From Oligoflexales bacterium (GTDB lineage Bacteria > Myxococcota_A > UBA9042 > DTJE01), in the NCBI GenBank assembly GCA_012840965.1, contig DUVQ01000030.1:1-49984 (forward strand): a stretch of DNA of 49,984 nt, given 5' to 3'. The position numbers and the translations under genes are program-made. The notes below the pieces were generated by a model. The model worked only from the letters and a program-made list of their open reading frames with translations. It did not search any database and was not told the origin of the DNA. Shown here one piece after another: positions 1-49,984 of the stretch; position 1 is the stretch's first letter, and each line of letters opens with the position of its first letter.

Positions 1-674
1 ATAGGTTTTTTATGGGTTCTAATTACGGGGATAGTGATGAAAAGCCAGTTCATCGAGTAACGGTACCAACATTTGAAATGAGTAAAACTCAGGTTACAGT
101 CGATCAGTATATAGCTTGTGTTGATGCTGGTACCTGCACTGCTCCTAAAACTGGAACATATTGTAACTGGGGTAAATCTGATCGTGGTTCTCATCCTATT
201 ATTTGTGTGGATTGGGATCAAGCTCAAGCCTTTGCGAACTGGGTCGGTGGTCGATTACCCAGTGAGGCAGAATGGGAGTATGCAGCCCGTAGTGGTGGTC
301 GAGACTGGGAGTATCCATGGGGAGATGCAGATGCTACTTGTGAGCGTGCTGTAATGGACGATGGCAGTGGCACTGGCTGTGGTCGTCTTAGTACTTGGCC
401 AGTTTGCAGCAAACCAAGTGGTAACACTACTCAGGGCTTGTGCGATATGGCGGGTAATGTTTGGGAGTGGGTTCAGGATTGGTATCACAGCAGTTACGAT
501 GGTGCTCCGACTGATGGTTCAGCTTGGGAAACGCCTGCAGGCTCTTACCGGGTTTTTCGCGGCGGCTCCTGGGGCGGCGGCGCCGGGAACGTGCGGGCAG
601 CTAATCGCGGCTACGACGTTCCGCGCGACCGCCGCGTCAACCTTGGGTTCCGCCTCGCCCGGTCGGTGCCCTAG
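1..674 (+). CDS. FGE-sulfatase/C-type-lectin-fold protein, 5'-truncated by the window; putative DGR target
   Basis: Only the C-terminal ~223 codons are here; the frame is open to the left edge, and the codons before the first ATG (position 12) read R-F-F-M-G-S, the interior of an FGE domain, so the true start lies outside. FGE-sulfatase hallmarks are visible: GGRLPSEAEWEYAAR, YPWGD, LCDMAGNVWEWVQDW and the terminal RGGSW...GFRLAR. The catalytic Cys pair of true formylglycine-generating enzymes is not recognisable, so a binding (lectin-like) role is more likely than catalysis. Base composition changes sharply near position 545: upstream codons often end in T or A, while the last 40 codons are GC-rich and end almost always in C. 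This terminal segment resembles the variable region of DGR targets of the Treponema TvpA type. No signal peptide can be assessed because the N-terminus is missing. Confidence 0.85.
   Translation, partial: RFFMGSNYGDSDEKPVHRVTVPTFEMSKTQVTVDQYIACVDAGTCTAPKTGTYCNWGKSDRGSHPIICVDWDQAQAFANWVGGRLPSEAEWEYAARSGGRDWEYPWGDADATCERAVMDDGSGTGCGRLSTWPVCSKPSGNTTQGLCDMAGNVWEWVQDWYHSSYDGAPTDGSAWETPAGSYRVFRGGSWGGGAGNVRAANRGYDVPRDRRVNLGFRLARSVP
549..671 (+). other. Putative DGR variable region (VR) at the 3' end of the FGE-like gene
   Basis: Seen: a GC-rich block encoding R-G-G-S-W, then GGC GGC GGC (573-581), GGC TAC GAC GTT (609-620), CGC GAC (624-629), CGC GTC AAC (633-641), then an unmutated-looking tail LGFRLARSVP (642-671). 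Known: DGR template repeats encode runs of AAC (Asn) at exactly these sites of the FGE/C-lectin tail, and adenine-specific mutagenesis turns AAC into NNC codons while leaving the third base. The candidate variable codons fit NNC, with one ending in T. The tail 642-671 would be the initiation-of-mutagenic-homing segment. Inference only: no template repeat or reverse transcriptase is in this window. Alternative: an ordinary FGE C-terminus of unusual composition. Confidence 0.5.
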
Positions 675-709
675 ACTCTTGGCTCTTGGCCTCTTGGATC
701 CTTGGCCCT

Positions 710-766
710 GCGCCCCTGTTGGCCAGGCGACAGCGCAGCGTAGGCGCCAATGGCCAATAGGGGCGC
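710..766 (+). repeat. Long GC-rich inverted repeat (hairpin) downstream of the FGE-like gene
   Basis: Positions 710-725 (GCGCCCCTGTTGGCCA) pair with 751-766 (TGGCCAATAGGGGCGC) over 16 base pairs with one G-T wobble; the stem continues inside as GGCG (726-729) with CGCC (745-748) across a 2-base bulge. It starts 36 bases after the stop and is preceded by a CTCTTGG-rich stretch (675-705). No T-tract follows directly; the run of T at 807-814 lies 40 bases on, so it is not a typical intrinsic terminator. Inverted repeats just beyond the variable region are known to stimulate homing in DGRs, which would suit its place. It could equally be a transcript-end structure. Confidence 0.6.
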
Positions 767-896
767 CCGAAGTTGCGCGTCTGCAGGATGGTGCCTCGTG
801 AGATCGTTTTTTTTACACACCCTCTGTCTCATTATGAGGCAGAGCGTTTCGCATGAATAGCACTGTGATTGTTGGTTCGGCTGTGCCAGGGCCAGG

Positions 897-1679
897 CTAG
901 TTGCCTTTGAATTCGGGTTTGCGGCGTTGCAAAAATGCTTGCATGCCCTCTTTTTGGTCGTGCCCTTTAAACAGACCTGCAAAAGCTGTTGCCTCTGCCT
1001 CCAAGGCTTGCTCCAATGGCAGTTCCTGTGCTTTCTTTACTAACGAACGAGCTGTCCTTACCGCTAGCGGTCCCAGCCCAGCTAGGCGGTGAGCCGCAGC
1101 CATTGCAACTTGCATCAACTCTTCTTGCGGCACCACCTTTTGGACCAACCCAACTCGATAGGCATCCGCCGCACTAACGTTATCCCCCATTAAGATCCAT
1201 TCCAAGGCATTGTTTCGCCCAATTACCCTTACTAGCCGTGCTGTTCCTCCAAACCCAGGCACCACACCCAACTTGACTTCAGGTTGCCCAAAAATGGCGT
1301 TTTCCGACGCGTAAACAATGTCGCACGCCAACACCAGTTCACTGCCACCACCAAGCGCAAATCCATTGACCGCGGCTATCACCGGAAAAGGCAGTGCTTC
1401 AATCGCATCAAACACCGCCTGTCCCTTGCGGGAAAACTCAAAGGCCTGGTCTGCATCCATCTCAGCCATAGCCGCGATATCAGCACCAGCAACAAATGCC
1501 TTGGTGCCTTCACCAGTTAAGACCAGGGCTCGCACATCAGCATTGACAGCAAGTTCTTTGCTCACAGCCAACAATTCAGTCAGCACTTGGTCATTAATGG
1601 CATTAAGCACTTTTGGACGACTGATCGTTAAAACTGCCACAGGCCCTTCAAAGGTCAAAGTCAAACATTCCCAGCTCAT
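897..1679 (-). CDS. Enoyl-CoA hydratase/isomerase (crotonase) family protein
   Basis: A 260-residue protein of standard crotonase length. It should hydrate enoyl-CoA to 3-hydroxyacyl-CoA (fatty-acid oxidation or short-chain acyl-CoA metabolism) in the cytoplasm. Visible family motifs: [11 protein letters not shown] (oxyanion-hole region), [13 protein letters not shown] with the first catalytic Glu, and [17 protein letters not shown] with the second catalytic Glu, so both acids of true hydratases are present. The C-terminal [16 protein letters not shown] and RRKPEFKGN are typical trimer-interface sequence. ATG at 1679 is preceded by AAGGAGAT at good spacing. It lies downstream of rpe and the tRNA on the same strand but with its own 60-base leader. 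The exact chain-length specificity cannot be read; 3-hydroxybutyryl-CoA dehydratase is a reasonable guess. Confidence 0.93.
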
Positions 1680-1743
1680 ATCATCTCCTTGTTACAGATT
1701 TCCCAAAGCACAAATATTCTAACAGACTTATTTAAACAATCAG

Positions 1744-1817
1744 TCGGGGCGACTGGATTTGAACCAGCGACTCCATGGTCCCGAACCATGTGCGCTACCA
1801 GGCTGCGCTACGCCCCG
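1744..1817 (-). tRNA. tRNA-Pro (anticodon CGG)
   Basis: Reading the minus strand gives a full cloverleaf of 74 bases: acceptor CGGGGCG pairing with CGCCCCG, D-arm GCGC...GCGC, anticodon stem CATGG/CCATG around the loop TTCGGGA (anticodon CGG, reading CCG), T-arm with TTCAAAT, and discriminator A. The 3' CCA is not encoded. It starts only five bases after the rpe stop codon on the same strand, so it may be processed from an rpe transcript. Confidence 0.96.
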
Positions 1818-1822
1818 AAAAA

Positions 1823-2482
1823 TCAAGAAACTGCAACAGGATTCTTCAGCCTCGAAATAGCGGCTTTATAATCTGCTGCCTTAAAAACCGCCGCACCAGC
1901 AACGACCTCATCAGCCCCAGCCTGTGCGATCTGGTAAGCATTCTCAATGGTCACACCCCCATCAACCTGGATGGGAATGTCACGCCCCAAAGTGCGCAGA
2001 GTCTGCCGCAAGGTAGGTACCTTGTCAAGGGCATCAAAAATCAGCTTTTGCCCATAGAAACCAGGTTCAACGGTCATTACCAACAGGAAATCAATGTCTT
2101 CCAAATATCGATCAGCTGCACTTGCAGGCGTTTTGGGATTGATCACCAATCCAACTTGTTTGCCAAGTGCCCTTATCCCTTTTAGTACCTCACCAACGCC
2201 TGCAACCTCAACGTGCACCGAAATCCTATCTGCACCCGCTTTGGCAAAAGCTTCAATGTATTTGCCAGGTTGCGAAAGCATCAGATGACAATCAAACGGC
2301 AGTCCAGTATATGACCGCAAGTCTTTTACCACACCAGGTCCCATCGTCAGGTTTGGCACAAAATGACCATCCATGACATCCAGGTGGATCAAATCAGCTC
2401 CAGCTTCATCAATTCGCTTAATCTCCAGGCCTAATTCAGCCTGATTACCAGCAATTACCGATGGGGCGACTTTCAAAGACAT
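1823..2482 (-). CDS. rpe: Ribulose-phosphate 3-epimerase
   Basis: A 219-residue TIM-barrel enzyme interconverting D-ribulose-5-phosphate and D-xylulose-5-phosphate (pentose phosphate pathway). Motifs: APSVIAGN at the start, HLDVMDGHFVPNLTMG (metal-binding His and catalytic Asp), FDCHLM with the second metal His, MTVEPGFYGQ (the usual form is VNPGFGGQ, so Asn to Glu and Gly to Tyr here), IQVDGGV with the second catalytic Asp, and the phosphate-binding end AGAAVF. ATG at 2482 is chosen over the in-frame TTG two codons upstream because AGAGG lies 8 bases before the ATG but only 2 before the TTG. The neighbouring serine protease gene stops 34 bases upstream on the same strand. Confidence 0.95.
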   Translation of the reverse strand: MSLKVAPSVIAGNQAELGLEIKRIDEAGADLIHLDVMDGHFVPNLTMGPGVVKDLRSYTGLPFDCHLMLSQPGKYIEAFAKAGADRISVHVEVAGVGEVLKGIRALGKQVGLVINPKTPASAADRYLEDIDFLLVMTVEPGFYGQKLIFDALDKVPTLRQTLRTLGRDIPIQVDGGVTIENAYQIAQAGADEVVAGAAVFKAADYKAAISRLKNPVAVS

Positions 2483-2516
2483 GTCCAAGGCCTCTGCAGT
2501 TTAAGTGGTGGGAATA

Positions 2517-4157
2517 TTAGGCCCGCTTGCGAAGGGCAACCAAAAGCAGACCAGCAAACAACACAAAGAACATGGGGGCAGGCTTACTTCCAGCGTTACA
2601 ACCGCCATCCAGTTCATCGATTATAGGCTCCAGATCGCTTACTTCGCTTCCGTTATCAGCAGTCGAATCAACCTCAGCATAGGCGTCATTTTCATCAAGC
2701 TCATTATCGATGACGTCGTCTTGCGTCACATCTTCTGAGATGACTTCTTCGCTTGGCTCTTCATCTGGTACATCCGGTACATCTGGTAAGCATTCGCCCA
2801 TCTGTAAGGCGCACTTTTCTTTGGCACAGTCGGACAAGACTCCAGCTTGATCCGGAATCAGCTGACAATTGTTACTGAGGCACTCAACCATTGAGGCGCG
2901 TCTAGCTTGGACCTCATCATTTGCCATCAGCAAGCAGCTCTCTTCACAAAAATCATCCGCATCGACACAGCGATTTAAGCACACATTCAAGGCGTTACAA
3001 TCAAATGTCGGTTCTCCATTGGCGGTGCACTTGTCCATCTTGTCGCTGCATTTTTCATATATGCACGTGGTTCTATCTGCTTTTCCCTCAGGACATCTAC
3101 CATCTATGCAGTACCAGACCGTTCCCAAAAGGGAATTGGCCCCAGGTAAAGACAGCAACTGACAATCGTTTGCGCAAGCATTGTCTCCAGCTTCGCACAA
3201 AGCGATGCAAGACAGCCCCTCAAGGCAGCTCATAGTCTTGCACTTGGAGTTATCACAGGTGCCATCGACTCGACATGCCTGCTCACAGTAGCACTGGCCT
3301 GTCCCTTCACAAGAGGGAAACTGGATGCCGGTAACTTCCGTAATCCACCAAGCAAACGCATCAACCCTCATGTAGTATCCAGTTCCATTTTCGCATGGGT
3401 CTACGCTGTAGCCACCTGTGCTTGTTCCAGCGGAAACAACACCAGCGAGGCTATATCCACCCTGCCCATCGGCCAGAAATCCTGGTCCTCCACTATCACC
3501 AAAGCAGGTTCCTCCATCCCTATTCTCAGCCAGATAGGTGAAATCAGTTATGAATGACACAGGTCGGGTGATAGTCCGTTTTATCCCACTTCCTGTTGAC
3601 CTTCTACCATCATCGACACCAAAACCAACGTACTTGATGGGAGCCTGGACATCGTACTGTGTAAGTGATCGCAGGTTCAAAGGCATCGGATCGACGTCAG
3701 TAACGGGAGTGGCTAGTTTTACCAGCGCAACATCATCCCTTCCAACCAATCCCTTTGGTTCGTACTGTGGAAAGGGGAAAAACTCCTCGATTTTAACATC
3801 CCGTCCTTCGGCAGGGGGCTGGTGGCGCCCCGTTTCTTGGGCGTTATTGCCGATAAAGAATCGTATAAAGTCAGGATTAAAAAACAGGGCTTCAGGTTGA
3901 TCAGGTGGTGGCTTAACGCAATGGCCAGCGGTCAACACCCATTCCGGCGCAATCAAAGTTCCAGTACAAATGCTTCCGTGATAAAAGTCGTCAGTCATGA
4001 TAACAAGCGCACCTACCGCTGGAAAACCAGTTTCTAGCTCTCCATTTACGATAGCGCTGCTAATGTGCGCAACATCAGGCTGATATTCAACATAGCTTTC
4101 AGGCCAACAGGCCACAAAACCAGCAAGAAGCGCAACTAGAGCAAAGATGTTTCGCAT
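2517..4157 (-). CDS. Secreted trypsin-fold serine protease with lipobox and MYXO-CTERM-like tail
   Basis: A 546-residue exported protein. Residues 1-17 form a signal sequence ending in a lipobox-like GFVAC. The chymotrypsin-fold domain runs from an activation-type IVNGE (residue 36) to ~290, with the triad His79 (LTAGHC), Asp142 (DVAL) and Ser222 (GDSGGP). The S1-pocket position six before the Ser is Gly, not Asp, arguing against Arg/Lys cleavage. Residues ~300-470 carry many Cys in C-x3-C-type spacing, then an Asp/Glu-rich linker, then GGCNAGSKP, a ~17-residue hydrophobic helix and RKRA, as in MYXO-CTERM sorting tails. The start at 4157 has GAGGG upstream; the open frame extends to 4346 but that part lacks coding character. 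Known: MYXO-CTERM tails are processed at Cys by a rhombosortase-like or myxosortase system. Its substrate is unknown. Confidence 0.9.
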   Translation of the reverse strand: MRNIFALVALLAGFVACWPESYVEYQPDVAHISSAIVNGELETGFPAVGALVIMTDDFYHGSICTGTLIAPEWVLTAGHCVKPPPDQPEALFFNPDFIRFFIGNNAQETGRHQPPAEGRDVKIEEFFPFPQYEPKGLVGRDDVALVKLATPVTDVDPMPLNLRSLTQYDVQAPIKYVGFGVDDGRRSTGSGIKRTITRPVSFITDFTYLAENRDGGTCFGDSGGPGFLADGQGGYSLAGVVSAGTSTGGYSVDPCENGTGYYMRVDAFAWWITEVTGIQFPSCEGTGQCYCEQACRVDGTCDNSKCKTMSCLEGLSCIALCEAGDNACANDCQLLSLPGANSLLGTVWYCIDGRCPEGKADRTTCIYEKCSDKMDKCTANGEPTFDCNALNVCLNRCVDADDFCEESCLLMANDEVQARRASMVECLSNNCQLIPDQAGVLSDCAKEKCALQMGECLPDVPDVPDEEPSEEVISEDVTQDDVIDNELDENDAYAEVDSTADNGSEVSDLEPIIDELDGGCNAGSKPAPMFFVLFAGLLLVALRKRA

Positions 4158-4267
4158 GACGCCCTCGAAAGCCACAAGACACCACAACAACGCGGCCAGA
4201 TCTTTTAATGTTTTCCCTCCCTCTCTGTCAAGCCCAGAACCCAAAAATCCACCAACCAATTGACATC

Positions 4268-4312
4268 CAATGTGTAACCTGCCCCTGTCCCCGCCCCTGC
4301 CCCCGCCCCCAA
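4268..4312. repeat. C-rich hexamer-like repeat upstream of rseP
   Basis: A run built from CCCCTG, TCCCCG and CCCCCG units (G-rich on the minus strand) in the 242-base divergent gap between the protease and rseP genes. It is the same sequence family as the long array at 16021-16125. Confidence 0.6.
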
Positions 4313-4340
4313 ATTTCACACCAAAATTCCGCCCCAACCG

Positions 4341-4369
4341 TTGCACTAAACGCTTACAGTGGTTACATT
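4341..4369 (+). promoter_or_regulatory. Candidate sigma70-type promoter for rseP-tsaB
   Basis: TTGCAC (4341-4346), a 17-base spacer and TACATT (4364-4369) lie 31 bases before the chosen rseP start. The match is partial (three and four of six bases), so this is a weak prediction supported mainly by spacing and position. Confidence 0.3.
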
Positions 4370-4399
4370 CCCATTCGGCTATTTCCGGGAGTGCCCCGC

Positions 4400-6025
4400 T
4401 TGCTCTACTTTATTATCTTTCTAGGTGCCCTGATCTTCTTTCATGAACTTGGTCACTTCCTTGTGGCACGCATGGTTGGGGTTACTGTTTTGCGTTTTTC
4501 CATCGGTTTTGGCCCCAAACTACTTGGATTTACATACAAAGGCACAGAATACTGGCTGTCCCTGCTTCCTTTGGGTGGCTATGTAAAATTCTTGGGAGAC
4601 GACCCCTCTGAGGAGCTACCAGAAGACCTAAGAAAACAAGGCTTTTTAACAACTGACACTTGGCGCAAGGTCCTCATCGTTTTAGCCGGTCCTGTATTTA
4701 ACCTGATTCTGCCTTTCTTAATCTTTTTCCCTATGTTTTTAGGCCATTCCCAGCTGGCGCCCTCCTTACTAGGCTCAGCCTCGGTTGATGGCGCCGCCTG
4801 GGAGGCTGGAATACGTCCAGGCGACCGGGTAACGAAAATTAACGGTAAAACAGTCGACTACTGGTGGGAGATGCACGGTGCCGTTGCCTCCAATCCAGGC
4901 GCTAACCTGGAGTTTGAGGTAGATCGAGACGGCGAACTGATGACCTTCAATGTTGTTCCAAAGGCCGTCGAACTTGCCGGACTTAAAGAAATAGGCATGA
5001 ACAAAACGGTTGGGCGCATCGGGGTGACCCTAGATAGAGCCTTACCTATTGTTCTACCCTTGCCTGATTCTCCAGCAGAATTGGCTGGTTTTGGAAAATT
5101 TGACGCAATCGTCTCAATTGATGGCAAAAACGCCAGCTCCTTTGAAGAAGTAATCAAGGCTGCCATTGATGCAAAAGACAGAACCGTCAAATTTGTGGTC
5201 GCCAAAACTGAACTTGACGTAGCCACACCAGGTGAAAGCAGGGAACTATCGCTAGGGCCCCTAGGACAAGATGTTGACGCAGGCCTCATCAACGGCCAGA
5301 TGGTGCTCCAGTGGCTAGACCCTGAATCTCCCGCGGCCTTGGCTGGCCTCAAGGAAGGCGACCAACTTACCGCCCTAGATGGAACTCCCATGTCTGATTG
5401 GGGATTCTTCGTAGAAGGACTCAGCAGAGACCCAGCAGCAGTCAGGCGGATTTCCATCATTCGCGATGGCGAAAAGCAAGAAGTCGAGCTATCCCTAGCC
5501 AACCCAAATTGGGTACCAGGAGCCGCGGTTCCAAAGTACCTCAAGTTTGGCGCCAAAGTTTCCCGCGTAGTCGTCACCCCAGACGACATCCCCAACAAAT
5601 CCAGGCTTCGATATGCAGCCATACAAACCGTTGACGAGACCTTCAGCATAGTCGCAAAAACACTCGCATCTTTGAAGGCCTTGGTCACCGGGCGCGTCTC
5701 CGTAAAAGAAATGGGCGGCCCAATCATGATCTACGACATCGCATCCAACGCCGGCTCAATGGGCTGGGCCCCGTTTTTCCAGGCCCTCGCGTGGCTGTCT
5801 GTCAGCCTTGGTATCCTGAATCTTTTGCCAATTCCAGTACTTGACGGCGGTCACATAGTTGTTTTTGCCATCGAAACCATCATGCGCAAACCAATGGGCC
5901 TAAAGGGCAGAGTAATCCTGCAGTACATCGGGCTGGCCCTACTACTGGCCCTGATGGTTGTAGTATTTGCAAATGATATCGCTCGAAAATGGGGCTCTTT
6001 GTCCCAATTAAAACCTCCAGGTTAA
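4400..6025 (+). CDS. rseP: RseP-like site-2 protease (M50 zinc metalloprotease)
   Basis: An intramembrane protease that in relatives cuts anti-sigma factors and remnant signal peptides in the inner membrane. The zinc motif HELGH is at residues 15-19 in the first helix, GGYVKFLGDDP follows, and NLLPIPVLDGGH (metal Asp ~482) is in the late membrane segment. Between them are three PDZ-like segments (about residues 122-197, 204-272 and 294-367), each with an AxxAG/G-D-x-I pattern, where the E. coli enzyme has two; at 541 residues it is ~90 longer. The start is TTG at 4400 (M-L-Y-F-I-I-F), because GGGAG lies 8 bases upstream and it gives the family's usual N-terminus; GTG at 4391 is the alternative. 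tsaB follows 2 bases after the stop. Confidence 0.92.
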   Translation: MLYFIIFLGALIFFHELGHFLVARMVGVTVLRFSIGFGPKLLGFTYKGTEYWLSLLPLGGYVKFLGDDPSEELPEDLRKQGFLTTDTWRKVLIVLAGPVFNLILPFLIFFPMFLGHSQLAPSLLGSASVDGAAWEAGIRPGDRVTKINGKTVDYWWEMHGAVASNPGANLEFEVDRDGELMTFNVVPKAVELAGLKEIGMNKTVGRIGVTLDRALPIVLPLPDSPAELAGFGKFDAIVSIDGKNASSFEEVIKAAIDAKDRTVKFVVAKTELDVATPGESRELSLGPLGQDVDAGLINGQMVLQWLDPESPAALAGLKEGDQLTALDGTPMSDWGFFVEGLSRDPAAVRRISIIRDGEKQEVELSLANPNWVPGAAVPKYLKFGAKVSRVVVTPDDIPNKSRLRYAAIQTVDETFSIVAKTLASLKALVTGRVSVKEMGGPIMIYDIASNAGSMGWAPFFQALAWLSVSLGILNLLPIPVLDGGHIVVFAIETIMRKPMGLKGRVILQYIGLALLLALMVVVFANDIARKWGSLSQLKPPG

Positions 6026-6027
6026 CT

Positions 6028-6741
6028 GTGATTAGCAAGACTGCGGTACAACGTCCAGTAGTTCTGGCTTGTGACACATCCACCAAAGTGGGCTCCATTG
6101 CCCTGCTTGAAGGGGACGTTATTACCGCTGAATCCATGCTTTTGTCCGACGGAAACAGCCACTCAAGGCGCATCCTAGACGACATAGCCCACATGCTTCA
6201 GTCCCGAAAGATGACTCCCGCTGACATCGACTTGATTGTCTCTTCAGTCGGCCCTGGATCATTCACAGGCGTTCGCATCGCGATGGCATCCATGAAGGGC
6301 CTAGCACTTTCACTAAATCGTCCAATAGTTGGAGTTTCCAGTCTTTTGGCCTTGGCCACCCCCCATCTAGGCAAGACCGCGCCAGTGATGGCCGCCCTAG
6401 ATGCTAAAAAAAACGAAGTCTATGCAGCCCTTTACGACAGCTCGGGCAACGAACTAATCGCCCCAACCATCAGCAGTCCCAATGAATTTGCCAACCAAGT
6501 AGCCAGTATCTGTTCAACCGGCCCCGTTTTGGCTGTTGGCGAGGGCATTACCGCTTGGCGCCAAGCATTTTTGGCTGCATTACCCGAGCGCATCACGTTT
6601 GCCGCTGCCCACGAAAACTACGTGAAAGCGGCCGTAATGGCAGTGTTGGGGTCAAAATTACCGCACGCAGATGTTGCTACCTTGGAGCCGATGTATCTGC
6701 GTCGTTCAGAAGCCGAGATCAAACTGCAAAAAAAACGGTAG
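6028..6741 (+). CDS. tsaB: tRNA threonylcarbamoyladenosine biosynthesis protein TsaB
   Basis: TsaB is the non-catalytic ASKHA-fold partner of TsaD in making t6A37 on ANN-decoding tRNAs in the cytoplasm. The 237-residue length matches the family. Motifs: VLACDTSTKVGSIAL (phosphate-1 loop) near the start, the invariant SSVGPGSFTGVRIAM, and a C-terminal PMYLRRSEAE tail. GTG at 6028, three bases past the rseP stop with AGG six bases upstream, is preferred; an ATG at 5989 would overlap rseP by 37 bases and add a non-conserved leader. It is probably translated from the rseP transcript. tsaD, tsaC and tsaE are not in the window. Confidence 0.93.
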   Translation: MISKTAVQRPVVLACDTSTKVGSIALLEGDVITAESMLLSDGNSHSRRILDDIAHMLQSRKMTPADIDLIVSSVGPGSFTGVRIAMASMKGLALSLNRPIVGVSSLLALATPHLGKTAPVMAALDAKKNEVYAALYDSSGNELIAPTISSPNEFANQVASICSTGPVLAVGEGITAWRQAFLAALPERITFAAAHENYVKAAVMAVLGSKLPHADVATLEPMYLRRSEAEIKLQKKR

Positions 6742-6827
6742 AATAGTTTTCAGACTTTTTCGTCTGTGTCTAGGTTTGCCCAATTGCAATTACTTTGGTG
6801 GGCGGGTACCAAATCAGGAGGTGCCGT

Positions 6828-9080
6828 ATGGATACAAAGCTTAAAACGCTGCTTTTTACTTCAGTTCTGTTGTTTGGTTTCTTCATCATCAAACCCGCGG
6901 TTGCTCAGTCAGTCAGGATCATCGCAATTGACGGTCAGCTAGACGCGACTGGGCAAACACGCGAAATTTTGGTGCAACCTGGCCAAACGGTCTCTTTAGT
7001 TGCAGACGAAGTCTGGTATGACGCATCAGGCTCGATGGAATATGCCTATCGAGAAGTCAGCGATTTCATTTGGACTTCCAACGTAGCGCCTGGAGATCGC
7101 TGTGATGCTTCCACCCAATGCGGGTCCGTTTCAAATTTTGAAACCACTGAATACGGGGTTAACTTCTATGTCCCCTGGAACCTCCCATCTAGGGTTGTCA
7201 TTTCAGTCAGAGCCCGCTGGAGCAGTGATACCGACTCAATCGTCTTGATTAATGAACGGATTTCAAACAGGGTGACCCATTACAGTGACTTAGATGGACT
7301 TGGTCGTTGGGTGGTTATCTCTGGTGACCGCGTATTCGTTCCATATGGCGTCGCCACTGACTGGTCTCCTTATTCCCGTGGTTATTGGTATTGGACCTCC
7401 TATGGATGGACCTGGTATTCCTATGATCCTTGGGGCTATATGACCGACCACTTTGGTCACTGGCGCCACAGTCGCCTGTATGGTTGGGTCTGGATACCTG
7501 ATCCCCTTTGGGTCTGGCGTCCGGCCGTTGTTTCATTTTATTACGGTCCTTCGTGGATTGGTTGGTATCCCTATGACCCGGGATGGACTTGGGGGTACAG
7601 AAAAGGCTATGCCCACGGTTACAACGACGGATATTGGGATGGATACCGCGCTGGTCGTAGAGACAGCAGAGACTATCGTCGTGGTCGTGTGATGGTTGGT
7701 TATGACGACTTTTATCGTGATGGTAGACGTGGTCCGCCGCCACGAGGTGACAGGAGTGACAGACGTCGCAATCAACCAAGATCGCACGATATCTCTGAGG
7801 TGAGGGTACGCGATACCGCCTTGATCGACAGGGAGTTTAACGCTGCCCACACGAGAGGCGATGTCAGCCAGATTCCAGGTGGCTCAAAGGATGTGCTCAG
7901 CAGTCGGAACTTTATCGCTCAGCGTGGTGGGCACGATATTAGGGAAGTTAAACTGGATAGAGTGTCTGTAAGTGGCACCAATGCTGCGAGAATGCAGCCA
8001 AAGAAGGCTCTTTTTGATACGCCCAAATCCTATGTTGATGCTAGGGCAACGACTATCAGACAGGTCAAGAGCAACCAAATGAAGGTGACTGCTCCAGTTG
8101 GTCGATCAGTTGGTGCTAGCAAGGCCGTCGCTCCTGCTCCGGTTCGTCTTGATACAACGTCTCGCGCCGCGGCAACATGGCAGCCAAAATCTATGGGGGG
8201 AGCTGTAAATCCTGGTGTGGTGCGTCCTAGCGCTTCAAGTGTTGGTGGTACTCAGGGCGTCAGCAGGGATTCAATGGGCACCACAATTCAAAGAGTCAAT
8301 CCTTCTGTGACCAGGCCTGCGCCGACCACAGTCAGTCCTTCTGTGACTAGGCCCGTGCCGACCACAACCAGAACCATGCCGAATGTTGGTGTCCGGCCAA
8401 GCGATGTCAGGACTCCCAAAGTTGATAGGGTGGCTCCTACACTGGAAAGAAGGCCTGTGACGCCGTCCCAGTCTCAGCAATCTACGACAAGCACTCCCAG
8501 CCAGGATGTGCTTAAGCAGCGTAGGATGCAGCAAAATACTGATAGGCTGCGACGCAACGTGCCAGCCGCTCCAAAAACGACCCCTGACCCCAGGCAGCCG
8601 TCCAGTTCCTATCAAGCACCTAACCGGGCTTATGGTTCCGTGACCTCTTCAAGCGCTGCTTCTGGGTCGCGTTCCAGCTACGCTGCTCCGTCCAGGTCTA
8701 GCGCCCCTTCACGGGCCGTGACCTCTTCGAGCCCTGCTTCTGGGTCGCGTTCCAGTTATGCTGCTCCGTCCAGGTCTGCCGCCCCTTCACGGGCTGTGAC
8801 CTCTTCAAGCGCTGCTTCTGGGTCGCGTTCCAGCTATGCTGCTCCGTCTAGGTCTAGCGCCAGGAGCATTACCTCTTCCAATTCTGGCTATAGTTCGCGC
8901 TCCAGCTATGCCGCTCCATCCAGCTCCAGCAGCTCTTCAAGCAGTAGTTCGTCTTCAATCAGCAAACCTTCGTCTCGCTCAAGCTCTGTGTCTTCTGGTC
9001 GATCCTCTGGATTTAGCCGTGGTGGCTCGTTTGGCTCCAGCCGTGGCGGTTCCTCTGGAATTGGTGCCCGGAGTCGTTAA
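6828..9080 (+). CDS. Exported Trp/Tyr-rich protein (DUF6600-like) with Ser-rich repeat tail
   Basis: A 750-residue protein of unknown function. A signal peptide (residues 1-26, cut after PAVA) is followed by a beta-rich domain (~30-150), then a dense Trp/Tyr/Gly segment (~150-275, e.g. WVVISGDRVFVPYGVATDWSP and repeated G-x-W), which matches the look of DUF6600 proteins. Next comes an Arg/Asp-rich stretch with R-R-G-R repeats, a long Pro/Ser/Thr/Arg-rich region likely disordered, three 26-residue tandem repeats, and a Ser/Gly/Arg tail. ATG 6828 is used because AGGAGG precedes it by 6 bases; an upstream in-frame ATG at 6795 has no such site. The basic, low-complexity C-terminus suggests a cell-envelope or matrix role, which is inference only. 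Confidence 0.85.
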   Translation: MDTKLKTLLFTSVLLFGFFIIKPAVAQSVRIIAIDGQLDATGQTREILVQPGQTVSLVADEVWYDASGSMEYAYREVSDFIWTSNVAPGDRCDASTQCGSVSNFETTEYGVNFYVPWNLPSRVVISVRARWSSDTDSIVLINERISNRVTHYSDLDGLGRWVVISGDRVFVPYGVATDWSPYSRGYWYWTSYGWTWYSYDPWGYMTDHFGHWRHSRLYGWVWIPDPLWVWRPAVVSFYYGPSWIGWYPYDPGWTWGYRKGYAHGYNDGYWDGYRAGRRDSRDYRRGRVMVGYDDFYRDGRRGPPPRGDRSDRRRNQPRSHDISEVRVRDTALIDREFNAAHTRGDVSQIPGGSKDVLSSRNFIAQRGGHDIREVKLDRVSVSGTNAARMQPKKALFDTPKSYVDARATTIRQVKSNQMKVTAPVGRSVGASKAVAPAPVRLDTTSRAAATWQPKSMGGAVNPGVVRPSASSVGGTQGVSRDSMGTTIQRVNPSVTRPAPTTVSPSVTRPVPTTTRTMPNVGVRPSDVRTPKVDRVAPTLERRPVTPSQSQQSTTSTPSQDVLKQRRMQQNTDRLRRNVPAAPKTTPDPRQPSSSYQAPNRAYGSVTSSSAASGSRSSYAAPSRSSAPSRAVTSSSPASGSRSSYAAPSRSAAPSRAVTSSSAASGSRSSYAAPSRSSARSITSSNSGYSSRSSYAAPSSSSSSSSSSSSSISKPSSRSSSVSSGRSSGFSRGGSFGSSRGGSSGIGARSR
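8640..8873 (+). repeat. Three tandem 78-bp repeats inside the Ser-rich tail
   Basis: Units begin at 8640, 8718 and 8796 and encode VTSSS-x-ASGSRSSYAAPSR followed by a Ser/Ala/Pro stretch (26 residues each). The first two are nearly identical in bases, implying recent duplication; the third decays at its end. They run into a poly-Ser tract at about 8925-8960. Confidence 0.9.
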
Positions 9081-9179
9081 CTCACAACTCAACTAGGACT
9101 GGATTAGATTCGTTTTGGGCTGGATAAGATGCCCTTGGTCCTTTACAATCCGCACTGTGTGTCTTGTGTGGAGATTTTG

Positions 9180-11717
9180 ATGGCTCGCACTTATATGCTG
9201 ATTCTGCTAGCTTTGGTTTTTGTTGCTTGTACTGGTGAGAATCTACCCACTGATACCGGCGGTAATCGTGATTTTGGTAATATAGATATTGAAACGCCGG
9301 ACATAGCTGATGATTATGAAGCCCCAGATGTTGTAGTTGCTCATGACCGTGGGTATGTGCCTCCGGTGTCAGCGGATGGCCCGGCCGCAGACCTGCTAGT
9401 CAGGATAACTGGGCCTGGTGCTAGGGGGCAGGCCTCTACCACGGGTGGTATGGTTGCACTGACTGGTGTTGTTTTTGGGCCAGTCGAGTCTATGAAGTGG
9501 ACCTTGGAAGACGGTAGTTCAGGTGTAGTTACATTTTCCAATGATTCTTCTTATTGGCTTTCTGCTCCAGTTTTGCTTAAGCAGGGTGATAACCGCATCA
9601 CCGTTCATGCAACTGGAAAAGCGCGCGATGGTAAAACTGAGATTACCGTTTCTGATGTGATCGTTGTAACCCAGACCCCAAGCTTGTCGCTTGCGAGCCA
9701 GCCCAAGATAACCCCTCCAGCATTTTTTGTGGGTCAAAGTGGGGAGGCATATGCGACCATGGCTTCTGGCCATTTTGGTGGGTTTAGCTCTGCCACCCTT
9801 TCGCTGTGGGAAGTGGACGCCCAAGGTAACGGCTCGGATGCTCGTGGGTTCATGCTGGATGACGGCCTAGTCGAGACTTCTGGCGACGAAATTCAGGGAG
9901 ACGGGGTGTTTACCGTAAAACTGAATATGGCTTGCACCGAGCCTGGAAAGAAATATTTCAGAGTGGCTGCGCAAAGGGAGGGGGGCCCACTAGTCAAATC
10001 AACTTTGGTTACTTTCGAGTGCTTACCTCGTATTACCCAGACGGCGTGTTCTAACCATCAAAGAACTTTGGGGGATGCCAGGATTGCTTATGATACCACC
10101 TACAGTGACCTCAGAGACATGGGAGCAGCGCGTGTTGCGGCGATAAACGTGCTTTCAAGAGACCCGGCTGTAAAGGAAGTTGGCGATGCTGAAGAGACTG
10201 GCGGGCTGTGGGTGCGCTTTGATGATGGGGTGGTTGGTGCCTTAAACCTGACAGAGGAGGGCTACAGGGGGTCTGGGGCTGCTGATGGGACTGGTGGGCT
10301 TGCAACTGTTTCTTCACCGGTGCTGAATGTACAACCGATTAATTCGAAAGATATTTTGCTTTTGTCGCCATTTGTATCTGATTTTGCTCCAAATGACGAA
10401 ACCATGCTGATCTCTAATGTGGCAAACAATGTCAAGTGTCCATCGTTCAATGTTCATGGCCCATTAAACTCGTCTGCCGCAAATCTGAGCGCCTTTCGCA
10501 GGCTAGGTAGCTATGGAATTGTAGCGATCGCAACGCATGGAGATGTCTATTTTGAGACCTTGTCTGCAAAGGCAAAGCAAGAAATGAACTGGAGGCATCC
10601 AGGTGCCCAGGAAATCATATGGTCTGGAGAACCTGTGAATTGCTCGTTACTTGCCCAAGCAACCAAGTCTTGTAAAGGCCTAGCAGATTGCGATTACGGT
10701 TCAGAATGTATTATTACGACGCCTTTTGTAGAGAATGTCACTGAAGCCTCTGGTGTATGCCTTGACCGCACACACGCTGACTTGGCGGCTGGGCGTGTGG
10801 TAATGGGTGATCGTACGTACGGTGTTACCCCTGAATTTATTGGTTATTACTCCGAAAACAATCGCTTCCCAGATAGCCTGATTTATCTTGGGGCATGTCG
10901 CACGCTTTATAACGGGACGTTGGCTGCCGAGTTTTTTGGGGCTGGTGCTAAGGCTGTTGTAGGCTACACAAACTGGGTTTCAAACCTGTTTGCCTTCAAA
11001 TATGGCAGCCAGTTCTTCAGTCGGATGATTGAACAGCGGATGACTAGTGGCGAAGCTTACGGGGTGGGCGCTCAGGACACATCTAACGTCGGCTCGTTTT
11101 TTAGGCTCTTTGGAGCTAGAAACCTGGATATATCAGATTATGAACTGCTCAATGTTGGTTTTGAGGCTGGTGAGCTTTCCGCCTGGAACAGGGTGGGTGA
11201 TGGGCGTGTGATTACCGGTCTTGGGGAAACGAAGCCCATAAATGGAAAATTTATGGGGATTATCTCCACCGGCTTGGGTTTTACAAAGGACATGGGCAAC
11301 ATAACCCAGAAGTTCTGTATCCCGCCAAACGCTAAAACGCTGTCTTTTTATTGGAAATTTTACTCTGAGGAGTTTTTGGAATTTTGTGGAACTCAGTTCC
11401 AAGATAGTTTTATCGCGACTTTGACCGATTCAACAGGTAAGGTGCATCCCCTGGTGGACCTGAAAATTGATGATTTTTGTCCCGAAAAGGAAGGTTGTGA
11501 CAGCAGTCGGTGTAAGGGGCTGTACCCCCTCAGCAAAGCAGACGTTTCCTTTGATAAGGGTGATGTTCACATGACGCAGTGGCAGCGCACCACCTTTGAT
11601 TTGCTTCCAATCCTTGGTGGTGAGCCCACAAACGCGATTTTAAAATTCCACTGTAAAGACACAGGTGACTCGATCTACGATACAGCTGTTCTTATCGACA
11701 CTATCAAAATTGAATAA
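9180..11717 (+). CDS. Lipoprotein with caspase-fold (clan CD-like) domain and C-terminal beta-sandwich
   Basis: An 845-residue protein starting MARTYMLILL with lipobox LVFVAC, then an Asp-rich spacer. Residues ~60-280 look like beta-sandwich (Ig-like) domains. The middle carries a caspase-type layout: a strand then ATHGD (His453), an insert with several Cys, then LIYLGACRT (Cys573), then an AKAVVGYTNWVS strand, as in CHAT, gingipain and C11-like cysteine peptidases. The C-terminal ~190 residues (from FEAGELSAWNRVG, with YWKFYSEEFLEF) resemble a 'choice-of-anchor' jelly-roll domain. ATG 9180 is chosen because GGAG lies upstream and it starts a clean lipoprotein signal; the ATG at 9129 would put a Cys-containing leader before it. 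It likely sits in the outer membrane or on the surface. Whether it is an active protease is unknown. Confidence 0.82.
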   Translation: MARTYMLILLALVFVACTGENLPTDTGGNRDFGNIDIETPDIADDYEAPDVVVAHDRGYVPPVSADGPAADLLVRITGPGARGQASTTGGMVALTGVVFGPVESMKWTLEDGSSGVVTFSNDSSYWLSAPVLLKQGDNRITVHATGKARDGKTEITVSDVIVVTQTPSLSLASQPKITPPAFFVGQSGEAYATMASGHFGGFSSATLSLWEVDAQGNGSDARGFMLDDGLVETSGDEIQGDGVFTVKLNMACTEPGKKYFRVAAQREGGPLVKSTLVTFECLPRITQTACSNHQRTLGDARIAYDTTYSDLRDMGAARVAAINVLSRDPAVKEVGDAEETGGLWVRFDDGVVGALNLTEEGYRGSGAADGTGGLATVSSPVLNVQPINSKDILLLSPFVSDFAPNDETMLISNVANNVKCPSFNVHGPLNSSAANLSAFRRLGSYGIVAIATHGDVYFETLSAKAKQEMNWRHPGAQEIIWSGEPVNCSLLAQATKSCKGLADCDYGSECIITTPFVENVTEASGVCLDRTHADLAAGRVVMGDRTYGVTPEFIGYYSENNRFPDSLIYLGACRTLYNGTLAAEFFGAGAKAVVGYTNWVSNLFAFKYGSQFFSRMIEQRMTSGEAYGVGAQDTSNVGSFFRLFGARNLDISDYELLNVGFEAGELSAWNRVGDGRVITGLGETKPINGKFMGIISTGLGFTKDMGNITQKFCIPPNAKTLSFYWKFYSEEFLEFCGTQFQDSFIATLTDSTGKVHPLVDLKIDDFCPEKEGCDSSRCKGLYPLSKADVSFDKGDVHMTQWQRTTFDLLPILGGEPTNAILKFHCKDTGDSIYDTAVLIDTIKIE

Positions 11718-11738
11718 AACTCTGTAGTTAATCTGTTG

Positions 11739-14700
11739 TTAGCGTAGGTAACCCTGTGCGACGGTGAATCCGCCTTCTCGGTACAGGTTTGTAAACACAA
11801 TGTCCAGTTCTGTTTCTTTGGGGATTTCATTGGCCAGTGATGACAGGTCAACTTTTGGTATCGCAAAGGAAAACAGCTCCTTACCTGCAAGGTCCTTTAA
11901 AAGGGTGGAGATTAAGTCGCCCTCAAGTAGCTCGATCAAGTCCTCTTTTGAGACGGGGAAGTCTTCATTAACAGTCAAAAGTTCGATGTCCAGAAGTGGG
12001 GTTCCATCTATTGACAACGCGACTTCTGGCCCTTCCTCTCCTTCAACCAAGGTCAAATTGGCATCCACCTCAGCCTGAAGGAACAAGGTCAGTTCCAAGT
12101 TATTGCCCAAGAAGATCATAGTCCCCTCGGCGAATAAATCCCCAATTTGTAGGCGCACCTTACCTTCAGCACCACAGTCGGTCAACATAGGTGGCAACAG
12201 GAAGTTAAGCTTGACATCAAGGTCCCGTACCGGAACTTTCGACATGTCAACACCGGCCAGAGTTTCCTCGTTGAGGGTGAAATTAAGGGTCCCAGTCCAC
12301 CAAAGGGCAAATAGTGCCTGGTTTAAGATGTCATCGTGGGCAGCAAGGCCAATGTCGCGATTACGTGGCATCTCGAAGAATTGCGGTTTTGGATTCAGGC
12401 AATTAGCACGTGCAATCGAACCTAGCGGGTTTCGATTAACCCCTTTCTTGGAATAAATAGTGCCGCCCATATCTAACCAAATTCCTTCAGGCTGTACATC
12501 AAGCATGCCGGGCTTGGTATACAGACTTAGGGCGGTTGGTGGACTGCTTAAAATGGCCGGGATTTCAAATGTTTCGTGAATCTCAAATTTTCCAAGTAGA
12601 TCAGTTAGCGTCTTGTCGATAAGGTCAACTATCTGCTGTTCGATAGCCTCTTCGATAGTTTTGGTAAAGGTCTTTACCAAAATATCAATCAGCCATCCCA
12701 GCAAGTCACCCAAAATTCCGTCTATATCAACCTTTAGGCCATAGAGATTGACCTTAACTTCTTGGCTTTTGGCGTGGATTTTGCCGTTTTCATCCATCCA
12801 AATCAGCACGTCGGTAACTGCGTAGATGTTGCTGCTTGAAACCCAACCTGAAACGTCTGGGCACCAGTCGATTATGAAGTTACATTCTCCAATTGCGGAG
12901 ACCTTGACCTTGAAATTGGGGATCGCTATTCGGACCACCATGCCCCCTTCATTTAGCCACATGTTGACCGTGGGCTTGCCATAACTCAGGTTTGAAAGCT
13001 CGACCCTGTAGGGGCCAGACTCGGCAACCGGGTTGGGTAGCAGCGCTCCAATATCCAGGGAAGTCAGCAGCAATTCGATGATAGTTGCAACATCATTGGG
13101 TGGCAGCGAATGGTCTTGGTCGTCGATCAAATTGCGCCCAAGAAATGCGCGCACCCCCTCTTTAACAATTCCTAAGGCTGGGTTATTTTTATGGTTTTCA
13201 TAGTAGTCAGACGAGAAGTAGATCCCTACTCTTGCCTCGGTCTTTAAACCGGCGTTGTTTTCAACTTCCATGCGCACAATGTTGAGGCCCTGGCTTAACG
13301 GACCAAGGGTTACAGTTACCGGAACGTTTGTTCTTCCAGGGGGAAGGCCGTGCCAGCTTTCAGGTGAGGTGTCAAAGCCGATGGCCCACTTCAGCGATTT
13401 TATGCCTGTTTCGTCGTCAGCGATGATGTATGAGACGGTAACTGTAGGTTTGTCTGACTTGAGGGTCGCGCCACGCTCTGGGTACAGGATTGAAAGCAGT
13501 GGACCGCTGCCTTCAACTATGACTTCTAGCACGTTGTATACCGTTGGGAATTGCGCAAGCCTGAAGGTAAGGTGGTACACCCCTTCTTCTTGCATCAGGA
13601 ACATTCCCGTTGGGTCTGTATCGACTGGGACGATACCGCCTGTGTTGGGGGATATATCGACTGGGGAAAGCTCCAAATCTGGAATCATGTTTCCATACTG
13701 GTCAAGGGCGTGGGCATCAACCCTTAAGACCTCGTTTGTTCCGTAGAAAGGTTTTTTGGGGCTTGGTTCCAACACCAACGTCTTTGGAGGCCCTGGGTTA
13801 ACTATTAGATTCGCGGGAATCAACTGGAAATATGACCAGTCAATGGCCGAAGGGATGCACTTGATTGGATAAACACCAGCCGCAGTGGTGGTGATGTTCA
13901 TCCCATTCATGGTCAATACTGGTGAGAGAGGGGCTACGCTAACGGGACAATCTTTGAGTGGAACTGGATTGTCATAAAAATCCAGAGGTTCACAGCTTAG
14001 GGTCGTTTTCCCACCTGCTTCAATCTCAGCCGGGCTTAAACGAGTCAGGATCTTTTTTGCCATCCCTGGACTGACTGTGACTTTTTCAGGTGTGCGATCA
14101 ACCACATCTGTGTCTGTAAGGGCGCAGGCTATGTCATAACTGCCAACAACAGTCAGTTGAACAGACAGCCCTGAAGGATGGACTCCTTGGGATGGGACAA
14201 CATAAGGGTGCATTCCAGATGAAAAAACGTTTCCATACCTGTCGACGGCGGTACAGATAACGGTGACGCGCTCACCTGCTGTTATTTCTTTTGGATCGAC
14301 TTCAGTTTCAATGGATACCGCGTTGGCCGGGGAAACGATGATTCTGGCAGGGGTGTCGTCAAGCATCATGGACTCGGCTGAATAGCAGGCCACCAGGAAT
14401 CTGTCTGTTTTGGTGAATTCTACGGTGAATTTGCCTTGCTTTTGGCTCTTGATCGCTACCCCTTCAGGAAGGGCTGGATCTGGCAATTCGCCTTCTGGCT
14501 GTGGGTCATCTTGAGGCCTGATTATCAACTGGACGGTGTTGGGATTGAACCCATTTCCGACGCACTGAACTTCGACTTCTCCACCTGCTTTAATGGCCGT
14601 GGTTGACACCACAGTGTCTATGCCAGGAGGGGTTACTGGGACGTCCTCTTCCTGGACATCAGTGTCCTGGTCGCCGTGGGTGTTTCCTCCCCCACACGCG

Positions 14701-14756
14701 GCAAGCACCAAAAGGATTGGGAGGACAAAAAAGCTCAAACGCTTATATAAAGGCAT
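11739..14756 (-). CDS. Large lipoprotein: Ig-like repeats plus TULIP/BPI-like lipid-binding region
   Basis: A 1005-residue lipoprotein: signal with lipobox LVLAAC, then GGGN and an Asp/Glu-rich linker. Residues ~50-400 contain about four ~90-residue beta-sandwich units, each opening with an I-x-A-G-x-x-x-x-V-x-C pattern and carrying paired Cys. The C-terminal ~450 residues alternate long amphipathic strands with helices (LGDLLGWLIDILVKTFTKTI) and contain AHDDILNQALFALWW, which resembles the second half of BPI/LBP-type TULIP tubular lipid-binding proteins. That assignment is by pattern only. ATG 14756 has GGAGG 8 bases upstream; a frame extending to 14855 lacks a signal sequence at its front. 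It converges on the caspase-like gene with 21 bases between stops. Confidence 0.85.
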   Translation of the reverse strand: MPLYKRLSFFVLPILLVLAACGGGNTHGDQDTDVQEEDVPVTPPGIDTVVSTTAIKAGGEVEVQCVGNGFNPNTVQLIIRPQDDPQPEGELPDPALPEGVAIKSQKQGKFTVEFTKTDRFLVACYSAESMMLDDTPARIIVSPANAVSIETEVDPKEITAGERVTVICTAVDRYGNVFSSGMHPYVVPSQGVHPSGLSVQLTVVGSYDIACALTDTDVVDRTPEKVTVSPGMAKKILTRLSPAEIEAGGKTTLSCEPLDFYDNPVPLKDCPVSVAPLSPVLTMNGMNITTTAAGVYPIKCIPSAIDWSYFQLIPANLIVNPGPPKTLVLEPSPKKPFYGTNEVLRVDAHALDQYGNMIPDLELSPVDISPNTGGIVPVDTDPTGMFLMQEEGVYHLTFRLAQFPTVYNVLEVIVEGSGPLLSILYPERGATLKSDKPTVTVSYIIADDETGIKSLKWAIGFDTSPESWHGLPPGRTNVPVTVTLGPLSQGLNIVRMEVENNAGLKTEARVGIYFSSDYYENHKNNPALGIVKEGVRAFLGRNLIDDQDHSLPPNDVATIIELLLTSLDIGALLPNPVAESGPYRVELSNLSYGKPTVNMWLNEGGMVVRIAIPNFKVKVSAIGECNFIIDWCPDVSGWVSSSNIYAVTDVLIWMDENGKIHAKSQEVKVNLYGLKVDIDGILGDLLGWLIDILVKTFTKTIEEAIEQQIVDLIDKTLTDLLGKFEIHETFEIPAILSSPPTALSLYTKPGMLDVQPEGIWLDMGGTIYSKKGVNRNPLGSIARANCLNPKPQFFEMPRNRDIGLAAHDDILNQALFALWWTGTLNFTLNEETLAGVDMSKVPVRDLDVKLNFLLPPMLTDCGAEGKVRLQIGDLFAEGTMIFLGNNLELTLFLQAEVDANLTLVEGEEGPEVALSIDGTPLLDIELLTVNEDFPVSKEDLIELLEGDLISTLLKDLAGKELFSFAIPKVDLSSLANEIPKETELDIVFTNLYREGGFTVAQGYLR

Positions 14757-14865
14757 TTGTAATACCTCCATGAAGCCATCTAACAACTTCAAACTTGCGA
14801 GCCAATGCTTTGGCAAGTAGAATTCTACGGGCCTGAATCTATTGACGCAAGCCATTACAGCAGTT

Positions 14866-14874
14866 TGCTAAAAT
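14866..14874 (+). promoter_or_regulatory. Candidate extended -10 promoter for the Cys-rich lipoprotein
   Basis: TGCTAAAAT (TG-n-TAAAAT, five of six bases of TATAAT) lies about 65 bases before the ATG at 14941. A TTGACG at 14842 is 21 bases upstream of the hexamer, too far for a normal spacer, so the call rests on the extended -10. Confidence 0.35.
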
Positions 14875-14940
14875 GGCATTGTGATCAATTGTCGTCCGAA
14901 CAGCTTTTAGGCCGTTTAGTGTTGGAGGTTTTTTTGCGTT

Positions 14941-16020
14941 ATGAAGATAAAGATTAGGTCAGGCTTTTTGGGATTGGTTGTTTTGATGGCCTTTGCTGGT
15001 TGTGGTGGAGGTGGGGCCAAAAAAGATCCCGGTGGAGCGATAGATCTGGATAGTGTCGAGGTCCCAGATCTGGGTGATGCTTCTGATGTTGTAAAGCCTG
15101 ATGACTTGAGTGATGCTGTAGATACTGATGATGAAAATAGGGATGTGTCTGAAGTTGATGCCGAGGAGCCAGACTTGAATGAGCCTGATGATTCGGCGTC
15201 TGGCGATGCGGATTCTGGCGAAGATGTGGAGTGTGTCCCGTATTGTGGGCCCGAGGATGACCCCTACGAGTGTGAAGACGACGGATGTGGCAACCTTTGT
15301 GGGATATGCCAGTATCCCAAGGTCCTGTGTAGCCGGGAGCGCAAGTGTGTCGAGTACTGCAAACCCGAGTGTGATGGGAAGGAATGTGGTACTGATGGTT
15401 GCACCGGCTATTGTGGAGAGTGTCAGTCTAACGAAGTTTGTAATGATGAGTTTAAGTGTGTACTAAAGGACTGCAAACCCGAGTGTGATGACAAGGAATG
15501 TGGTCCCGACAAGTGTGGAGGAAACTGCGGACACTGTGGTGAAGGTGAGATTTGCAACACTGCCTTCGAGTGCACCGAGGACTTGAACTGTCACGACATT
15601 ACTGCTGCAGGGCAATGCATTGGTAATCAACTGCTTTATTGCCAGAATGCGCAGCTTGTCAGGGAAGACTGTGATGCCATCCCAGGTATGGTTTGCACTT
15701 ATAGCCATGCTGGTCAAACGCATCTCTGTACCTATCCAGAGGTTTGTCAGCCCCAGTGTGAAGAAAAGCAGTGCGGGGATGACAGATGTGGTGGCAGTTG
15801 TGGTACTTGTCCTGATGAGCAGGTTTGCTCAACGGTTGGTGTTTGCGGTCCACCTTGTGGGGATGTGACTGAAAGAGGTGCATGCCTGTATCACGACACA
15901 ACCTTGGTGTATTGCTCTCAGGGGATTTTGCTTGAGATTGATTGCTCCGCTTACAGGTTGTATTGCAAGTACGATCCCACGATGCATGGCAATGAGGGTG
16001 GGTACGATTGTTTGCCGTAG
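14941..16020 (+). CDS. Cys-rich repeat lipoprotein with Asp-rich linker
   Basis: A 359-residue lipoprotein: signal with lipobox MAFAGC, GGGG, then ~65 residues dominated by Asp, Glu, Ser and Val. From ~residue 100 there are four or five ~35-residue Cys repeats of the form C-x-P-x-C-x-x-K-x-C-G-x-D-x-C-G-G-x-C-G-x-C (for example CKPECDDKECGPDKCGG), interrupted by a segment HDITAAGQCIGNQLLYC that recurs in altered form near the end. The even spacing of Cys indicates disulfide-bonded modules outside the cytoplasm. GGAGG is present but 12 bases from the ATG, longer than usual. The function is not recognisable; such proteins are common in Myxococcota-type genomes. Confidence 0.88.
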   Translation: MKIKIRSGFLGLVVLMAFAGCGGGGAKKDPGGAIDLDSVEVPDLGDASDVVKPDDLSDAVDTDDENRDVSEVDAEEPDLNEPDDSASGDADSGEDVECVPYCGPEDDPYECEDDGCGNLCGICQYPKVLCSRERKCVEYCKPECDGKECGTDGCTGYCGECQSNEVCNDEFKCVLKDCKPECDDKECGPDKCGGNCGHCGEGEICNTAFECTEDLNCHDITAAGQCIGNQLLYCQNAQLVREDCDAIPGMVCTYSHAGQTHLCTYPEVCQPQCEEKQCGDDRCGGSCGTCPDEQVCSTVGVCGPPCGDVTERGACLYHDTTLVYCSQGILLEIDCSAYRLYCKYDPTMHGNEGGYDCLP

Positions 16021-16125
16021 GGGCAGGGACAGGGTCAGGGACAGGGACAGGGTCAGGGACAGGGACAGGGTCAGGGACAGGGTCAGGGGCAGGGTCCGGG
16101 TCAGGGTCAGGGACAGGGACGGGGG
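16021..16125. repeat. G-rich hexamer array (GGGACA/GGGTCA), 18 G-runs
   Basis: The array begins at the base after the stop codon of the Cys-rich lipoprotein and ends 7 bases before the metallophosphoesterase stop on the other strand. Units alternate mostly as GGGACA, GGGACA, GGGTCA with a few variants (GGGGCA, GGGTCC), giving 18 runs of at least three G. Such spacing can form G-quadruplexes in the plus-strand transcript. It fills the convergent gap; no conventional terminator is seen there. Confidence 0.95.
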
Positions 16126-16132
16126 TTTTGCG

Positions 16133-17254
16133 CTACGCTGAGAGTTCTTCTACCTCTTTTGGTCGGCCGCGCCAGCGCATTAGACGGACGGCTGGCGGTC
16201 CAACTTGGCGATATTCCACTTGTGCGTAAGTTAGATAGGTTCTGGTTCCTAGGTTTGTCAGATCCAGGCTGACCAGCTTCAACCAAGTGCCTGTGTTTAC
16301 ATAGATTTTATTTCGCGGAAATCTTGCGATGGTGGCCTTGTGGTTGTGACCAACTATCAGGGCCGAAATGTCGTCAGATTCCTTCAAAACTTTGATTGCG
16401 CGTCGCTCCATATTGGTAAAAAGCGATACCTCCTCGATAAAGATGGAAATCGCCTTAAACCACCCAATTTCATGGACTACTGAACGCGAAAAACGGGTTG
16501 CGAATAAAAAAGTCGCCATTCGTGACAGCAAACGAAGGGTAAAACGCAGGTCAAACACAAGCCCCCACAACAGGAAGGTTGAAAGTGGGTGGACCTGGTC
16601 GAGCAAAGGTTGCTCAGCCTTGAAGGGTAATAGCGAATGGATCAAAAACCGCGAGCCAAAGGGGACTGCCGCTATCTGTTTGCCATCTGGTCCATCAACG
16701 ATGAAGCGTCCAGGTTCAATCGAGTTCATCGCCTCAAAGTTGTTGCCGTGAGTGACCACGATCCCGCTTGGCAGCCGTAGGGTGTCGTGTTCCGTATAAA
16801 ACTGGAACAACTCTGGTTTGCTTAAAATGTTCAGGCGAGCCCTGATTAAATTTTGGGCCCTTGGAAAGGCGACTTCAACATCGTGATTTCCAGGTATGTA
16901 CGTGATGGTATGTCCAGGAACCCTTACGAAAGTCGCCATTGCATCGAAAACTTCAGGGTGGCCTCTGATTACACGCCTGACCTTTTCAACAGCAATGTCC
17001 TCATCAACCTCCAAGGGAAAGGCCCCACCAATCGGAATCTTCAACAAATCCATGAAGTCCCCGTTGATAATGATCTCAACCGGGATTTGCTCATACGCGC
17101 CTTGACAGTGATGCAAAATCAGCTCGGCCAAGCGGTCGTCTTGGCGGAAATCTTCATATGGGTTTGCCAATCCAGGGTGTTCTCCAGTGCCTAGGTGCAC
17201 ATCGGAAAACACGATTTTGATTGCGGTAGCGTCCCATTGTTGTGGTACTGGCAT
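16133..17254 (-). CDS. Calcineurin-like metallophosphoesterase
   Basis: A 373-residue cytoplasmic-looking phosphoesterase. All metal-binding blocks are present in order: FSDVHLG (D-x-H), INGDFMDLL (GD), YIPGNHD (GNHD), VVTHGN (H) and VGHNHKAT (GHxH). The layout and the GNHDVE-type block resemble UDP-2,3-diacylglucosamine hydrolase (LpxH-like) and other dinuclear phosphatases, but the protein is ~130 residues longer than LpxH, with a hydrophobic insert (FLLWGLVFDLRFTLRLLSRM) that may lie on a membrane. ATG 17254 is preferred because GGAGG ends 5 bases upstream; in-frame ATGs at 17266 and 17314 have no such site. It is divergent from the next lipoprotein gene. The substrate is unknown. Confidence 0.88.
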   Translation of the reverse strand: MPVPQQWDATAIKIVFSDVHLGTGEHPGLANPYEDFRQDDRLAELILHHCQGAYEQIPVEIIINGDFMDLLKIPIGGAFPLEVDEDIAVEKVRRVIRGHPEVFDAMATFVRVPGHTITYIPGNHDVEVAFPRAQNLIRARLNILSKPELFQFYTEHDTLRLPSGIVVTHGNNFEAMNSIEPGRFIVDGPDGKQIAAVPFGSRFLIHSLLPFKAEQPLLDQVHPLSTFLLWGLVFDLRFTLRLLSRMATFLFATRFSRSVVHEIGWFKAISIFIEEVSLFTNMERRAIKVLKESDDISALIVGHNHKATIARFPRNKIYVNTGTWLKLVSLDLTNLGTRTYLTYAQVEYRQVGPPAVRLMRWRGRPKEVEELSA

Positions 17255-17350
17255 TGATGCCTCCATACGATGACACCAAAAACACAGCCTCATGCTATCA
17301 TTGGCGCCGTCCATTTCATAGGTTGCCGTTTCGGCTTCCGTGGAGGAAGG

Positions 17351-18904
17351 ATGAAAAGAATTTTTGGTTCTTTGGTCATTTGTTCTTTTTTGTTATGGGG
17401 TTGTTCCTCGAAGCAAAAGGACTCGTTGCAAAACGACCTTCAGACATGTGCAACTGCTGCCACATGTGGGCTTGCCTTTTCAAAGGCGGTTGCCCAAGAG
17501 CAATTGGATGGTCCCACTAGTTTAGCCGCCATCGAGACTGGGCTTTTGGCTGCCTCTGAATTTCCCGAGATCCAGCCGGCCTTTTTAGAATCGGCAGGTT
17601 TAGATTTGGCGGGCCTTTTTGGTGCCATTGACGCGCTAATCACGAAGATGGGGCAGCAGGCAAGCGATGCTTCCTTGGTTTTCAAAGCCTTAAAGGAGCC
17701 TGTCTGTGAAAATTTCATCCATCTGGATGATGTGAAAGCGGATTTTGCCCCTGCGGCATCGCTTTTAAAGATGACTACCTTGGGGCACCTAGTTTCGGCG
17801 GCCGAGCCTGACAAGGCTGATGTTATCGCTGCAGGCGCTGAATTGTTGATTGGATGCACCATGTCTGAGCGGACCCTACCTGATGCGATGGTTGTTGAGA
17901 TGCGCAACAGGTTTTATGACTTGGTGGATAAGTGTCCAAAGGACGCTATTGGTGTGGTCGAGCGCTCTTGTCAGGTGGCTAGGACCGTGATGCAGGAAAA
18001 AACGCTGCCCTTGCCTTTGCCCAGCGTTGCATCTGGGGATTTCGCTGGGGCCATCCTTCCGGTTGGGCATGGAACTGGGCTTCGCCTTAACCCAAGCTGG
18101 GTGTTGGTGCTAAGTGCAGGTCACCTGTCAGTGTTGGACCAAAGGGTTTTGCAACCAGGCGTTAGAACGGCCGGTGAGTCCGAGATCTCGGACCTTTTTG
18201 ACTTGCGTCGCCCTCACCAACCAAATGAAGTTTTGCAGGTTTTACGGGAAGTTATGTCCAGCAGGACCGCGATTGAGCTTGATGACAGAAGCAAAGTAGT
18301 AGCCTTGGCAGTCGACCAATCAACCGTTTTTTCAGATCTGGCCGAAGTTTTAGAGGCATTGATGGTTGCTGGTCAGGGCACAGAGCCTGGGGACAGCTCC
18401 AAGGACATACACCCGGTTATTGCGGCCCTACCAGCAGGTTTTCAATCCCCGATGTGGGTGCCAGTAAACTACAGGATGTCATACAGAGTCTTGATGGACC
18501 CAGTTGGAAAACTCATACGATATCCAGCAAAGGGAAAAGCCATGAACTTGGCGTTGACTCCTTTCTTTTTGAGCACTGTTGACGCACCTAAAAAGTCTGC
18601 TGAATTCGTAAGAAACATCGATTCGGATGGCATAAGGCAAGTTGACTTGCGACCTGGCCACAACCTGGTTTCTGGACTGGTGAAAGATGGTTATCAACCA
18701 TTTGCCAAGATGTCAGTTGCAGGCGCAGTTCCTGCTGGGCTGTTGGTATCCATGTTGGATGGGCTCGCAAATGATTTTCGTCCTGAGGCCCTGGCCAGCG
18801 CTGGGGCTTATGCCACGGCCAGAATGCAGTTTGGCAAAATGGGCCGTCCTCAACTGCTGATGTCAGCCATCGTGATTCGCCCTGAGGGTGCTCCCGCGGA
18901 GTAA
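17351..18904 (+). CDS. Lipoprotein of unknown function (possible ExbD-like segment)
   Basis: A 517-residue lipoprotein: MKRIFGSLVICSF with lipobox LLWGCSS. The mature part is mostly helical in residues ~25-210 with several paired Cys (QTCATAATCG, EPVCENF, LIGCTMS, DKCPKD). Residues ~255-350 hold a pattern seen in ExbD/TolR-type periplasmic domains: PSWVLVLSAGHLSVLDQRVL, then KVVALAVDQSTVFSDLAEV followed by LEALMVAGQG. That resemblance is weak and by eye. The remainder is not recognised. ATG 17351 follows GGAGG closely; an open frame to 17270 has no ribosome site and no signal. The ltaE-like gene starts 2 bases after its stop, so they are probably co-transcribed. Confidence 0.8.
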   Translation: MKRIFGSLVICSFLLWGCSSKQKDSLQNDLQTCATAATCGLAFSKAVAQEQLDGPTSLAAIETGLLAASEFPEIQPAFLESAGLDLAGLFGAIDALITKMGQQASDASLVFKALKEPVCENFIHLDDVKADFAPAASLLKMTTLGHLVSAAEPDKADVIAAGAELLIGCTMSERTLPDAMVVEMRNRFYDLVDKCPKDAIGVVERSCQVARTVMQEKTLPLPLPSVASGDFAGAILPVGHGTGLRLNPSWVLVLSAGHLSVLDQRVLQPGVRTAGESEISDLFDLRRPHQPNEVLQVLREVMSSRTAIELDDRSKVVALAVDQSTVFSDLAEVLEALMVAGQGTEPGDSSKDIHPVIAALPAGFQSPMWVPVNYRMSYRVLMDPVGKLIRYPAKGKAMNLALTPFFLSTVDAPKKSAEFVRNIDSDGIRQVDLRPGHNLVSGLVKDGYQPFAKMSVAGAVPAGLLVSMLDGLANDFRPEALASAGAYATARMQFGKMGRPQLLMSAIVIRPEGAPAE

Positions 18905-18905
18905 T

Positions 18906-19928
18906 ATGCGTTACATAGATTTGCGTTCAGATACGTTTACCAGGCCAACTGAAGCTATGCGCCAGGCCATGTTGCAAGCTGACGTTGGTGATGATGTTTG
19001 GGGTGAAGACCCAACTGTAAATTCCTTGGAGGAGAGGGCTGCTGCGATTTCTGGCAAGGAAGCGGCCATGTATGTCGTGTCTGGGACCATGGCCAATGGG
19101 CTGGCGATAAGGGTGCAGACCCAGCCTGGTGACGAGGTGCTGATGCATGCGCTGGCGCACCCTTTTCATCATGAAGCTGGGGCACCAGCCGCGTTATTTG
19201 GGGTGACCATCAGGCCTTTACCTGGGGATAGGGGCTGCCTTGATCTGGACGCCCTTTTCACGGCCATACACCCCGAGATTAGGCACATGTCCATGCCTAC
19301 CTTGGTTGAGCTTGAAAACACCCATAACGCCGCTGGTGGAGTGGTGATTCCACAAGCCCACATTCAGGCGGCGTGTGATATTGCCCATGAAGCTGGCCTT
19401 AAAGTTCACATAGACGGGGCCAGGGTTTTTAATGCCTCGGTGGCCTCTGGGCTGAGCGTGGCCGAGATTGCAGCGCCAGCAGACACGATTAGTTTTTGCC
19501 TGTCAAAAGGGCTTGGCGCACCTGTTGGCAGCCTGCTTTGCGGGCCGGCGGATGTAATCGCACGTGCCAGGCGTTTTCGCCATATGATGGGTGGCGGCTG
19601 GCGTCAGGCAGGTCTTTTGGCGGCTGCAGGCCATTATGCCCTTGATCATCACGTTTCCAGACTTACATTTGATCACAGCCACGCAAAGCAAATTGCCGAG
19701 GCTATTGAATCCTCCAAAGTGGCTAGGTTGTTGGTTCCAGTTGAAACCAACATCGTTTTGTTTGAAACGGTTGAAGGGATATCTGACCAGCAGCTGATAT
19801 CCAGATTTAAACAGGAGTTTGGGATTTTGATGGCTGAATCAAGTCCTGGAATCATTAGAATTGTGACTCATCTGGATGTATCTGAATCAGATACTGACCA
19901 GGTTTGTAAGGCATTTGCTGATGCCTAG
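18906..19928 (+). CDS. ltaE: Low-specificity L-threonine aldolase
   Basis: A 340-residue fold-type I PLP enzyme splitting L-threonine/L-allo-threonine to glycine and acetaldehyde. Motifs: MRYIDLRSDTFTRPT at the N-terminus (family signature), VWGEDPTVNSLE, the PLP-phosphate stretch VSGTMANG, LENTHNAAGG, HIDGARVFNA (Asp170 binds the pyridine N; Arg173) and SFCLSKGLGAPVGS with the Schiff-base Lys201. Length matches the family. ATG 18906 is used because GGAG sits just upstream, inside the end of the preceding gene; the ATG at 18888 would add six unconserved residues overlapping it. It is translationally coupled to the preceding lipoprotein gene. Confidence 0.95.
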   Translation: MRYIDLRSDTFTRPTEAMRQAMLQADVGDDVWGEDPTVNSLEERAAAISGKEAAMYVVSGTMANGLAIRVQTQPGDEVLMHALAHPFHHEAGAPAALFGVTIRPLPGDRGCLDLDALFTAIHPEIRHMSMPTLVELENTHNAAGGVVIPQAHIQAACDIAHEAGLKVHIDGARVFNASVASGLSVAEIAAPADTISFCLSKGLGAPVGSLLCGPADVIARARRFRHMMGGGWRQAGLLAAAGHYALDHHVSRLTFDHSHAKQIAEAIESSKVARLLVPVETNIVLFETVEGISDQQLISRFKQEFGILMAESSPGIIRIVTHLDVSESDTDQVCKAFADA

Positions 19929-19969
19929 ATATAAGCTTTAAAAAATCTCGTTGTTTTAAGGAGTTTTAA

Positions 19970-20524
19970 ATGCAGCATACCGTTGCCGTAATAGTTGGAA
20001 GCCCACGCGAAAAATCCCTTAGTCGTAATGTGGCTAAGGCTTTAATGTCTATTGCTTCAGATAACTTGATTTTGCAGGAAGTGCCCATTGCTCATCTGCC
20101 ACTTTACAACGGCGATTTGGATGGCGACAACGCCCCACAGGCATGGGTGGATTTTCGTGAAGAGATAAGCTTAGCTGACGCCATTCTTTTTGTAACCCCT
20201 GAATATAACCGCTCAATACCTGCAGGGCTGAAAAACGCCTTGGATGTCGCCTCAAGGCCATATGGCGAGAATGTTTGGAGCGGCAAACCAGCGGCTGTGG
20301 TCAGCGTTTCACCCGGTGGAGTCGGGGGATTTGGCGCCAATCACCATCTGCGCCAAATACTTGTTTGCGTGGATGTGTATCCCTTACAACAGCCTGAAAT
20401 GTATATTGGTAATGCTGCGAAGCTGTTTGGTGAAGGCGGCAGCATCAATTCAACTGAAACGCGCCACTTGTTGGCTCATTTCATGGATGCCTTTGAACGC
20501 CATATCAGCGCGATTGCTGGGTAA
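19970..20524 (+). CDS. NADPH-dependent FMN reductase (flavodoxin-fold; chromate/azo-reductase type)
   Basis: A 184-residue flavodoxin-fold reductase. Motifs: VAVIVGSPREKSLSRNVAKAL binds FMN phosphate, TPEYNRSIPAGLKNALD is the family signature, and SPGGVGGFGANHHLRQIL follows at the expected position. Relatives (ChrR, YieF, ArsH-like) use NAD(P)H to reduce quinones, azo dyes or chromate. AAGGAG lies 7 bases before the ATG. It stands 41 bases after the threonine aldolase on the same strand. Confidence 0.93.
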   Translation: MQHTVAVIVGSPREKSLSRNVAKALMSIASDNLILQEVPIAHLPLYNGDLDGDNAPQAWVDFREEISLADAILFVTPEYNRSIPAGLKNALDVASRPYGENVWSGKPAAVVSVSPGGVGGFGANHHLRQILVCVDVYPLQQPEMYIGNAAKLFGEGGSINSTETRHLLAHFMDAFERHISAIAG

Positions 20525-20539
20525 TTTATGGCCGCCGCT

Positions 20540-20930
20540 TCAAGAACCTTTGGGGTTGCGGACCAGGACCTGGGCGGCTCCAGCCAAAATCCCAAAGTTC
20601 ATGCAAACGGTGAGCCCAAAGACGTGGAAGAATGGCAATGCCGCCAATTCGACTTCTTTGCCTTCCTCCATACCAGTAAACCACGACTGAACTTGATACG
20701 CGTTGGACACCAAGTTTCGATGTGACAAGACTGCAGCCTTGGAAACGCCGGTTGTTCCCCCGCTGTACTGAAGATTTGCAGTGGCGTCCGGGTCGCTTGG
20801 CATCGCGGGGGGCTTCAGTGCGCGATTTTCAATAATCTCCTTAAGCTGGTAGACGTTGGCTTCACGCTCAACTGACACCACCAGGCGCAGTCGCTGCTGC
20901 GGTGTTCTAAGATGATCATTATCTGGGTAT
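20540..20930 (-). pseudogene. Relic of a long-chain acyl-CoA ligase (FadD-like), AMP-binding core only
   Basis: The minus-strand frame encodes ~130 residues including the adenylate-forming signature LQYSGGTTGVSKAAVLSHRN and then LPFFHVFGLTVCMN, both characteristic of long-chain acyl-CoA synthetases. A whole enzyme is ~550 residues; about 250 residues are missing before and 200 after. The frame ends in a stop just 15 bases after the neighbouring reductase stop (on the other strand), and upstream it is closed by an in-frame TAA. No start with a ribosome site is seen. I read it as a deletion remnant rather than a functional gene. Confidence 0.8.
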
Positions 20931-21020
20931 TAGTCAAGATCTGGCAATAAATTCCGAATGCTGCGGCGCGTCATGTGGGTGGTGCGTCAGGTGGCGCGGC
21001 GAATCATGCGGGGCGGCGAA

Positions 21021-22364
21021 TCATCCAAAGATGGTAATCAGGCTACCTGCTGTCACCAGATTCCACAGGCTGTGGGCGATTATTGGTGCCAGGAGGTCCT
21101 TGGAGCGGTCGTACAACACCCCCAAGGTAAAGCCAATAGCCCACAGTGGAAGCAGGTTTTCCAAGGAAAAGTGGGCTATGGCAAAAATCAACCCAGAGAG
21201 TATCGCTGCGCCATAAGGGGTCATGCTGCGTCGCAGCCTTCCAAACAAAAAGCCGCGAAACAGCGGTTCCTCGATGATGGGCGCCAATATGGCGACTGAA
21301 AATCCAAGCAGGGCAAGCGATGAAGGTTCAGGCGAGGACACCAACAGCAGGGCAATCGGGTTGTCAAAGGGCTCTCCAGTACCACCCATAATCGATGTGA
21401 TGGCGGCTGCAGCCAGCACTGCAGGCCAAATCATCGCATATCCACCAAGGCCCCAAGTTATGGATTTTAAAAGATTGTTGGGTCTAAAAGAGCTGGAAAA
21501 GCCGCTTAGATCACCAAAGCGATCTGATGGATGTTCTTTACCAACCAAGGAAATCATCCAAAGGCCAGCAATTCCAGTCACCAGGTACAGGCCGACCACA
21601 AATTCAGGTATGCCAATATCTGGAAAGAGCTGCAGGACATATCGCGGCCCCAAGATGCCAGCAGTCAGGCTGATGGCCATAAACAGCAGGATCACCTTGG
21701 CCATGGCCCCAAGCGAGGCCTTGGTCAAAGGCGGCCTTTCTTCGGTCGCCGACAGCAGCTGGACTATCCTGGCGCGAAACCAAAGCGCGATACCCAAAAA
21801 CAAAAGGCTGGTTCCGACCAAGGCTATTGCTGTGCCAGCGGCAGTTCGATGGCGCCACCACTTGGACCAGGCTTGTTTTGCTGCCTCTCCCTGCGGTAAA
21901 TCGCCCGCGACCTTGGCCACCACGATATCCTTTGACACTTGGTCCAAGGGGCTCTCATAGATGGCCGCAATATCTTGGTCGGTTGGCACGAATCCTGGCT
22001 GCATTGCCCAGGTGGTAATGACCTTTGCGGCCTTGTCTTTATGGGCCAAAGGAGCAACAAATATGGCAGTCAAATGACGGGCATCCAAGGCCATCGCCGC
22101 AGCCGCACCCACAAGGCAGTCTTTATCAGTCGCCAAAGGTCGACCCGCGATGTCCTGCAACGACTCTTGCAAAGGCGCTTGCAGGGTTTTGGAATCTTCG
22201 AGAGCAGGCGCAGCAGCCATCCTAGCCATAAACGCAATCTGCCGCACGGTAAGCGAAGACATCACAGGCGCAGGCAGGCTACCCTCCTGCGATGAAACCA
22301 GCAAAGCTACCGCAACAACATAAATGGCGACTAGGATGAAAGGTGCGCTACTTCCCACTTTCAT
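21021..22364 (-). CDS. CPBP (CAAX/Abi) family intramembrane metalloprotease
   Basis: A 447-residue membrane protein. The C-terminal domain holds the three CPBP blocks: APIIEEPLFRGFLFG (EExxxR), IFAIAHFSLE (FxxxH) and APIIAHSLWN (HxxxN/H). The N-terminus has one helix (FILVAIYVVAVALL) and a ~170-residue soluble Ala-rich loop, probably periplasmic, before the first helix of the core, making it longer than most CPBP proteins. Relatives process prenylated proteins or act in bacteriocin immunity; the role here is unknown. ATG 22364 is taken as the start though it has no clear Shine-Dalgarno; the frame is open further to a TTG at 22433, also without one. Confidence 0.88.
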   Translation of the reverse strand: MKVGSSAPFILVAIYVVAVALLVSSQEGSLPAPVMSSLTVRQIAFMARMAAAPALEDSKTLQAPLQESLQDIAGRPLATDKDCLVGAAAAMALDARHLTAIFVAPLAHKDKAAKVITTWAMQPGFVPTDQDIAAIYESPLDQVSKDIVVAKVAGDLPQGEAAKQAWSKWWRHRTAAGTAIALVGTSLLFLGIALWFRARIVQLLSATEERPPLTKASLGAMAKVILLFMAISLTAGILGPRYVLQLFPDIGIPEFVVGLYLVTGIAGLWMISLVGKEHPSDRFGDLSGFSSSFRPNNLLKSITWGLGGYAMIWPAVLAAAAITSIMGGTGEPFDNPIALLLVSSPEPSSLALLGFSVAILAPIIEEPLFRGFLFGRLRRSMTPYGAAILSGLIFAIAHFSLENLLPLWAIGFTLGVLYDRSKDLLAPIIAHSLWNLVTAGSLITIFG

Positions 22365-22459
22365 GGCAGGAACTATAACGCCCAATTTACTAAACGCAAG
22401 TGCAGTTGGATGCAGCTGGGGCAGGGACCCCAATTGTTTATTTGCTCTAGCCCATATGA

Positions 22460-22468
22460 TGCTACAAT
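22460..22468 (+). promoter_or_regulatory. Candidate extended -10 promoter for the MXAN_5187-type gene
   Basis: TGCTACAAT (TG-n-TACAAT, five of six bases of the consensus) lies ~45 bases before the start at 22514, in the divergent gap from the CPBP gene. No good -35 is visible, which fits an extended -10 promoter. Confidence 0.4.
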
Positions 22469-22513
22469 GGTTACCCTGCGGGTCTGTTTGGGCCTGCGCT
22501 GCTAAACCGCGGG

Positions 22514-23113
22514 GTGGCTGTGGCTACAGATAGGGAATATGAAGAGCAGTTGACGGATATTGTGGCTCGGGTCGAGCGGCTGAGGGTGCATTATCAGTCC
22601 TACTTTTTGGGGATGGAAAAGCGCCCGCCGCTTCAAAAGCGTGATCAGTTGGAGCGCTTGTTTAGAGAATCTCCGCTGCAAGACGCCCGTAGGACTGTCT
22701 ATAAGTTTCGATTTCAGTCGCTGCAACAGCGCTATCGCATTATGGCGGTTTATTGGGACCGTATTATGCGAGACCTGGAGGAGGGGCGCACAACTAGAGA
22801 GGCCTTGAGGCGAGAGGCCGGCTATCGTGATGCGCCGAAGCCTGCGCTGACCATTGATGATAGGCCGCCCCAGCCCCCCGAGCGTGAGCAGCCGGACCCA
22901 ATGAAAATGCTTTACATCGACTACATAAGGGCCCGCAACCAGGTTGGGCTTGATAATAAGGGTATTACCGAGACAGCGTTTAAAAACAGCCTTGAAAAAC
23001 AGCGTGTGCTCCAAAAGCAGCGGCTAGGTGCCAAGGATGTCGATTTTTCCGTGACAGTAAGGGATGGAAAAGTCGTGTTGCTGGCTCGACCTGTAACTGA
23101 TGAATCCGCATAA
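22514..23113 (+). CDS. MXAN_5187 C-terminal domain protein
   Basis: A 199-residue hydrophilic protein. The N-terminal half is helical and matches the MXAN_5187 C-terminal domain by pattern: VARVERLRVHYQSYFLGMEK, RPPLQKRDQLERL, then KFRFQSLQQRYRIMAVYWDR and IMRDLEEG. After a Pro-rich hinge (RPPQPPEREQPD) comes the second block, LYIDYIRARNQVGLDNKGI, a K-Q-rich helix and GAKDVDFSVTVRDGKVVLLA. Myxococcal relatives are of unknown function. The GTG start at 22514 (or the in-frame GTG two codons on) has no strong ribosome site. Confidence 0.75.
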   Translation: MAVATDREYEEQLTDIVARVERLRVHYQSYFLGMEKRPPLQKRDQLERLFRESPLQDARRTVYKFRFQSLQQRYRIMAVYWDRIMRDLEEGRTTREALRREAGYRDAPKPALTIDDRPPQPPEREQPDPMKMLYIDYIRARNQVGLDNKGITETAFKNSLEKQRVLQKQRLGAKDVDFSVTVRDGKVVLLARPVTDESA

Positions 23114-23164
23114 CGGCTTTTACTTCCAACAGGACGAAGCCACGGTCAAGGGTGAGGGGTTGCT

Positions 23165-24466
23165 ATGATTGTTGCAGAAGTTATTCGTGATAAACGTGAT
23201 GGTTTGACTCTGTCAGAGCCCGTTATAAGGGAGCTCATGCAAAGGTACACCGTTGGTGAGCTGCCAGATTACCAGATGGCGGCTTTGCTGATGGCGATCT
23301 ATTGGCGCGGGCTTGATGCCGATGAATTGGGGGTGTGGACTGATGCCATGCTCCACTCTGGGGATGTTTTTGTGTTTCCAAACAGGGCTAACACGGTAGA
23401 TAAACACTCGACTGGTGGCGTGGGCGACAAGATATCGATTCCATTGGCACCTTTGGTGGCCGCTTGTGGGGTAAGTGTGCCCATGATTTCAGGGCGGGGG
23501 CTTGGTCACACTGGTGGAACGTTGGATAAACTGGAATCAATCCCAGGGTTTAGAACGGACCTGTCGCCTGATGCCTTTGTTAAGGCGGTAAACGATATCG
23601 GCGTTTCCATGATAGGTCAGACTGAATCCATCGTGCCTGCTGACCGCAAGTTGTATGCATTGCGGGATGTTACAGCAACGGTGGACTCGATTCCGTTGAT
23701 TGCGGCTTCGATTATGTCCAAAAAGCTGGCCGAGGGGATTGGCGGGTTGGTCTTGGACGTCAAGGTCGGTTCTGGGGCATTCATGAAGACCTTGCCACAG
23801 GCTCAAAAGCTTGCCAGAACCTTGGTGGATATTGGGACCAAGGCCAATGTTAAAACCGTCGCCTTGCTGACTTCGATGTTTCAGCCAATTGGTTGGTCTG
23901 TTGGTAATGCACTGGAAGTGCGGGAATCTATTGAGGTGTTGCAGGGGCGTGGCCCTGCGGATACGGTGGATTTGGTTGAAAACCTGGGGGCCCAGATGCT
24001 GGTCCTTGGTGGCGCTGCCGTGGACGAAGATGATGGCAAAAGTAAAATCCGCCAAGCGATAAAGTCTGGTGCTGGGCTCGAAAAATTTGCGAAAATGGTC
24101 GCAGTTCATGGCGGCGATGCCAAAGTAGCCCAAAACCCGGATCTGTTGCCCCACGTGTCTGACACTTTCGATGTGGTGGCACCTAGAGATGGCTTTGTCA
24201 CCAGTGTCGATAGTGCCCAAGTGGGTTATGCCGGCTTGGTGCTTGGAGGTGGGCGCCTGCGAAAAGAGGACCAAATCGATCCTGCAGTTGGGCTGCGGAT
24301 TCATACCAGGCTTGGGGTCAAGGTTTCAAAAGGCCAATCCTTGGTGACGATTTATCATCGTGATGGCAAAGGCTTACAGGATGCTGTAAACCGGGTTCTT
24401 CAGGCATACGAGATTTCGGATGTCGCACCGGAATTTGCCCCCCTGATAGTTGACAAGGTTTTTTAG
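23165..24466 (+). CDS. Pyrimidine-nucleoside (thymidine) phosphorylase
   Basis: A 433-residue enzyme, the exact family length, cleaving thymidine/uridine with phosphate to base and (deoxy)ribose-1-phosphate in nucleoside salvage. Motifs: the phosphate-binding VDKHSTGGVGDKISIPLAPL, SGRGLGHTGGTLDKLE, the nucleoside-binding stretch LRDVTATVDSIPLIAASIMS-K-K-L and VLDVKVGSGAFMKT. The K-H-S-T-G-G form occurs in both DeoA and Pdp enzymes; Pdp (broad pyrimidine) is perhaps more likely at this length, so no symbol is assigned. AGGGG precedes the ATG at 23165. It follows the MXAN_5187-type gene by 51 bases. Confidence 0.94.
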   Translation: MIVAEVIRDKRDGLTLSEPVIRELMQRYTVGELPDYQMAALLMAIYWRGLDADELGVWTDAMLHSGDVFVFPNRANTVDKHSTGGVGDKISIPLAPLVAACGVSVPMISGRGLGHTGGTLDKLESIPGFRTDLSPDAFVKAVNDIGVSMIGQTESIVPADRKLYALRDVTATVDSIPLIAASIMSKKLAEGIGGLVLDVKVGSGAFMKTLPQAQKLARTLVDIGTKANVKTVALLTSMFQPIGWSVGNALEVRESIEVLQGRGPADTVDLVENLGAQMLVLGGAAVDEDDGKSKIRQAIKSGAGLEKFAKMVAVHGGDAKVAQNPDLLPHVSDTFDVVAPRDGFVTSVDSAQVGYAGLVLGGGRLRKEDQIDPAVGLRIHTRLGVKVSKGQSLVTIYHRDGKGLQDAVNRVLQAYEISDVAPEFAPLIVDKVF

Positions 24467-24549
24467 CCGCGCTGCTTGCTTTTAACGTCATGATAAGACA
24501 CAATTAAACGAGCGTTTTTGAAAGAAAACAATCTCTGATTGGAGGCGAC

Positions 24550-27141
24550 ATGAGACTTCTTCCCAAAATAGTGTGTGCATTCGCTGTGATAGGTTTTGTT
24601 GCCTGTGAAGGCGGGGGGCTTCCACCTAAAGACACTCAGTCTGGAACTGGCGACACCATCGGGACGATCGACCCTGGGACGGATGTTTTACCGGATGATG
24701 GAACTTCCGGGCGAATAGATACTATTTACTCGGATACTGATAAAACGGATAGTGCAGCCCCAGATATCCCAACAGACATTGATGATGATTCCAGCGATAT
24801 TGAGGAAGTCGAAGATATTGGTGGGCAATTTGGCAGTTTCTGCAATAGCAATGATGACTGCCTTTCAGGGCTTTGTGTGCCCAGCGAAATTGGTTATATC
24901 TGCACGATGACGTGCGAGGCTAACTGCCCCGAGCAATGGGAGTGTAAAGCCGTGAATCTGGGCGGTCAGGACACGGTTTTCGTTTGTTTGCCTGGGATGG
25001 ATTTGAGCTGTGAGGTTAATGCCGAGTGCGAACAACGTGCAACCGAAAATGAATCCTGTGGAAATTGTGGGACAAAAACCAGGACTTGCTCAGATTACTG
25101 CAAGTGGTCGGTTTGGTCTCAGTGTGTCGGTGAGGGCGAGTGTCCAGTAGGAGCAACTCAAGATAAAGATTGTGGTTTATGTGGCCAAACCAGCCGAACA
25201 TGCAGCGACTTGTGTAGATGGGGTGCTTGGTCGGATTGCGAGGGTGAGGGGGTTTGTGAAGAGGGGGACCAGGAAACCGAGGATTGTGGAAAATGCGGAC
25301 AACGTTCCCGGAATTGTACCAGGCTGTGTCAGTGGGGAAATTGGTCCCTGTGTGGTGGCGAGGGTGTTTGTAGTCCACGCGCAGAAGACCACACTGGTTG
25401 CGGGAATTGTGGGACTCAAACCAGAACCTGCCTAGAGTCATGTGAATGGGGGGCTTGGGGTGAGTGTCTCGAAGAAGGTGAGTGTTCACCCACGGCAACC
25501 GAGGTTGTAGGCTGTGGAAATTGTGGTGAGCAGTCCAGGACGTGTTCTCAATCTTGCACTTGGGGTGGATGGAGCGTTTGTGCTAATCAGGGCGCTTGCA
25601 AACCTGGGGACAAAGATTCTCGGGGGTGTGGCGACTGCGGCGTCCAGATAAGGGAATGCCTGGATGACTGTACCTGGGGTGAATGGTCTGAGTGCGACGC
25701 AAGCGGGGAATGCAGCCCATTTGCTGTTGAAAGAGAAGAATGCGGCAAATGCGGTGAGCGCACCAGAACCTGTACCAACAAGTGCATTTGGGGCGAGTGG
25801 TCGGCTTGTGGTGGCGAAAAGGAATGTTTTGCTGGCACTCCTGATGAGGCTGATTGTGGTAATTGCGGTACCAAGACAAGGCAATGCCTGGATAACTGTA
25901 CTTGGGGTGCTTGGTCTGAGTGCGAAGGAAGTGGGATATGTGGTCCGCTAGATGTTGAAAAGGAAGCGTGCGGTAAATGTGGTGAACGTTCCAGGACCTG
26001 CACCCGTACGTGTACTTGGGGCGAGTGGTCGGCCTGTGGTGGCGAAAAGGAATGCTTTGCTGGCAGTTCTGATGAGGCTGATTGTGGTAACTGTGGTACC
26101 AAGATAAGGGAGTGTTCGGATACCTGTACCTGGCAGGCCTGGGGAGAGTGTGAAGGCCAAGGTGTATGTAGGCCGACCGATGCTGATGTACAGCCTTGCG
26201 GAAATTGTGGCACCAAAACCAGGATTTGCTCGTCGATTTGTGAGTGGGGCGATTTTGGTGCTTGCACCGGTCAAGGGGTTTGTGAGCCTGGGGATACCCG
26301 CGGCGAGCCGTGTGGCAATTGTGGGACCCAGCCAATGCAATGCAGCGATGAGTGCCGGTGGGAACCGGTTGGCTCCTGCGCAGGTCAGGGAGAGTGCCAG
26401 CCCAATGCACAGGATGAGCGGTCGTGTGGGAACTGTGGCATGCAAAGGCGTACGTGCAATAGTTTGTGCGGTTGGAGCGATTGGGGAGAATGTCATGGGC
26501 AGGGAGTATGTGCTCCTGAAACCCCTGACAGCGCAACCTGTGGCAATTGTGGGACTAAGACTCGGTACTGTACCGCTCAGTGTTTATGGGGTGCATATGG
26601 TGCCTGCATGAATGAGGGGGAATGCGCCCCTGGTGCATCTGTAGCCTGCGACAACTGCGGGACCAAGACCTGTGCCACCAATTGCCAATGGAATCCCTGT
26701 AGCATTGGGACTGTTGATTCCTATGAACCAAACGACACAAAGGCGGCGGCAAGGGTACTACCCAGCATAGACGATAAGGACGGTAGTCACACCTATTTGC
26801 TGGCAAATATCAACCCAGCTGGAAACCATGACTGGTACCGTGTGTTTATTAGGGACGTAGCTGGTGCAGTGATGGAGCCATTTGTCAAACTAAGTCAAGT
26901 TCCATCTGGCCAGGCTTACTACGTGTGTGCAGAATTTGTCTGTGAAGAAACCAGCGGAAATCCCCCTTCCAGACAATGTACGGTTTCTTACGGCTCGGAA
27001 GTCAGGATCGACTTGGATGTTAGCGGATGTGACGATAACTGCGGTGCCTTTTGTTTCAACAACAGTGGCACGTTGTATATGCAGGTCTACCCCAGCGGCT
27101 CGGGCTCGTGCTCCTTCTATCGTCTTGATTACGGTGCCTAG
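24550..27141 (+). CDS. Giant Cys/Trp-repeat lipoprotein with PPC-like C-terminal domain
   Basis: An 863-residue lipoprotein: signal with lipobox GFVAC, an Asp/Thr-rich linker (to ~95), a Cys-rich module NDDCLSGLC (~98-160), then from residue 170 to 699 fourteen tandem units: thirteen of exactly 38 residues and one of 36, plus a shortened fifteenth. The unit is C-G-N-C-G-T-K-T-R-x-C-x-x-x-C-x-W-x-x-W-x-x-C-x-x-x-G-x-C, recalling thrombospondin type-1 repeats (W-x-x-W, C-x-R-x-C) though shorter. Residues ~720-863 (DSYEPNDT, HDWYRVFI) look like a bacterial pre-peptidase C-terminal (PPC) beta-sandwich. GGAGG ends 4 bases before the ATG. Likely a surface adhesin or matrix component, by inference. 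Confidence 0.9.
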   Translation: MRLLPKIVCAFAVIGFVACEGGGLPPKDTQSGTGDTIGTIDPGTDVLPDDGTSGRIDTIYSDTDKTDSAAPDIPTDIDDDSSDIEEVEDIGGQFGSFCNSNDDCLSGLCVPSEIGYICTMTCEANCPEQWECKAVNLGGQDTVFVCLPGMDLSCEVNAECEQRATENESCGNCGTKTRTCSDYCKWSVWSQCVGEGECPVGATQDKDCGLCGQTSRTCSDLCRWGAWSDCEGEGVCEEGDQETEDCGKCGQRSRNCTRLCQWGNWSLCGGEGVCSPRAEDHTGCGNCGTQTRTCLESCEWGAWGECLEEGECSPTATEVVGCGNCGEQSRTCSQSCTWGGWSVCANQGACKPGDKDSRGCGDCGVQIRECLDDCTWGEWSECDASGECSPFAVEREECGKCGERTRTCTNKCIWGEWSACGGEKECFAGTPDEADCGNCGTKTRQCLDNCTWGAWSECEGSGICGPLDVEKEACGKCGERSRTCTRTCTWGEWSACGGEKECFAGSSDEADCGNCGTKIRECSDTCTWQAWGECEGQGVCRPTDADVQPCGNCGTKTRICSSICEWGDFGACTGQGVCEPGDTRGEPCGNCGTQPMQCSDECRWEPVGSCAGQGECQPNAQDERSCGNCGMQRRTCNSLCGWSDWGECHGQGVCAPETPDSATCGNCGTKTRYCTAQCLWGAYGACMNEGECAPGASVACDNCGTKTCATNCQWNPCSIGTVDSYEPNDTKAAARVLPSIDDKDGSHTYLLANINPAGNHDWYRVFIRDVAGAVMEPFVKLSQVPSGQAYYVCAEFVCEETSGNPPSRQCTVSYGSEVRIDLDVSGCDDNCGAFCFNNSGTLYMQVYPSGSGSCSFYRLDYGA
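25057..26700 (+). repeat. Fourteen tandem ~114-bp repeats within the giant lipoprotein
   Basis: Units of 114 bases (38 codons) repeat from 25057, the fourteenth being 108 bases, ending in a truncated copy after 26647. Neighbouring pairs alternate in type: CGKCGERxRTCT...GEWSACGGEKECFAG occurs twice (units 7 and 9) with nearly the same bases, each followed by a CGNCGTK unit, which points to duplication of a two-unit block. Confidence 0.9.
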
Positions 27142-27219
27142 CCATCATTGCTGATATTTTCTAGTTTAGATTTCCCGATGTGATACATTTCATCGCCTAC
27201 TGGTGCTTTGGAGGATAGT

Positions 27220-28089
27220 ATGTCGCAGTTTCGTGAGTGGGGAGTTGAGCTGATTAAGAAGGCGGCGACCGATTTGCCTGCGGATGTTGAGTCGGCCTTA
27301 AAAAGGAGTCGTGACAGTGAAGTGCCTGGATCTACAGCGCAAAACGTGTTGGACAACATCTTGACTAATATCGCGCTTGCAAGGGCCGAATCAACGCCGC
27401 TTTGTCAAGATACTGGCTTGGTTAATTTTTTTGTGACAGCTCCCTCAGGCACCGATTTTGAGGCGCTTAAGGGCGACCTTATTGCTGCCACCAGAGAGGC
27501 GACCAAGCGTGGTTATCTGCGGCCAAACGTCGTCCAAGCTCTAACAGGTAAAAACACTGGTGATAACGTAGGCGAGAACCTACCTTATTTTTTGTTTGAA
27601 GTTGGCCAAGGCCCTGAGATTATAGTCAATGTTATGTTAAAGGGTGGTGGCAGCGAAAACGTAGGAGCCCAGTATCGCTTGCCAGATGCTCGCATTAACG
27701 CTGGGCGGGATCTTCAAGGTGTTGAAAGGGCCATGATTGACGCGGTTTTTAATGCCCAAGGATTTGGGTGTGCGCCAGGTGTGCTTGGAGTCTGTATTGG
27801 TGGTGATCGGGCTGGTTCGTTTATGGGGGCGAAAAAGCAGTTGCTGCGTCCCATTGATGATGTAAATCCTGACCCTGAGCTTGCTGCCTTTGAGGCCAGA
27901 TTGGTTGAGCAGTGTAACAAGCTAGGCATTGGTCCCATGGGATTTGGTGGCAAAAATTCGGTGCTGGCAGCCAAAGTTGGGTGGTTGCACCGACATACTG
28001 CCTGTTTTTACGTTTCATTGACTTACATGTGCTGGGCCAACAGGCGGGCGAAATTGATTGTGGCAGATGGTAAGGCGACGATAGTTTAG
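27220..28089 (+). CDS. Fumarate hydratase class I, alpha subunit
   Basis: A 289-residue subunit of the two-gene iron-sulfur fumarase (or L(+)-tartrate dehydratase) of the TCA cycle. It carries ESTPLCQDTGLVNFFV with a cluster-ligand Cys, GGGSENVGAQYRLPDA, GFGCAPGVLGVCIGGDRAG with further Cys, IGPMGFGGKNSVLAAKVG and the end HRHTACFYVSLTYMCWANRR. ATG 27220 is the start since GGAGG lies 5 bases upstream; the in-frame ATG at 27208 precedes that site. The beta subunit follows after 15 bases. Fumarase is the likelier choice given no tartrate genes nearby. Confidence 0.93.
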   Translation: MSQFREWGVELIKKAATDLPADVESALKRSRDSEVPGSTAQNVLDNILTNIALARAESTPLCQDTGLVNFFVTAPSGTDFEALKGDLIAATREATKRGYLRPNVVQALTGKNTGDNVGENLPYFLFEVGQGPEIIVNVMLKGGGSENVGAQYRLPDARINAGRDLQGVERAMIDAVFNAQGFGCAPGVLGVCIGGDRAGSFMGAKKQLLRPIDDVNPDPELAAFEARLVEQCNKLGIGPMGFGGKNSVLAAKVGWLHRHTACFYVSLTYMCWANRRAKLIVADGKATIV

Positions 28090-28104
28090 CTGGAGGCTTC
28101 AAAC

Positions 28105-28695
28105 ATGAGAAAAGAGCCTATAAGAATTCAACTTCCGGCTTCAAAAGAGCAATTTCGTTCTTTGAGGGCTGGCGACGAAGTTTTGTTGACTGGAACACTG
28201 GTGACATCCAGGGATATGGGTCACAAGTTGATGGTGGAAAGACATCCTGAGTTTTTAAAGCCGCTGCTTAAAGGCACCGTGATTTATCACTGTGGACCGA
28301 TTGTTATGGAAAAGGAAGACGGCTGGAAGATTATTTCGGCGGGGCCTACAACTTCAAGTCGTGAGGAGCCATTTCAGGCAGATGTCATTGCCCATTATGG
28401 TATTGGTGGGGTGATTGGTAAGGGTGGTATGGGTGAGAAAACCAGCAAGGCCATGGTGGAGCATGGTGCTGTTTACTTTCATGCCACAGGTGGGGCTGGT
28501 GCTCTTTTAGCAAAGCGGATCATCAAGGTAAAGGATGTCCACATGCTTGAAGAGTTTGGGGTTCCAGAGGCGTTTTGGGTGCTTGAAGTCGAGGATTTCC
28601 CAGCGGTAGTCACCATGGATTCAATAGGTGGAAGTCTGCACCGCCAGATCCTGGCCGACTCCGCCGCCCGCCGCCAAGAACTGCTGGATCTCTAG
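28105..28695 (+). CDS. Fumarate hydratase class I, beta subunit
   Basis: A 196-residue partner of the alpha subunit; together they convert fumarate and malate. Motifs: RAGDEVLLTGTLVTSRDMGHK at the front, YHCGPIV, SAGPTTSSREEPF and HYGIGGVIGKGGMGEKT, all diagnostic for the C-terminal half of class I fumarases, then HATGGAGALLAKRI and PEAFWVLEVEDFPAVV. GGAGG is 9 bases before the ATG. Its 3' end and the following gap contain the C-rich CCCTG hexamers found elsewhere in the window. Confidence 0.94.
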   Translation: MRKEPIRIQLPASKEQFRSLRAGDEVLLTGTLVTSRDMGHKLMVERHPEFLKPLLKGTVIYHCGPIVMEKEDGWKIISAGPTTSSREEPFQADVIAHYGIGGVIGKGGMGEKTSKAMVEHGAVYFHATGGAGALLAKRIIKVKDVHMLEEFGVPEAFWVLEVEDFPAVVTMDSIGGSLHRQILADSAARRQELLDL

Positions 28696-28796
28696 CCCTG
28701 CCCCTGGACCATGTTGCAGGGTGCCCTCTCGACCTTCTTTTAGCTCCAAATCCTGCTAAACAGAACAATCGTCTCCCTGGCCCTGTCCCTGCCTAC
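28694..28796. repeat. C-rich hexamer fragments in the fumarase/phasin convergent gap
   Basis: CCCTGCCCCTGG at 28695-28706 and CCCTGGCCCTGTCCCTGCC at 28776-28794 bracket the 97-base gap between two convergent genes. They are short members of the same hexamer family as 16021-16125. No classical terminator hairpin with a T-run is seen. Confidence 0.55.
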
Positions 28797-29389
28797 TCCT
28801 TGGCAGCCTTAGTCGCCTTTGGGGTGCTCTTGGCTGTTGCCTTCTTTGCAGTCTTGGTTGCGGCCTTTGGGGCAGTTGCGGCCTTTGGTGCGCTCTTGGC
28901 AGCCGCTTTTGGTTCCGCCTTTGGTTCAGCCGCCTTTTTTGCTGGCTTTGCAGCTTGGCTTAAGCGGCTAACATCGCGCCTTAGTGTCTTTAGTTCAGCC
29001 ACTTCCTTGGCCAGTTTATCAATCGCCGCCTGAAGCTGGGTGACAGATTCCTGGGTTGGGATCTGCAGGCTTGCCAGCAAATCATTTCTTAGGTTGCCAG
29101 TTTGACGAATGATGTCAGATTCTTTCATCTTCTGGATGGCCTCGCTGAGCTTCAGCGAGCCAAAGCGATCCATCAGGTCCTTCAGGGTGTCTTCAGCCTG
29201 CAAGCGCCCCAGCATCTCTTGTCCACGGGCCGCTTCATGGGTGACAGTTTCTTTGACTTGGATGGCAACATCTCGCCCTTTTGTTGCGGCCTCGGTTGCT
29301 ACCTTCAGTCCACGCTCTTTCAATTCTTCCAAGCGGACTTTGGAATCCTCAAGAGCCTCAACGATTTGTTCTTTGATTTTCTTGGCCAT
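28793..29389 (-). CDS. Phasin-like protein with Lys/Ala/Pro-rich tail
   Basis: A 198-residue protein. Residues 1-150 form a continuous amphipathic helix (EQIVEALEDSKVRLEELKER; a heptad region LQAAIDKLAKEVAELKTLRR) like the poly(hydroxyalkanoate) phasins PhaI/PhaF and apolipoprotein-type helices. Residues ~150-198 repeat K-A-A, K-x-A-P-K and T-K, like the AlgP/histone H1 tails of PhaF, which bind DNA. AAGGAG is 7 bases before the ATG, and a near-perfect promoter lies upstream. A second PHA-type gene is at 38302. No PHA synthase is in the window, so the granule link is inference. Confidence 0.75.
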   Translation of the reverse strand: MAKKIKEQIVEALEDSKVRLEELKERGLKVATEAATKGRDVAIQVKETVTHEAARGQEMLGRLQAEDTLKDLMDRFGSLKLSEAIQKMKESDIIRQTGNLRNDLLASLQIPTQESVTQLQAAIDKLAKEVAELKTLRRDVSRLSQAAKPAKKAAEPKAEPKAAAKSAPKAATAPKAATKTAKKATAKSTPKATKAAKE

Positions 29390-29472
29390 GATCTTTCTCC
29401 TTTTTGTTTCCCAAAAAATTCTTATCGCAGGTTGTCACAAAAACGCCATCTTAAATCCATCTGGCATAACGC

Positions 29473-29501
29473 AATATAACGCGGTGCGTCATACTTGTCA
29501 A
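29473..29501 (-). promoter_or_regulatory. Near-consensus sigma70 promoter for the phasin-like gene
   Basis: On the minus strand TTGACA (29501-29496, perfect -35), a 17-base spacer and TATATT (29478-29473, five of six) give one of the best promoters in the window. Transcription would start near 29466, leaving a leader of ~77 bases before the ATG at 29389. The strength suggests an abundant product. Confidence 0.75.
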
Positions 29502-29611
29502 GCCCCCCAAATATCAAATGTAAACATTTTTATCGTGGCGCATCTGGACCCCCAAAATATTAGTGAACCGTTGTAAGGGGCAGATAGCCACAGGAACTAA
29601 CGGTTGCCACC

Positions 29612-30919
29612 CTATTTCAAAAATGTTTCGATATCCAGTTCGGCGCTTGGGACATTCGTCAGGTCAGTCATGTGGGGCATGATTCGCTCAAGCAGGTCTG
29701 CAAGAGGCCGCCTACGCCTGAACTCAGAGCCCAGTTGTGCGGAAAATCGTTCAAAACGACGTACCCTGTCCCAATCTTCTTCAGATGGAGAATCAACAGC
29801 CATAACCCTTACGCGCAAAGATGCAGCGATATCCAGTAAGCCTCGGCGGACGATTACCCCCACCCTCTGAGGGTCTGAGTGCATCAAGGCTGCCCCTACT
29901 ATTGCCTCGATCAAAGTCGCACCGTTTTGCAGTCTTGAGGTGTGTGCCATGGAGTGGTCCAAAACCCACTCACATAGATTGGTGCGGTCAGGTTCATTAA
30001 GGCCAGGCGAGATTAAGGACATCAGCAAAAGCACTGTAACGTCGGGCTCTTTTGGCATCCAGGAATTAACATCCTTGCTGCGCTTAAACATCAACTCAAC
30101 TTTGTGCAAGACAGCGCCTCTGACGGTGGCCTCCAAAGCCAAAATTCCGGGTTCTGAGGCACTTAGAATTGGGGTCAGTCGTGCCAATAAAGGAATTCCA
30201 GTTGAGGGCTCCAATTCCATTACTGTCTTACAAATTCCCATAAAGTGTTCGCGGGCACCATCCCTTTGAAGGATTCCACGAACAAGCGCAGTCAAAGCTA
30301 GGTCATTACCTTCGTTCAAAACCTGTATTACGTCGTCATCCGTCTGTGGAAAGAGATCAGATTCCAACGTGGTCTCAAGCGCCTGCTGGCTTGTCAGCGT
30401 TTGTGAAAGGGCCAAAAACAAACGAGTTCGCTCATTAGCCGGGATATCAAGCTGGGCCAGCGCCTTAATAACCATGTCGTTGGCAGTAGAGTTATCGATA
30501 TCGTCAAGTGACGCCGCAAGAACAATGTTTAAAAGGATAGCCCCAAGGTTTAAGGCAAGATCTGGCGAGGCGTAACGAGCAAGGTTTACAACAGTTTCAA
30601 ACCCTCGCTCAAGGTCTAGCTGCAAAAAACAGGAAAGTATTTCACCAAGTTCCCTGGTTGGCACGTGCTCTCTTTCCGACAAAACACCGGCCAAGAGGCT
30701 GCCCACCTCCCATGAAACAAGATCGCGATTTTCGATGCTTACAATGTGTGCAACGGTGGCCTTTTTGCTGTCGAAAGATGGATCGTCTTCACGGCACAAG
30801 AGCTTGCAAGCGACTTGGTATTCAAAGTACTTGGGTCCAAGGCATGCCAGATAAGTGAAAACATCCAGTATTTCCCGGCCTGCAAGGTCCATTGTCCGCC
30901 GGAAAGTCTTTTGAACCAC
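29612..30919 (-). CDS. Conserved-looking helical protein of unknown function
   Basis: A 435-residue soluble protein I do not recognise. It has no signal peptide or membrane segment and is mostly alpha-helical, with Leu/Ala-rich helices in pairs (LGAILLNIVLAASLDDI, EAIVGAALMHS) suggestive of HEAT/TPR-like solenoids, but no clear repeat period. The N-terminus RRTMDLAGREILDVFTYLACLG is distinctive. The start is GTG at 30919, with GAGG 6 bases upstream. It is flanked by the phasin-like gene downstream (same strand) and the CoA-transferase upstream, both with gaps of 80 bases or more, so it is probably a single-gene unit. Confidence 0.72.
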   Translation of the reverse strand: MVQKTFRRTMDLAGREILDVFTYLACLGPKYFEYQVACKLLCREDDPSFDSKKATVAHIVSIENRDLVSWEVGSLLAGVLSEREHVPTRELGEILSCFLQLDLERGFETVVNLARYASPDLALNLGAILLNIVLAASLDDIDNSTANDMVIKALAQLDIPANERTRLFLALSQTLTSQQALETTLESDLFPQTDDDVIQVLNEGNDLALTALVRGILQRDGAREHFMGICKTVMELEPSTGIPLLARLTPILSASEPGILALEATVRGAVLHKVELMFKRSKDVNSWMPKEPDVTVLLLMSLISPGLNEPDRTNLCEWVLDHSMAHTSRLQNGATLIEAIVGAALMHSDPQRVGVIVRRGLLDIAASLRVRVMAVDSPSEEDWDRVRRFERFSAQLGSEFRRRRPLADLLERIMPHMTDLTNVPSAELDIETFLK

Positions 30920-31004
30920 TTTGAGCCTCGGTTAAGTCGTCGAAAGTCTACCTGACTTCAAGATAAAATTCGAAGAATATGCTACCAAAAAGGTGCAGGT
31001 CTAA

Positions 31005-33362
31005 TCAAATGTTGCCACGACGGTAAGCAAACCAACCCCACTGAGCTACAGCCAAAAGCCACGGAATCAAGGGTGGGTCGCTTGGATATGGGGAAATTCC
31101 TGTGCCCCTGGGCACGATTATTCCTGCTTCTTCAAGCACTTCCTGGGTATGGGCACCACGAACCGGTGGTGGCTTTACCGCAACCACAGGGGTGTGCGAC
31201 AAGTAAAACGGCATAGGCTGGAAAATCATCTTTTTTGAGGCGCCGTCATACTCACGTTTGAAAACTACCGGTTTAACCCCTCTAGTGGCCAGCGTTTTTG
31301 GAATGTTCTTCATTTTGGGGGTTAAAACGACGCCAATTGTTTGTGAAAGGCCAGCCTTGGCGATTGATTGCTGCAAATCCTCGGATGACATTTTTTTAAG
31401 CTTTTTGGGCAGGTCCAAAATTCGGGGGCCGCTGAGGTCGATATCTACTTGCAATTCCTTGGCCCACTTTGTCAGGTCGCCTCTTGGTCCAGCTATCACT
31501 GCGTGCCCATCTTTTACCTTGCTGATGCCTGCAATCACCTCTGCATTTTCGTCAAAAGCTTGCGCACGTTGAATTTTGGCGACATCCAGGATCTGTAAAA
31601 GCACTGCAACCCAAGTCAGGTGCGTTTTGATAAGGATGCCTTTGCCATTACGTTTTTGGTTATAAACCCCAAACAGGGCCGCCAAAGCCCCAGCTAGGCC
31701 CGATCCAATATCAATGATGGGTGTGGGCAGCAGTTTTGGTTCTCCAGGAGGTCCATATGAGACCTGGATGCCTGTCACAGCCTGGACGACTTGTTCAAAT
31801 CCAGGCCGGTCTTTCCATTCACCGCGATCCCCATAAGCATTTAAGTGGGTGTAGACCAGCTTTGGAAACTTTTCACGCATCGCTTGGGGGCCGATGCCTA
31901 CTTGGTCAGCTATCTCGATGTGGCGGTAGTTTTGGATCAGGACATCAGGCTTAAAATGCTCCAAGATGGCTTGAACTTGAGCCTTTCCTTCGTCAGTTGT
32001 CGAGTCGATGGCAACCGAGCGCTTTCCGGCGTTAAACAGAAGGTGAAATGAAAGCGCCCAGTCTAAAGATGATGGATTTCCAATAGATATGACGTCCGCT
32101 CCAAGTTCGGCCAACACTCTGGCGGCGCTGGGGCCAGCAATAATCCTGGACATATCTGCGACCCTTAGCCCAGCCAGCGGTGGACCAACAGGTTCGGCTG
32201 GGGCGTCCTTTGGCAGATCAGAGCTTAAAGCCTTCCAACTGTCGAGCAGAGCGTCGATTTCGTCGGCCCCAATCGTTCTTGGGCCAACAAATGTAGGGAC
32301 TTCAGGTGAAGTAATCCCAGGGCCTGGCGCAAAAAGCGGCCCCAACGCAGGGTCGTCAATCTTGCAGGCGTCATCCATGGAGGCATCTAGGGAATCCTTT
32401 AGCCATTCATCAATCGTTCTGATCTTGATACAACACAAATCCTGACCAATTAGCTTTTCCCATTCATCGGCGGTGCGTTTCGCAAAAATACGTCGATAAA
32501 TCTCGGTGATTGCCTTTGCTTCAGCAATAGACCCAACTTGGCTTGGGTCCTTTATAGTAGCAGGTGAAAGGACCTTGCGCAGGTCTGCGACGTCGGCGCC
32601 ATGTCCAAGCTTTTCCAGTGATTCCATGATCAACGCATTATGCGCCGGCAAGGTGATGTGCAAATAAACCCAGCGTCCATCAAGGCATTTCCAAGATTTC
32701 ATAAAGGGGGTTGCACTCATTTTTAAGGGCATAAAACCACGTGGCACCCCACTTTTAATCAAATTCATAAGAATCTGGGAAAACAAGGCGGTCCCAAATC
32801 GATTTGCCTCGACGTGCTGTCCACGGCCTGTCTTTAGTCTGGAAATCAAAGCGCCCATGGTTGCACTAGCAGCAAACATTGCCCCAAGGACGCTTGGAAT
32901 TGGCAGATCATGATAAACAGGCTTTCCAAAGGCCTTTTCATAAAGGGCGGCTGCTCCCCCGCTTAACGCATCGTAAAGAGGCAGCTTTTCGCGGTCATCA
33001 CCTTCTGGAAAAGCAGGGATTGTACAGTCAATCAATCCTGGATTTGCCTCGGAGCGCAGCTCGTCAAAATTAATCCCTAATTCCACGGGATTTCCATCGG
33101 TTAGGGCAATATCACAACGCTGAAGCAGGGTATTCAAGGTCGCTTTATGCTGCGCATTTGACAGGCTTAAAGGGACATCCATCTTTGACCGCCCAAGGAT
33201 AGCCTCAAGAACTTGGTCATTGGCTGGCTTGTCAGTGTTGATGATGCGAACAACCTTGGCCCCTTGCTCGGCCAAAAGCAGCCCGACGATAGAGGTCGCA
33301 AGACTGCTTTCAAACTCAACGATCCTAATGCCTGACAAGATCCCGTTGCCTTGAGTACTCAT
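31005..33362 (-). CDS. Tandem-fused CaiB/BaiF (type III) CoA-transferase
   Basis: A 785-residue protein with two CaiB-type domains where most relatives have one (~400 residues). Domain 1 (~8-370) starts GIRIVEFESSLATSIVGLLL; domain 2 (~395-785) starts GLRVADMSRIIAGPSAARVL. Domain 2 keeps the catalytic Asp551 in PTPIIDIGSGLAGALAAL; in domain 1 the aligned residue is Ser157 (LPIPSVLGAMFAAS), so that half appears non-catalytic. Type III transferases move CoA between carboxylic acids through a mixed anhydride on this Asp and act as interlocked dimers; a fusion could build a pseudo-dimer with one active site. Fused CaiB proteins exist in other bacteria. The ATG at 33362 is preceded by AGGG; the frame extends to 33419 without a ribosome site. 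Confidence 0.88.
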   Translation of the reverse strand: MSTQGNGILSGIRIVEFESSLATSIVGLLLAEQGAKVVRIINTDKPANDQVLEAILGRSKMDVPLSLSNAQHKATLNTLLQRCDIALTDGNPVELGINFDELRSEANPGLIDCTIPAFPEGDDREKLPLYDALSGGAAALYEKAFGKPVYHDLPIPSVLGAMFAASATMGALISRLKTGRGQHVEANRFGTALFSQILMNLIKSGVPRGFMPLKMSATPFMKSWKCLDGRWVYLHITLPAHNALIMESLEKLGHGADVADLRKVLSPATIKDPSQVGSIAEAKAITEIYRRIFAKRTADEWEKLIGQDLCCIKIRTIDEWLKDSLDASMDDACKIDDPALGPLFAPGPGITSPEVPTFVGPRTIGADEIDALLDSWKALSSDLPKDAPAEPVGPPLAGLRVADMSRIIAGPSAARVLAELGADVISIGNPSSLDWALSFHLLFNAGKRSVAIDSTTDEGKAQVQAILEHFKPDVLIQNYRHIEIADQVGIGPQAMREKFPKLVYTHLNAYGDRGEWKDRPGFEQVVQAVTGIQVSYGPPGEPKLLPTPIIDIGSGLAGALAALFGVYNQKRNGKGILIKTHLTWVAVLLQILDVAKIQRAQAFDENAEVIAGISKVKDGHAVIAGPRGDLTKWAKELQVDIDLSGPRILDLPKKLKKMSSEDLQQSIAKAGLSQTIGVVLTPKMKNIPKTLATRGVKPVVFKREYDGASKKMIFQPMPFYLSHTPVVAVKPPPVRGAHTQEVLEEAGIIVPRGTGISPYPSDPPLIPWLLAVAQWGWFAYRRGNI

Positions 33363-33523
33363 TTTGCCCGCCCTAAAAAACCGGTGACATTTTCGCACAA
33401 TATAGACCGTAATCATCAATCTTTGGCCAAAGGTGCATTTTTTTTAACATTTATCGCCTCAGACCATCGCAGGGAAATGGCGCTCGTGGTATCTTAATGC
33501 GACTAAATTTGGAGGTAACTTAG

Positions 33524-34870
33524 ATGGACATCCAGCGTTTTGTTAATCGCCGAAATCGTTTCTTTGATCAGATGGCAGATGGCGTTGCCATTTTTACTTC
33601 TTGGCCCGTCCAGCGTCGAAATGCAGACCAGGATCAGGCTTATAGACCAGATTCAGACCTCTATTTTTTGACTGGCTTTGAGGAGCAGGAATCTGCGGCA
33701 ATTTTGATAAAAGATGGCGAATTTCGCAGGTTCGTTCTGTTTGTCCGCCCAAGAGATCCAGAACAGGAGCAGTGGGTTGGCTTTAGGGCTGGCGTCGATG
33801 GGGCTGTAAAAGATTTTGCGGCCGATCAGGCATACCCAATTGACGAATTTGAATCTAGGCTTCCGGATTTCTTGGATAAAAAAGCCAACCTTTACTATGA
33901 GTTTGGGCGTCATCCCGAGATGGATACCAAGATTTTCGGGGCGATCGAGGAGTTGAAGTCTGGCATTCGTGCAGGTCAATTTGGTCCTTGGACAGTTACC
34001 GACCCGAGAACGATTCTGTGGCGCATGCGTCAGATTAAAGATGACTATGATGTTAAGGACTTGCAAAAAGCAGCCGATGCAACTGCTGCCGGATTTTTGG
34101 CGGCAATGAAAGCCGTGCTACCTGGGATGAGCGAAAGGGAACTGGCAAGCGTTGTTGAATTCGAATTCAAGCGCAATGGTTCTCAACGCGTCGGTTTTGA
34201 AACGATCTGTGCCGCTGGTAACAACGGCACGATTTTGCACTATATTTCCAATGACGCAGTGATTGGGCCAAACGACTTGGTTTTATTGGACGCCGGCGCC
34301 GAAGTTGACATGATTTCTGCTGATATTACCAGGACTTTTCCTGCATCTGGTAAGTTCACCCCCATGCAAAAGCGAGTCTACGAGTGGGTGTTGAAGGCTC
34401 AACTTGCGGCCGTCGAAGCGGTCAAGCCTGGTGCCACCTATGATGAAGTCTCAAGGGCCGCTTTGGAGGTGCTGGTTGATGGCCTGATAGATCTTGGAGC
34501 GCTTGAAGGCACCAGGGATGAGATCATCGAAACTGGCGCCTATCGAAAGTATTACATGCATAGAATTGGTCACTGGTTGGGCTCAGATGTCCACGACGTG
34601 GGCGTCTATCACGTCAATGGAAAGTCCATAACCTTGGAGCCTGGCATGGTGATTACCATTGAGCCAGGTCTTTATTTCATGGATCAGCCTGACACTCCCG
34701 AGCCGTTGAGGGCGATTGGAATACGAATCGAAGACGACGTGTTAGTGGTGCCTGGTGGTCGGAAGATCCTGACCTCTGTAGTCCCGAAAACGGTTGCCGA
34801 GGTTGAAGCGTTTATGGCTGATGCTGGTTCGTGGTGGCGGAATTTGGCCCCAATTTCGGTTGAAAAATAG
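33524..34870 (+). CDS. pepP: Xaa-Pro aminopeptidase (M24B)
   Basis: A 448-residue cytosolic metallopeptidase removing N-terminal residues before proline. The N-terminal creatinase-like domain (1-~170, with QDQAYRPDSDLYFLTGF) is followed by the pita-bread domain, with metal ligands Asp256 (LLDAG), Asp267 (SADITR), His350 (HRIGHWLG), Glu380 (ITIEPG) and Glu403 (RIEDD), all present. Length agrees with E. coli PepP (441). GGAGG is 8 bases before the ATG. The AI-2E permease gene follows after 36 bases. Confidence 0.95.
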   Translation: MDIQRFVNRRNRFFDQMADGVAIFTSWPVQRRNADQDQAYRPDSDLYFLTGFEEQESAAILIKDGEFRRFVLFVRPRDPEQEQWVGFRAGVDGAVKDFAADQAYPIDEFESRLPDFLDKKANLYYEFGRHPEMDTKIFGAIEELKSGIRAGQFGPWTVTDPRTILWRMRQIKDDYDVKDLQKAADATAAGFLAAMKAVLPGMSERELASVVEFEFKRNGSQRVGFETICAAGNNGTILHYISNDAVIGPNDLVLLDAGAEVDMISADITRTFPASGKFTPMQKRVYEWVLKAQLAAVEAVKPGATYDEVSRAALEVLVDGLIDLGALEGTRDEIIETGAYRKYYMHRIGHWLGSDVHDVGVYHVNGKSITLEPGMVITIEPGLYFMDQPDTPEPLRAIGIRIEDDVLVVPGGRKILTSVVPKTVAEVEAFMADAGSWWRNLAPISVEK

Positions 34871-34906
34871 CGGCAATGACCCTTTTTTAAAGGCGGTTAG
34901 TGATAA

Positions 34907-36172
34907 ATGAGCGACGATGTACCCGATGTAGATAAGCCTGAAGTCCAGGACACTGAACCGGTTGTGCCAGAGGCTGGCGCTTCTTTGAACGCTGGCCCCA
35001 AGCCTGAATTTCACGAACTTCCCCCAAAGGTCACTGCGACTGGTCGGTTTGGGTTGCCGCTAAGCAATGTGCCTGCCACCGTCACAGCTCCGTTGATGAT
35101 CTTGGCTGCCCTTGGGATTGGGTTCGCCTTGTATTTTATGCGCCCAGTATTGGTGCCCTTGGTTTTAGCCATCCTCATCTCATATCTTGTCGTTCCCTTG
35201 GTTGATTTGCTGCAAAAGCGAGCCAAGCTTCCTAGGGCCATTGGGGTCTTAGTCGCTCTGTTTGTAATTACCCTCCTGTTCATTGGTATTGCTGCCTTGA
35301 TTTCCGCTTCCGTCAGAACCCTAGCTGTCAAAGGCCCAAAATACCAACAGCGCATCTTGTTGTTGGTGGACTACGGTAGTGACATTGTCAATGAATGGGG
35401 CCAAAAAATCGCCTTAATGTTCGAAAGTCCAGGCGCGGACGATGCCAACCAAGTCCTAGAAAATGAGGAGGAGGGGCAAGGTGAGATTGTGGCGCACTTG
35501 GAAGAGGAGTTTGAGCTTCAAAACGAGGTCTTCAAGGAATGGATCTCAGAACTTCCATTATCGAATATTTTGTTGTCCATGCTTAACAACGTTGCTTTAT
35601 GGACTGGTAACGCCTTGCTGATTTTCGTGTTTGTAATCTACCTGGTTGGTGGAAGGGGGGCTACTGATCAAAGAGGTGGCATCTGGTCTGAAATAGATTT
35701 GAGGGTGCGTCGCTACATCATGGTCAAGGTGGCGACCTCGGCGCTGACAGGGATTTTAGTCGGGTCTATACTGGCCATTATTGGCCTGGATCTGGCCGTA
35801 GTATTTGGTTTTTTGGCCTTTTTACTTAACTTCATTCCAACGGTTGGCTCAATTGTTGCGACGCTTTTGCCGTTGCCAATTGCTATGGTTCAATACGATT
35901 CGCTGGGCCCTGTTTTGTTAGTAATTTTGATACCTGGGATCGTTCAATTTACGATTGGTAATCTGATTGAACCAAAGATAATGGGGTCGGCCCTTTCGTT
36001 GCACCCAATAACCGTCTTGTTGGCCTTGATTTTCTGGGGGATTTTGTGGGGAGCGGCAGGGATGCTGTTTGCTGCCCCAATTACGGCCGTTATTAAGATT
36101 GTCCTCGACCGCATCCCAGGGGGTAAACCTATTTCTGGCTTGTTGGAGGGCAAATTACCAGAGGCCAACTGA
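34907..36172 (+). CDS. AI-2E family transporter (PerM/UPF0118 type)
   Basis: A 421-residue inner-membrane protein with an acidic ~60-residue cytoplasmic N-terminus, about seven to eight helices (PLMILAALGIGFALYFM and LVPLVLAILISYLVVPL at the front), a soluble middle with an acidic run (LENEEEGQGEIVAHLEEE), and the family's C-terminal block FGFLAFLLNFIPTVGS followed by IPGIVQFTIGNLIEPKIMG and LHPITVLLALIFWG. The family includes E. coli TqsA and sodium/proton antiporters, so the substrate is uncertain. It sits between pepP and hutU on one strand with short gaps, consistent with an operon, though no functional link is evident. Confidence 0.9.
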   Translation: MSDDVPDVDKPEVQDTEPVVPEAGASLNAGPKPEFHELPPKVTATGRFGLPLSNVPATVTAPLMILAALGIGFALYFMRPVLVPLVLAILISYLVVPLVDLLQKRAKLPRAIGVLVALFVITLLFIGIAALISASVRTLAVKGPKYQQRILLLVDYGSDIVNEWGQKIALMFESPGADDANQVLENEEEGQGEIVAHLEEEFELQNEVFKEWISELPLSNILLSMLNNVALWTGNALLIFVFVIYLVGGRGATDQRGGIWSEIDLRVRRYIMVKVATSALTGILVGSILAIIGLDLAVVFGFLAFLLNFIPTVGSIVATLLPLPIAMVQYDSLGPVLLVILIPGIVQFTIGNLIEPKIMGSALSLHPITVLLALIFWGILWGAAGMLFAAPITAVIKIVLDRIPGGKPISGLLEGKLPEAN

Positions 36173-36207
36173 AGTTCTAATAAAGTCCAATTTGCAAAGG
36201 AGGCGTA

Positions 36208-38205
36208 ATGACTGGGTTTGGCAGCATCTTGAAGTTGGAATCATTACCTCCTTATCCTGCGTTTGAGCCTGGGATTAGGCGTGCCCCTTCCAGAGGATTG
36301 AGGCTTGAACCGCAGGACATCGAACTGGCCTTGGCAAACGCCCTGCGCTATATCCCAAAGCGATTTCACCAAGAGATGGGGCGCGAATTTTTGGACGAGC
36401 TTCGTACCCACGGGCGAATTTATGGCTATCGTTTTCGACCGCAAGGCAGGATTTTTGGTCGTCCAGTAGACAGTTACCCAGGAAAAACACTTGCTGGCCA
36501 GGCCATGCAGGTGATGATTGATAACAACCTGGATTTCGATGTCGCCCTTTATCCTTACGAATTAGTTACTTATGGGGAAACTGGGCAGGTCTGTCAAAAC
36601 TGGATGCAGTATCACCTGATTAAGCAGTATCTGGCCGAGATGACCGAGCATCAGACGCTGGTCGTTTCGTCAGGTCACCCAGTTGGCCTGTTTCCATCAA
36701 GACCTGAGGCGCCAAGGGCCATTGTTACAAATGGCCTTATGGTTGGAATGTTTGACAATCCTGAGGCTTTTCACCGTTTGGCTGCATTAGGGGTTGTAAA
36801 CTATGGACAGATGACTGCTGGTGGCTGGATGTATATCGGCCCCCAAGGAATTGTTCATGGAACATACATCACCCTTTTGAATGCTGGTCGTTTGTACCTT
36901 GGCGTGCCTGCTGATGGCGATTTGGCTGGGCGTTTATTCATCTCGTCAGGTCTGGGTGGGATGTCAGGAGCTCAGCCAAAGGCCGTTGAAATCGCAGGTG
37001 GCGTTGGAATCATAGCTGAGGTTGACGACAGCAGGATAGCGACGCGTCATCAGCAGGGCTGGGTTTCAAAGGTTTCTTCGGATCCTGCGCAGTGTGTCGC
37101 TTGGGCTTCTAAAGCCTTGGCTGCCAAAAAGCCTCTGTCCATTGCCTTTCACGGCAATATAGTCGATCTGCTGGAATATATTGATGAAAATGATGTGCCA
37201 GTGGACCTTTTAAGCGACCAGACAAGCTGTCATGCCGTTTATGAAGGCGGCTATACCCCAGCTGGTTTAAGCTTTACCCAAGGCCGTGAACTGGTGCGAG
37301 ATAACCCCCATGAATTTAAAAGGTTAGTCGACGATAGTCTGCGTCGGCACTTTAACGTGCTAAAGCGCCTGGTCGCAAAAGGGGCGCATTTCTGGGATTA
37401 TGGCAATGCCTTTTTAAAGGCCGTTTTTGACGCAGGTGCCCTAGAAGTTGCGCGAAACGGCAGGGATACAAACTCTGGATTTGTTTGGCCATCCTACGTT
37501 GAAGACATCATGGGCCCCATGTGTTTTGACAGGGGATTTGGTCCATTTAGATGGGTCTGCCTGTCGGCCTTGGATGAAGACCTTTGGGCAACTGACCAGG
37601 CCGCCATGGAGTGCATCGACCCGAATCGCAGTCCTTTGGATCGTGACAATCACGCATGGATCAGGGATGCCAAGAAAAACGCGCTTGTTGTTGGTACCAA
37701 GGCACGGATCCTGTATGCCGATGCAGCCGGGCGCGTAAAAATTGCCTTAAAATTCAATGAGATGATCCGCCAAGGCAAAATCGGCCCTGTCGTTTTAGGA
37801 CGAGACCACCACGATGTTTCAGGGACAGACTCGCCATTTCGTGAAACTGCAAACATCGGCGATGGCTCCAATCAAACCTCCGACATGGCCCATCAGTGCT
37901 TTGCTGGCAATGTGGCGCGAGGCATGTCTTGGGTTGTCTTGTCCAATGGCGGAGGGGTTGGCGTAGGTAAGGCCATCAATGGTGGCAATGGCATCGTTTT
38001 GGATGGAAGCGCCCACATGGACTTTGTCATTAGCTCAGGGCTAGATTGGGATGTCATGGGCGGAGTTGCAAGGCGCTCTTGGGCCTGTAACACTAATGCC
38101 ATTGAAACGGCAGAGGCCTGGAACGTTATCATGGAAGGCAAAGGCCACATTTTGATTCCGGAAGTTGCCGACAAAGCTTTAATAAAGAAGCTAATTGAGG
38201 CTTGA
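36208..38205 (+). CDS. hutU: Urocanate hydratase, long form
   Basis: A 665-residue enzyme converting urocanate to imidazolone propionate in histidine breakdown, using NAD+ as an electrophile. Recognised by GQMTAGGWMYIGPQGIVHG, the NAD-binding LSSGLGG-like block SSGLGGMSGAQPKAVE, AEVDDSRIATRHQQGWV, DLLSDQTSCHAVYEGGYTP, the MGPMCFDRGFGPFRWVC block containing the active-site Cys region, and the C-terminal VVLSNGGGVGVGKAINGG. It is ~100 residues longer than the common bacterial form (~555) and nearer the length of animal urocanases (~676). GGAGG is 4 bases before the ATG. No hutH, hutI or hutG is in the window. Confidence 0.94.
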   Translation: MTGFGSILKLESLPPYPAFEPGIRRAPSRGLRLEPQDIELALANALRYIPKRFHQEMGREFLDELRTHGRIYGYRFRPQGRIFGRPVDSYPGKTLAGQAMQVMIDNNLDFDVALYPYELVTYGETGQVCQNWMQYHLIKQYLAEMTEHQTLVVSSGHPVGLFPSRPEAPRAIVTNGLMVGMFDNPEAFHRLAALGVVNYGQMTAGGWMYIGPQGIVHGTYITLLNAGRLYLGVPADGDLAGRLFISSGLGGMSGAQPKAVEIAGGVGIIAEVDDSRIATRHQQGWVSKVSSDPAQCVAWASKALAAKKPLSIAFHGNIVDLLEYIDENDVPVDLLSDQTSCHAVYEGGYTPAGLSFTQGRELVRDNPHEFKRLVDDSLRRHFNVLKRLVAKGAHFWDYGNAFLKAVFDAGALEVARNGRDTNSGFVWPSYVEDIMGPMCFDRGFGPFRWVCLSALDEDLWATDQAAMECIDPNRSPLDRDNHAWIRDAKKNALVVGTKARILYADAAGRVKIALKFNEMIRQGKIGPVVLGRDHHDVSGTDSPFRETANIGDGSNQTSDMAHQCFAGNVARGMSWVVLSNGGGVGVGKAINGGNGIVLDGSAHMDFVISSGLDWDVMGGVARRSWACNTNAIETAEAWNVIMEGKGHILIPEVADKALIKKLIEA

Positions 38206-38222
38206 GTTGGCTAGTTTTTTAA

Positions 38223-38265
38223 ACGTCAATGTCTATTTTAGATTGACGTAAACCCCACAGTGGGG
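38223..38265. promoter_or_regulatory. Two palindromes upstream of the PHA-granule-region gene
   Basis: ACGTCAAT (38223-38230) and ATTGACGT (38242-38249) form a perfect 8-base inverted repeat with an 11-base gap, followed by the 13-base palindrome CCCCACAGTGGGG (38253-38265). They lie between the hutU stop and the next start at 38302. The first has the form of a dimeric repressor operator; the second is a very short hairpin. No T-run follows either, so a terminator is less likely. Confidence 0.45.
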
Positions 38266-38301
38266 CACGCTGTTTGGGCCCTTAGATTAGGAGGTAGTAT
38301 C

Positions 38302-38580
38302 ATGGGCAAGAAGACGTACAGTTTCCCGCATAGCTTGGGTAAAGAAGAGGCGTTGAAACGTGCTAAGCCAATGGCGGAAAACCTGGCTCGCAAGTACATG
38401 ATGAAAACTGTAGAGACAGCTGACGGCTTTCACATGACTGGTAAAGGCGCTGAAGCTACGGTTGTGGTTACAGATAACGCCCTTGAAATCACGATGGAAC
38501 TTAGCTTGCTGATCGAAAAATTAGCTGGCTCTCAGATAGATTCAGAATTGAATTACAAGGTTCCAAAAGCCTTGGCATAG
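38302..38580 (+). CDS. Polyhydroxyalkanoic acid system family protein (PHA_gran_rgn)
   Basis: A 92-residue protein matching the small PHA_gran_rgn family by its N-terminus (YSFPHSLGKEEALKRAKPMAE) and its C-terminal hydrophobic strand pair (ALEITMELSLLIEKLAGSQI). Members are found near PHA synthase and phasin genes; their function is not known. AGGAGG is 7 bases before the ATG at 38302; the frame is open to 38260 but without coding character. The dihydroorotate dehydrogenase-like gene follows after 18 bases. A phasin-like gene is 9 kb away. Confidence 0.75.
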   Translation: MGKKTYSFPHSLGKEEALKRAKPMAENLARKYMMKTVETADGFHMTGKGAEATVVVTDNALEITMELSLLIEKLAGSQIDSELNYKVPKALA

Positions 38581-38598
38581 TTGCTAAAGGGGTGCACC

Positions 38599-39588
38599 AT
38601 GGCCGATCTAACGACGAATTATATGGGGCTTGAACTGTCAAATCCGATTGTAGCCGCTAGCTCAGGTCTAACTGGTACCATCGAAGGCGTTTTGCATTGT
38701 GCCCAAGCCGGTGTGGGGGCAATCGTCCTTAAGTCGATCTTCGAAGAGCAGATCATCAGTGAGGTCGAGGGGCTTTATCCAGTGGATCACCAAAGCTTGG
38801 CGCATCCAGAGGCTTACGATTACATCAAGGCTTATGGTCGAGACCATGCCGTTGACAGGTATCTGACCTTAATCGAGCAATCTAAGGCCAAAACAAAGCT
38901 CCCAATTATCGCCAGTATCCACTGTGAAACCGCGGGTGCTTGGACCGAATTTGCCGCAAAGGTAGAGGATGTTGGGGCGGATGCGTTGGAGCTAAACGTT
39001 TACCTGCCGCCAACGCAACTGGTCCAGTCAGCTGCCGATTTGGAAAGGGTTTATCACGATGTAGTCCAAGTCGTTAAAAAGACTGTAAAAATTCCTGTTT
39101 CATTAAAAGTTGGATGGCACTTTACGGCCTTGGCTGGTTTTTTAAGCACACTAGGTCAAAAGGTTGATGCCTTAGTGATATTTAATCGCTTTCAGCGAAT
39201 GGATATCGACATCGATAAAGTGGCCTTAATCAGCGGTTCGGCCAGTAGTAAGGAAAGTGAACTCCAGGAAATTTTGAGGTGGACCTCGATTCTTTCGGGG
39301 CGGATTTCGGCTGACTTGGCGGCAACTACCGGCATCCACAGTGGAGCAGGGGTTATTAAGGCCCTTTTAGCTGGGGCGACAGTGGCTCAAGTCGCGACCG
39401 CCTTGTATCGCCATGGTTTTGGACATATGTCTGAAATGCTTAACGAAGTGGTAGATTGGATGGAGGCGCACGGCTACAATTCCGTTGATGAATTCAGGGG
39501 AATCTTAAGTCGTGCTAAGACCAACACCCCTGATGCATATGAACGAGTCCAGTTCATGAAGTTGTCAGTCAGTACAGACCCAAAATAA
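38599..39588 (+). CDS. Dihydroorotate dehydrogenase-like protein
   Basis: A 329-residue flavin TIM-barrel protein. The front, LTTNYMGLELSNPIVAASSG, and then AGVGAIVLKSIFEEQI correspond to class 1 dihydroorotate dehydrogenase/PreA; LELNVYLPPTQ stands where DHODs have N-x-S-C-P-N, and PVSLKVGWHFT where they have P-V-x-x-K-L. The catalytic Ser/Cys loop of true PyrD is not recognisable, and the FMN-binding end (GIHSGAGVIKALLAGATVAQVAT) is kept. It therefore binds FMN but probably acts on another substrate. ATG 38599 is preceded by AGGGG at 6 bases. It is likely in an operon with the PHA-type gene. Confidence 0.85.
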   Translation: MADLTTNYMGLELSNPIVAASSGLTGTIEGVLHCAQAGVGAIVLKSIFEEQIISEVEGLYPVDHQSLAHPEAYDYIKAYGRDHAVDRYLTLIEQSKAKTKLPIIASIHCETAGAWTEFAAKVEDVGADALELNVYLPPTQLVQSAADLERVYHDVVQVVKKTVKIPVSLKVGWHFTALAGFLSTLGQKVDALVIFNRFQRMDIDIDKVALISGSASSKESELQEILRWTSILSGRISADLAATTGIHSGAGVIKALLAGATVAQVATALYRHGFGHMSEMLNEVVDWMEAHGYNSVDEFRGILSRAKTNTPDAYERVQFMKLSVSTDPK

Positions 39589-39780
39589 CCATTTGATTTG
39601 TTTTGGGTACCAGCCATCTGACGTTTGCAAAGCCAAGTTTCAATCCAGATAGACCGGATGTAATCATTTGCTAATCGTCCAAAAGACGCGAACTTGGGGA
39701 AACTGAAAATAGGTGCAATAATGGCTGGTTTGGGGGGCGCCTTTAACGAAGTGGTGCGCCTTTGATTAGGGGGTTTGTTG
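39589..39780. other. 192-base gap before the Na/Pi gene
   Basis: No coding potential is seen. Two short hairpins are possible: CGTC-CAAAA-GACG near 39680 and GGCGC...GCGCC at 39737-39761 just before the ribosome site. Neither is followed by a T-run. Nothing else is recognised. Confidence 0.4.
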
Positions 39781-41565
39781 ATGACTGCTTCACAGTGGTT
39801 TTTCTTGTTTGCCACTTTAGCTGGTGGGCTCGGCCTTTTCATTTTTGGGATGCGGATGCTGACCCAAGGGCTTCAGGCACTGGCTGGCGCTCGCTTACGT
39901 ACCCTTTTGTCACGCTTGACAAAACGCAAACTTTCCGGGGCTGCAGCTGGAACTATCATAGGTGCGCTGGTCATGTCGGGGACCAGTACCGTCATGCTGG
40001 TTGGGTTTATCAACGCTGGCTTGCTAAGCCTGGAAGCGGCCATTCCAGTAATGATTGGTAACAATCTTGGGACCACCTTAACCTTGCAGCTGTTTGCCTT
40101 TAATATTGGTAAGTACTGCTATTTGGCCATCGCGATTGGCTTTTTTACCAACCTGATATCTCGAAATAGTACCGTTCGTGAACTTGGTCTGATGATTATC
40201 GGAATCGGCCTTTTGTTTTTGGGCATGAACACGATGTCATTGGCTGTCGAGCCATTGAAGGCAGGCGGATACTTTGAAAACCTGTTGAAATTCACCGACG
40301 GCAGCACTGTTATTGGCATGCTGTTGGGGGTCTTGCTTGGGGCTTTAGTTACAGCAACTCTGCAGTCCAGTGGGGCTACAATCGGTATGATGTTCGCGTT
40401 GGCCCACGCTGGCGCTTTTACCTCGTTTAATCAAGTGTTTCCCCTAGTTTTAGGTACTCACATCGGCACAACCGTAGTTGGGCTTTTAGCCAGCCTAGGT
40501 ACTAACATTGAGGCTAGGCGGCTGGCTGTGTCTCACCTGTCGTTTAACATCATAGGCACCATCATAGCTATTGTTATGTTTCCACTTTACGCCAAGGTCA
40601 TACCCTTGATGGGCGATGCGATGGTTCGTCAGATTGCCAACTCCCACACGGTTGTTCAGCTTTTTACCGGCATTGTGATTTTGCCGTTTAGCACGGTGTT
40701 TGCAGCCTTTGTTAGAAAGATAACCCCAAGTAGTTCTGAGCCTGTCACCTTGGGACACCTGGAAGAGGATTACCTTGAAACTCCTGAAACGGCCATTGTT
40801 GCTGTGCTTCAAGAAACTAGGCGTATGGCAAATTTGGCCCGAAAAATGGTCCGTCAGGCGATGGGCTTCATGGTGATGAGGTCTTCTGACAAAATGAATG
40901 CCGTTCTTCAAGGAGAGGATTCTGTCGACCTTTTGCATTCCACAATCACTGATTACCTGTTTCAGCTGAGCCAACGGCCAATTTCCAGGCGCCAGGCCGT
41001 GATTTTGCAGCATCTGCAAAGGACAGTTTCCGAGATCGAGCGGATCGGCGACCATGCCGAGAAGCTAATTGAGATAGTCCGAGAGAAAAACGAACGTAAA
41101 GTTTGGTTTGATGATGAATCGCTGCGTCTTTTAGTGGATTTATACCAAAAGGCAGACGGTATCTTAAGTTTAATGGTGGAGTCTCTTAACCCCAGAAATC
41201 AATCGTTTGAAGCGTGTGGTCAGGCCATTATCGAGGCTCGGGAGGAGTACGAGAAGCTTTCCAGCAAAATCAGAGCTAGGTACATAGATCGTGTGCTTTC
41301 CCGCGAAGATGATGCTACCCACGGGATTATTCATGAAAACATCACCACTGTTTTGGACAAGATCGTTAGCCACTCAAGGAACATTGCGACCGAAGAGCAG
41401 TCTCCCCATTTTAAAGTAAAGGTCACCAAGCTTGGCCAAAAGACAGGTGGTGGAGACTACGTCTACCAAGGCAAGGGAGCGGCTGGCATAGATCTTTCCA
41501 TCTTCCAGACACAAGAGCTAGACAGGCTTGACGACGGAGACATGCTCAAGGATTCTCAGGATTGA
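39781..41565 (+). CDS. Na/Pi cotransporter family protein with C-terminal PhoU-like domain
   Basis: A 594-residue membrane protein. Two inverted Na_Pi_cotrans repeats are visible: GALVMSGTSTVMLVGFINAG with GNNLGTTLT, and LGALVTATLQSSGATIGMMF with LGTHIGTTVVGLLAS; the second has the QSS signature of the family, the first G-T-S-T. After the last helix, residues ~330-560 form a helical bundle with PhoU character (LQHLQRTVSEIERIGDHAEKL, E-x-E-R-I-G-D). Relatives take up phosphate with sodium or regulate its export. ATG 39781 has AGGGGG 7 bases upstream. It ends 18 bases from the convergent Kazal lipoprotein. Confidence 0.92.
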   Translation: MTASQWFFLFATLAGGLGLFIFGMRMLTQGLQALAGARLRTLLSRLTKRKLSGAAAGTIIGALVMSGTSTVMLVGFINAGLLSLEAAIPVMIGNNLGTTLTLQLFAFNIGKYCYLAIAIGFFTNLISRNSTVRELGLMIIGIGLLFLGMNTMSLAVEPLKAGGYFENLLKFTDGSTVIGMLLGVLLGALVTATLQSSGATIGMMFALAHAGAFTSFNQVFPLVLGTHIGTTVVGLLASLGTNIEARRLAVSHLSFNIIGTIIAIVMFPLYAKVIPLMGDAMVRQIANSHTVVQLFTGIVILPFSTVFAAFVRKITPSSSEPVTLGHLEEDYLETPETAIVAVLQETRRMANLARKMVRQAMGFMVMRSSDKMNAVLQGEDSVDLLHSTITDYLFQLSQRPISRRQAVILQHLQRTVSEIERIGDHAEKLIEIVREKNERKVWFDDESLRLLVDLYQKADGILSLMVESLNPRNQSFEACGQAIIEAREEYEKLSSKIRARYIDRVLSREDDATHGIIHENITTVLDKIVSHSRNIATEEQSPHFKVKVTKLGQKTGGGDYVYQGKGAAGIDLSIFQTQELDRLDDGDMLKDSQD

Positions 41566-41583
41566 CAGGGGCAGGTCCGGGGC

Positions 41584-43125
41584 TTAATTGCAGGCGCCTG
41601 GGGTGTGGGGCAGGTTTCCAAAGCACTTTTCTGGGAAGCAGGCTGTTGGATAGCTGATGTTGTCTTCTGCACAGACTTGGCCAGGTGGATCCCAGGCATT
41701 TGGAGCTGCCAACGTGCCACAGATGGTGGAACAGTTGGAACATAGCCCCTTAAAGGATTCCGTTGCACCAAAGAACTCCATGAAGCAGGTGTTTTGGTAA
41801 GTCTTACCATCGGTGCCACAGACAGGATCAAGGGTGCGAGGGCAGTGTTCTGCAATGCCTTCGCAAACTCCGTTGTGAAGCACGCCGCCAGCCCTACAGT
41901 TCGCTTCGCATGAGTTCAGATAGTCTCTTCCATCGATGCCGCAAACAGGACTACTGGTGGTAGGACAAAGCTCTTCACCATAAGCGATTGGATAACAATC
42001 ATTTCGATAAAGATTTCCTGACACCGTACAAACTTCGTTTTCTGGCTGGGCGTCACATCTGGGCAGGCAGTAACCGGGATGCTTCACAACTGTTCGTCTG
42101 CCATCTGTTCCACACCTAGTGGCCGCACATTCATTGGCGTAAGTAATGTTATCAAGACCGCAGACCGGTGCACAGACGTCGTCACAAACGTTACAGGTAT
42201 CGGAGATACAGGCTCCGTGGCAGTAAAAACCAACTTCTCCATCTCCTTCAAAGCATTGGTCGGCGGCCCTTTGTTCGCAGTCATTCCAATAGGTTACGCC
42301 ATTGTCACCGCAGACGGGGTCGTAGGTTCGATTCTTACAAAGTTGGGGGCACTGGCGGATTTGACGGCACGGTCCAAAAAGGGTCAGGTTTTTAGCAATG
42401 TAGTCATCGTCGCAGCCAGTGGCAGTCTTCAATGCACACATGCTTTCATAAGTTGCCTGAACACCGTCTACGATTCCACAGACTTCGCCACATTCACCGT
42501 AAATGTTCTCACATTCCAGATGGTTTCTGCAGTCTTGGCACTCAGCACATTTGCCACGACGAAGGATAAAGTCAGAAGTTTGCACACACTGAAGGGTGCC
42601 GCTGCAGGTTGGGCAGGTGGCATCTGGTGCACAGATTGCACACTTTGCACAGACATCGCCTGGATAGTCGACCCTGTCGGTTCCACAGACCCACCACTGT
42701 TGGTCTGGCGTACAAGGGCACTTGATCGTTGATGGGTCACCGTCATCAGTTTCAGGGGTAACATCGGTGTCGTCCCCGATTTCCCCATCATCATCAGCTA
42801 CCTCGGTATCCCCTGGGTCGCCAGGATCACCAGGATCACCAGGATCACCAGGGTCTCCTGGATCACCAAGATCCCCAGTGTCCTTGTCACCATCATCTTG
42901 GCTTGTGTCAGGCCTGACCACGTCGGCGTCTTCATCATCCACTTCGACAGTGTCCAAGTCGTCCGTTGGCTTGACATCATTCGTGTCCTGCACGCCGTCT
43001 CTAGGGTCGATGGTGTCCTCTTCATTGTTCCAGCCAAAGTCTTTTTGGGTAGTACCTCCACCACCACAAGCAACCATAGCCAGCAAGGCAAAACCCACAG
43101 CGAAGGAAGTTAATCTGCGGCTCAT
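41584..43125 (-). CDS. Multi-Kazal-domain lipoprotein with (Gly-Asp-Pro) linker
   Basis: A 513-residue lipoprotein: signal with lipobox LAMVAC, GGGG, an Asp-rich linker and seven or so Gly-Asp-Pro triplets, then ~350 Cys-rich residues. At least five follow the Kazal/follistatin pattern C-x-x-x-x-x-P-V-C-G-x-(D/N)-G-x-T-Y-x-N-x-C: YDPVCGDNGVTYWNDC, APVCGLDNITYANEC, SPVCGIDGRDYLNSC, LDPVCGTDGKTYQNTC and a degenerate last one (VCAEDNISYPTAC). Kazal domains inhibit serine proteases in eukaryotes and occur in some bacterial exoproteins. AAGGAGG is 5 bases before the ATG at 43125. A serine protease gene is present at 2.5-4.2 kb, though nothing ties the two. Surface localisation is inferred. Confidence 0.88.
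   Translation of the reverse strand: MSRRLTSFAVGFALLAMVACGGGGTTQKDFGWNNEEDTIDPRDGVQDTNDVKPTDDLDTVEVDDEDADVVRPDTSQDDGDKDTGDLGDPGDPGDPGDPGDPGDPGDTEVADDDGEIGDDTDVTPETDDGDPSTIKCPCTPDQQWWVCGTDRVDYPGDVCAKCAICAPDATCPTCSGTLQCVQTSDFILRRGKCAECQDCRNHLECENIYGECGEVCGIVDGVQATYESMCALKTATGCDDDYIAKNLTLFGPCRQIRQCPQLCKNRTYDPVCGDNGVTYWNDCEQRAADQCFEGDGEVGFYCHGACISDTCNVCDDVCAPVCGLDNITYANECAATRCGTDGRRTVVKHPGYCLPRCDAQPENEVCTVSGNLYRNDCYPIAYGEELCPTTSSPVCGIDGRDYLNSCEANCRAGGVLHNGVCEGIAEHCPRTLDPVCGTDGKTYQNTCFMEFFGATESFKGLCSNCSTICGTLAAPNAWDPPGQVCAEDNISYPTACFPEKCFGNLPHTPGACN
42806..42876 (-). repeat. 9-bp tandem repeat encoding Gly-Asp-Pro
   Basis: On the minus strand the unit GGTGATCCT (with GGCGACCCA- and GGAGACCCT-type variants) is repeated about seven times and encodes the G-D-P spacer between the lipoprotein linker and the Cys-rich part. 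Such repeats can change copy number by slippage. Confidence 0.85.
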
Positions 43126-43339
43126 ATAAGCCTCCTTAAAGCTACCAACGTTAGACTGCCACCCCTGATGGAGACGGGCGGCCTCAAGTACAACTAGCCA
43201 CCAGCCTAGGGCCAACAGTCCCTTAGTTTACGTCATTTGGGATGAAACAGGTAACATATTAAACGTATAAATGATATCTAAGTTTGAGTTTCTGAATCTA
43301 AGCCGCAGAAGTTGAAGCTTTTTCCAGTAAATTTAGGGG
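43126..43339. other. 214-base upstream region of the Kazal lipoprotein
   Basis: Non-coding by eye. The half next to 43340 is AT-rich (for example TATTAAACGTATAAATGATATC at about 43258-43280), where a minus-strand promoter is plausible, but no consensus pair with proper spacing could be fixed. Confidence 0.4.
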
Positions 43340-44257
43340 TTATGGCAGGAAAACACGTATGGATGATTCAATTACCCAGTTTTTAGCATGGGTGACATCG
43401 TGGGCGTAACCCACATCGACCCCTACCCATTTTGAAACATATCCAAGTCCTGCGCTCACACGCTTTTGATCAGTTTTCAAGTCCCCAACTCTGTCCCACA
43501 CAAATCCAGCCCTTAAGGCTATCGCCCGCGCTAATGTCAACTCAAGACCAACCATTGGACTGACAGTTGGTTTTTCCTTGGATTGAAGGTCGAGGTCAAT
43601 GTCTACGCCAAAGTGGACAATCGAATAAACCAGGCCGGCACCAAAACCAACCGCCCTGGGTGCATATGCCTGTCCCCTTTCAGTGGATACCCTGGTTTTT
43701 GCAACTGGCATGGCAATCAGGTTGGTTCCAGCAGCAGCTAAGTAAAAAATGTCGTTTATTCCCAAAAGCAGGCCGACATCCAACGTAGGCGCCCACTTGT
43801 TCAGGCTTAACCTGCTGTTTTTACTGTTGTCGACCCTAACATTCATGTATCGAAACCCGGCACCATAGGCAAAAAACACGTTTTTACCTTTGATAAACGA
43901 TGAAAGCGCGAGCCTTATGTCGTGGGTCTGGGTCAAGCTGTCATCCTGCCTTCCCCTTGAGTAAGAGTACGCCATGGCGCCAGCAAGCTTAGGGTTGGTT
44001 TGGGAGTCCACCAATGAAAGATGAAAGTTGTGACGTGAAGCCCAATTGCGATATCCATAGCCGGTATCAATCGCATATTGAACTGCTTGAGACATTGCCG
44101 CCGGGTTGAAGTACAGGCCAGCGGTACCAAATCCAAGGGCCCTGACGGCATCCGACATTCCCAAAGCACGAGCGGGAGCCCCATCTTGCCTGGCAAAAGC
44201 GTCGAAGCTGATGAAAGCTGTTAACAGAAGTGCGATTAGTGCGACACCATTGCGCAT
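43340..44257 (-). CDS. Outer-membrane beta-barrel protein (PorV/FadL-like pattern)
   Basis: A 305-residue exported protein. Signal peptide residues 1-22 (cut after DAFA). The mature start, PARALGMSDAVRALGFGTAGLYFNPAAM, is the kind of N-terminal motif found in PorV/PorQ and FadL/OmpP1-type barrels (A-x-G-x-x-x-x-x-N-P-A-x-M). The rest alternates short polar turns with amphipathic strands ending in aromatic residues and finishes with SSIRVFLP, an acceptable barrel end. The specific transport or secretion role is unknown. The ATG at 44257 has only a weak GTGGA upstream. Confidence 0.75.
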   Translation of the reverse strand: MRNGVALIALLLTAFISFDAFARQDGAPARALGMSDAVRALGFGTAGLYFNPAAMSQAVQYAIDTGYGYRNWASRHNFHLSLVDSQTNPKLAGAMAYSYSRGRQDDSLTQTHDIRLALSSFIKGKNVFFAYGAGFRYMNVRVDNSKNSRLSLNKWAPTLDVGLLLGINDIFYLAAAGTNLIAMPVAKTRVSTERGQAYAPRAVGFGAGLVYSIVHFGVDIDLDLQSKEKPTVSPMVGLELTLARAIALRAGFVWDRVGDLKTDQKRVSAGLGYVSKWVGVDVGYAHDVTHAKNWVIESSIRVFLP

Positions 44258-44306
44258 TAATATTCCACGTCATAAGGCGCGAAAACCTTATTGCGATGGG
44301 GCATTT

Positions 44307-44627
44307 ATGTCAAGTTTATTGCCGGATAGTGACTTGACTTTTAGGCTGTTTTCAGCGATAGAACTTGGGGTTTTATTTTGGGTTTCAGCCTTGCTAAAAC
44401 CAACTTCAACATTGGTAGGGTTACATATAGAGCAGGGCTATCTTGCGACTGCTAGGGGACTTCTTGATCGGTTGATTGAATTGAATCCCGATGATCCCAG
44501 AATCGCTGGCTTGGAGCAGCGTTGGGCGCATGGAGCTGCAGCAGCCCGCAGGCGGGCTTCTATAGAGCTATTGAGACAGCTTTTAGCTAGGGTCCGTAGA
44601 GTGCGCACGGCGCAACGCGAGGTGTAA
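44307..44627 (+). CDS. Small protein with one TPR-like unit
   Basis: A 106-residue protein. A hydrophobic stretch (LFSAIELGVLFWVSALL) precedes a TPR-like helix pair, HIEQGYLATARGLLDRLIELNPDDPRIAGLE, then a very basic Arg/Ala tail. It ends one base before the TTG start of the longer TPR gene, whose ribosome site GAGG lies inside this gene's last codons, so the two are translationally coupled. GGGG before the ATG is a weak ribosome site. The frame is open to 44106 but that part is antisense to the barrel gene. No family recognised. Confidence 0.65.
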   Translation: MSSLLPDSDLTFRLFSAIELGVLFWVSALLKPTSTLVGLHIEQGYLATARGLLDRLIELNPDDPRIAGLEQRWAHGAAAARRRASIELLRQLLARVRRVRTAQREV

Positions 44628-44628
44628 T

Positions 44629-46089
44629 TTGGCAAAGATTAATCGTCCCAAAACTATCGCAGCAGCACATAAGTATCTCGCCAAGGGCAATTTGAAAAGG
44701 GCCGTCAAAGAGTACGAAAAGGTTCTTAAAGACGACCCATCTGACATACGCACAAAGCTGAAGGTAGCTGACCTGCTTTTCAAGCTTGGTGACCATGAAA
44801 AGGCTGTTAGGACCTTTCATGAAGTTGCGGACTTTTATGCCAGCCAAGGGTTTTTGCTGAAGGCGGTTGCTGTATACAAACAGGTTCAAAGGGTTAAGCC
44901 GGACAATGTCGAGGTGCACCTGTCTTTGGCTGCCCTTTATGAGCAGATTGGGTTGGTTGGAGACGCGATTATCCAGTACCGCGATGCCATAGGTTTGTTG
45001 GAAAAAAGTGGCGAGTCTTTGCGTCGGCTTAAAGTGGCACAAAAAATGTTGGGGTTGGACCCGGACAATGCCAAGCTGCGGATTGGACTGGCCGAGGATT
45101 TCGTCAGGGAGGGGATGCTTGACGAGGCCGTGGCGGAGTTTCGCTCTGCTTATGATGCCTTACGGCGTCAGGAGCTTGACGAAGAAAGCGTGGTTGTTGC
45201 TGAAAGACTGCTGTACTTCCACCCAGATGATTGGGATGTCGCTAAGGACTTAGCCGCTGAATTTATTGCTAATAAGGACGGCTTGAGGGCTTTAAGCAGG
45301 CTTCAGGCGTGTTACAAGGTCAGGCCAAATGACCCTGAGGTGCTTGACTTGCTGGCGCAGGTCTTTGAATTCTTGGGACAGCCGCAAAAGGCGGCCACCA
45401 TTTTGAAATTATTGGCGCGTCAATATGATCGCACTGGTCTGATTAGGGAAAGAGACGAAATTTTCCAAAAGGTTTTAGCGTTGTCTCCTGGGGACAAGGT
45501 GGCTGCCGATGCGCTGCAATTTGGTTCTGCGGTACCAGTGCAATCTGGGGCTGAAATTGTTTTCGAGCACTCTGATTCCAATCTCCACGAAGAATTCTTG
45601 GTTGCTGATGAAGATATTGGTATCGAGGAGCCACCAGAGCCTCCGAAACCAGTGGCGCCACCAGTGCCACCGGCGCCTCTGAAACTAGTGGTGCCTCCGA
45701 AGCCACCAGAGCCTCCGAAACCACCGGTGCCTCCATTACCAGAGGTTGAAGAACTTGATGTGTCAGATGTCAGTGCAGACGACGGCGACGATTTTTCCAG
45801 TAATTTCGAGGAAAGGACTCTAATCCAACCGATGGTTCCCTTTAGTACTCAGGAAAGGCCAACGTTCAACATCTCCGACATAAATATTCCCCCCGTTTAC
45901 GATACAAAGGCCGAAGAAGAAAAGCTGTACGCCGATGTGCCAAAAGAGTTGCTGGACGACGTCCAAAATCTGGAGTTTTTGATTGACGTTGGAATGACAG
46001 AAGACGCCTTGGATTTGATAGCTGAACTTCGGGCCAAAGCCGGGAACCTGGCAGCTTTGGATGAGCTTGAAAAGCGGATCCAGCAATGA
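44629..46089 (+). CDS. TPR-repeat protein with Pro-rich hinge
   Basis: A 486-residue soluble protein. Residues ~1-295 are tandem TPR units (KYLAKGNLKRAVKEYEKVLK; LGDHEKAVRTFHEVADFYAS; GFLLKAVAVYKQVQRVKPDN; GLVGDAIIQYRDAIGLLEKS; GQPQKAATILKLLARQYDRT). After an acidic stretch a Pro-rich hinge follows (residues ~340-385, repeats of E-P-P-K-P-P and V-P-P), then an acidic region and a final helical pair (VGMTEDALDLIAELRAKAGN) like half a TPR. Such layouts serve as scaffolds. The start is TTG at 44629 with GAGG 6 bases before it. rsmD follows after 15 bases. Confidence 0.85.
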   Translation: MAKINRPKTIAAAHKYLAKGNLKRAVKEYEKVLKDDPSDIRTKLKVADLLFKLGDHEKAVRTFHEVADFYASQGFLLKAVAVYKQVQRVKPDNVEVHLSLAALYEQIGLVGDAIIQYRDAIGLLEKSGESLRRLKVAQKMLGLDPDNAKLRIGLAEDFVREGMLDEAVAEFRSAYDALRRQELDEESVVVAERLLYFHPDDWDVAKDLAAEFIANKDGLRALSRLQACYKVRPNDPEVLDLLAQVFEFLGQPQKAATILKLLARQYDRTGLIRERDEIFQKVLALSPGDKVAADALQFGSAVPVQSGAEIVFEHSDSNLHEEFLVADEDIGIEEPPEPPKPVAPPVPPAPLKLVVPPKPPEPPKPPVPPLPEVEELDVSDVSADDGDDFSSNFEERTLIQPMVPFSTQERPTFNISDINIPPVYDTKAEEEKLYADVPKELLDDVQNLEFLIDVGMTEDALDLIAELRAKAGNLAALDELEKRIQQ

Positions 46090-46104
46090 GGGTAAGAAGA
46101 ATTA

Positions 46105-46659
46105 ATGCGGATAGTTGCTGGAGCCCTTGGTGGGCGACGCCTAGTGGCTCCAAAGGGTAGGGGTGTCCGTCCGACCCTTGAAAAGGTGCGGGAGGCTGTT
46201 TTTTCGATCCTTGGGGCCAGAGTTGTTGAAGCCAGAGTTTTGGATTTGTTTGCTGGCTCTGGAGCCATGGGCATTGAGGCGTTGTCCAGGGGTGCTTTGT
46301 CGGCGGTCTGGTGCGATGTGGACGAACGCTCAATTGCCGCAATTCAGGAAAATGTCGAAAAATTGGGGCTGACCAAGCAGGGCAATATCTTGCATATGAC
46401 TGCCCAATCAGCCATCAGGTACATGTCCAGAAAGGGCCGGCAGTTCGATATCATTTTTATGGATCCCCCCTATGAGCAAGGGCTTTATGAAATCACGCTG
46501 ATGGAGCTGGCGGGGTCATCTTTGATTAAAAGTAACTCCATTGTGTGTGTTGAACATCCCAAAAGGGCTGAACTTCCCACGGTTTTTGGCTCTCTTATCC
46601 AAGACAGACGGCGTCAATATGGTGATTCCGCTGTAACTTTTTATCAGCGCAGCCAATAG
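46105..46659 (+). CDS. rsmD: 16S rRNA (guanine966-N2)-methyltransferase
   Basis: A 184-residue SAM-dependent methyltransferase acting on G966 of 16S rRNA in the 30S subunit. Motifs: MRIVAGALGGRRLVAPKG and RPTLEKVREAVFSIL at the start, DLFAGSGAMGIEALSRGA (SAM-binding), and IIFMDPPYEQG (catalytic DPPY). Length matches the family. It stands in the widespread rsmD-coaD pair, with coaD 12 bases downstream. Confidence 0.95.
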   Translation: MRIVAGALGGRRLVAPKGRGVRPTLEKVREAVFSILGARVVEARVLDLFAGSGAMGIEALSRGALSAVWCDVDERSIAAIQENVEKLGLTKQGNILHMTAQSAIRYMSRKGRQFDIIFMDPPYEQGLYEITLMELAGSSLIKSNSIVCVEHPKRAELPTVFGSLIQDRRRQYGDSAVTFYQRSQ

Positions 46660-46671
46660 AGGTTTCTTACT

Positions 46672-47166
46672 ATGAGCAAACTAGCAATTTATCCAGGTTC
46701 TTTTGACCCAGTGACAAATGGGCACGTCAATCTTATCAGGCGGGCAGTTTCGATTTTTGACCAACTGGTGGTCGCGGTGGCCATAAACTCCAAGAAGGCG
46801 GGCTGTTTTTCAATGGAAGAGCGGATTGAGCTGCTTAAGGCGGTGACGTCTGATATCCCTGGGGTTCGGGTTGAGTTGTTTCAAGGCCTTTTGGTTGATT
46901 ATGCCGCGCAGATTGGTGCCAACGTCGTTGTGCGTGGTTTAAGGGCGATGTCAGATTTTGAGTTTGAATTCCAAATGGCTCATATGAACCGCAAGTTAGC
47001 TCCTGGCGTGGAGACTGTATTCCTGGTAACTGGTGCTGACGAGTTTTATATTAGTTCCTCAGTTGTTCGAGAGGTTGCAAGCTTTGGTGGCGACGTAACC
47101 GGGTTGGTACCTGACATAGTTAAAGATCGATTGCGCGCAAAGTTTGAACCTAAAGTCAGCGGCTAA
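46672..47166 (+). CDS. coaD: Phosphopantetheine adenylyltransferase
   Basis: A 164-residue enzyme of coenzyme A biosynthesis joining ATP and 4'-phosphopantetheine to dephospho-CoA. Motifs: AIYPGSFDPVTNGHVNLIRR (T/HxGH nucleotidyl-transfer site), VVRGLRAMSDFEFEFQMAHM, NRKLAPGVETVFL and YISSSVVREVASFGGDV, the family's order and length. GAGG precedes the ATG. Confidence 0.97.
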   Translation: MSKLAIYPGSFDPVTNGHVNLIRRAVSIFDQLVVAVAINSKKAGCFSMEERIELLKAVTSDIPGVRVELFQGLLVDYAAQIGANVVVRGLRAMSDFEFEFQMAHMNRKLAPGVETVFLVTGADEFYISSSVVREVASFGGDVTGLVPDIVKDRLRAKFEPKVSG

Positions 47167-47203
47167 CACCCAAGGTCAGCAGCCAGCTTTAAAGTTTATC
47201 AGG

Positions 47204-48523
47204 TTAAATCTTTCCAGATAAACGCACCATAACTCCAAAGATATTGGTGCCTTCTGATTTAAATCGCCTGCCAGGTTCATCAATATCACTGTTGTAAACA
47301 GGATTGAATTCGTTTGCGCCATTGGCATTTACATACTCAATTCTGCCATCCCTGGGGTTGCTTAAATCTTTGCCTATAACCGCAGTTGTAAGGTAGTGCG
47401 GAAGCTCTCGTTGATACATGAAAAGTAGTGACACTTCAAAGTATTGGATAGATTGGAGGTGAATACCTGCCCAAGCACCAATGGTGCCATATGCAGACAC
47501 GTCAGTGATTCCGTTGAGGGACCTTGGCCCACCTTGAGCCCCTGCTAAAGTGCGATCATAGGCGGCCATGTTTTTAAGTGAGTTGGAGCTCAGGCACGCT
47601 GGATTAGAGGCACATGAACTAGAACCAAGGGCTTCAAACAGGTCGGTAGCCTCACGCCCACGGAAGGTGTACGACATCGCAAGTCCAGTGTCTATCGACA
47701 AATACTGGCCTGGCTTGTTGTCTTTTCGCGGCCATCTCCATGGAAACCATTCCGCTCCCATCTTCATCCCTAGCTTTTGCCCAGGTCCGGTCAAAATCTG
47801 AGCCTCAGCGCCATAATCCGTAAAAAGGGTGCGTTCCGGACTTGGGAACCGCAAGTCGCTGAAAATACTAAAGTATGGCTCAATAAATCTCCAAAGCTTA
47901 CTAGCTGCTACTTCAATGTGGAGCTGGTGCAAACCCATGCCTACTGCCGTGTTGTATGCCTCGCGCACCTTTCCAGAAGGCGCGGTATAGGTCACATCAA
48001 ACACCAGGTTGGGGTGTTTGGGCTGGCGCCACTGGACCAAGGGGGCCCATCTGATTCCAATGGCCATATCACCAAAGCCAGACCTAATTTGGCCATTGTT
48101 TGGTACTTCAAACAAAGAGCGCCCAAGTCCAGGATCAACCTGGGAATTCCTGCGGTCTACCCCAGTAGCAAAGCCAAGATTCAGTTGGTCTTGAATGACG
48201 ATAGGCAGCCGGATGTTAAGCTCTAAATCGTGGTAAAGCCCAAACCTCAGGTCGATGTTCATGTTGTGTGACACCCGCTGCGATTTAAGCTCAGGCCTAG
48301 TAACAATCATCGGTTGAGATGGGCAGCCTGCAATCGTTGGATCACATTGAAATTCACGGCTTATCAGCGATTTGCGCAGCTGCCAGTCATAGCTGATGGA
48401 CAGCACTCCATCAAAAGGATCTTCCTTGTCGGCCGCTGACATTACCGTTGTAAGCTCAGCACTGCTGGCGGGTACCGCTACCAATAATAGTATCGGGATG
48501 AAAAGTCGGAATTTTGTGCTCAT
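47204..48523 (-). CDS. Outer-membrane beta-barrel-like protein of unknown function
   Basis: A 439-residue exported protein. Signal peptide MSTKFRLFIPILLLVAVPASSA (cut near residue 22), then alternating amphipathic strands with aromatic ends (DLRFGLYHDLELNIRLPIVI, GDMAIGIRWAPLVQW, HPNLVFDVTYTAPSGKV, YLSIDTGLAMSYTFRG, IQYFEVSLLFMYQREL) and the end NIFGVMVRLSGKI. The pattern fits an outer-membrane transporter or porin-like barrel; no family is named with confidence. ATG 48523 has GAGG six bases upstream; two in-frame ATGs upstream do not. Two Cys pairs (QCDPTIAGC, CASNPAC) suggest loop disulfides. Confidence 0.75.
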   Translation of the reverse strand: MSTKFRLFIPILLLVAVPASSAELTTVMSAADKEDPFDGVLSISYDWQLRKSLISREFQCDPTIAGCPSQPMIVTRPELKSQRVSHNMNIDLRFGLYHDLELNIRLPIVIQDQLNLGFATGVDRRNSQVDPGLGRSLFEVPNNGQIRSGFGDMAIGIRWAPLVQWRQPKHPNLVFDVTYTAPSGKVREAYNTAVGMGLHQLHIEVAASKLWRFIEPYFSIFSDLRFPSPERTLFTDYGAEAQILTGPGQKLGMKMGAEWFPWRWPRKDNKPGQYLSIDTGLAMSYTFRGREATDLFEALGSSSCASNPACLSSNSLKNMAAYDRTLAGAQGGPRSLNGITDVSAYGTIGAWAGIHLQSIQYFEVSLLFMYQRELPHYLTTAVIGKDLSNPRDGRIEYVNANGANEFNPVYNSDIDEPGRRFKSEGTNIFGVMVRLSGKI

Positions 48524-48724
48524 TCTCACCCTCATAATCGCGTCAATTATCAATCATTAAGTCCTAAAGTGTCAAAAGCGTTTCGCCCCAGCCCCAGCAG
48601 CTGTGGACTCCAGCACTACAAGTGATTGTCCCTCAACAATGCCAGATCATCAAATTCCTGGATCGCAGTGGCCTTATTGCCAGCTATCTTGGTGACTGAA
48701 AAAAGCCCCACTTGGAAATAGTCG
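48524..48724. other. 201-base gap upstream of the barrel gene
   Basis: Lies between two minus-strand genes and should hold the barrel gene's promoter. No convincing promoter, terminator or small gene was found. Confidence 0.4.
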
Positions 48725-49984
48725 TCACATTACCGTAGAAGCGTAATAAATAGCGACAGTTGTTAAGGCAATGGCAAAACCTATTTCGATACGCTCCATA
48801 AATGGGCCGCCTCTTGGCAAGCGATCCAGCATGCTTGTAAAGAGACTTAACGCAAAGAATAAGGAACCTAATCCAAGTGAGAATGCCACCATAAATATCG
48901 CGCCTAACGCGACATTTCCAGCTGTGCTAATCATCGCCAGAATCCCAACTACAACTGGGCCTGCACATGGGGCTGCAATTATTCCAATGCCTCCTCCAAA
49001 AAGGGCAAGCCCCAAAAGTCCATCACCACGGCGCCCAAGTTTCGAGGTTAAACCGGATGGCAGGGACAAATTAAAAAACTTCAGGTACGACATAGCTAAC
49101 AGCAGGAAAATAATGACTAAAGTCCAAGTAACGATAGGGTGTTGTAGCCAACTACCAAAACCCTTGCCAAGTAAGGCTGAAACTATGCCCAAAGTGGTGT
49201 ATGTGACAACCATGCCACCTAAAAATGCACTTGCCCTTGCTAGACGCTTTGAAAATGAAAGCTGTCCAGAGCGGTCTCCACGATGAATCCCTGCAAGCGC
49301 TGGTAAAGCAATTGGAAACATGGGGAAAACACATGGGGTTAAACTGACTCCAAGACCCGCTAAGAAGACCAGAAGTAGAGCAATGAAGATGCCCTTTTCA
49401 CTTAACCACGTACCAACTGGATCATATGCCTGTTCCATGTAAGTGCTGGATTCTTTTATTCGATCCAAAAACTTTGATGGTGGTTCATAGTCCGAAAGGG
49501 TGGCTCCTGGGTTTAATCGCCCATCAGGCATGAAAAACAGGATTTTGGGCAGCTCATTAATCTGAATCCCAAGTTTGGCTAGGCGCTCTTGGGCCGGGTC
49601 AAAGTCGGTCATATCGATGTGAATAGTCACATGATTTTCCAAAGCCTTTACAACCTCGGCATCATTAAGCGTTTTCTCCTCAAGTTGCCTGCACGAGGCG
49701 CACCAACTGGCGCCTGCGTCTAAGATTGCCGGCTTTTGATTATCGCGGGCGAATTGCAGGGCCTCCTCGACATCGGTTCGCCACTCTAACGGGGATTTTG
49801 CCTTGTTAGGCGTCTGCACAATCCCAAGCAGCATCGCGATTCCCATTGCGGCCAACACCACAAGGTATGCTCTGATAGCCCTTTTTAACGGGGACAATTC
49901 AAAAAGATTTGGGCGAAAAACCCCTAAAATCACGGCTATCAGGAAAAAAACGGCGCCTGCGATTCTTAGGGCGGTTTGAAGTTC
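48725..49984 (-). CDS. Thioredoxin-DsbD fusion (thiol:disulfide interchange), runs off the window end
   Basis: At least 420 codons; the frame is open to the right edge and the codons before the GTG at 49933 encode a membrane-helix-like TALRIAGAVFFLIAVIL, so the true start is outside. Order seen: two N-terminal helices, a periplasmic thioredoxin domain (GASWCASCRQLEEKTL with CxxC at residues 78 and 81 from the GTG, cis-Pro region NELPKILFF), then the DsbD/CcdA membrane domain with its Cys pair in SLTPCVFPMFPIALPAL (Cys201) and AAPCAGPVVVG (Cys323). In E. coli DsbD the thioredoxin part follows the membrane part; here it precedes it. It should pass electrons from cytoplasmic thioredoxin to the periplasm. 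Confidence 0.88.
   Translation of the reverse strand, partial: ELQTALRIAGAVFFLIAVILGVFRPNLFELSPLKRAIRAYLVVLAAMGIAMLLGIVQTPNKAKSPLEWRTDVEEALQFARDNQKPAILDAGASWCASCRQLEEKTLNDAEVVKALENHVTIHIDMTDFDPAQERLAKLGIQINELPKILFFMPDGRLNPGATLSDYEPPSKFLDRIKESSTYMEQAYDPVGTWLSEKGIFIALLLVFLAGLGVSLTPCVFPMFPIALPALAGIHRGDRSGQLSFSKRLARASAFLGGMVVTYTTLGIVSALLGKGFGSWLQHPIVTWTLVIIFLLLAMSYLKFFNLSLPSGLTSKLGRRGDGLLGLALFGGGIGIIAAPCAGPVVVGILAMISTAGNVALGAIFMVAFSLGLGSLFFALSLFTSMLDRLPRGGPFMERIEIGFAIALTTVAIYYASTVM

Follow-up and report, generated by a model that had tools for sequence, protein, structure and literature searches.

A predicted caspase-fold lipoprotein with a CHAT-like catalytic core, widespread in an uncultured class of Myxococcota

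The window, that is the whole stretch of 49,984 nucleotides of contig DUVQ01000030.1 (Oligoflexales bacterium) that was analysed, contains an open reading frame at 9129-11717 on the forward strand. The best start of this frame is the ATG at 9180; an in-frame ATG upstream of it, at 9129, would lengthen the protein by 17 amino acids and leaves the reading unaffected. Differences from the nearest homologue at codon positions 1, 2 and 3 are 0.30, 0.21 and 0.70 respectively, and the gene is therefore under purifying selection. Promoter and terminator scans for the gene gave results at chance level, PADLOC returned no match for the protein and none was obtained by tblastn against plasmids. Directly upstream, at 6795-9080 on the forward strand, lies a gene for a DUF6600 protein with a long serine-rich repetitive tail. 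On the other side is a gene for a lipoprotein with weak LBP/BPI/CETP similarity, referred to here as BPI-like, which is convergent and thus is not co-transcribed with the gene under study. The pair is conserved in nine loci within the genus and the family, and no BPI-like neighbour was found within 4 kb of the caspase-fold gene outside the family. Beyond this convergent gene no conserved operon partner was found, nor was any conserved linked sigma factor, receptor or candidate substrate. The window also contains a trypsin-like protease gene at 2517-4346 and, at 41584-43215 on the reverse strand, a gene for a protein with several Kazal-type serine protease inhibitor domains.

The product carries the signal peptide and the lipobox cysteine of a bacterial lipoprotein, and the lipid anchor claimed by the first-pass annotation, which was made from the letters of the window, therefore agrees with the present data. 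A script detected a lipobox in 45 of the 54 relatives, and in several others one can be seen by eye. The Ig-like and choice-of-anchor-like domains, which had been described as flanking the catalytic part, were also recovered in the AlphaFold2 strands (Table 1). NF041940, the model for the second beta-sandwich, matches 7 of 51 members at E<=0.1 (best 1.8e-4), and the helical hairpin and beta-meander module that follows it is kept even in paralogues that have lost the catalytic dyad. The sole NCBIfam match in the protein is its C-terminal choice-of-anchor L domain (NF038133, choice_anch_L), a marginal pass at 27.5 bits against a cut-off of 27 with 35 residues matched; the same model matches 50 of 51 members at E<=0.1, and such a domain is also found on other proteins of the class, most of them with a lipobox. 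The cysteine-rich insert gave weak Dickkopf_N, Lustrin_cystein and Myxo_Cys_RPT matches in some members. In Pfam nothing in the full protein rises above the cut-offs, CHAT included, and neither the protein nor alignments A1 and A2 had a meaningful match in sequence searches of the PDB.

Table 1. Features of the caspase-fold lipoprotein gene and its convergent neighbour (positions in the window; residues numbered from the start at 9180)
Feature	Position	Strand	Basis or remark
Caspase-fold lipoprotein gene	9180..11717	+	845 aa from ATG 9180
Lipoprotein signal peptide, MARTYMLILLALVFVA-C, predicted lipidated Cys17	9180..9230	+	Sequence; lipobox ...LVFVAC
Acidic disordered linker	9231..9392	+	pLDDT 30-36 over mature residues 1-50
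First Ig-like beta-sandwich	9393..9677	+	AlphaFold2 strands; full-model Foldseek matches to Ig-like folds
Second beta-sandwich, choice-of-anchor-X-like	9690..10025	+	AlphaFold2 model; NF041940 in some members
Helical hairpin and beta-meander module (GLWVRFDDGVVGAL)	10038..10262	+	AlphaFold2 model
Arg363-Gly364, possible self-cleavage site bordering a disordered linker	10266..10271	+	Conservation; putative function
Predicted caspase-fold (clan CD, CHAT-like) catalytic domain, residues 382-650	10323..11129	+	AlphaFold2, Foldseek, hhalign, sub-threshold Pfam CHAT
His453, catalytic dyad	10536..10538	+	Invariant in 51
Cys-rich insert between His and Cys (C488, C498, C504, C510, C527)	10641..10760	+	
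Cys573, dyad nucleophile	10896..10898	+	Invariant in 51
C-terminal choice-of-anchor-L-like jelly roll	11151..11714	+	NF038133
Convergent neighbour lipoprotein, weak LBP/BPI/CETP similarity	11739..14855	-	Pfam LBP_BPI_CETP 21.8 bits, cut-off 28.8

The first-pass annotation had proposed a caspase fold from three motifs, and all of them were located in the frame as claimed: ATHGD, which contains His453, starts at residue 451, LIYLGACRT, which contains Cys573, at 567 and AKAVVGYTNW at 590. AlphaFold2 was run on the mature protein with 51 sequences and gave a model with pLDDT 86.6 and pTM 0.87. Because Ig-like folds swamp the Foldseek results of this full-length model, the catalytic domain was also folded separately (pLDDT 93.1, pTM 0.88). 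As assigned with DSSP, strands and helices are predicted to succeed one another as in the caspase fold, and the models contain the alpha/beta sheet of clan CD. In them His453 and Cys573 lie just behind the ends of two successive core strands, in that order. Judged by these models, the catalytic domain almost certainly has a caspase fold. In a Foldseek search of the PDB with this domain DdvA came first (PDB 8rw5, 8rot; E 4.3e-4, TMq 0.34), and SAVED-CHAT (2.2e-3), Csx29/TPR-CHAT (7e-3 to 2e-2), separase (0.18) and caspase-9 (0.19) were also matched; no gingipain was present among the 50 PDB matches listed. The TM-scores of the leading matches are modest, about 0.34-0.46, and the E-values marginal, therefore the fold class is supported and the family is divergent. 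The viral database BFVD gave weak Foldseek matches only, one of them a Yasminevirus caspase-domain protein. DdvA is known as the transmembrane anti-sigma factor of Myxococcus xanthus which is the partner of DdvS (PMC4374960), and DdvS in turn controls an antiphage island (PMC12288465). Like the protein studied here DdvA is myxobacterial, but it is a membrane-spanning anti-sigma factor and no lipoprotein, and its structure is known here by PDB title alone.

Comparison with CHAT, gingipain and C11, as proposed in the earlier reading, was carried to the level of profiles, with CHAT and C25 alignments built from genomes of the same Myxococcota class. In hhalign each half of the domain aligns with its CHAT counterpart, the His and the Cys falling opposite those of CHAT (P 0.006 and 0.008), and when the insert columns are left out a single collinear alignment is obtained with the same pairing of His and Cys (P=8e-4). 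Control comparisons of CHAT with the Ig-like and anchor domains of this protein gave P 0.13-0.43. In a loose Pfam scan of the catalytic domain CHAT is the only peptidase model to appear, in 10 of 51 members with a best E of 3.5e-4; the domain encoded in the window scores 14.1 bits (E=0.033), below the gathering cut-off of 24 bits. No match was obtained with the Pfam models of C14/metacaspase and C11 even at E<=10 across the 51 members. The label CHAT-like is used here because the dyad corresponds to the CHAT dyad in the profile alignment. By its sequence profile the catalytic core is CHAT-like and not gingipain- or C11-like, and membership of CHAT in the Pfam sense is not reached. The earlier view that the family could not be named also stands: no peptidase model reaches its cut-off, CHAT being the nearest, and no named peptidase family, as far as these models indicate, covers the catalytic domain. 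A C25 (gingipain) origin was tested and received no support, as hhalign against the C25 alignment gave nothing (P 0.15-0.28) and Pfam C25 (PF01364) had no match.

The CHAT proteases (PF12770), such as Csx29/TPR-CHAT of Craspase and SAVED-CHAT, have the caspase fold in common with the present protein and are the nearest enzymes by structure. Both also have a His motif resembling ATHG, and in both an L-x-AC motif precedes a helix and a GAxAVxG strand. In contrast to CHAT, the present protein is an exported lipoprotein with a five-cysteine insert between His and Cys and with Ig-like and jelly-roll flanks, and it is without a TPR or SAVED partner domain; a TPR or cytoplasmic partner is typical of CHAT and not strictly required. 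Gingipain-type C25 peptidases are clan CD enzymes of the envelope or are secreted, and they too use a His/Cys dyad. They have no Pfam or profile link to the caspase-fold lipoprotein, whose own genome holds a separate true C25 (gingipain-type) peptidase above the Pfam cut-off (G000:C97:5896-7011, L110). Metacaspases and orthocaspases (C14) and C11 peptidases combine the clan CD fold with the dyad, and in metacaspases and C11 an Asp stands two residues before the Cys. In the caspase-fold lipoprotein family this residue is mostly Gly and not Asp, and Arg/Lys specificity is therefore unsupported from that side.

Close homologues carry the dyad proposed earlier, and neither of the two outcomes that the first-pass annotation had named as refuting it, a predicted fold without the caspase sheet or a dyad missing from close homologues, was observed. 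His453 is conserved in 29/29 and Cys573 in 30/30 of the homologues collected first, and both are invariant in the 51-row alignment of relatives, as expected of the conserved His/Cys dyad of clan CD. A wider alignment contains 70 rows that keep both residues, at least one contig being counted twice among them, and 4 non-redundant rows that lose both, with no mixed row. The dyad is also kept by paralogues near 30% identity, and the pattern in these alignments indicates conservation that is more than chance. The paralogues L144, L145 and L148 keep the dyad and have no cysteine insert, which makes the insert, unlike the dyad, dispensable. The dyad-less paralogues all belong to one family (L044 frame +1 from codon 1777, also seen as L133; L071 frame +1 from codon 1781, also seen as L134; L138; L143), where His is replaced by Q, G or R and Cys by S, R or P. 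They form one clade with support 1.0, thus the joint loss of His and Cys was effectively one event. In three genomes an intact paralogue has the dyad-less gene immediately behind it, in the same orientation. The dyad-less paralogues retain most of the remaining conserved positions of the catalytic domain, which suggests a folded, non-catalytic partner; it is possible that the tandem genes are active/inactive pairs.

Arg363 lies shortly ahead of the catalytic domain, where it borders a linker modelled with low confidence. A basic residue occupies this position in 69/69 dyad-bearing rows covering it (67 R, 2 K); the 4 dyad-less rows have A or E. The conserved basic residue fits self-cleavage after a basic residue, and is suggestive only. 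Its loss in the dyad-less rows is by itself not strong evidence, because 15 of 110 conserved positions have been lost in all four rows. Self-cleavage at Arg363 is thus put forward tentatively, as a process that could occur and about which we are doubtful.

The family is widespread in one uncultured class of Myxococcota, in which nearly all relatives are found. A neighbourhood search gave homologues in 49 of 53 related genomes, often two or more in each. When 284 genomes of the phylum were searched, 49 matched: 48 of the 52 that belong to this class, counting the genome under study, and a single genome from elsewhere, with the weaker match L148 (G255:C280). L148 keeps the His and Cys, is missing the cysteine insert and is matched by neither Pfam nor NCBIfam models. 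Scanning named genome contigs gave 54 loci, nearly all of them in MAGs labelled Myxococcota, Myxococcales, Deltaproteobacteria or Proteobacteria. Two contigs titled Klebsiella pneumoniae (L049) and Anaeromyxobacter dehalogenans (L038) also carry the family, and these MAG labels are probably wrong.

The likely product of the gene, in our view, is a cysteine peptidase of clan CD that is exported and lipid-anchored and whose catalytic core is closest to the CHAT proteases; the conserved dyad in a modelled caspase fold makes it likely that this peptidase is active. The protein would be lipidated and carried to the outer membrane, and disulfides in the cysteine-rich insert would suit it to oxidising conditions in the envelope. 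With His453 as activator, Cys573 would then cut peptide bonds of a nearby protein, while the beta-sandwich and jelly-roll domains would hold the enzyme at the surface and present the substrate. More speculatively, the enzyme might start as a zymogen, with a self-cut at Arg363-Gly364 that frees or arms the catalytic domain. What is known of CHAT and related caspase-fold proteases comes mostly from immune and cell-death systems of the cytoplasm. A family of exported lipoproteins that runs through a whole class and combines a CHAT-like core with an invariant dyad and a natural dyad-less branch would extend CHAT-type proteases to the bacterial envelope. Cys573, His453 and Arg363 are clear testable residues in a protein whose catalytic domain is named by no library searched. 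The full form of such a system at the outer membrane, in which the core has moved out of the cytoplasm and acquired a disulfide-rich insert, cuts itself after Arg/Lys363 and in one family has a dyad-less regulatory partner, is an unlikely combination in our estimate.

What the peptidase would cut can be read in more than one way. It could be a regulated signalling protease that, on a trigger and like Craspase in the cytoplasm, cuts one dedicated envelope partner and thereby frees or activates a signal. The nearest relatives by fold are regulated proteases and an anti-sigma factor, the tandem intact and dyad-less genes in three genomes of one family are reminiscent of active/inactive pairs, and the BPI-like lipoprotein is a conserved neighbour. 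However, the BPI-like gene is convergent and confined, within 4 kb, to the family, the tandem dyad-less partner is limited to one family, and no conserved linked sigma factor, receptor or candidate substrate came to light; this role is possible, and we hold it with little confidence. A degradative enzyme of the surface, digesting prey or surrounding proteins in the manner of gingipains, would suit an envelope lipoprotein with Ig-like and jelly-roll domains that often occurs as two or more paralogues per genome and has other proteases near by, such as the trypsin-like one. Yet the family is kept across nearly the whole class with constant architecture, which is unexpected for variable digestive enzymes, and the genomes encode separate true C25 members to which it has no sequence-profile link, so that a digestive role seems rather unlikely.

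Hydrolysis might also not be involved at all. Clan CD includes ligases and transamidases, and the fold could be a catalytically silent or transpeptidase-like scaffold that binds proteins or joins them to the surface. The persistence of dyad-less members with most conserved positions intact indicates that the fold is useful without catalysis. A pure scaffold would not need the dyad, but the dyad is invariant in the 51 relatives and is retained by paralogues near 30% identity, and this makes a scaffold function very improbable.
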